IMG/VR virus record: IMGVR_UViG_3300021959_003684
Coordinates: 1 to 30,986 of that record
Reading direction: 5' to 3' (one strand)
Origin: a virus
DNA: 30,986 nucleotides
The notes under the pieces are model-generated. The model worked only from the letters and a program-made list of their open reading frames with translations, was not told where the DNA came from and made no database searches. The translations under genes were made by a program, and so were the position numbers. Below are positions 1 to 30,986 of the stretch, one piece after another; the first letter of the stretch is position 1, and each line of letters starts with the position of its first letter.

Positions 1-1982
1 TCCCTAAATGTGTCTTGCATCGTCATAGAGTTAGCTTCTTTTGTAGCTGCTTCTACTGAGATACCATCTGGTAGGTCATCTAATTTTGTATTGGATCTGA
101 GCCAGTCAGTCATAGACAGACCTTGTGCTCTGAACTGCCTGTCTAGGTCACCGTAGAAAATAGATTCTTTTAGAGCCGTGTCTGTGAGTGTGTTTGCAAA
201 GTTAGCAGCACGGCCTACTTTAGCAAGAACACTATTACTCTCCATGCCTATTTCTAAACGCATTGCCTCAGAGTACAAACGCTTGGACTCCTCAGGAAGT
301 TCGTCTAACATGATCTGCTTTAGGAGTTGAGCTTCAGTCTTATTCACCGTCATACCTCTTAGGATAGCAGAGGTGTTCGGTATAATATTCTTTATGGCTG
401 TTGTATCACCAGAGATACCTTTGAAGATTGCCTTGAATACTTGATCCGACATATCGGCACCCATAAGTATGCCAGTGCTCATGACGTTTCTTGCTGTAGT
501 CGCAGGCTGTGAAGTCATAAGAGAAACACGAAGAGTATCTAAATCCTGAAAGATGCCATACACTAGACCTACTTTTTTATTTCTGACAGCAGCGGCAGAT
601 ATCTCTTTGGCGTCTACACCACTTATAGAAGAGGAACCCTTAGCAAAGAGAACATCAATCGGTAAAGCCCCTTCCCTAATCTTACCACCTCTTTTAATAG
701 CACTTTGGAAACCAAGTATTTGACCAGCTCTTGATGTCTCTGCTAGGTATATTAGGGAGAACTCTTCTTTACTTAGGCCATACTTCTTTTTTACTGTGTC
801 GAGGATATTGAATACTCTTTCTGATCCTTCCTCTTGCAAAGCATCAGCTACTGCCTGAGTGATACGAAGGTCACCACCTTGGGTGTCTAACTTAAACTCT
901 CTCATAAGATCTACAGAGGCTGCTGCAATACCCCGCATGGTATTGGCAGAAAGACCTGAGCTAAACTCAGGGTTAGCCTTTGGGTCTGTCATAGATGCTA
1001 GTATAGCTTGACCCTTACGCACACGTTCTGGATCTAACTTATCTTTTAGCTTAGCACCTTTAACACCTGCACGAGCAGATAGAATCTCATCTAGGTCAGA
1101 AACAATAGTCTGTGCAGCTTTCTTTTGGGCTGCAGTAGCACCATCAATAGTACCCAGTGACCTTAGAGCAGCTTCTTCAGCTTCTTGAGCAAAGGCTTTA
1201 CCCCTTTCAAGGAGAATGTCATCTATCTTATTCTGTCTTCCTCTACCAAGAACACCTGAAAGAAGACCACCTGCAGCCCCCAAAGTGCCTTCGGCTACAC
1301 CACCAATTACAGAATCATAAATAAGATCCTTGGTTGTGTACTCAAAATCTTGATCTGCTGCACCAGAAGCAGCAGTTACAACTTCTTCCCTAGTTTCACC
1401 TTGAGCACCAGCTTGGATACCACCAACACCTACACCAGTACCAAAACCAATAGCAGCTTCTCTCTTTGCTTCGGCTAGTACTGACCTACGAGCACCCGTT
1501 TTTGCTACTCCCTTTTGCGTAGCTTGCTTTAGGCCTGCTCTAACAGCAAGCTGAACAGCCTTAGATCCTGCCTTTGCTCCAAGCTTACCTATACCAAAAC
1601 TACCAAGACCTATGTAAGTGGATGGAGCTGTAATGATAGCTTCAGAGAAGTCTCCTATAGCATCACCCCAAGTACTTCCTACTTGTTCTGAGTTATCCCA
1701 AGCCGACACGAGCCTACCAAAGGCATCTTTACCCGTCTGGCTAAAGTCCTTGTTCTTTACGTAGTTTAAGTCTCTAACTGCTGTTACTTCGTTCCAAGAT
1801 TGTGCTCTCATGTGTTCAACAAACTCTTTTGTTAAACCATCAAAGCCAATCTCTCTCATTTCATCCTTGGTGTACTTATACCTTCCACCACTGAAAAAAC
1901 GAACAAGATCTCTTTTGAAGTCATCATCTTCCACAAGATTAACGAAGTCAGTGTCTGGTGCTTTATTGATATAGTCTACCAT
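1..1982 (-). CDS. Large internal/ejection-type virion protein, C-terminus outside window
   Basis: The frame is open from an ATG at 1982 to the left edge, giving about 660 residues with no stop, so the protein continues beyond the window. It starts MVDYINKAPD and the last readable residues are NSMTMQDTFR. The start overlaps the stop of the upstream gene by one base (TAATG), which indicates translational coupling. Residues about 100-260 hold Ala/Gly-rich stretches such as GFGTGVGVGG and GTLGAAGGLLSG that look like membrane-active or packing helices; the rest is helical and charged. I recognise no enzyme motif. Size, helical composition and position at the end of the transglycosylase/internal-protein block suggest a protein ejected with the DNA, like the T7 gp15/gp16 group. 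That role is inferred from context. Confidence 0.7.
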   Translation of the reverse strand, partial: MVDYINKAPDTDFVNLVEDDDFKRDLVRFFSGGRYKYTKDEMREIGFDGLTKEFVEHMRAQSWNEVTAVRDLNYVKNKDFSQTGKDAFGRLVSAWDNSEQVGSTWGDAIGDFSEAIITAPSTYIGLGSFGIGKLGAKAGSKAVQLAVRAGLKQATQKGVAKTGARRSVLAEAKREAAIGFGTGVGVGGIQAGAQGETREEVVTAASGAADQDFEYTTKDLIYDSVIGGVAEGTLGAAGGLLSGVLGRGRQNKIDDILLERGKAFAQEAEEAALRSLGTIDGATAAQKKAAQTIVSDLDEILSARAGVKGAKLKDKLDPERVRKGQAILASMTDPKANPEFSSGLSANTMRGIAAASVDLMREFKLDTQGGDLRITQAVADALQEEGSERVFNILDTVKKKYGLSKEEFSLIYLAETSRAGQILGFQSAIKRGGKIREGALPIDVLFAKGSSSISGVDAKEISAAAVRNKKVGLVYGIFQDLDTLRVSLMTSQPATTARNVMSTGILMGADMSDQVFKAIFKGISGDTTAIKNIIPNTSAILRGMTVNKTEAQLLKQIMLDELPEESKRLYSEAMRLEIGMESNSVLAKVGRAANFANTLTDTALKESIFYGDLDRQFRAQGLSMTDWLRSNTKLDDLPDGISVEAATKEANSMTMQDTFR

Positions 1983-2932
1983 TATTGTTCAGCCTCATCA
2001 AAGAGGTCTTCTGTCGCAGAGGTAATTGGAGCTGGGTTTAGATCGTCACCGTTATTAGAACCTCCTGGAGGAGGGGTAGTAGGGGGAGTAAACTCAAAGG
2101 TTGGATAATTTGTAGCAATATCTCTCAAGTCTTTATAACCTGTGAGCAAGTTAACCTTATCAAATATCTCAGAGTATATATCACTCTCATCTTTTTGGTT
2201 TAGGGGATCACTTAGTTGCACCTTAAAGTACTCTACAGCATTTTGTACAATCTCTCCTGCAGCATCAGGGTTTTCCCATTTCACATTACCAGTATCTCTG
2301 TTGTATTCACCCCCAAGTTGACTGAGTAAGGAATTTTCAATCTGCTTACGAACCTTGGCTGTTTTCTCAGTATTCATAGAGGTGAGGGACATTGGGTTCA
2401 CACTAAACCTACTAATGCTAGGTGATTCTGGACCACCTTGAGAAGCTGCACTCATAAGGGGTGTCAACGCAGTTGAAAATTCTTCACTGGTATTAGCATA
2501 TATTGCCTCAATAAGCTTGTCAGAGGTAGGCTCCTCTGCGTATCCCATATCAAAAGCATACGACATAGCAGATGCAACCTTCTCAGGCTTTAAGTTTGCT
2601 ACAACAGCTTCACTCAGCCTTTCAATACCAGCTCTGCTAATAGTTTTCTCAGGGTTTTCATCCAAAGTATTTAGTCTAGTCAGCAAATTTGTTAAGTTAC
2701 CAGATGACTCAAGAACTGCAGCAGCTTCTTTAGTCATACCAAAGCCTACAGCAGCAGATACTCTTGCAGCCCTTGCCTTAGATCCTTCTTTTCTTTTCTC
2801 AATACGTTCCATGATCTGAGGAAGAATAGCAGCCTTCCTCTTCTCAAGGAGGTTCATCATAAACTCTTCTCTACGTTCAGCTTTGTCTTCTCTGCGATTA
2901 AGCTCACCTACTACGCCTGCTAAGAAACCCAT
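1982..2932 (-). CDS. Hypothetical internal virion protein
   Basis: A 316-residue protein of unrecognised family. Residues 10-60 are very rich in Arg, Lys and Glu and are predicted by eye to be a long helix or coiled coil. The middle is helical with an Ala-rich part (AARVSAAVGF). The C-terminus is disordered and Pro/Gly/Asp-rich (TPPTTPPPGG). It lies two bases after the stop of the 177-aa gene and overlaps the next gene by one base, so it belongs to the same operon as the transglycosylase and the large helical proteins. A structural or ejected role is inferred only from that context. Confidence 0.6.
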   Translation of the reverse strand: MGFLAGVVGELNRREDKAERREEFMMNLLEKRKAAILPQIMERIEKRKEGSKARAARVSAAVGFGMTKEAAAVLESSGNLTNLLTRLNTLDENPEKTISRAGIERLSEAVVANLKPEKVASAMSYAFDMGYAEEPTSDKLIEAIYANTSEEFSTALTPLMSAASQGGPESPSISRFSVNPMSLTSMNTEKTAKVRKQIENSLLSQLGGEYNRDTGNVKWENPDAAGEIVQNAVEYFKVQLSDPLNQKDESDIYSEIFDKVNLLTGYKDLRDIATNYPTFEFTPPTTPPPGGSNNGDDLNPAPITSATEDLFDEAEQ

Positions 2933-2934
2933 GC

Positions 2935-3468
2935 TTACATCCTCGCCATTAGACCTTTAGGTGCCTCTTCAGCACCAAGGTCCATTTCCATTTGTTCTAC
3001 TTCAGGCTCTTCTTCCATAGGTTCTTCTACTGACATAGGCTCTCTGGAAGTCTTACCTTCTGACTTACTCAAAATACTTCTGACTAAGGACATCTCTTCT
3101 TTGTCCTCTTCTTGTTCATCCTTCTCAAAGCCAGTCTTGTATTCAACACCAACCTCATCTGCTACACCAGAGATGTACTCGTGGATTGTAGGGGCAATAG
3201 TAAGGCTGACATCAACAGAGTGTATCCCACCTGCAACAGCACTACGGAGAAGGCCTTCTGTTGTAGCCCGTACATCAACACCCTTCTGGAGAAGGAGCAT
3301 AACAGCATCAAGTCTCTCTACCTCATTAAGACGAGTGAGGTGAAGTTGCAGTGCTTCTTCTGGATCACTGATCTCAGGTGGGTTATCATACGGTCTGTTC
3401 TTGGGTTCAGTAGTAAGAGACTGCCCTGGGATTGGCCGTTCAAACATCTTTGAGTTAGGTTTCATCAC
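2935..3468 (-). CDS. Acidic hypothetical protein with a conserved N-terminal PIPGQSLT motif
   Basis: A 177-residue protein with a proline-rich N-terminus (FERPIPGQSLTTEP, then NPPEISDPEEAL), a helical middle at residues 45-105 and a strongly acidic Glu/Met-rich C-terminal third. From memory, short proteins with this FERPIPGQSLT-type start recur among structural genes of marine tailed phages, but I know of no assigned function. Two starts are possible: GTG at 3468, which overlaps the upstream TAG stop and is well spaced from a GGAG ribosome site, or ATG at 3465. The acidic tail could be a protein-binding region in the capsid interior. Function unknown. Confidence 0.6.
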   Translation of the reverse strand: MMKPNSKMFERPIPGQSLTTEPKNRPYDNPPEISDPEEALQLHLTRLNEVERLDAVMLLLQKGVDVRATTEGLLRSAVAGGIHSVDVSLTIAPTIHEYISGVADEVGVEYKTGFEKDEQEEDKEEMSLVRSILSKSEGKTSREPMSVEEPMEEEPEVEQMEMDLGAEEAPKGLMARM

Positions 3469-4295
3469 TAGAAGTTCTCCACGATTTTTCTAAAGTCATC
3501 CAAATATGGCATTACGTTTTTCTTAGATAGAGCTAAACCACCTGAGTTTTCTGAAGGGCCATCGTGATGATACTTGTAAACGTATTCTAAACCTTTACCT
3601 CTTTTTTTAGCAAGGTCAAAGTTATACTGCGTGAACTCAATTAAGGCCTGAGCCTGCATTTGGATATCATCTCTATTTTCTTGATTTAGTCCATACGCCT
3701 TTCCAGTTCCATCTAGAAATTGACCTAATCCGTAAGCACTACTTGACCTAGCAGCTGCGTAGATATTAAAACCAGACTCAGTTCTTGCGGTAGCAAGTGC
3801 ATAGGCTATCTCTTCGTCTGAGGCATCCAAACTTCTTCCTGTCTCAATTATTGTCCGAATAGCCTTTTCTTGTTCTACCTTAGGTGCACCACCAGCACTA
3901 CGTGTAAAGCCTTCTATCTCAAGGGGGTCATTGTAGTAAGAGTGACTTACTACTTTATTATTTCCTGTTCCCTTTTTACCGTATAGTCTTTCTGTTAGAG
4001 GAGGAAGATCAGGAGTATCCCCAGATACGGAAGGTGTATCAGATAGAGATAAAGTTACGGCATCAACCATACTCTCTCTGTTATCCAGCATCGCAATACG
4101 GTACTCATTAACACTGTCTAGAGGGGACTGTGGAGTACTCTCTTCTTTTGATTTCCTAATGAGAGAGGAATCAATACTACCTAAAGCCTTTTTAGCCTGT
4201 TGCTTACCACTTCCAGTGGCATACTTACTTCTCTTACCTGCCATCCTTTGGGATGCACGTACAGACTCTGCTGTTTCCTGAGGGTTTCTATACAT
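3468..4295 (-). CDS. Lytic transglycosylase (SLT-like) virion peptidoglycan hydrolase
   Basis: A 275-residue protein. Residues 1-130 are low-complexity, basic then acidic, and likely disordered. Residues 140-275 look like a soluble-lytic-transglycosylase/lysozyme fold: ARTESGF at 170-176 with the expected catalytic Glu173, followed by YGLGQF at 188-193, the usual active-site neighbour. Such domains cut the glycan backbone of peptidoglycan. Being among internal-protein genes, with no signal peptide and no holin beside it, it is more likely a virion enzyme that opens the wall at DNA entry than a lysis endolysin. It lies 8 bases after the 1,114-aa gene and overlaps the next gene by one base. Confidence 0.75.
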   Translation of the reverse strand: MYRNPQETAESVRASQRMAGKRSKYATGSGKQQAKKALGSIDSSLIRKSKEESTPQSPLDSVNEYRIAMLDNRESMVDAVTLSLSDTPSVSGDTPDLPPLTERLYGKKGTGNNKVVSHSYYNDPLEIEGFTRSAGGAPKVEQEKAIRTIIETGRSLDASDEEIAYALATARTESGFNIYAAARSSSAYGLGQFLDGTGKAYGLNQENRDDIQMQAQALIEFTQYNFDLAKKRGKGLEYVYKYHHDGPSENSGGLALSKKNVMPYLDDFRKIVENF

Positions 4296-4303
4296 AGTTT
4301 TCC

Positions 4304-7300
4304 CTATACTTTAAAGAATATTTTAGTTAGAAGGGCACCCATTGCGGAGTCCTCTTCAGCATCAATTTGTTCCCTTACGGCATCCAACTGCATGTCCCCC
4401 AGTAGTAGAGACAAAGCCCTGTCGGCTTGGTTCTCACCACCTGTGAAACCGTAGTCCATAATATCTCTTTCCCTCTGCCAGACTTGGTCTAGAGCCGCCA
4501 TTGTAAGACCATTCACTGTCTTTGCATAGTCCATATTTGACTCGTTTGCAGCAGCAGTATTGAGTGTAGCTATGTTCTGTCTCCACTGAGCATTAGCCTG
4601 CGCAACTACAAGATAGTTCTGGGCATTAAACATCTCTCTTTGGTTCTGAATGTTTGCATTGAACTCAAGGAGTGAGTTAACTTCACCAGCATTAAACTGC
4701 TTCATGGCATTCATTTGGGCAGCATTAAACTGTCCAATAGAGGAGGAGAGATTAGCAAAGAACTGATTGGTCTGGTTCTCAGAACTAGCATTGAACTGTA
4801 ACGCAGCATTAGCAGCAGCCTGATCTGTGAGCAAGCTATTCACTAAGGACTGTTGCTTAAATAAGGCAGTCTGCTGTGAGTTAGCTAGGTTAGTCATGTC
4901 TACCTGCAAGAAGTTCTGAGCATTCTGAACGTTAGCTTGTTGTCTGTTGTTCAGGTTCTGTGTGTCAATTTGAGACAAGGCAGCAGCCTCTGCCATAACC
5001 AACGCCTGAGAGTTGCTTAGGTTCTGTAACTGCATAGTATTAGCAGCCCTAGAGTTTTCCAAAGCAATCTGCTGTTCAGCAGTGAAGTTCATGTTAGCAA
5101 TCTCAGATACTTTAGCGGCATTCATAACCTTAGCTTGGAATGCTTGGTCAAAGTCCATCTGCAAGAACTTAGCTCTTTGCTCTGCTTTGAAGAGGGCAAC
5201 CTGTTGTTTGTTAGCTGTATCAATTTGAGCAATAGGAAGAGCAGCTTCCATAGCAGCTTGTATTACTGCCTGACCAGCCATAGAGGAAGCACCTAGACCA
5301 CGAGCGGCAAGCATTGCGGTAGCATTCCGCATAGATCCAGCAGCCCAAGCTGGTGTTTCACCACCTTCAAACTGTTGCATAAGGTTAGCAAGTTCACCTT
5401 GAATAGACGCAGCCTGTACTTCACCAGTACCAAATGCTTGTCCTACTTGTGCCTGATCTACTCCTGTTCCTGTTACAGTCTCTCCTACCTGCATGGTTCT
5501 GGCGTCAGGTGCCACAACATCAGTTGAAGTACCAGTAGCTGATGTGAGACCAGAAAGGGATGTACCTGTCTGCTGTGCTGCATCAATAGTCTGGGTAGGA
5601 CCAGTGCTTTGTGCAGCAGTCATTCCTGTTGTAGCGTTCTGCACATCAGAGAATGCGTAGTTAGGTGTTACTTGTGAAGCACCAATCTTCTGTGGCGTGT
5701 CTGCCGTAGTAGCTGCACTAATCTGAGCTACTTGATCAGACTCAACCATAGGTGCGGTAGCCTGAGCCTGACCTGCAGTAGACTCGACAACAGAACCATA
5801 TACATTAGGGTCAATGTAAGACGTAGGAGCTGCAGCAACAGCACCACCAGGTGCCACGTAGGCTTGAGCAGCTAAGTTTCTTTGCTGTTGTGCTAAGTCG
5901 TCTTCAGTTACTGTTTGCTCCCCTGAAATGAAGTCTTGGTTTACTGTCGCCTCTGGGGGTGGAGCATTAGCTGCAGCCTGTTCTGCCAGCTGTGAAGAGT
6001 AGGTATCCGTTACGTAGGTGTTGTACATATTCTGTACAGATGTTTGGTCATACCCTGCTAAGTCTTTATTAAACCCTTGAGCTTGACTGTACTGATCAAA
6101 ACTCTGAATACCGATACTAGCCTTACCAAGGTTATCAGCCTGTTGAGCCTCTTCTGCAGAGGTGTAACCTTGTGAGAAAGTACCGTCTGGGTATTGGAGA
6201 GCAAACGTTCCATCAGCTTGGGTAACAACCTGGCCACCCGGTTTGTAGTTTAGGGCGGGGTTTACCGTAGCGCCAGCATACACACTATAATCTACAGCAG
6301 AATTACCTGAGGCAGAATTACCTGAGGCAGAATTACCTGAGGGATTCCAATTAGCGGCTTGATTGTCTGCATCTATCTTTGCTTGGGCTTGTGCTTCTGT
6401 ACTATAAAATGTTGAAGAGTAAGTTCCATTCGGATAGAATATTCTAAACTTATTCTTACCATCATCGTTAATGGGAGATATTACACCACCACCCATAAAG
6501 CCTTGGATCATACCACCTTGGTTCTGGCCTTGAGCACCTGCAGCAGAAGCTTGTGTCTGGTCCTGTGTAGTGAACTGCTGTACCTTAAAGTATCCTGGTG
6601 GGATCGGCTGAGAAGGTATACCATTGATGTGCTGCACATACATGCTCATACCAAATCTGTTACGGTACAGTACATTTTCAAAGGCTGGTGCTGTTCCTGC
6701 AGCTTCCTTTTCAGCTTGCGTCTGAGGTTGGTAGAAGGTTGCTTGGCATGTAGCTCTATTATCAAACTGAGTGGCTTGTTTCTTTAGGCCAGCTTCATAG
6801 GTTGGAATAGGTGTCTCACTGGTGCCTGTCTGACCAGCACCGTAGGTAGGTGTGACAACACCAATGTTAGGTGTACTCACAAGAGGAGTTTGGTTTATTG
6901 ATCCTGTATCACCTCCCGTAATTTGACCTGACCCTGCAGGAGTAGAATTAGAACCTGTTACTGTGGCTGTAGGTGTAGGTGTAGGTGTAGGTGTTGGATC
7001 TACTTTTATTTCTTTCTTTTTATGAAATGCCCACTGTAATGCGTTCTCAAGGACAGGGGTGCCTCCAAGGTAATCACTAATTCTTTTTTCAGTATCGTCA
7101 TATGTTTCAGCTGCTTTTGTACTGGCTAATTCTTGCCATTCTGGCGTACTACTTGGAGTTGATGCCACAGTGTCAGACGTTGAAAGCCCTTGATCCATTA
7201 GACCTTGTTGAATTAATGCAGCAGCTGCAACATTATCATTGGTCATGAACTTATATTCTTCACCAGTTTCAGGATTAATCTTACCTGCATACTCTTTCAT

Positions 7301-7648
7301 GTTTTCTTCTGTGGAGTTGAGATACCCGTACTCATTCAAGGCTCTGTCTACAGCCTCAAAATGTATCTTTAGACCAGGGTCATCGGGTGTTGTACCTAAG
7401 GTTCCACCATCATAAAAGCCAGTCCCAGCTGCACCTGAAGAGTAACCATACTCAGCAATAAGCTGTGAGCCTGCCATATAGTCATCTTTAATTTCCGTAC
7501 TGCCTAGTTTTGCAGTATTATCTCTTCCTGTGAGTTCAAATACTTTATTCCTTTGCGCATCTAATACAGCTGTACTGACACCTGTAGCTTGTGCTGCGTA
7601 GTACAAATCCGCAAGTTTTTTGATTTCAATTTCTGCAGCAGTAGCCAT
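4304..7648 (-). CDS. Giant Ala/Gln/Asn-rich virion protein with long hendecad repeat domain
   Basis: A 1,114-residue protein, probably an internal or ejected virion protein. An N-terminal domain (about 1-210) is followed by a Pro-Thr repeat linker near 217-227 and a Gly/Gln-rich region with NQGGMIQGF near residues 376-384. Two copies of a small module, IFYPNGTYSSTF and ALQYPDGTFSQGY, each with a following Ala/Gln helix, flank three SGNSA repeats. Residues 798-1072 form an uninterrupted array of 11-residue units, many starting FNA. The last 42 residues are helical. The start ATG has a good ribosome site (AAGGTGA). I recognise no enzymatic motif. The gene lies between the sugar cassette and the transglycosylase. 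A T7 gp14-16-like role in building a channel through the envelope is inferred from the repeat, not shown. Confidence 0.7.
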   Translation of the reverse strand: MATAAEIEIKKLADLYYAAQATGVSTAVLDAQRNKVFELTGRDNTAKLGSTEIKDDYMAGSQLIAEYGYSSGAAGTGFYDGGTLGTTPDDPGLKIHFEAVDRALNEYGYLNSTEENMKEYAGKINPETGEEYKFMTNDNVAAAALIQQGLMDQGLSTSDTVASTPSSTPEWQELASTKAAETYDDTEKRISDYLGGTPVLENALQWAFHKKKEIKVDPTPTPTPTPTATVTGSNSTPAGSGQITGGDTGSINQTPLVSTPNIGVVTPTYGAGQTGTSETPIPTYEAGLKKQATQFDNRATCQATFYQPQTQAEKEAAGTAPAFENVLYRNRFGMSMYVQHINGIPSQPIPPGYFKVQQFTTQDQTQASAAGAQGQNQGGMIQGFMGGGVISPINDDGKNKFRIFYPNGTYSSTFYSTEAQAQAKIDADNQAANWNPSGNSASGNSASGNSAVDYSVYAGATVNPALNYKPGGQVVTQADGTFALQYPDGTFSQGYTSAEEAQQADNLGKASIGIQSFDQYSQAQGFNKDLAGYDQTSVQNMYNTYVTDTYSSQLAEQAAANAPPPEATVNQDFISGEQTVTEDDLAQQQRNLAAQAYVAPGGAVAAAPTSYIDPNVYGSVVESTAGQAQATAPMVESDQVAQISAATTADTPQKIGASQVTPNYAFSDVQNATTGMTAAQSTGPTQTIDAAQQTGTSLSGLTSATGTSTDVVAPDARTMQVGETVTGTGVDQAQVGQAFGTGEVQAASIQGELANLMQQFEGGETPAWAAGSMRNATAMLAARGLGASSMAGQAVIQAAMEAALPIAQIDTANKQQVALFKAEQRAKFLQMDFDQAFQAKVMNAAKVSEIANMNFTAEQQIALENSRAANTMQLQNLSNSQALVMAEAAALSQIDTQNLNNRQQANVQNAQNFLQVDMTNLANSQQTALFKQQSLVNSLLTDQAAANAALQFNASSENQTNQFFANLSSSIGQFNAAQMNAMKQFNAGEVNSLLEFNANIQNQREMFNAQNYLVVAQANAQWRQNIATLNTAAANESNMDYAKTVNGLTMAALDQVWQRERDIMDYGFTGGENQADRALSLLLGDMQLDAVREQIDAEEDSAMGALLTKIFFKV
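4433..5257 (-). repeat. Array of about 25 in-frame 11-residue (33-bp) repeats
   Basis: Residues 798-1072 of the 1,114-aa protein divide into consecutive 11-residue units with no insertion or deletion. Examples are FNAAQMNAMKQ, FNAGEVNSLLE, FNANIQNQREM, QNLSNSQALVM and TNLANSQQTAL. The unit tends to have a hydrophobic or Gln residue, then Asn/Asp/Lys, then Ala/Phe/Leu. Sequence identity between units is low except in the FNA block, so the array is old. An 11-residue period matches a nearly straight helix of three turns, as in right-handed coiled coils and in amphipathic membrane-surface helices. Confidence 0.8.
6298..6342 (-). repeat. Three perfect 15-bp tandem repeats
   Basis: The unit cagaattacctgagg (plus strand) occurs three times without mismatch inside the 1,114-aa gene. 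It encodes a Ser-Gly-Asn-Ser-Ala linker repeat. Perfect identity suggests recent expansion by slippage; copy number could differ between relatives. Confidence 0.9.
6968..6997 (-). repeat. 6-bp tandem repeat encoding a Pro-Thr linker
   Basis: Four copies of tgtagg and one variant tgttgg (plus strand) encode alternating Pro and Thr in the 1,114-aa protein. It looks like an extended, stiff linker between the N-terminal domain and the Gly/Gln-rich region. Confidence 0.85.
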
Positions 7649-7682
7649 ACTATTCTCACCTTGGTCTGTAAAACACTTATAC

Positions 7683-8453
7683 TTAGTGCAGTAAAGTGCT
7701 TTGTGTTTTTTTCATACTTGCTTGTGTAAATTTCTGGTAGTTGCCTTTTAGAACTTCAGGCATCTGAATGTAGCTTATTGTAGCACCGTGTTCGTCTGCT
7801 ATTTCTTTTGCTACATCATAGAAACTTTTGGCTACACCTGTTCCAATGTTCCAGACACCTGACTCTTCAACATTAAAGAATCTCTTGTGGTAATCTACAA
7901 CTTGATCCACGTGAATGAAGTCCCGTTTATAACTCTCTGATCCTTCAAAGAGTTTAATGACACCGGACTCCTTAGCCTGTTTAGTGAACTGAGTATGAGG
8001 GCTTGCCTGACCGCCTTTGTGGTCTTCGTGTGGCCCATACACGTTAAAGTACCGAAACGCCTGAGTGATAATAGGAGCCTTCCTCAACTCAATATATTTC
8101 TCAAACATTGCTTTACTACGAGCGTAGTGGTTCTGAGGGTTAAGGGGAGCATTTTCCTCAAAGGATGACTTCAACCCGTACACTGACGCACTACTAGCAA
8201 ACTGAAAGTTTACTTTATTCTTTATACACTCCTCATAGAGATTAATAGAGAAGTCTAGGTTTTGTTTATAAATCTTAGCTACATTCTGCTCTACAGTAGA
8301 ACTTATAGCACCTAAGTGAATAACCCAGTCTACCTCGTTTACCTTAGAGATCGTCTGACCCCATTCGTGGGGTATGACTTCGTGTTCTTCCCTGAGTCCA
8401 CTGACCATGTTCTGACCAATGAACCCACTAGCACCCGTAACTAGGATCTTCAT
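7683..8453 (-). CDS. hldD: ADP-L-glycero-D-manno-heptose 6-epimerase (HldD/RfaD-like), C-terminally short
   Basis: A 256-residue extended short-chain dehydrogenase. It has the NAD(P)-binding glycine motif GASGFIG (residues 7-13) and the catalytic pair Tyr110/Lys114 (YARSK). The HldD-specific blocks FRYFNVYGP (133-141), HKG with Lys146, LFEGSE (168-173), KRDF (176-179) and FTQA (242-245) match E. coli HldD much better than UDP-glucose epimerases. HldD converts ADP-D,D-heptose to ADP-L,D-heptose, the donor for LPS inner-core heptosyltransferases. The protein stops right after FTQASM, about 30-40 residues before the usual C-terminus, and an A7 run lies near the end. It overlaps the cupin gene by four bases (ATGA). 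Identity is confident; full activity is not certain. Confidence 0.88.
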   Translation of the reverse strand: MKILVTGASGFIGQNMVSGLREEHEVIPHEWGQTISKVNEVDWVIHLGAISSTVEQNVAKIYKQNLDFSINLYEECIKNKVNFQFASSASVYGLKSSFEENAPLNPQNHYARSKAMFEKYIELRKAPIITQAFRYFNVYGPHEDHKGGQASPHTQFTKQAKESGVIKLFEGSESYKRDFIHVDQVVDYHKRFFNVEESGVWNIGTGVAKSFYDVAKEIADEHGATISYIQMPEVLKGNYQKFTQASMKKTQSTLLH

Positions 8454-8806
8454 TTTTGGCTGTCGCCCTTGGCTACACGGTAGTTATCCTCAACAGAGTC
8501 TGGGGTAGATACCTCCACTATAGTACCCTCTACTAGACAGGTAATACGGTGGGGAACAAGAGGAGGGTTATGCCAAGTGTCACCCTCTTTAAGCTCTTCT
8601 ACGTGCTCACTAGCATTCTCAGTATCAATCCAAGTTACTAAAAACTTACCAGTTAGGACAAACCATGTTTCATCCTTTTCTCTGTGAAAGTGCATTGAGA
8701 ACTTAGCACCCTGCTTAAAGTTCATGAACTTACCACAGTACTTATCATTAGTAACCCAGATAAGCTCTGATCCCCAACCCTTTTCTACTACACCCTCAAG
8801 CCGCAT
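8450..8806 (-). CDS. Single-domain cupin, sugar-phosphate isomerase type
   Basis: A 118-residue cupin like the C-terminal cupin of type II mannose-6-phosphate isomerases: EKGWGSE near residue 8, then GKFMNF, and metal ligands His39, His41 and Glu46 (SMHFHREKDE) and His86 (PHR). Such cupins bind a divalent metal and often isomerise phosphorylated or nucleotide sugars. It overlaps the kinase gene by 11 bases and the epimerase by 4, so it sits in the middle of the heptose set. It may supply a sugar isomerisation, possibly the missing GmhA step, but no residue proves the substrate. A non-catalytic binding role is also possible. Confidence 0.75.
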   Translation of the reverse strand: MRLEGVVEKGWGSELIWVTNDKYCGKFMNFKQGAKFSMHFHREKDETWFVLTGKFLVTWIDTENASEHVEELKEGDTWHNPPLVPHRITCLVEGTIVEVSTPDSVEDNYRVAKGDSQK

Positions 8807-9551
8807 TGTTTATTTCCTCTAGTGTGGGTGCATATACACCTATGTGCTGTACTGTGATTGAAGCAGCAACCATTGCAAACTTTATTGCTTCATCCATATT
8901 ATATTCTTCACAGTACTTATAGGCAAGAGCAGCTAGGAATGTATCACCAGCCCCACACACATCGAAGGCTTCCACTTTAGGTGGAGTGTAGGTCTTGTTA
9001 TTATACTCGACTTTCTTTGAGCCGTAAGTAACTATGAGGTCTTCTGTCAGCCTGTCAGAGGCTTCGTACTCATACTGGTTAATCTTAACAAAACATCCAT
9101 CAAAGATAGATAGATCTTTCTTCTTAGTATCAACAAAGATAGGACCACTGTACTTGCTTATAATCTCAGTGATGTCATCTTCGTTAAAGAAACCCTTGTT
9201 ATAGTCAGACACAATGACTACATCGTACTCGCTAAAGTCTTTATCTGCGGCATCAACAATTTGTTTAGAGATCTTTTCGTCTACTCTAAGGAGTTGCTGA
9301 CCAGTCTTACTGTCTAGGTATCTGTGTTTTCTCTCACTAAACTCTGTTACAATGTGAGCTTCAGCACCAAGAGCAAGTACGTTATTGAAGACGTTAAATG
9401 CCATGCCCTTCTTTGTGACAACCCTATCCATATCTAAGACAGGAACAGGGGCTTCTGGGCTTATTCTATTGATACTACCGTAGTGATAATCATCGTAGCA
9501 GCTGTCGCCTATCAATAAAATCTTGAATGGTTTTTGTCGTTGATTGACCAT
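8796..9551 (-). CDS. hldE1: D-glycero-beta-D-manno-heptose 7-phosphate kinase (HldE N-domain type), stand-alone
   Basis: A PfkB/ribokinase-family sugar kinase of about 251 residues. SINRISPEAPVPVLDM near the N-terminus matches the HldE kinase signature (TSRISPEAPVPV in E. coli). DYNKG (about 140) and the C-terminal DVCGAGDT with the catalytic Asp are present. It phosphorylates C1 of heptose 7-phosphate with ATP. It is about 60 residues shorter than the E. coli domain, with the lid region after LGAEAHIVTEF compressed. An upstream ATG at 9563 is in frame, but GAGAG five to six bases before the ATG at 9551 favours 9551. Either start overlaps the adenylyltransferase gene by more than 60 bases. 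In E. coli the two are one fused protein, kinase first; here they are separate and in the opposite order. Confidence 0.85.
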   Translation of the reverse strand: MVNQRQKPFKILLIGDSCYDDYHYGSINRISPEAPVPVLDMDRVVTKKGMAFNVFNNVLALGAEAHIVTEFSERKHRYLDSKTGQQLLRVDEKISKQIVDAADKDFSEYDVVIVSDYNKGFFNEDDITEIISKYSGPIFVDTKKKDLSIFDGCFVKINQYEYEASDRLTEDLIVTYGSKKVEYNNKTYTPPKVEAFDVCGAGDTFLAALAYKYCEEYNMDEAIKFAMVAASITVQHIGVYAPTLEEINNAA

Positions 9552-9903
9552 TGGTTCTCTCATAGAAGATTACTTTCTTACAGTACTCCTCCCCAATGAT
9601 TGGCTTCCCCTTCCAATCTGACCCCTTAACCATAATGTCAGGTTCAAATCTTCTTATAATTTCTATTAGCTCTTGGTCAGTGTTGAACACGGCAACATTA
9701 CTAACAGGCTTAAGAGATAGCATAAGACGTTTACGAATTGACAATGGGTTAAATGGTCTTCCTTCCCCCTTGTTATACTCAATACGTGTGTCTGTGTCAA
9801 TAGCAACTAGAAGATGATTACCCAAAGAAGAAGCATATTCAAGCATGTCAAGGTGACCTGAGTGTAGTACATCAAACGATCCGTTGACAAACACTTTCTT
9901 CAT
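9490..9903 (-). CDS. hldE2: Heptose 1-phosphate adenylyltransferase (HldE C-domain type), stand-alone
   Basis: A 137-residue nucleotidyltransferase of the HIGH superfamily. VNGSFDVLHSGH at residues 6-17 carries the HxGH nucleotide-binding motif. KGSDW (93-97) and NGQSTT (118-123) match the HldE C-terminal domain (KGGDY and GCSTT in E. coli) rather than TagD-type glycerol-3-phosphate cytidylyltransferases. It would join AMP from ATP to D,D-heptose 1-phosphate, giving ADP-D,D-heptose. It is divergent from gmhB, with only 29 bases between their starts, and the gmhB promoter overlaps its first codons. The ribosome site is weak. Confidence 0.87.
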   Translation of the reverse strand: MKKVFVNGSFDVLHSGHLDMLEYASSLGNHLLVAIDTDTRIEYNKGEGRPFNPLSIRKRLMLSLKPVSNVAVFNTDQELIEIIRRFEPDIMVKGSDWKGKPIIGEEYCKKVIFYERTNGQSTTKTIQDFIDRRQLLR

Positions 9904-9912
9904 TTGTAGTAT
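9884..9912 (+). promoter_or_regulatory. Sigma70-like promoter for gmhB
   Basis: TTGACA at 9884-9889, a 17-base spacer, then TAGTAT at 9907-9912. The predicted transcript starts near 9919, just before the strong ribosome site AAGGAGA ahead of the gmhB ATG at 9933. The -35 box lies inside the start of the oppositely oriented hldE2 gene. This explains how the only plus-strand gene can be expressed. Host-type promoter is inferred from consensus match. Confidence 0.65.
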
Positions 9913-9932
9913 CCAGTCTAAAAGGAGATCCG

Positions 9933-10580
9933 ATGTCCAGATTCAAACATATTATTGATCAAGAACCAAGTCAACAGGCTCAACAAGAACTTCCACCGGA
10001 TTGGCCTAAGGTATTTCCTAAGTCTATAGTCGGCTTAGACCGTGACGGTGTTATCAACATTGACAGGGGTTCTTACATTACTGACCCTGACGATTGGGAG
10101 CCTATCGAAGGTTCACTGGAGGCTATCCGTAAGCTAAGACTAAAGGGTTATAAGGTAGTTATCCTGACTAACCAAGGTGGCATTATAAAAAAGGAGCAGA
10201 CACACGAGCAAGTGGAAGCCATCCATCAACGTATGTTTGAGGTGTTTGGCAATGCTGGTATCTACTCCATTGATGGTTTGTTCTATTCTGAGTCTTCACT
10301 TAAGAATGACATCTTTGCTAAACCTAATCTTGGTATGTTCCACAGAGCAGAGAAAGAAATCTTTGGTGACAAGGCTAGGTTTAAACAAGGTGGCTTCTAC
10401 GTAGGTGACAAGATGTCCGATCTTAAAGCTGCGGAACGTATTGGTGCCACCCCGATCCTAGTACGTACTGGTCACGGAGTGGCTACGGAAGGAGAGTTGA
10501 AGAAGTTCTCTAAAGAGAAGCTAAGAAAGAAGACGAAAGTTTTCGACAACCTCCTCCGATTTGTTGAGAGGTTGCCTTAA
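9933..10580 (+). CDS. gmhB: D-glycero-D-manno-heptose 1,7-bisphosphate 7-phosphatase (GmhB-like HAD)
   Basis: A 215-residue HAD phosphatase of the HisB/GmhB group. It shows GLDRDGVIN with nucleophile Asp36 and acid/base Asp38, LTNQGG at 78-83, Lys130 in KPNLGM and VGDKMSDLKAA at 157-167. In the heptose pathway it removes the C7 phosphate. It carries a 30-residue N-terminal extension. The usual GmhB zinc loop (CxH...CxC before KP) is replaced by a short loop without Cys (YSESSLKNDIFAKP), so the substrate call rests partly on the neighbours; a polynucleotide-phosphatase-like HAD remains an alternative. It is the only plus-strand gene here, has its own promoter and a strong AAGGAGA ribosome site, and shares a palindromic TTAA with the stop of the convergent carbamoyltransferase gene. 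Confidence 0.8.
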   Translation: MSRFKHIIDQEPSQQAQQELPPDWPKVFPKSIVGLDRDGVINIDRGSYITDPDDWEPIEGSLEAIRKLRLKGYKVVILTNQGGIIKKEQTHEQVEAIHQRMFEVFGNAGIYSIDGLFYSESSLKNDIFAKPNLGMFHRAEKEIFGDKARFKQGGFYVGDKMSDLKAAERIGATPILVRTGHGVATEGELKKFSKEKLRKKTKVFDNLLRFVERLP

Positions 10581-12292
10581 GCAGCAGCCTCCCCCAAGTC
10601 TTCTACAACTGAGTCGTTGTAAGGGTAGTGTATCAACTTACCTACCTCCGGTAAGTACAAGTACTCAAGGTCTGAGTTCTTGATTGTACGTAGGGCATCC
10701 TCAAAGGTCTCTACGAGAGGCTCACCTGCTAGGTTAAAGCTCGTATTAAATACGATAGGTACACCCGTCTTATCTTTGAAGGCTTTGATAAGTCCGTAGT
10801 ACACAGGGTTCTGTTCTTCTGTCACAGTTTGGATACGGCAAGTACCGTCTACGTGTGTGATAGCAGGAACTTCACCATGCTTAGACAACTTGAAGTCCAT
10901 TGCATACATCATGAATGGTGACTCTTCCATTCCGTATGTCTCGAACCATTCCTCAAAGTCCTCTTGCAACATAGATCCAGCAAATGGACGGAACCACTCC
11001 CTACCTTTTACTTCGTTGACATGATCCTTACCTTTAGGGTCAGTGGGATCATAAAGGATAGAACGGTTACCTAGAGCACGAGGACCAGCCTCTGACCTAC
11101 CTTGGAACAATGTAACAATCTTACGATCAACTAGTAGAGTAGCAATGTCCTCTGGTGTTACATCTGTCGCCTCAATGTCCCCAAAGTCATAAGACTCTTC
11201 ACGTTCTGGTCCAAGGTATAAAGTGCTAAGGGGACGAACAGTCTTGTCCTTAGTCTCGGTGTAGTGGACCAGTTGAGCCAATCCTAGAGCAGTACCGCCA
11301 TCATGTGAAATAGGATCTACATAGATGTTCAGGTCAGGGAAACGTTTCTTGTAGTAGTAGTTGGCTACACAGTTAAGACCGTAACCACCAGCAATGACAA
11401 TGTTCTTCTTGCCCGTCATTGCCACAGCTTTTTCAATCAAGTCACCAACAAGACGTTGGGTTTCATCTTGGACTGCCCATGCTAGATTTTTAGCAGCTTC
11501 TGTAACTTTAGAAGGATCATTGTGCCAAGCTCGTGGGTCTTTATTAAGTGTTAAATATGGGTGACGTGTGTGATCAATGTGAGCACCAGCAGGATACTGA
11601 GGAATAAATACGTTCTTATTGCCTCGTCCTTCATAGAAGAGGGTAGGAATAAGGTCATCGTCTTTACCGTATGGTGCAAGACCCATAGTCTTACCAGCTT
11701 CAATGAACCCAAAACCAAGGTACTCAGATACAGCCTCATATGCTTTAACAAGGGTAATAGCTGAGTCCATTTCTACACCTGACCCAACTACACGTTGCGT
11801 GTCGGCATTACCACCGAAGGACTGAAAGACAGATTTAATACCATCCTCATAGCCACATTCAAAGATGGTCTCAGTCTCAAAACCAGGGTTCTTATTACCC
11901 TTTTCATCCAATTGGATCTCGTGGCGTGTTCCAGAACCATCTACGATAACAGCTACAGCATCTTCAAAACCTGAGTTATAAAAAGCTGCAGCAGCATGTC
12001 CAACGTGGTGAGCATGTCCTGCGTTTATGATCTTGACGTTAGGGTTGTGTTTACGAACCAAAGCACTGTAGGGGTCTTCACCTGTCCAAGGTAGCTGAGG
12101 CAGCTGTGTGCTTGTCCCACCAAGGACAATAATATCAATACCGTATTTTAAGCCTTCAAGGATACCCATAAGTGGGTTACCATCGTACTTACTACGGGAC
12201 AGTCGTTCCTCTTCAACATAGAACTCAAGCTTACCATCAACAAGGAGAGCAGCACTACCATTATGACCAGGGTTAATTCCTAGAATATTCAT
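10577..12292 (-). CDS. NodU/CmcH-family O-carbamoyltransferase
   Basis: A full-length 571-residue member of the NodU/TobZ family, which transfers carbamoyl from carbamoyl phosphate, through carbamoyl-adenylate, to a sugar hydroxyl. The N-terminal Kae1-like domain shows NPGHNGSAAL (8-16), the metal-binding cluster HAHHVGHA with His93, 95, 96 and 99, and VDGSG with Asp118. The central IAGGYGLNCVAN and SHDGGTALGLA blocks are typical. The C-terminal domain has GRSEAGPRALGNRSIL, WFRPFAGS and FNTSFNLAGEP. It lies one base after the glycosyltransferase gene. With ADP-heptose genes beside it, a carbamoylated heptose is the natural product guess; Pseudomonas aeruginosa LPS core is known to contain carbamoyl-heptose. 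Confidence 0.92.
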   Translation of the reverse strand: MNILGINPGHNGSAALLVDGKLEFYVEEERLSRSKYDGNPLMGILEGLKYGIDIIVLGGTSTQLPQLPWTGEDPYSALVRKHNPNVKIINAGHAHHVGHAAAAFYNSGFEDAVAVIVDGSGTRHEIQLDEKGNKNPGFETETIFECGYEDGIKSVFQSFGGNADTQRVVGSGVEMDSAITLVKAYEAVSEYLGFGFIEAGKTMGLAPYGKDDDLIPTLFYEGRGNKNVFIPQYPAGAHIDHTRHPYLTLNKDPRAWHNDPSKVTEAAKNLAWAVQDETQRLVGDLIEKAVAMTGKKNIVIAGGYGLNCVANYYYKKRFPDLNIYVDPISHDGGTALGLAQLVHYTETKDKTVRPLSTLYLGPEREESYDFGDIEATDVTPEDIATLLVDRKIVTLFQGRSEAGPRALGNRSILYDPTDPKGKDHVNEVKGREWFRPFAGSMLQEDFEEWFETYGMEESPFMMYAMDFKLSKHGEVPAITHVDGTCRIQTVTEEQNPVYYGLIKAFKDKTGVPIVFNTSFNLAGEPLVETFEDALRTIKNSDLEYLYLPEVGKLIHYPYNDSVVEDLGEAAA

Positions 12293-12293
12293 A

Positions 12294-13220
12294 TTACTTC
12301 ACCTTCTTTTCAATGTCTTTTACGATAGACTCGTACATTTTATTGATCTCTTCGTCTGTGAACTCTACAGTGCTTTCGTTCATACGATCAGCAAGGTGAC
12401 CCTCAAGACCAGAAATACGAATAGGTGAATAAACTTTAGGAGTGTCCCTTTCGATAATATTAAAGTAGTTAGGGTAGGTGGTATTAATAGCAAATGTTGA
12501 ACCAAGTACCACTGTACCTGGTTTATTCAAAGCCCTAGCCATGTGCTGACCGACAGAATCACAACCAATAAAGTAGTCGGCTGCGTCAATAAAAGCAGAC
12601 CACATACGCAGGTCAGCTTCTGGCTTCATAGTGTAAGTATCTTGTTCCATCCAAAAGTTTTTCTCTGCAAATAGTACAAGGTTGTACTTAGTTGAGAGCT
12701 TTTTAACAAGTTTGAGATACGTGTCAGGATTAATAGAACGAGATGATTGATCAAGCAAAGCATTTTCATTTGGCTTTTCCATAGATCGTCCAAATGGTTG
12801 GATTACTACGGTCTTTTGCTTCTGCTGTTGTTGCTTTACTTGTTGTATAAAGTTAGCAGCTTGAAGTTCTTCATTCCTATTTGTCTTAAGAATTGGAACA
12901 CCAAGGTCTGAGTGGTCATCTGTCTCGTTAATCAGATAGTCAAAGGCTTCTGCCAATGACTTCTCTTGTTTAAAGTAACCAGGAACACGATAAGGTTCAG
13001 GCGAGATAACTCTGTCAGCATCTAAAAGAAACTGCTCAAATGCACCCTTTTGGTCTGGGTTGAACACCTTGTCTTGTAGTTCAGGAATACCCCAGTATAG
13101 TGTGTCCCACCCACTGACTAAAATCCTGAAGTCACTGTTAGTTTTGTTGTATTTGATAAAGGCGGGGATTGCCGCAATAGCTCTACCAGCACCCCCATCA
13201 ATCATAAAGACGGTTTTCAT
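12294..13220 (-). CDS. GT9-like glycosyltransferase (heptosyltransferase type)
   Basis: A 308-residue GT-B protein resembling family 9 (WaaC/WaaF heptosyltransferases). The C-terminal donor domain is the clearest part: VVIQPFGRS, then LVLFAEKN, then GCDSVGQHMARALNKPG and VVLGST, matching the family pattern DSGxxHxAxAxxxP. A Gln/Lys-rich stretch (VKQQQQKQK) links the two domains. In the N-terminal loop GAGRAIAAIPA the Asp that is the presumed catalytic base of WaaC appears replaced by Arg. It is the first gene of the sugar operon, with a promoter and hairpin upstream. The neighbours suggest ADP-heptose as donor; the acceptor is unknown. Confidence 0.75.
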   Translation of the reverse strand: MKTVFMIDGGAGRAIAAIPAFIKYNKTNSDFRILVSGWDTLYWGIPELQDKVFNPDQKGAFEQFLLDADRVISPEPYRVPGYFKQEKSLAEAFDYLINETDDHSDLGVPILKTNRNEELQAANFIQQVKQQQQKQKTVVIQPFGRSMEKPNENALLDQSSRSINPDTYLKLVKKLSTKYNLVLFAEKNFWMEQDTYTMKPEADLRMWSAFIDAADYFIGCDSVGQHMARALNKPGTVVLGSTFAINTTYPNYFNIIERDTPKVYSPIRISGLEGHLADRMNESTVEFTDEEINKMYESIVKDIEKKVK

Positions 13221-13245
13221 TGTATCTTCTTTCTTATTATCATTA

Positions 13246-13264
13246 CAAGGCCATTACAGCCTTG
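13246..13264 (-). other. 5' leader hairpin of the sugar operon
   Basis: On the minus-strand RNA, CAAGGC pairs with GCCUUG around a 7-base loop. It starts within a few bases of the predicted transcript start of the promoter at 13272-13300. There is no U-run, so it is not a standard terminator; mRNA stabilisation or control of translation is possible. Confidence 0.55.
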
Positions 13265-13271
13265 GTGTATC

Positions 13272-13300
13272 AGTATAACTTAGTTTAGACCATTTGTCTA
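13272..13300 (-). promoter_or_regulatory. Sigma70-like promoter of the sugar cassette
   Basis: On the minus strand, TAGACA (13300-13295), a 17-base spacer and TATACT (13277-13272). Each box matches consensus at five of six positions. It lies in the 97-base gap upstream of the glycosyltransferase gene, so the cassette can be transcribed separately from the tail genes. Confidence 0.65.
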
Positions 13301-13314
13301 TAACCTAGTCTAGA
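13274..13314 (-). repeat. 16-bp imperfect direct repeat at the cassette promoter
   Basis: On the minus strand, TCTAGACTAGGTTATA (13314-13299) and TCTAAACTAAGTTATA (13289-13274) match at 14 of 16 positions and start 25 bases apart. The second copy includes the -10 box. They could be binding sites for a regulator or tandem promoter elements. Confidence 0.6.
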
Positions 13315-13317
13315 TCA

Positions 13318-13611
13318 TTAGTCACCAAAGAAACAACCGAAAAAGGTTGCAGAACACGATCCTGCCAAACAGTTTCCTTTTGGAATCACCATGTTCATCT
13401 CGAACACATTCGGACATAGATTATTTCCAAAAATACATACTCCACCTGTTGTAGTCGAACCTGCGTATGGGGTTGCGAAAATAGTTGTAACACAAAAATT
13501 TCTTGTTAATTCTGCACACGTCCTTGAATTACCTATACACATATTAACGTACTCAATTGGAGTAACAGTTGAGGCGTCTGCTGCGGGTGTGATATAATTA
13601 GTTAAAGGCAT
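13318..13611 (-). CDS. Small cysteine-rich protein (8 Cys in 97 aa)
   Basis: A 97-residue protein of unknown family with eight Cys spread from residue about 25 to the C-terminus, often flanked by Gly, Asn or Ser (IGNSRTC, GNNLC, KGNCLAGSC). There is no signal peptide or clear membrane segment. The ribosome site AAGGAA precedes the ATG, and the gene follows the 485-aa Cys-rich gene by 15 bases. The composition matches that neighbour and the fibre C-terminus, so it is probably part of the same tail or adhesin structure. Disulfide or metal-bound folding is possible. Function unknown. Confidence 0.65.
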   Translation of the reverse strand: MPLTNYITPAADASTVTPIEYVNMCIGNSRTCAELTRNFCVTTIFATPYAGSTTTGGVCIFGNNLCPNVFEMNMVIPKGNCLAGSCSATFFGCFFGD

Positions 13612-13626
13612 TTCATAATTTTCCTT

Positions 13627-15084
13627 TTATGTAGATTTGATACCATAAACTGTTAGTTTAGACGAAGGAGCTATGGAATAACCACGAGATGTAATAGTAG
13701 CTGCATCTGGCACTGCTGATTTAATACAGTAGTCTGTCCCTCCGTAGCATGAGGGAAGTACAAGACCCTCAAAAAATGTTTCGTCAAACAATGCTACCGT
13801 AGGTTCATCTGTAATCCCTGTTGCATAGTCCTCTGTTAACATAGAGTATAAAGCATAAGTATTTCCTAAAGAAGTTAGGCAACAAGAAGAGTCTCTGAAG
13901 TAGATAGTATCATTAAACATACAAGCACCATTGTAGATGAAAGGGTTGGTAAAGTCTACGGTACAAATACATCTATAACAACAATCACATTGCCTCATTG
14001 TTATGATACCGGCACCTGAAAGATTACAGAAACCACCGTCTTTATAGAAGACTGCAATCCAAGTTTGACATTTTTCTGACCAGTAAGCACCAACGTTCAC
14101 AGTGTTTCTTGAACCATCAACAATGCTTTCATTTTCCCTGCAAATCCGACCAATGCAACACACATTTCCAGAACAAAGGTTAAAAGTAGTTAGATTTCTG
14201 CAATCCGCCCCATTGCATCCAGGAGTGGTAAAGATACGGCAAGCAAAACAACCCTTCTGTGCAGTAGAGAGGAAATGTCTTCCGCAACAATAGTATGCGC
14301 AGAAAGCACCGTTTCTACAACAGTTCATAGTGGGAATCCCACAGTTCCAAGCATCTTGGTTACAAGACATATCCCAAGCTCTAAGACAGTTACTGCCGCA
14401 AATGAATATAAGAATATCATCTTGGAACATAGGAATTTGACAAACACTAAAACCAACATGGCAGATACAGCAATTACAATAAGCTTTTGATACGTTAAAG
14501 TAACGATCAGTACAGTTACAATTTTCAAAAGTTGAGACAAGGTAAGAGCAATTATTGGTAATTCTTTTAGAACCATATTGACCTATATTGTTGTTGTCTG
14601 TATTTGAACATGCGTGACTTGCGCCACAAAGAACTGGAAGTGTTGCACCAGCCTCTTCTATGCCATTTACCGCACAAGAATCAAAACGGCAGATGTTTGC
14701 AAAACAATCGGATCTATTAATACACAGACCAGTCCAAAAATCATCGGCACAATTTGTGACGTAATACGTCATTTTTGAAACAGTGGAGTCACTATACTTT
14801 AGAGGATAATTACCTGTAGTGTCTTTGACACATAGTGTTGAGCTTGGCGGTACAATAAAAGTACCAGAAGCAGAAGTCTTCAGATCTGTATGAACTTTAT
14901 GTCCGTCTAGCTCAAGATCTAGTTTGTAATTGAAAGAACTTGAAGTGCAATTGTCTGTTTTATATACATCTCTGATAATAAAAGATGTACTTGAATCAGT
15001 CGTAATAACAGCCTGAGTAGCATCACTTCCTAGTGTTGAGTCAGTTAATGTAGTATCTACTATTCTACAGAATTGATCTGCCAT
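13627..15084 (-). CDS. Extremely cysteine-rich tail-associated protein (about 47 Cys in 485 aa)
   Basis: A 485-residue protein with about 47 Cys by hand count, nearly 10 percent. Most lie between residues 100 and 410, including CC pairs and short CxC motifs (AYCNCCICHVG, YYCCGRH, QCDCCYRCICT). The N-terminal about 100 residues and the C-terminal about 70 are Cys-poor, beta-rich and Thr/Ser-rich like tail-fibre domains. There is no signal peptide. A strong ribosome site (AAGGAAAAG) precedes the ATG, 13 bases after the fibre gene. The position next to the fibre suggests a receptor-binding or tip protein. The Cys spacing is irregular and fits no zinc-finger, EGF or ferredoxin pattern I know. Metal cluster binding or dense disulfides after release are the options. 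Confidence 0.75.
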   Translation of the reverse strand: MADQFCRIVDTTLTDSTLGSDATQAVITTDSSTSFIIRDVYKTDNCTSSSFNYKLDLELDGHKVHTDLKTSASGTFIVPPSSTLCVKDTTGNYPLKYSDSTVSKMTYYVTNCADDFWTGLCINRSDCFANICRFDSCAVNGIEEAGATLPVLCGASHACSNTDNNNIGQYGSKRITNNCSYLVSTFENCNCTDRYFNVSKAYCNCCICHVGFSVCQIPMFQDDILIFICGSNCLRAWDMSCNQDAWNCGIPTMNCCRNGAFCAYYCCGRHFLSTAQKGCFACRIFTTPGCNGADCRNLTTFNLCSGNVCCIGRICRENESIVDGSRNTVNVGAYWSEKCQTWIAVFYKDGGFCNLSGAGIITMRQCDCCYRCICTVDFTNPFIYNGACMFNDTIYFRDSSCCLTSLGNTYALYSMLTEDYATGITDEPTVALFDETFFEGLVLPSCYGGTDYCIKSAVPDAATITSRGYSIAPSSKLTVYGIKST

Positions 15085-15097
15085 TTTCTTTTCCTTT

Positions 15098-18000
15098 TTA
15101 GCTTAATGCGTTTCCGTATGCCATAGCTGTGGCTACGGAGTAACCAGCTATATTAGTTAGTTGTGAACCATCACCCTTGAATGCCGTGGCGCAGACTGCA
15201 GTTGTTGCACAAACAATTGGAGCTACGACACATGTCGTACCGCACATTATGGGTGACTTCATACAAGTATCTGAGCAAAAAATGTTAGCACAGAAGTTAG
15301 TTCCTAGAGATCCATTGCTTGATGCTTTAGTCCCTAGGCAAGTAACAATAGTTCCAGCACAAGTTGTTGTAGCTTTACCTGACAAACATGTTGCCAGTCC
15401 ATCAACATTAGCTACTGTGTGGTTGTGGCTATCATCAGCGATAGTAAGGCTAAGGTTAGCATTACCTAAGTTGGTGAAAGTAGCAGAACCTGTAGCATCT
15501 CCACAGATACAGAGGGTAGGATCAGACGTTGCAGTAGTCGCAATGCTTACGTTACCTGAACCATTTACACCTGAGACAGAACCTGTGACTGCACCAGTAA
15601 GGCTGATAGATCTTCCTGTAGCCCAAGTCGTTGCAGTATCCGCATTACCTGTTACGTTACCTGTAACTGGGGCACACACTCTTGCAAAGTTTACTGTGTC
15701 ACCTGTACCTACAGCCTGCCCAATAGCAATGTTAGAGGCATTTACTGTAACACCTGTTCCTGCGCCAACATTAAAGGTTGTACCGTCTAATGTCAAGCCA
15801 GAGCCAGATGAGTAGATAGATGTTTCAGCAACCTCTGAGAATACAATGGCAGTTGTACCAAAGACAATTGTACCTGGAGTACTTAGAACATCTAGGTGAC
15901 CTGCATTTGTACTACCTTCTTTAATAAAGAATGCATCACCTTGACCAAAAGCATTAGGGTCAGATGGGGCTGCAGTATCAGTATCTGAAGAACGAGTAAT
16001 AACCCAGTTAGTACTTCCAGAGCCAGTGTTAGTAACTACGTAAATACCATTCTCGTACTGGTTAGTTTGTTGAGAAATAATAAGACGATCATTTACTGAA
16101 AGTGTTACATCGTCTATTTCTAAAGCTGCTTGTGTACCGTTGTTGGTAAGTGTAGCTCCAACACCACTAGATCCATTGTCGTAAGTAGCACTTAAAGATG
16201 CTGTAGTCTCTACTCTAACTGGAGAGTGGTAGTGCAAACCAGCAGCAGCAATTGTGTCTACGTACTCTTTTGTTGCGAGTTGGCAAGCAGCAGTTGGGTT
16301 AGCACTAACACAGACAGACCCGAAGCATACATTGTCTGAAGTGCCTACAGACTGACCAATAGAGATGTTACCACTTGAGTATGCTACACCTGTACCACCC
16401 ACTAAGTGACTGTCAACTCTAGCTGTTGTATAGTACTGATTTGTACCTTCTGCTAGATCATCTGTGTCATGGTTAGAAAGGGATGAAACAGTACCAGTTA
16501 CATTACCAGTTACGTTACCTGCTAGGGTACCATACAGGTTTGTAGCACAAACACTTGATACGTTGTGTATACACTCAGAGTTGCCATCCAGAGGTCCACC
16601 CAGTTGTGGTGTAGTGTCTTCAACAACCTGAGTAAGGGCATCACCAAGGGTGAATGCTGCAGAAGACCAAATAGTTCCTGTATAAATTCTCAGAGCATTA
16701 TCTGTTGTATTCCAGTATAATGTACCCGTTAGTAGAGCGTCACCATCATTGTCTACTGTAGGGTCTGATGCCTTATCACCAAGGTATCTATCATCAAAAT
16801 CGTCATAGGATGTGGCAGCATTGTTAGCTGATGTCAAAGCAGCAGAAGCTGAGTTGCTTGCATTTGTTTCAGATGTTGCTGCATTAGTCTCTGAAGTTGC
16901 AGCATTGGTAGCAGAGGTTTCAGCAGCTGTAGCTGACTGCAAAATACCGTCAACGTAAGTCTTAGTTGTGAGGTCAGCAGCATCAGTCGGTGTGTAAGTC
17001 GTGGTGATCTTATTGGCACCCATGTCAATGGCACCAGCCATTGTACCACCAGACAAGGCTAGTCTTGTATCACGTTGGGTGTCAGTGTAAGCCTTAGTGC
17101 TGGAATCTTGTGCAGCAGTAGGATCACCTAGTCCTGTAATCTTTGATGTTCCCATGGCAATAGCACCAGACATGGTTCCACCAGTCAGGTTCAGCTTAAG
17201 TGCATCTTGTGTGTCTACATAACCCTTACGAGTTAGTGTATCATCTGTAGAAGGTGTAGCTGTAGATGTAGCCTTGTTAGCACCTAGTACAACGTCACCA
17301 GTCATTGTACCACCAGCTAGTGGGAGCTTACCTGCAATGCTTGTTGTGATTGTTGTGCTAAAATCTGGATCATCACCAATAGCTGCAGCAATCTCGTTAA
17401 GGGTATCTAGTGTACCTGGAGCTGAGTCAATTAAGTTTGAAACAGAGGTGTCAACATACAATTTGTTGGCTGCATCACCATCAGCACTCGGAGCTGCAAG
17501 AGATGTAATCTTTGCAGAACCCATGTCAATTCCTGCAGAACCGGACATGTTTACATCAGCAAATGTTGATGTACCTACTGAAGTTACATCTCCTGTTACG
17601 TTACCCGTAACGTTTCCTGCGACATTACCTGTGAGGTCACCTGTTACATCCCCAGTAACATCACCCGTGATATTACCTGTAACGTCCCCTGTTATGTCCC
17701 CAGTAACATTACCCGTAACATTACCAGTTAGGTCACCAGTAACATCACCTGTAACGTTTCCTGTGACTGTACCTGTTACTGGACCTACAAGACTAGTACC
17801 TGTGATGGTTGTACCAGTTATAAGACCTGGCGTAGTGCCGCCAATAATAACACCATCAACAGTACCGCCATTGACATCGACTGTAGCAAAAGTACCCTGT
17901 CCTGACGTACTAACTGTAGTAAAGCTGCCAGAAGCAGCAGTAGAAGCACCGATAACAGTGCCATCAATATTACCTGCATTAATATCTACCGTAGCTAGTG

Positions 18001-18814
18001 TTGCTGTACCTGTGGCAGACAAGTTTGGAACGGTTACTGTATCACCAAAGCCTGCAACACCCGTGACACTAAGTGTACCTGCCAGTGTAGTGTTTCCTGT
18101 AATCCCTGCAGTACCACCAACAGTAAGGTTGCCACTTGAACCAAGAGTTGTAAACTCACCAGAAGCAGCAGTTGTATTACCAATAACAGTGTTATCTATC
18201 GTACCCGCATTGATGTCGGCTGTATCAGCCACAAGGCTATCAATATTAGCAGTGCCAGTGATGTAAGCATTGTTCCACTCACTTCCTACTGCACCTAGAT
18301 TATATGTTGCATCTGCAGAAGGGATAAGATCTGAAGCAACATCAGCATTTACAGTGACTGTATCAGCAGCATCACTACCAAGAACAGTATTACCATTTAC
18401 AGTAAGATTCCCAGTAACAGTAGCATTCTCGTGTACTGCCAGAGTGTCTATATAACCTACACCGTCAATATACAGATCTTTAAACTCAGCACTTGAAGAG
18501 CCTAGATCAATGTCATCGTCTGTTACAGGGACTAAGGCACCATCCTGAATACGGATTTGTTCAGTTGTGACGCCACCAACCTCAGAGAAGAAACCAACTC
18601 TGTTATTAACAGTGTCTACAACGACCTTATTAAGACCGTCAGAATCCGCAATGAGAGGTACGTAACCACCTTGCCCTGTGCTATTATCATGCTTGTGGCC
18701 TGTAGAGGCTGCGAAAGCTGCTAGTAATTGGTTGAGTTCATTGTTAATTGGTTCAGCTTTAATAACCTGCCCAGAAACAATATCGGCAACACTCTGTCTT
18801 GTATAACCTGCCAT
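15098..18814 (-). CDS. Large repetitive tail fibre protein
   Basis: A 1,238-residue fibre. The N-terminal half has beta-repeats such as NLTVNGNTVLGSDAADTV, then about 17 copies of a Gly-(Asn/Asp)-(Val/Leu/Ile)-Thr tetrapeptide near residues 344-410. Four phage-fibre modules follow, of the form GGTM.G.I.MG..KI (or similar) ending in KxYVD, known from many tail fibres. A helical Ala/Ser/Asn/Thr segment (residues 590-640) precedes a second domain. The first about 747 residues have no Cys; the remainder has about 18, mostly near the end (NFCANIFCSDTCMKS). It ends with a GDGSQLTNI-type fibre motif. The start ATG directly abuts the previous stop. It most likely binds the host surface. Confidence 0.85.
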   Translation of the reverse strand: MAGYTRQSVADIVSGQVIKAEPINNELNQLLAAFAASTGHKHDNSTGQGGYVPLIADSDGLNKVVVDTVNNRVGFFSEVGGVTTEQIRIQDGALVPVTDDDIDLGSSSAEFKDLYIDGVGYIDTLAVHENATVTGNLTVNGNTVLGSDAADTVTVNADVASDLIPSADATYNLGAVGSEWNNAYITGTANIDSLVADTADINAGTIDNTVIGNTTAASGEFTTLGSSGNLTVGGTAGITGNTTLAGTLSVTGVAGFGDTVTVPNLSATGTATLATVDINAGNIDGTVIGASTAASGSFTTVSTSGQGTFATVDVNGGTVDGVIIGGTTPGLITGTTITGTSLVGPVTGTVTGNVTGDVTGDLTGNVTGNVTGDITGDVTGNITGDVTGDVTGDLTGNVAGNVTGNVTGDVTSVGTSTFADVNMSGSAGIDMGSAKITSLAAPSADGDAANKLYVDTSVSNLIDSAPGTLDTLNEIAAAIGDDPDFSTTITTSIAGKLPLAGGTMTGDVVLGANKATSTATPSTDDTLTRKGYVDTQDALKLNLTGGTMSGAIAMGTSKITGLGDPTAAQDSSTKAYTDTQRDTRLALSGGTMAGAIDMGANKITTTYTPTDAADLTTKTYVDGILQSATAAETSATNAATSETNAATSETNASNSASAALTSANNAATSYDDFDDRYLGDKASDPTVDNDGDALLTGTLYWNTTDNALRIYTGTIWSSAAFTLGDALTQVVEDTTPQLGGPLDGNSECIHNVSSVCATNLYGTLAGNVTGNVTGTVSSLSNHDTDDLAEGTNQYYTTARVDSHLVGGTGVAYSSGNISIGQSVGTSDNVCFGSVCVSANPTAACQLATKEYVDTIAAAGLHYHSPVRVETTASLSATYDNGSSGVGATLTNNGTQAALEIDDVTLSVNDRLIISQQTNQYENGIYVVTNTGSGSTNWVITRSSDTDTAAPSDPNAFGQGDAFFIKEGSTNAGHLDVLSTPGTIVFGTTAIVFSEVAETSIYSSGSGLTLDGTTFNVGAGTGVTVNASNIAIGQAVGTGDTVNFARVCAPVTGNVTGNADTATTWATGRSISLTGAVTGSVSGVNGSGNVSIATTATSDPTLCICGDATGSATFTNLGNANLSLTIADDSHNHTVANVDGLATCLSGKATTTCAGTIVTCLGTKASSNGSLGTNFCANIFCSDTCMKSPIMCGTTCVVAPIVCATTAVCATAFKGDGSQLTNIAGYSVATAMAYGNALS
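17584..17784 (-). repeat. Tetrapeptide repeat block of the tail fibre
   Basis: About 67 residues made of Gly-Asn/Asp-Val/Leu/Ile-Thr units (12 bp each). The codons vary between copies (gtaaca, gttacg, gtgacc-type variants), so the protein pattern is better conserved than the DNA. That suggests selection for the peptide, probably a beta-solenoid or trimeric beta-shaft. Confidence 0.85.
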
Positions 18815-20365
18815 TTATAGTCTATCCCCTACTCCGAATGTCACTACAAGCCCTTGGACACTGTGTGACGCATTTGTGTCATTTGTAACATATCTAAAAG
18901 ATACTGATTTACCTGATCCTGAGACATTAACCCTTTGGACAGGGGATGGGTTACCACTCCAAATAGTAGAAGAGTCATTAAAGACAGCTTCGTTATAGTA
19001 AGCGGCAGCACCTTCTGTGGTCAGTGTAAAGTTAGATGGATTAAGAATAGTATTGTCATCATAATCATAGACTACTGACATTACGATTTGATTGTCACCC
19101 TCTGACCGTAAATAAGTAGCAACGGTATGAATAATCTTACGTTGCTCTGGGTCTTGCATGTGCAAGAATGGCGTTTGGTAAAGGCTTACGATGTTACCCC
19201 CACCAAAGCTATTACCTGATTCTTGTCTGTGTACTTTGCCACTGGAGTCGCCATGTATGACGTACTCTTCTTTGTCGATATACCCACTATCAGCACAAGT
19301 AACTTCAATACCGAGCATTTGACTAAACTCAAAGTTAATGCCACCTTGTTGGTTTTGACGTAACCCTCCAAGTAAACCGTTTCCACTCTCTACATTGTAA
19401 AACAATCTAAACTGAGATTTACCCCTAATGATAACAGAGGATACAGCATCAAGGTCATTGGTTAAGATGACATCAGAAATAAAAGATTGAATGTTCTTGG
19501 TTAATGTTTCCAAGTTAACATCACCAATTTTATCTGTACCTGAGATAGGTCTAATACCATCTTGTGATAAGAAGATCAGGTCACCACCAATCTCAACAAC
19601 ACTATCTGATGCTAGACACCCAAGGTCATCTGTTACGTGCTGAACAGACCAGTCTGAAATATTGTTGCCTACAATTTTTTTAATATTGTTGACCCCAAAT
19701 ACAAACAAAGAGTCACGAAACGGTTTAATTGATACAACAGGAAAGCCTATGTTGATTACACCAGCACCATCTGCAGGTGACCACTTGGCTTCGTCTGTAG
19801 GAGCACTGAAGTACAAGTTGTGGGGTTCAGCAGGATCACCTGCAAGCCACATGTGGTTCTTAAATACTGCAGCAAACTTAGGATCTGTGGGAGCATTAGT
19901 GTGTGTGATCTGGGTGTAAGTTGTGCCATCATACGTAGCTGCAGGGTTTACACCATCTGTTAAAATAACTTTTGCTGTCCCCCAGTTGAACCTAGTAAAT
20001 CTTACTTTTGTTACACCTGTCATTGTAGGTGAACCAGAAGTTGTTACGGCCACCCAGGCACTCGTTGCGGTGTCCCAGTGATGAAGGTAGTTACTTCCTG
20101 TAGAAGGTTTACGTGCAGCAAGAATACCATCGTTAATGCCCGAAGCTACAGCCACACCAAGAACACTGCCAGAGCTGTCACCTGGAACTACACCGTAGTC
20201 GTTAGTATAACCACTCACACGTCTGTAACCACCTGTCGTAGCAGGTTCGTAGTTAAGCAGGGAAATAGCAGAACCAGGTTGTAACTCACCTTGAGATAAA
20301 ACATCCCTGTTAAGATTTAAACCACCTTGTGAAAATACTTTAAATGATGCTAAGTTATCAGCCAT
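18815..20365 (-). CDS. P22 gp10-like tail/packaged-DNA stabilisation protein
   Basis: A 516-residue protein starting MADNLASFKVFSQGGLNLN. The N-terminal pattern GGLNLNRD, then LLNYEPATTGGYRRVSGY, and the later beta-propeller-like repeats (FKNHMWLAGDPAEPHNLYFSA, FRDSLFVFGVNNIKKI) recall the gp10-like tail-hub proteins of P22-type podoviruses. It would form part of the short tail below the portal. An in-frame TTG at 20398 also exists, but the ATG at 20365 begins at the conserved N-terminus and overlaps the adaptor gene by only 8 bases. It is followed directly by the fibre gene. Family by pattern memory; not verified by search. Confidence 0.7.
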   Translation of the reverse strand: MADNLASFKVFSQGGLNLNRDVLSQGELQPGSAISLLNYEPATTGGYRRVSGYTNDYGVVPGDSSGSVLGVAVASGINDGILAARKPSTGSNYLHHWDTATSAWVAVTTSGSPTMTGVTKVRFTRFNWGTAKVILTDGVNPAATYDGTTYTQITHTNAPTDPKFAAVFKNHMWLAGDPAEPHNLYFSAPTDEAKWSPADGAGVINIGFPVVSIKPFRDSLFVFGVNNIKKIVGNNISDWSVQHVTDDLGCLASDSVVEIGGDLIFLSQDGIRPISGTDKIGDVNLETLTKNIQSFISDVILTNDLDAVSSVIIRGKSQFRLFYNVESGNGLLGGLRQNQQGGINFEFSQMLGIEVTCADSGYIDKEEYVIHGDSSGKVHRQESGNSFGGGNIVSLYQTPFLHMQDPEQRKIIHTVATYLRSEGDNQIVMSVVYDYDDNTILNPSNFTLTTEGAAAYYNEAVFNDSSTIWSGNPSPVQRVNVSGSGKSVSFRYVTNDTNASHSVQGLVVTFGVGDRL

Positions 20366-21068
20366 TCCTTGAAGACCTATCAATAACAGTAGACACAAGT
20401 GTCAGCTTATCATCAATCAGAATCCTACGCATAGCCTTAATGCCATCTTGAAAACTGCTTTGGTGGATGGATGCACTCTGCTCATTACTTCTGAAACGCA
20501 TCATGTACATCATAGCACCGTCAATAATAACGTGCTTAAATCTAGCAGGTATAATAGAGACATCATCAAAAAGGTTTAGGTCAGCTGGGTAAGCCCAGTA
20601 TACGTACTCTACTTCGTATTGTTTATTAGGAATAGGAGTAACACCAAAATTGCTTCCGTATGTTTGATATACAAACTCTGGTGGAGCACTCCCTACAAGG
20701 GGGTCAACGTTATCGTCTGTTGGCCTGAAACCAGCTGTGTATTGCTCAAAAGAAAGAGGAGAAAGTTTTCTTGGTTGATTTTCTGCAGATGCTGACTTCT
20801 TGAGATAAAAGGTTTCCCAGTCAACAGTACTCATATCAGAGGGGAAAGCGTACTGGCGGGTGCCTACATCAAGGGTCTGCACGTAAGTTGTCTTTAAGAA
20901 AGGCCACTCTTGACCATCTTGTAAAATAGAACGAATGCTATTGTTGATAGCATCTTTAGCAAGAGCTTGTACGTTACGAACAGTATCAAAGCCATCACCA
21001 CTTGAATCAAGAGTAACCTCATTCAAGCGTCTTAGCAGTTCATTCGTAAGAGAGATGTATGTTGTCAT
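20358..21068 (-). CDS. Head-tail adaptor / tail tubular A-like protein
   Basis: A 236-residue protein. The helical N-terminus (LTNELLRRLNEV, then DAINNSIRSILQDGQEWPFL) and the C-terminal block IPARFKHVIIDGAMMYMMRFR followed by FQDGIKAMRRIL resemble gp4-like (P22) and gp11-like (T7) adaptors that dock under the portal. It lies between the capsid gene and the gp10-like gene, the expected place. The ribosome site AGGA lies eight bases before the ATG. A hairpin lies in the 72-base gap upstream. Confidence 0.7.
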   Translation of the reverse strand: MTTYISLTNELLRRLNEVTLDSSGDGFDTVRNVQALAKDAINNSIRSILQDGQEWPFLKTTYVQTLDVGTRQYAFPSDMSTVDWETFYLKKSASAENQPRKLSPLSFEQYTAGFRPTDDNVDPLVGSAPPEFVYQTYGSNFGVTPIPNKQYEVEYVYWAYPADLNLFDDVSIIPARFKHVIIDGAMMYMMRFRSNEQSASIHQSSFQDGIKAMRRILIDDKLTLVSTVIDRSSRNG

Positions 21069-21083
21069 CTTTGTATCCTGCTA

Positions 21084-21139
21084 TTAGGTAGGCTGAAGGG
21101 CCAGCCCCTTGACGAGACCAGCCCAACAGGTTAGGTAGG
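21084..21139 (-). repeat. 9-bp direct repeats flanking the hairpin after the capsid gene
   Basis: ttaggtagg (plus strand) occurs at 21084-21092 and 21131-21139, on both sides of the hairpin at 21098-21124. This may mark an inserted regulatory cassette or chance in a short gap. Confidence 0.5.
21098..21124 (-). terminator. Hairpin between capsid and adaptor genes, possible leaky terminator
   Basis: In minus-strand RNA, 11 base pairs form around a 5-base loop; four of them are G-U pairs, so the hairpin exists only in the sense transcript. It starts 17 bases after the capsid stop. No U-run follows, so strong intrinsic termination is unlikely. A partial stop or a 3' stabiliser for capsid mRNA fits the position, comparable with T7, which has a terminator after its capsid gene. 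Confidence 0.5.
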
Positions 21140-21140
21140 T

Positions 21141-22214
21141 TTAGGCTAGGTTATATCTAGCTGTTACCAAGGCTTCTGGCCTCAGTATTTTTCTACCATA
21201 GAGATGCATACCACGAACAATGTCAGCAAAGCTGTCTGGGTCACGGTATGTTTCTGTTTTGTTGATCTGCTCAGCAGTAGCAACTGCAGAGTCATGACCA
21301 GCTACGATAGCACCAAAGTTAGTGGACTGTGCTGCTGTGCCTGTTGTATCTGCACCAGTGCCAATAGAAGGCAAGTTGTTAGATACATAGACACGGAAGC
21401 CATTCCAGTTGTTGATAACCAGGCCGTTACGAAGGGCACCTGAATCACCGAAGTCAGAATTCAAGAAACGTGAATCTTCGTCCATCAAGATTTCCATCAT
21501 GATCGGGTCAATTACGACCCATCTGCCATCTTTGTCAACAGACTTTTGGTCAAGCAAACGACCCATACGTGCAATCAACATAGTTGGAGATACGTATGCT
21601 GTTGGAAGTGCTGTTGCACCAGGCAAACGAGCAGCAACTGGAATAGAGTCACCAGCTACACCAGCAGTTGTGATATTGCCGAAGTCTGGGCGTGACAGTT
21701 TATTAACAGCCAAGAGTTCGTCAGTACCAGCAGTTGTGTCTGCTTTAGTGCCGTTTACAGTGTCATTCACTGTGTCTGCGTTACCATGCAGAGCAGACTG
21801 TTTGTAGCCTGACAAGTAACCCAGAACTTCTTGGTCATGCTGGTCAGCCAAGCGGAAAGCCGCACGGTTGGTAGCAAGATCAATAAAATTCACATGTGAA
21901 TGGGCCTCCTCGATATCGTCCATCTTGAAAGCAAAATAGTTAGCTTTATCAACGACTAAAGAGAAGTCAGCATCTGTAAGATCTTGTGCAGCAATGGTTG
22001 TACCACGTGCATAAGCAGATACGCTCACCTCTGGCTCTTTAATAATTTTGACGGTATCGCCTTGGTTTGCAATCTCACCAAAATAATCACTATTGGTGAT
22101 ATCACCTACAACTGTGCTCTTTCTGAACGCCAGCTGAGTTTTCTTAGAATAAATGACACTTGAAAAGTTGCCATTGGGAAGGTTGGTGTACCCTCCTGCG
22201 GATGCGAAAGCCAT
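21141..22214 (-). CDS. Major capsid protein
   Basis: A 357-residue protein starting MAFASAGGYTNLPNGNF. Features typical of HK97-fold coat proteins of marine podoviruses are an extended N-terminal arm, a helix-rich middle (FKMDDIEEAHSHVNFIDLATNRAAFRLADQHDQEVL), VSPTMLIARMGRLLDQ, and a beta-rich C-terminus with GLVINNWNGFRVYVSNNLP and GMHLYGRKILRPEALV. The start at 22214 is fixed by a strong GGAGGA ribosome site six bases upstream; an in-frame ATG at 22259 has none. The strong ribosome site, a private promoter and a structured 200-base leader all fit the most abundant virion protein. Scaffold lies upstream and adaptor downstream. Confidence 0.88.
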   Translation of the reverse strand: MAFASAGGYTNLPNGNFSSVIYSKKTQLAFRKSTVVGDITNSDYFGEIANQGDTVKIIKEPEVSVSAYARGTTIAAQDLTDADFSLVVDKANYFAFKMDDIEEAHSHVNFIDLATNRAAFRLADQHDQEVLGYLSGYKQSALHGNADTVNDTVNGTKADTTAGTDELLAVNKLSRPDFGNITTAGVAGDSIPVAARLPGATALPTAYVSPTMLIARMGRLLDQKSVDKDGRWVVIDPIMMEILMDEDSRFLNSDFGDSGALRNGLVINNWNGFRVYVSNNLPSIGTGADTTGTAAQSTNFGAIVAGHDSAVATAEQINKTETYRDPDSFADIVRGMHLYGRKILRPEALVTARYNLA

Positions 22215-22235
22215 GTGAAATCCTCCATGATGTTG

Positions 22236-22252
22236 GCTTTTTGAATAAAAGC
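22236..22252 (-). other. A/U hairpin just before the capsid ribosome site
   Basis: GCUUUU pairs with AAAAGC around a 5-base loop in the capsid mRNA leader, ending about 10 bases before GGAGGA. It is weak alone; it may keep the ribosome site accessible or be a cleavage site. Confidence 0.4.
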
Positions 22253-22293
22253 TAAACACCTTAAAGAGGCTGTTACTTTTCTAGGGTGCAGAA

Positions 22294-22319
22294 GATACTC
22301 AGTTGGCCAACCGAATATC
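22294..22319 (-). other. 26-base leader hairpin of the capsid mRNA
   Basis: The two 13-base arms form a nearly perfect palindrome centred on GGCC. The only two DNA mismatches become U-G and G-U pairs in minus-strand RNA, giving an 11-pair stem with a GGCC loop. It lies 80 bases before the capsid start. Confidence 0.6.
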
Positions 22320-22426
22320 TACTGGGCCTATACTTGAACAGGTGGTTCTTTATAGTTTAGACTTTTTAAAGGGAAAAGTATCAATAGAGGTAGTCCACGA
22401 GGGAGGCTCTATACAAGATACGAGTA

Positions 22427-22454
22427 GTTATAGTTAAGACACGGCCAGTGTCAA
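22427..22454 (-). promoter_or_regulatory. Sigma70-like promoter of the capsid gene
   Basis: On the minus strand, a perfect TTGACA (22454-22449), a 16-base spacer and TATAAC (22432-22427). It begins five bases after the scaffold stop and gives a leader of about 205 bases before the capsid start. It is the best promoter match in the window. Confidence 0.7.
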
Positions 22455-22458
22455 CTAT

Positions 22459-23403
22459 TTATCTGGCACCGCCAGACATATCGTAGACGAATTTACCTTT
22501 TCTCATTGCTTCAGTAATTTCGTCCTGACGATCCTCAAACTCTTTTGTTGACATCTTGGCTACATCAGACTCTTTAATCTGTCCTTGCAACCCTTTTGCA
22601 TCAATAGAGGTTCGAGTTCCTTTGGTAACAGTAGAAGCAGCAGCCTTCTTAGATTGTCTCTTGGCTGCTGGTGTCATACCATTATCAACTTTGTAAAGAT
22701 CAATAACACGAATTACAGACGCAGGGTCATCCATGTTCTCATACAGAGCATCTTTAACCCACTTAGGCTGTTCGTCAGCCCAATCGTGGAAGCTCTCTGA
22801 GGATCTTAATTCATCGAAGTCATCATGTGTCTTACGGATCTGGTTCTCAGCTTTTATCCGTAGAGCTTCATTATGAGCATCATCTAATTCTGTTAAACGT
22901 GACTCAGCTTTACTAAATAGTTCTTTAGCTTTCTTAGCTGCGATTGTTTCTACAATACCTGCTACGTCTGGGTATTCTTTAGCCCAAGCCTCAATGTCTT
23001 CATCAGACTTAGGAGGAACAATACTAGCACGTTTTGCTGTACCGGAAAGAGCTTCTAACTTATCGTTGAACTCTTTCTCTTTCTCCTGCATGTGCCTGCG
23101 CAAGTCACCATAACGCTTCTTAAAGGATTTCTCCTCAGCACTCAGGTTAGAGTCATCTTCTTGTGCTTCTGATGCCTCTTGGGTTTCTTCTTGTTGGGTA
23201 TCGTCAGAGGCCTGTACCGAGGTGTCCTCAGTGCTTTCGCCACCGGATTCACTTTCAGTAACTTCTTCACCACGGGCCTCTGCCTCAAGACGAGCAATCT
23301 CTGCTTCTTCTTGTTCTAGTCTCTTTTGTTTACGGGAGTAGTTGGAACCCCTCTGTACAAAGCCAGCTGTTTTAGGGGATTCCATTGTTGTCATGTTAGC
23401 CAT
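22459..23403 (-). CDS. Capsid scaffold protein
   Basis: A 314-residue, highly charged, mostly helical protein. Residues 20-95 are Glu/Gln/Ser-rich and likely disordered. Residues 95-215 form coiled-coil-like helices (FKKRYGDLRRHMQEKEKEF, FSKAESRLTELDDAHNEAL). A basic C-terminal part (AAKRQSKKAAAS) could bind coat subunits. It sits directly before the capsid gene, the standard scaffold place. Composition and position carry the call. Confidence 0.75.
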   Translation of the reverse strand: MANMTTMESPKTAGFVQRGSNYSRKQKRLEQEEAEIARLEAEARGEEVTESESGGESTEDTSVQASDDTQQEETQEASEAQEDDSNLSAEEKSFKKRYGDLRRHMQEKEKEFNDKLEALSGTAKRASIVPPKSDEDIEAWAKEYPDVAGIVETIAAKKAKELFSKAESRLTELDDAHNEALRIKAENQIRKTHDDFDELRSSESFHDWADEQPKWVKDALYENMDDPASVIRVIDLYKVDNGMTPAAKRQSKKAAASTVTKGTRTSIDAKGLQGQIKESDVAKMSTKEFEDRQDEITEAMRKGKFVYDMSGGAR

Positions 23404-23424
23404 AGTCTTTTCCTTATGTTGGGG

Positions 23425-23440
23425 CCAGCAGTATTGCTGG
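23425..23440 (-). other. Hairpin upstream of the scaffold gene
   Basis: CCAGCA pairs perfectly with UGCUGG around a 4-base loop in the 61-base gap between the 560-aa gene and scaffold. No U-run follows, so a terminator is unlikely. It may separate scaffold and portal mRNA stability. Confidence 0.5.
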
Positions 23441-23464
23441 GTAGCCTTATTATTTTATGGGTAG

Positions 23465-25147
23465 TTACTTTTTCTTATTTTTCTTTGGGGCCATTAGGCC
23501 ACCTTTGTTACTTGCTGCCCAAGTGGAAGGATCACTTGCGTCAAACTCTTTACCACTGGCCTTGTAGTCTGACACTTGCTTATCAATTATCTTTTCCATG
23601 TCAGACTCACCTTGAGCCTTACTTCCAGTAAAAGACTTTAGGTCTTTGAATGGATCATCATCATTATTGCTACCCACTGACTGAGACATTACAATCTCTT
23701 CATCAGCAGCTTTTTGTTGAGCAGTTTGATTTCTGACTTCTGTAGCCCTAAGGTTATTTTTAATCATTTCAGGTGTATAAGTAATTCTACCTGTCTTAGG
23801 ATCTCTGTTGTATTTAAATCCCATTCTATCCATAACAGTTTGAGAATTCTTATTACTCTCACCTCTAATGTCATCAAGGAAATCTACAATAGCTGGTTGC
23901 TCAGCCATAAATTTTGAAATCATACCATCAATAGACTTAGCCTCTTCATCCATACCCTGAGCACGTGCAATCTCTGCTGCAGCTCTTAGGTTAGATACTT
24001 GACCTAAGGCCTGAGCACCTAGACCTATTCCTACTGCTGCAATACCAACGGGACCAGCAAGGGCTGAGAGACCTTGAAGTACACTTCTTTTACCTCTGCC
24101 CATTTGACCTTCAATAACACTATTTGCGTAGGCCATTGGATCGGACCAGTCTACATCCAGACCCCAGTCTTTAGAATCTTCACCCTTAACTGGATCAGGG
24201 AAGTCTGGCTTATCATCTTTGTTGCTTGCTTGAGCTTGAGACTGAGCTTGTTTAAGGGCAGAAGAGCCTTGTTCATAATAAGGAGGTTGAGTAAACTTCT
24301 CCATTGCTGGGTTCTTAAGCTTACCGTCAACAAACTCTACAATCTGTGTACTGCCATCTGCAGAGTTAACAAATGTTTTAAAGGTTGTTACGCTCTCTTG
24401 TTTTGCTTGTTGCCCTTGGTTATTAAAGGTAGAACCACCTACTACAGCAAAGGCTGAAGGATCAAAAGTAGAAGATGGGGCAGTTAGACCAGCCTGATTA
24501 AACCCTTGCATCATACCGCCTTGATTGGCCTGTACTGGTGCAGGTGTTTGACCCATGTTCTGTTGTACTTGTTGAGGGGATAACGGTTCCCCACCAATTC
24601 TACCATTCTGCTCCATACCCTGCAAGCCTGACTTTGCTTTGTTACGAAGATCCTCAAAGAAGTTCACTCCATAGAAACGAAGAACATCAGCAGGTACTAC
24701 GTACTCACCTTCAGACAGCATAGCAGGGATATCATCTCTGACTTCCTTAGCCATAGAACCAGGCGGGATTTCATTACCAGAAACAGGATCTTTCTTCATG
24801 CCATCGTCTTTGATGCCACCTTGCTTCATGAAGGCCATTTCCGTCTGATTGTTCATTACTTTCCCGCCTTGATTAAATTTTAAAGAGTCACTTCTTTCTC
24901 TTGCAGCCTGTAGGGCATCTTTTTTATTTTTGTGAACACTTGTGGGTTTGATAACCTCAGCATCTAACATCATTCTAAGGGTATCATCATCGTAAGAGTA
25001 ACCCTTATGGATTGTAGGTATGTTAATCCACTGGCCCTTATACTTAAAAGTAGTAGATTTTTCAGAGACCATTTCACCTTCAGACGTTTCGTACACATCT
25101 CTGCCTACTTGTGTCTTTGAGCCTGTCTTAGTTCCTACTTCAGCCAT
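23465..25147 (-). CDS. Virion protein with glycine-rich motifs and a hydrophobic helix
   Basis: A 560-residue protein. Residues 15-95 (SEKSTTFKYKGQWINIPTI, then KKDALQAARERSDSLKF) resemble a small domain found in many phage virion proteins. Residues about 140-170 have DDIPAMLSEGEYVVPADVLRFYG, which from memory recurs in marine phage structural proteins. NQGGMMQGF near residue 210 is shared with the 1,114-aa protein. A hydrophobic Gly/Ala stretch (SALAGPVGIAAVGIGLGAQ) at about 365-385 could insert in a membrane. The C-terminus is basic. It lies between the portal and scaffold genes; the 63-aa gene overlaps its start by 8 bases. A head-interior or ejected protein is likely; no precise function. 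Confidence 0.6.
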   Translation of the reverse strand: MAEVGTKTGSKTQVGRDVYETSEGEMVSEKSTTFKYKGQWINIPTIHKGYSYDDDTLRMMLDAEVIKPTSVHKNKKDALQAARERSDSLKFNQGGKVMNNQTEMAFMKQGGIKDDGMKKDPVSGNEIPPGSMAKEVRDDIPAMLSEGEYVVPADVLRFYGVNFFEDLRNKAKSGLQGMEQNGRIGGEPLSPQQVQQNMGQTPAPVQANQGGMMQGFNQAGLTAPSSTFDPSAFAVVGGSTFNNQGQQAKQESVTTFKTFVNSADGSTQIVEFVDGKLKNPAMEKFTQPPYYEQGSSALKQAQSQAQASNKDDKPDFPDPVKGEDSKDWGLDVDWSDPMAYANSVIEGQMGRGKRSVLQGLSALAGPVGIAAVGIGLGAQALGQVSNLRAAAEIARAQGMDEEAKSIDGMISKFMAEQPAIVDFLDDIRGESNKNSQTVMDRMGFKYNRDPKTGRITYTPEMIKNNLRATEVRNQTAQQKAADEEIVMSQSVGSNNDDDPFKDLKSFTGSKAQGESDMEKIIDKQVSDYKASGKEFDASDPSTWAASNKGGLMAPKKNKKK

Positions 25148-25331
25148 TTACTTTTTCCCTGAGATACTTAAAGTTATTTAAGCAAGCTGCCTGACCTTGT
25201 AACCTATACAGATCATCTGCAGATTGGGCTTGTTCCATCTGTCTGTGAACTTCGTGTAGTCTGGAATTAATCTCTGCAAGAAATGACTCCCAGAGATCTT
25301 TATTGTTCACTAAAGGTTTTAGATTATCCAT
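25140..25331 (-). CDS. Small conserved phage protein after portal
   Basis: A 63-residue helical protein (WESFLAEINSRLHEVHRQME, then LQGQAACLNNFKYLREKV). From memory, similar tiny proteins sit beside the portal gene in many podovirus-like phages, without an assigned function. Its start overlaps the portal stop by one base, and its end overlaps the next gene by 8 bases, so translation is probably coupled. It may assist portal or head assembly. Confidence 0.65.
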   Translation of the reverse strand: MDNLKPLVNNKDLWESFLAEINSRLHEVHRQMEQAQSADDLYRLQGQAACLNNFKYLREKVNG

Positions 25332-27448
25332 TACTGCGCTGGGCCTTGTCCTGTATTAGCTGAGAAACCAGGCTCACCAGGCGTAGGAGCCGTTCCTGTG
25401 CCCATTTGTCCTCCACCGGACCCTTGGGTGTCCTGAACCTGAACCCCTGCTGGAGCGCCCTGTGGGCCTGCCTGAGGAGGTGCTGGGGGTGGTGGGTTCT
25501 CTGCTTGGAACTTCTTGAGGATCTCAGCCTGAATTGCTGCATCTGTCATAGAGTTTGCTACCTTGTCAGGATCAAGATCCATAGAGCTTGCAATCTCACG
25601 GATAATATAATCCATTTTGGCAAAGGGTGCAAGTGCTGGGTTCTGGACTACACCCAAGAACTGCATCAGTCTCTGGCTACGTACTTCGTTAGCCATCAGG
25701 GACTGAGTACCCTCAGCCTTAACCTCAAGGTCACCCTTGATCTCAGGATCAAAGTCAAACTGCATATTGAAGCTAAAGAAGGCTTTACCTAAGGGTGACA
25801 GCAGATAGTCATCAATGTTCTTCACTACTGTACGAATAGATCCGTTAGCAGCAGACATGAGCATAGAGATACCAGAGGCTGTACGACCCACACCACTGAC
25901 GCCTGTCTGACCGTGTGCAAAAGATGGGAAGCCTGTAGACTCATCAGCAAGGACACGAGCCTTGTCAAACATCTGCATGTTCTCGTTAGACACGTTGGGG
26001 AACTTGGTTCCAAAGATGCTCTGTCCTGGTGCACCCCCTTGTCTTCTAAAGACTTTTCCTGGGTAGATAGACAAATCTTGACCTGGTACAAGGTTAGTTT
26101 CGTCAATCTCAATGATGAGGTTACCGGATAGTGCGGCATTGTCAACCGACATCCTCATAAAGCCATTCATGAGTGTTTGAGTATCGTCCATGTTCTCAGC
26201 AATACCAATACCAAAAAGAGAGTATGGGTTCACTTCAAAAGGAACTGCGTAGTAAGGAAGAATAGCAGGTGTGAAGGGGTTCATCACAAGACGTAGTACT
26301 TGACCGTTACAAACCCAAATGTTTACTGCGAGTTGTTCTTGATCCTTCAACTCTTTTGGGATGTCAATGTCATGATCTTCGAGAATGGTTGTATCGACAT
26401 AACCCCAGAACTCAAGAACATTAAATCTTTCTGATTTGCTGTCCTGATCTGCATCTTCCATGACTTGTTCCCACCACTCTTTGGTGTAGGACTCACCCAT
26501 GTCGATGGCTGTATCAATGGCGTTAGAACGGAAGAAAGGTCTTCTCTTTAGTCCTCTCATCTGAGAACGAGACATCTTGTGACGTTCAATGACATACTCA
26601 GCTTCATCCATGTTGTTAGCATCTGGGTCAGGGTAGAAGTTCCAGATAGAAACAGAGGATGTCTGAGGAATGGTCTTAAAGACTGGATCGTAGGTGCCTT
26701 CGTCATCCCAGTTTGGATATTCTTTATCAAGGGCAAATGGACCCTTCATGACACCAGTTCCAAACAAAGCACACTCAAAGGCTGTAGTACGTAGTTGTTT
26801 CTTGGCGTTAGACTCTTCTAGCTGATCATGGATCTTCTTTTCCATTTTCTTAGATGCTACAAGGGCTGGATGGAATGTAACCTGAGATGGGGTTGTACCT
26901 GGGCCATCCTTAAGGTCATCCATGACTGGTGCAAGCTTAGCCTTCATACCACCCAGACGTTCACTTAGATCAATGACAGTCTCACCTGGTCTAAGCTTTG
27001 TGTCTTCAGGGGTAAGTTCTGGACCAGTACCTGCAGCTTCTTTGACCTGAGGGTTGGACTCAAAGTGTACTGACTCAGCTACACCATCAGGAAGTGTAGT
27101 TGGGTTAATAGAAATAGGGAATTTGTGAGACCCAAAAAGAACGTCTACAATCTGCCCGTAAGCAGCAAGAACCTTTGTCTTGGTTACCTTAACAAAGATT
27201 TTACTCTTCTCAGTAGAGGTAAACTGTACGTCTGGTCCGTAGATACCACGATAGTTCTGGTATCCTTTGATCCATCTTTGCTCATCAGAGTACCTAGCTT
27301 TCTCAGCTTTAGAGAACCGTTCCTGAACAAAACCAGTAATTGTACCTACGGTAAGGTCTTCCTCACCCTCTTTAAAATCTTCAGCATAGGACGAAGACTC
27401 TTCATCAATGTAAAGCTCTTCTGATTCGTAGATGTCATCTTCTTCCAT
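25331..27448 (-). CDS. Portal protein
   Basis: A 705-residue protein directly after the large terminase, the usual portal place. Typical podovirus portal features are the N-terminal WIKGYQNYRGIYG and KTKVLAAYGQIVDVLFG region, a wing/clip region with WNFYPDPDANNMDEAEYVIERHKM, YAVPFEVNPYSLFGIGIAENM, and LADESTGFPSFAHGQTG leading to SGISMLMSAANGSI, which is the crown and stem helix region. The C-terminal about 60 residues are low-complexity Pro/Gly/Gln. It would form the dodecameric DNA gate at one capsid vertex. Ten bases separate it from the terminase stop. Confidence 0.85.
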   Translation of the reverse strand: MEEDDIYESEELYIDEESSSYAEDFKEGEEDLTVGTITGFVQERFSKAEKARYSDEQRWIKGYQNYRGIYGPDVQFTSTEKSKIFVKVTKTKVLAAYGQIVDVLFGSHKFPISINPTTLPDGVAESVHFESNPQVKEAAGTGPELTPEDTKLRPGETVIDLSERLGGMKAKLAPVMDDLKDGPGTTPSQVTFHPALVASKKMEKKIHDQLEESNAKKQLRTTAFECALFGTGVMKGPFALDKEYPNWDDEGTYDPVFKTIPQTSSVSIWNFYPDPDANNMDEAEYVIERHKMSRSQMRGLKRRPFFRSNAIDTAIDMGESYTKEWWEQVMEDADQDSKSERFNVLEFWGYVDTTILEDHDIDIPKELKDQEQLAVNIWVCNGQVLRLVMNPFTPAILPYYAVPFEVNPYSLFGIGIAENMDDTQTLMNGFMRMSVDNAALSGNLIIEIDETNLVPGQDLSIYPGKVFRRQGGAPGQSIFGTKFPNVSNENMQMFDKARVLADESTGFPSFAHGQTGVSGVGRTASGISMLMSAANGSIRTVVKNIDDYLLSPLGKAFFSFNMQFDFDPEIKGDLEVKAEGTQSLMANEVRSQRLMQFLGVVQNPALAPFAKMDYIIREIASSMDLDPDKVANSMTDAAIQAEILKKFQAENPPPPAPPQAGPQGAPAGVQVQDTQGSGGGQMGTGTAPTPGEPGFSANTGQGPAQ

Positions 27449-27458
27449 AGGTTATTCC

Positions 27459-29042
27459 TTAATATCCAAAAGTAGGATCAGAGGCTTGAAAGCCTGTTCG
27501 TTGTGATGCTGGGTCAAAGTCAAAGACGTTACTTCTTGGTCTAGTTTGCACACCGTATCTCAGGGCATCATACAAGTGATCTTCTGAGTGTGTGTCTACG
27601 TCTTCAGGGTTCTTCTTATCCAAGGGAATTGATGGTAACTGAGAAATAATATGCTTACAATTATCAAATATAACAAGTCTTGGTTCTTCTGTAAAGTCAT
27701 CAATCTGCAAACGTCTGTGTATTTCGTTTTTACCTGCTACACGAGATCCTCTGGATCTGTCTGCTGGTCTCCAACGGCAACCCTTAGTGATCATTTGCTC
27801 TGCTAGACTGGGGCCAGTATCCCCTCTATTATGCCAGAGGGAGGAGTCAAGAACACCATAACGGATCTTTTCCCCTTCCTCTATCTCCAAGATCATGTCA
27901 GCCAAGTCTGTCGCAAGTATTTTAGATACATATAGCTCTCTGTAGACAACTAGCTGTTCGGACCCTGGAACCACTGCAAACCATAAGACACCTGTGTAAG
28001 AGCTATAACCGTAGTCACAAGCTCTAAAACGAACCCAACTAGCTGGGATGTCATATGGTTCTGTTACGTGAATTCTTCTGTTAAATTCAGGGAAGGCTGC
28101 ACCTTCGTTAATATCCCAGTCACCTTCGAGCAACTGTCTTCTTTGGTGCTCAGGGAGGGATAAAAGGTTTGCCTCATACATACCATCTTCTGAGAGGTAC
28201 GGGTTATCAAAGAGGGTAGCTGGAATAAACTTACGTCTAAAGAGTGGTTCACCCTCTCTACTGTGGCCACTAGGCCAACAAATAGTCTCGCCATTCTCGT
28301 CTGTAGCCCAGAAGGGATCGTTTGGTATACCTGGGTCAATGAAGTGTTTTTTAACCCATTGGTGACCTGGGCCACCTGGGTTTGACGTTGCTCTCATGTA
28401 GAGAGGTAAGCCACTTGCCTTTGTTGCACGAAGCCGTGATCGCATATATGACCACGCATAGGGGCTAGGCCATTGAGTTAATTCATCAAAACCAATCCAG
28501 TTAAAGGCTTGACCTTGGTATCTCATAACATCGTCATCACGATCAAGGTAAGACATCCAGAGTGTAGCTCCGTTAGGGGCAACCCAAGTCTTATCTCTCT
28601 CCATAAACTTAATACCTGGGATAGCCCGTGGGTACAATTGCTTGGATACTGAGATAAGTTCCCGTAGTTCCTCTGTACTTCTACGTACAATAAGCATTCT
28701 GGCGTGAGGGTTACTGAAATATCTTACAGGATCAGCTATCAGACTGTAGCTCTTACCGCCACCAGCTGCGCCACCGTAAAGTACCTCTTGCTCAGTAGCC
28801 GCCAAGAACTTAGTTTGAGGTCCAGGATTAGGTTCAAAGATAATATCTCTCTGAACCTCTTCAACTTCACTCTTCTGTACTTCCAGTGTCTGACCAACCG
28901 TCACCAAAGATTCGTTTGGTACCTCTACCACCGAGTCTTTGCTTTTCGATTTTCTCCGCTTTCCTTGACGCTTCTTGGTACCTTTTGGCATACTTGCGGT
29001 AACTGGAAGAGGCACGCCTTCTTTTTTCTTCAATCCTGACAC
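27459..29042 (-). CDS. terL: Terminase large subunit
   Basis: A DNA-packaging motor of up to 527 residues. It has an ATPase domain with Walker A YGGAAGGGKS near residues 89-98, Walker B WIGFDEL and the coupling TSNPGG. The nuclease domain has acidic residues in FRACDYGY, YGVLDSS and HLYDALRYG. The first about 65 residues are basic and lie in a different frame over the end of the upstream gene. The ORF opens with GTG (29042); the next in-frame ATG is 28991. Neither has a good ribosome site, so the true start is uncertain, but the overlap must be at least 125 bases unless a weaker codon is used. Confidence 0.92.
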   Translation of the reverse strand: MSGLKKKEGVPLPVTASMPKGTKKRQGKRRKSKSKDSVVEVPNESLVTVGQTLEVQKSEVEEVQRDIIFEPNPGPQTKFLAATEQEVLYGGAAGGGKSYSLIADPVRYFSNPHARMLIVRRSTEELRELISVSKQLYPRAIPGIKFMERDKTWVAPNGATLWMSYLDRDDDVMRYQGQAFNWIGFDELTQWPSPYAWSYMRSRLRATKASGLPLYMRATSNPGGPGHQWVKKHFIDPGIPNDPFWATDENGETICWPSGHSREGEPLFRRKFIPATLFDNPYLSEDGMYEANLLSLPEHQRRQLLEGDWDINEGAAFPEFNRRIHVTEPYDIPASWVRFRACDYGYSSYTGVLWFAVVPGSEQLVVYRELYVSKILATDLADMILEIEEGEKIRYGVLDSSLWHNRGDTGPSLAEQMITKGCRWRPADRSRGSRVAGKNEIHRRLQIDDFTEEPRLVIFDNCKHIISQLPSIPLDKKNPEDVDTHSEDHLYDALRYGVQTRPRSNVFDFDPASQRTGFQASDPTFGY

Positions 29043-29340
29043 GTTTGTCTAACCCTACATGTGAGATATACCTGCCAGATTGATCACTCAGCCACTTGGC
29101 TACTTGCCTTAGGCTGTAATCTTTCAGGAATAACTTTGCTTTTTCTAAAAGTTCTAATTCTTCTGGGATAGGTATTAGTAGGTCTATATCTTCTTCATCT
29201 TGTTTGTAACCAAAAGGTACATGTCTTCCTACTCTGATGATAGGATACCACTCACCGTTTTCTCCTCTGAGTGGTATCTGCCAGTCTACGTCAGTTGGGT
29301 AGGTATTCTTTGAAGCCCTGGCAGTCTTAACCTTAGGCAT
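28867..29340 (-). CDS. Conserved terminase-linked protein with helix-turn-helix-like segment
   Basis: A 157-residue protein. WQIPLRGENGEWYPIIRVGRHVPFGY followed by DLLIPIPEELELLEKAK recalls proteins that precede the large terminase in marine phages. The stretch DYSLRQVAKWLSDQSG and YISHVGLDKRV looks like a recombinase-type helix-turn-helix. The last 60 residues are very basic and helical. DNA recognition for packaging is plausible, and it could share or carry the small-terminase role. It overlaps its upstream neighbour by 8 bases and the terL frame by 125-176 bases. Confidence 0.7.
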   Translation of the reverse strand: MPKVKTARASKNTYPTDVDWQIPLRGENGEWYPIIRVGRHVPFGYKQDEEDIDLLIPIPEELELLEKAKLFLKDYSLRQVAKWLSDQSGRYISHVGLDKRVRIEEKRRRASSSYRKYAKRYQEASRKAEKIEKQRLGGRGTKRIFGDGWSDTGSTEE

Positions 29341-29698
29341 CTGAATCCTTAGAAGGTAAAATAAATAGAGGCTCTGATGACTTAACCTCTACCTTCTCTG
29401 TTTTAGTGAAACCTGCTCTATCTAAGATATCTTTAGCAGCCATCATCTTCTCTTTGACACCCAGATCTGTAGGGTCAGCCATTACACTGAACATAGTGTA
29501 AGCAGCCTTAGTAGAAGACTGAGCAATAAACTTCTTGGTTAGTTCAGCAATTTCATCAGTCAAAGAGTTGACAACACTGGTTGAGGAAACAGCATCAGAG
29601 TAACCCGCAAGCTTTTTAGCTTTGATCGGATCACCCTTAGCTTCCTCAAACAGAACATTCAAGAATGTTTGCTGCTTATCTGTTAATGTCCTGCCCAT
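29333..29698 (-). CDS. Terminase small subunit candidate
   Basis: A 121-residue protein starting GRTLTDKQQTFLNVLFEE, followed by DPIKAKKLAGYSD, which matches the N-terminal DNA-binding domain of phage small terminases (a K-Q-x-x-F helix then AxxAGYS). A central helical oligomerisation region (AELTKKFIAQSSTKAAYTMFSVMADP) and a flexible C-terminus follow. It lies two genes before terL. It starts inside the last 23 bases of the DUF1127 gene. Confidence 0.75.
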   Translation of the reverse strand: MGRTLTDKQQTFLNVLFEEAKGDPIKAKKLAGYSDAVSSTSVVNSLTDEIAELTKKFIAQSSTKAAYTMFSVMADPTDLGVKEKMMAAKDILDRAGFTKTEKVEVKSSEPLFILPSKDSDA

Positions 29699-29843
29699 AT
29701 ACTGTGCGCCTTATTTCAGTTCGTGAAATACCGATATCACGTAGCTCTTTGTTTGACATATTCTGAAGAATCCAGAAATCTGCTCGTCTTTGTTGAGAGT
29801 CTTGAATTGATTTTAGTGCTGAACTTGCCCATACTTTAAACAT
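29676..29843 (-). CDS. DUF1127-family small protein
   Basis: A 55-residue basic protein, MFKVWASSAL to the end QDINR. RRADFWILQNMSNKELRDIGISRTEIRR matches the DUF1127 (YjiS-like) pattern: Arg-rich lead, Leu-rich helix, then (L/K)xDIGISRxxI. The ribosome site GGAGA is well spaced from the ATG at 29843. It is the first gene after the promoter at 29908-29936 and overlaps the small-terminase candidate by 23 bases. In alphaproteobacteria, DUF1127 proteins are small Arg-rich proteins reported to bind RNA and to affect RNA turnover and phosphate or stress physiology. A phage copy may act on host RNA metabolism, or simply drive coupled translation. Confidence 0.8.
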   Translation of the reverse strand: MFKVWASSALKSIQDSQQRRADFWILQNMSNKELRDIGISRTEIRRTVYGQDINR

Positions 29844-29867
29844 GATAGTCTCCATTAGATTTTATCT

Positions 29868-29884
29868 GTGGTTGAATTAACCAC
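29868..29884 (-). other. Leader hairpin before the DUF1127/terminase operon
   Basis: GUGGUU pairs with AACCAC around a 5-base loop in minus-strand RNA, about 17 bases downstream of the predicted transcript start and 25 bases before the DUF1127 ATG. Confidence 0.5.
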
Positions 29885-29907
29885 CGGAGACTAGTTATAT
29901 AAGTTTA

Positions 29908-29936
29908 GTTATACCATACTACATACAATATTGCAA
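29908..29936 (-). promoter_or_regulatory. Sigma70-like promoter of the terminase operon
   Basis: On the minus strand, TTGCAA (29936-29931), a 17-base spacer and TATAAC (29913-29908). The -10 box is the same as at the capsid promoter. It lies in the 98-base gap between the 119-aa gene and the DUF1127 gene. The -35 is weaker (four of six). Confidence 0.5.
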
Positions 29937-29941
29937 CCCCG

Positions 29942-30301
29942 TTACCCGATTGGAACAAAGGTCTCTGTTACAGTAAGAATAGTATCAATATGACCAGCAC
30001 TTGTTGGGGTCACTTGTATCTTATCACCTGGCTGTAGAACTAGATCAATTTGATTGAAACTAACATAGTCACCAGCATTAAGACTTTTACCTTTTAGGAA
30101 ATGAGAAGTGTAGCTATCAGCTGCAATATACCATTCTACTTCAATAGTATTAGTGGAAGCACCCCCATTTACTACATGGATAAAAGTGACCTCTGCCACA
30201 GCATTAGCAGGGCAAACATACACGTCTTCTACACTTGTACCTGAATTGTGCCCATAAACAGACTTAATACGTGCAGGTTTACCTTGCTGAGTGAATGACA
30301 T
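29942..30301 (-). CDS. Probable beta-sandwich virion protein
   Basis: A 119-residue protein predicted by pattern to be all-beta: ARIKSVYGHNSGTS, EVTFIHVVNGGAST, EVEWYIAADS, LNAGDYVSFNQIDLVLQPGDKIQVTPTSAGHIDTILTVTE. From memory, small proteins of this kind appear among head or tail genes of marine phages, sometimes as capsid decoration. No catalytic residues are visible. Its start overlaps the previous stop by one base. Confidence 0.6.
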   Translation of the reverse strand: MSFTQQGKPARIKSVYGHNSGTSVEDVYVCPANAVAEVTFIHVVNGGASTNTIEVEWYIAADSYTSHFLKGKSLNAGDYVSFNQIDLVLQPGDKIQVTPTSAGHIDTILTVTETFVPIG

Positions 30302-30579
30302 TACTTCTTCAATACCTTTTTGGCTGTCTTAACTACCCAAGCCTCATTGACCTCAGTAGTAGGATCATCAGCAATGAAGTGACCATTCTCGTCACGTGCT
30401 CTTTCAAGAACAGGATCAGGAGTAGCCTTAGCTTTAGGCTTTGTTTTCTTCTTTGGTTTGTCTTGACCTGCCAAGAAGTCTAGGACAGCAGCATCTTTAG
30501 TTTGCCACTCCCCATAGACTTTCTCAGCTAAGACATCACCACGAGGGCTTAGAACTCTATCACCTTCAAGCTTGAACAT
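30301..30579 (-). CDS. Small hypothetical protein with a conserved C-terminal DDPTTxxNEAW motif
   Basis: A 92-residue protein with a structured N-terminus (MFKLEGDRVLSPRGDVLAEK), a Lys/Pro-rich linker (KPKKKTKPKAKATPDP) and a C-terminal motif GHFIADDPTTEVNEAWV. I recall that motif in small proteins of other marine phages, without function. TAATG junctions at both ends show tight coupling with its neighbours. Confidence 0.6.
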   Translation of the reverse strand: MFKLEGDRVLSPRGDVLAEKVYGEWQTKDAAVLDFLAGQDKPKKKTKPKAKATPDPVLERARDENGHFIADDPTTEVNEAWVVKTAKKVLKK

Positions 30580-30986
30580 TACCGAGTGCCTCGTCTTGTT
30601 TTCTTTTGACCTTTGAAGAGAACGTTACCCTTTGAAACTTCCTTGAGAGAAGGAGGTAATCCAAGTTTAATTCTTTCTGCTCTACTCATACTATCCCAAC
30701 GTTCTTTAGTATATCTTTTAGCACGAGAAGCCATTGCAGCAAGCTCTTCAGTTACAGCACCCTTAATTCTTGCGGTAGCAGCTTTACCCTTAGGGGACAA
30801 CTTAGGTGCTTTCAGACCAGAAGCTCTCATGTCAGCAAGAGTTTTATAACCTGCCTTAACTTCGTTGTTTCTTCTTTGCTTACTGGTAGGAGACTCAATG
30901 TCAGTTCTACGTTTTCTTACCTCAGCTGCACCGTCACCACGACCACCTGCAAGAAGGCTCTTGGACTCTATTTTACCGCCTGCGGG
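30579..30986 (-). CDS. Basic hypothetical protein, 5' end outside window or at 30830
   Basis: The frame is open to the right edge (136 codons). An internal ATG at 30830 could start an 83-residue protein, but the upstream reading (GGRGDGAAEVRKRRTDIE, then NNEVKAGYKTLADM) is similar in character and contiguous, so a longer protein is likely. It is very basic and helical, ending GQKKTRRGTR. DNA- or RNA-binding is possible. No family recognised. Confidence 0.5.
   Translation of the reverse strand, partial: PAGGKIESKSLLAGGRGDGAAEVRKRRTDIESPTSKQRRNNEVKAGYKTLADMRASGLKAPKLSPKGKAATARIKGAVTEELAAMASRAKRYTKERWDSMSRAERIKLGLPPSLKEVSKGNVLFKGQKKTRRGTR

Follow-up and report, generated by a model that had tools for sequence, protein, structure and literature searches.

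Some marine phages carry putative attachment-tip proteins of extreme cysteine content that are genetically linked with a cassette encoding a GT9-like transferase, a carbamoyltransferase and, usually, enzymes of the ADP-heptose synthesis type. The cysteine density goes with this cassette and not with the protein family. Since a single enzyme cassette goes with a single amino acid in proteins that are otherwise unrelated, the simplest reading is that of an enzyme and its acceptor. The cassette and the cysteines are very probably linked in function, and the cysteines are probably acceptor sites for a phage-encoded S-linked carbamoyl-heptose on the distal adhesin; cysteine as the acceptor, heptose as the sugar, the S-glycosidic linkage and a benefit to the phage are the parts of this reading that we infer.

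Cysteine-rich protein and cassette of the window

The window (the whole stretch of DNA analysed, 30,986 nucleotides) represents part of the genome of an HMO-2011-type marine podophage. Its terminase is 84% identical to that of Roseobacter phage CRP-13, and the order of portal, coat, tail protein and fibre is the same as in HMO-2011-type relatives. The Cys-rich genes sit downstream of the fibre, the slot for variable tip proteins in these phages, and are followed directly downstream by the cassette. The features are as follows.

15098..18814, minus strand: tail fibre, 1238 residues, conserved N-terminus
13627..15084, minus strand: hyper-Cys protein, very likely a distal fibre/adhesin, 485 residues, 47 Cys
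13318..13611, minus strand: second small Cys-rich protein, 97 residues, 8 Cys (8.2%)
12294..13220, minus strand: GT9-like ADP-heptose transferase, 308 residues, the proposed modifying enzyme
10577..12292, minus strand: NodU/TobZ-type O-carbamoyltransferase, 571 residues
9933..10580, plus (opposite) strand: GmhB-like heptose bisphosphate phosphatase (NF006506, 8e-39, below the curated cut-off)
9490..9903, minus strand: HldE C-domain-like heptose-1-phosphate adenylyltransferase (TIGR02199, 3e-29, below the curated cut-off)
8796..9563, minus strand: HldE N-domain-like heptose-7-phosphate kinase, shortened (TIGR02198, 1e-42, below the curated cut-off)
8450..8806, minus strand: small cupin, sugar isomerase/epimerase-like (Cupin_2, 1e-9)
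7683..8453, minus strand: HldD-like ADP-heptose 6-epimerase (TIGR02197, 3e-66, below the curated cut-off)

The initial annotation had described the 485-residue protein as encoded by an intact open reading frame with a good ribosome site and as containing about 47 cysteines (nearly 10%), concentrated in the middle. These points were borne out: the frame starts with ATG behind an AAGGA-like site, the exact count is 47/485 (9.7%; 32 TGT and 15 TGC codons) and successive blocks of 50 residues contain 2, 1, 5, 5, 9, 9, 5, 7, 3 and 1 cysteines. With an expectation of 1–1.5% Cys, a protein of this length would contain at least 47 with a probability of roughly 1e-23 to 1e-31, which rules out chance, and since an identical protein is encoded on a second IMG/VR contig (the twin of the window) the excess is not an artefact of a single assembly. 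The remaining likely genes of the window have 0–1.7% Cys, the sole exception being the 97-residue frame, for which no homologue was found except in the twin contig. In the fibre, 16 of the 18 cysteines lie in the C-terminal 434 residues; a tblastn search with this end gave no match, the low-complexity filter possibly having hidden some.

The 485-residue protein has no known domain in Pfam or PHROGs. Its N-terminal ~100 residues are conserved with the Cys-poor gp38 of Roseobacter phages CRP-113 and CRP-171 (two and one Cys, respectively, in 444 residues) and with a Cys-rich relative in locus L011 (464 residues, 50 Cys). Because the CRP-113 homologue has merely two cysteines, the fold is independent of them. 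The protein very probably serves in host attachment (as a distal fibre or receptor-binding protein), as one part of the initial interpretation had it, and a biological meaning of its Cys excess is supported.

Several cassette genes score below the NCBIfam curated cut-offs, so their labels denote the best family and are uncertified. The two HldE-like activities, kinase and adenylyltransferase, reside in one fused protein in E. coli; here they are encoded by separate overlapping genes (overlap 9490–9563), with the kinase cut to 255 residues. The GT9-like enzyme scored 17.6 bits against PF01075 (cut-off 22), short of the sequence threshold for GT9, and 2e-7 against the RfaQ and heptosyltransferase III models, again below the cut-off. 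Its AF2 model (pLDDT 84.5, pTM 0.86) was compared with the PDB using Foldseek; the best matches were WaaF (1psw, 9e-9), TibC (4rap, 9e-9), the GT9 protein 3tov and WaaC, with E values of about 1e-8 to 1e-6. The top 30 matches were all WaaF, WaaC, TibC or GT9 chains, anything else being weaker, and the fold predicted by the model is that of a GT-B heptosyltransferase. The 571-residue carbamoyltransferase contains both the Carbam_trans_N and Carbam_trans_C domains (PF16861, 5e-62; PF02543, 7e-21). Its profile matches TobZ (6e-59), GdmN and the novobiocin O-carbamoyltransferases, enzymes that act on small-molecule hydroxyls.

Linkage of cysteine density and cassette across phages

A search of IMG/VR with GT9 as the sole query gave 64 loci with a GT9 relative, 62 of which had enough upstream sequence (L140 and L181 are uninformative, the sequence ending near or inside GT9). 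In 61 of the 62, an ORF with a Cys content of 6% or more, the threshold for hyper-Cys in the locus counts, lies upstream of GT9 (median gap 387 bp); these loci and those of the carbamoyltransferase search include near-duplicates and close relatives and are not independent. The one real exception, L169 (IMGVR_UViG_3300030117_001806), has GT9, carbamoyltransferase and heptose genes (without GmhB) and no hyper-Cys gene on its 47.7 kb contig. The tip protein of L169 is Ser/Gly-rich, with one Cys. The carbamoyltransferase search yielded 60 further loci; together with L111, 51 of 61 contain an ORF at or above the 6% threshold, and of the ten remaining loci four have fibres with 4–5% Cys. GT9 and the carbamoyltransferase occurred together in all 43 loci with enough sequence, with heptose genes nearby in 35–36.

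To sample this phage type without bias, contigs were collected that carry the conserved tail protein adjoining the fibre and at least 5.5 kb downstream. GT9 and the carbamoyltransferase were present in four of four hyper-Cys contigs, one of which is the twin of the window, and in none of 11 Cys-poor contigs (Fisher p = 7e-4). Neither gene was found in nine Cys-poor HMO-2011-type isolates, and one scan of genome contigs revealed no relative of the phage GT9 in cellular genomes.

Loci L011, L050 and L056 have the same cassette as the window, or its first genes, and neither L050 nor L056 has a hyper-Cys protein that matches that of the window. In L111, with a different gene order, a 1003-residue protein with 99 Cys lies beside the carbamoyltransferase and GmhB. 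The 112 distinct hyper-Cys proteins of cassette-bearing loci fell into 28 BLAST clusters, one of them a spurious ORF, leaving about 27 unrelated clusters of 6–12% Cys.

The pairing was also observed in unrelated phages, the isolated cyanomyophages P-SSM2, S-SSM7, S-CAM3, S-CAM1 and Sf-FS3, where proteins of 8–12% Cys (P-SSM2 gp304/306 and S-SSM7 gp114–116 among them) lie between the fibre and a GT9–carbamoyltransferase–HldE cassette, the GT9 relatives being 35–37% identical. Two single-cell contigs show a similar pairing. S-CAM8 has a distant carbamoyltransferase, with no GT9 found, and no hyper-Cys protein in the region that was read. The heptose genes of S-SM2, P-TIM68, Sf-CH8 and S-T4 lie in other islands, with no GT9 found and no hyper-Cys proteins nearby; the structural region of S-SM2 (60–110 kb) contains no hyper-Cys protein.

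The cassettes of S-SSM7 (L247:18983-25973) and Sf-FS3 (L355:17162-21620) also include 2OG-Fe(II) oxygenases, and that of S-SSM7 a tryptophan halogenase, possibly for extra decoration of the sugar or the tip. PSSM2_312 (L246:20289-20645) and its relatives, which occupy the position of the small cupin of the window and match Pfam Cupin_2, are annotated as 'cysteine dioxygenase', an assignment that looks doubtful.

In another phage type (L032, L055 and L112), Cys-rich fibres with up to 122 Cys have a GT9-like protein nearby (97% in profile comparison), and no carbamoyltransferase was found. These fibres contain 'GCNNIAIGCSAL' repeats resembling a common fibre repeat converted to Cys. Hyper-Cys fibre genes also stand beside a patatin-like gene (PF01734) at L024:8159-8965 and L116:7254-8192, records in which neither GT9 nor GT2 was found and which perhaps use a different Cys-modifying chemistry.

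Cysteine patterns, proposed mechanism and rival explanations

The Cys content of hyper-Cys proteins averages 10%; it has its minimum, 3.4%, in the first 20 residues and reaches 10–12% past residue 100. In 84 non-redundant proteins no simple repeat, sequon or recurring Cys/His ligand motif was found, His amounted to 2%, C–C adjacency was enriched 1.4-fold and Pro, Gly and Glu were depleted beside Cys, in agreement with the initial description of a Cys distribution with no known repeating pattern. Cys ranks with the best-conserved residues of each family, about equal to Gly and Trp, under an alignment scoring that favours Cys matches. Conservation is 0.73–0.78 at ~60% identity (0.93 in one small set), i.e. 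about a quarter of the Cys sites differ. Free replacement of Cys by Ser or Thr, for which a check of homologues had been proposed, was not seen within hyper-Cys families. The low conservation expected of freely exchangeable sites was not found, and since Cys is well conserved the acceptor sites are not claimed to be interchangeable.

Ser and Thr together make up 16.8% of hyper-Cys proteins versus 22% of Cys-poor analogues (a small sample, n = 5), and Cys replaces Ser, Thr, Ala and Asn instead of adding to them. Of the codon pairs with gain or loss of Cys, 69% differ at the first and also at the second base, compared with 32% for other substitutions; as gain or loss thus usually takes at least two base changes, selection on the amino acid is indicated and mutation bias is unlikely. 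Recoding or mutational bias as the source of the TGY codons was rejected on these grounds and because the excess is confined to the adhesin genes. No significant Pfam match was obtained for the window protein or the other hyper-Cys proteins of the HMO-type and cyanophage loci tested, and an AF2 model covering 227 residues of a hyper-Cys relative (pLDDT 57) had no PDB match below 1e-3.

In the mechanism that we propose, the two HldE-like enzymes (kinase and adenylyltransferase) would work with the GmhB-like phosphatase and the HldD-like epimerase to supply ADP-heptose, the GT9-like enzyme would transfer heptose to surface cysteine thiols of newly made fibre proteins and the TobZ/NodU-type enzyme would O-carbamoylate the sugar. 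The resulting virion tip would display S-linked carbamoyl-heptoses by the dozen, which would coat or shape the surface that contacts the host. Candidate benefits to the phage are shielding, hydration, mimicry of the LPS core and binding to host lectins. Counting against S-heptosylation are L169, a cassette without a Cys-rich protein, L024 and L116, hyper-Cys fibres without any GT9 found, and the conservation of Cys at about the level of Gly and Trp, which exceeds the need of redundant acceptor sites. We lean slightly towards the broader view that dense S-linked decoration of fast-changing, unrelated receptor-binding proteins by dedicated heptosyl- and carbamoyltransferases is widespread, being common to podophages and cyanomyophages that infect marine bacteria; other phages might have GT9-only or patatin-linked versions.

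The initial annotation had offered a disulfide-armoured tip or a metal-binding adhesin. In the former, thiols reduced in the host cytoplasm would be cross-linked after lysis in oxic seawater and stiffen the fibre tip, the cassette merely co-travelling in a host-range island. The high conservation of Cys within families and the excess of neighbouring Cys favour such armour; the parity of the Cys number, however, is random (45 even and 39 odd among the 84 proteins), and this parity, together with the quarter of Cys sites that differ at 60% identity, departs from the near-invariant, paired and even-numbered cysteines of a disulfide-rich adhesin. A similar Cys density in many unrelated proteins also speaks against armour, which does not account for the 61/62 coupling to a heptosyl/carbamoyl cassette or for the absence of hyper-Cys proteins in cassette-less relatives, and we regard it as unlikely. 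An adhesin that scavenges iron, zinc or copper, or engages a metal receptor through the metal, is suggested by the high Cys content and the CC and CxC pairs. The low His content, the absence of a recurring spacing motif or Pfam match and, again, the similar density in unrelated proteins argue against this idea, which offers no reason for the cassette and is highly improbable.

Two further explanations keep the sugar chemistry and detach it from cysteine. The cassette could modify the host LPS for superinfection exclusion, the hyper-Cys tips being separately adapted to that receptor with no enzyme–substrate relation. Phage sugar genes have been so interpreted before (PMC7029224), and the heptose genes of S-SM2, P-TIM68, S-T4 and Sf-CH8 belong to large surface-sugar clusters without hyper-Cys neighbours. 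These clusters, however, occupy other genomic sites and none of these phages yielded a GT9/carbamoyltransferase pair, whereas in podophages and cyanomyophages the pair adjoins the hyper-Cys adhesins; LPS modification, moreover, needs no cysteine in unrelated adhesins, and this account seems quite unlikely. Alternatively, the cassette could glycosylate Ser or Thr of the adhesin, with another role for Cys. TibC, a top fold match of the GT9 model, transfers heptose from ADP-heptose to adhesin serines, and that the characterized protein heptosyltransferases TibC and AAH modify Ser counts against a Cys acceptor (PMC4358343). The compositional feature that the proteins have in common is nevertheless Cys, and their Ser and Thr content is lower, not higher, than in the five analogues; there is little probability that Ser or Thr is the acceptor. 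S-linked heptosylation of the cysteines is the reading that we prefer.

Comparison with known systems

If the S-linked reading is correct, the cassette would represent a protein-glycosylation system in which the acceptor is cysteine and the substrate is the phage's own attachment tip. Mass cysteine modification would join the known ways in which viruses dress attachment proteins, and adhesins of unrelated families would have been remodelled to one amino-acid rule suiting one enzyme. Receptor-binding work with unmodified recombinant tips of such phages could mislead. The decoration is testable on cultured cyanophages. The literature searched, with most subscription journals outside its reach, held nothing relevant on cysteine-rich phage fibres or Cys heptosylation.

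Sullivan et al. (2010) noted the joint presence of several of these 'LPS' genes in P-SSM2, S-SM2 and S-SSM7 without settling their use, and considered 'stuffer DNA' a possibility; the paper's 'LPS' list includes the cassette genes T4-GC 304, 305, 307 and 308 of P-SSM2 and S-SSM7 (PMC3037559). The link to cysteine-dense neighbours is not mentioned there, and the word 'cysteine' is absent from the main text (PMC3037559). S-linked decoration, if confirmed, would give these sugar genes of P-SSM2 and S-SSM7 a role.

Carbamoylated heptose occurs in Pseudomonas LPS, where it is of the WapO type (PMC8005017). The phage system would share the carbamoyl group on heptose and differ in that its partner is apparently a protein-linked sugar. 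Glycocins carry glucose or GlcNAc at one or two positions of a small peptide, compared with dozens of Cys in large virion proteins. S-glycosylation is known from these small bacteriocins, such as sublancin and pallidocin (PMC6405829). A sugar on cysteine, putative in the phages, would be common to both.

The phage enzyme shares its predicted fold with the GT9 enzymes WaaC and WaaF, and we take its DSxGQHxA motif to resemble the GT9 nucleotide-binding motif. It differs from them in that its gene adjoins hyper-Cys adhesins and not LPS core genes, and the identity in structural alignment is ~10–13%. The BAHT enzymes (TibC and AAH, acting on the TibA/AIDA-I adhesins) are similar in that the gene for a GT-B enzyme using ADP-heptose lies beside that of a multi-site adhesin substrate, both donor and substrate being putative in the phages, and 4rap is among the top structural matches. 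In contrast to BAHT, the system is phage-encoded, its putative acceptor is Cys and not Ser, and its cassette adds a carbamoyltransferase and ADP-heptose synthesis genes; the four-Cys iron finger is absent, the phage GT9 having 0–1 Cys in HMO-type phages. With no iron finger and a score short of the GT9 Pfam cut-off, the phage system resembles TibC/AAH but is not a member of that family.
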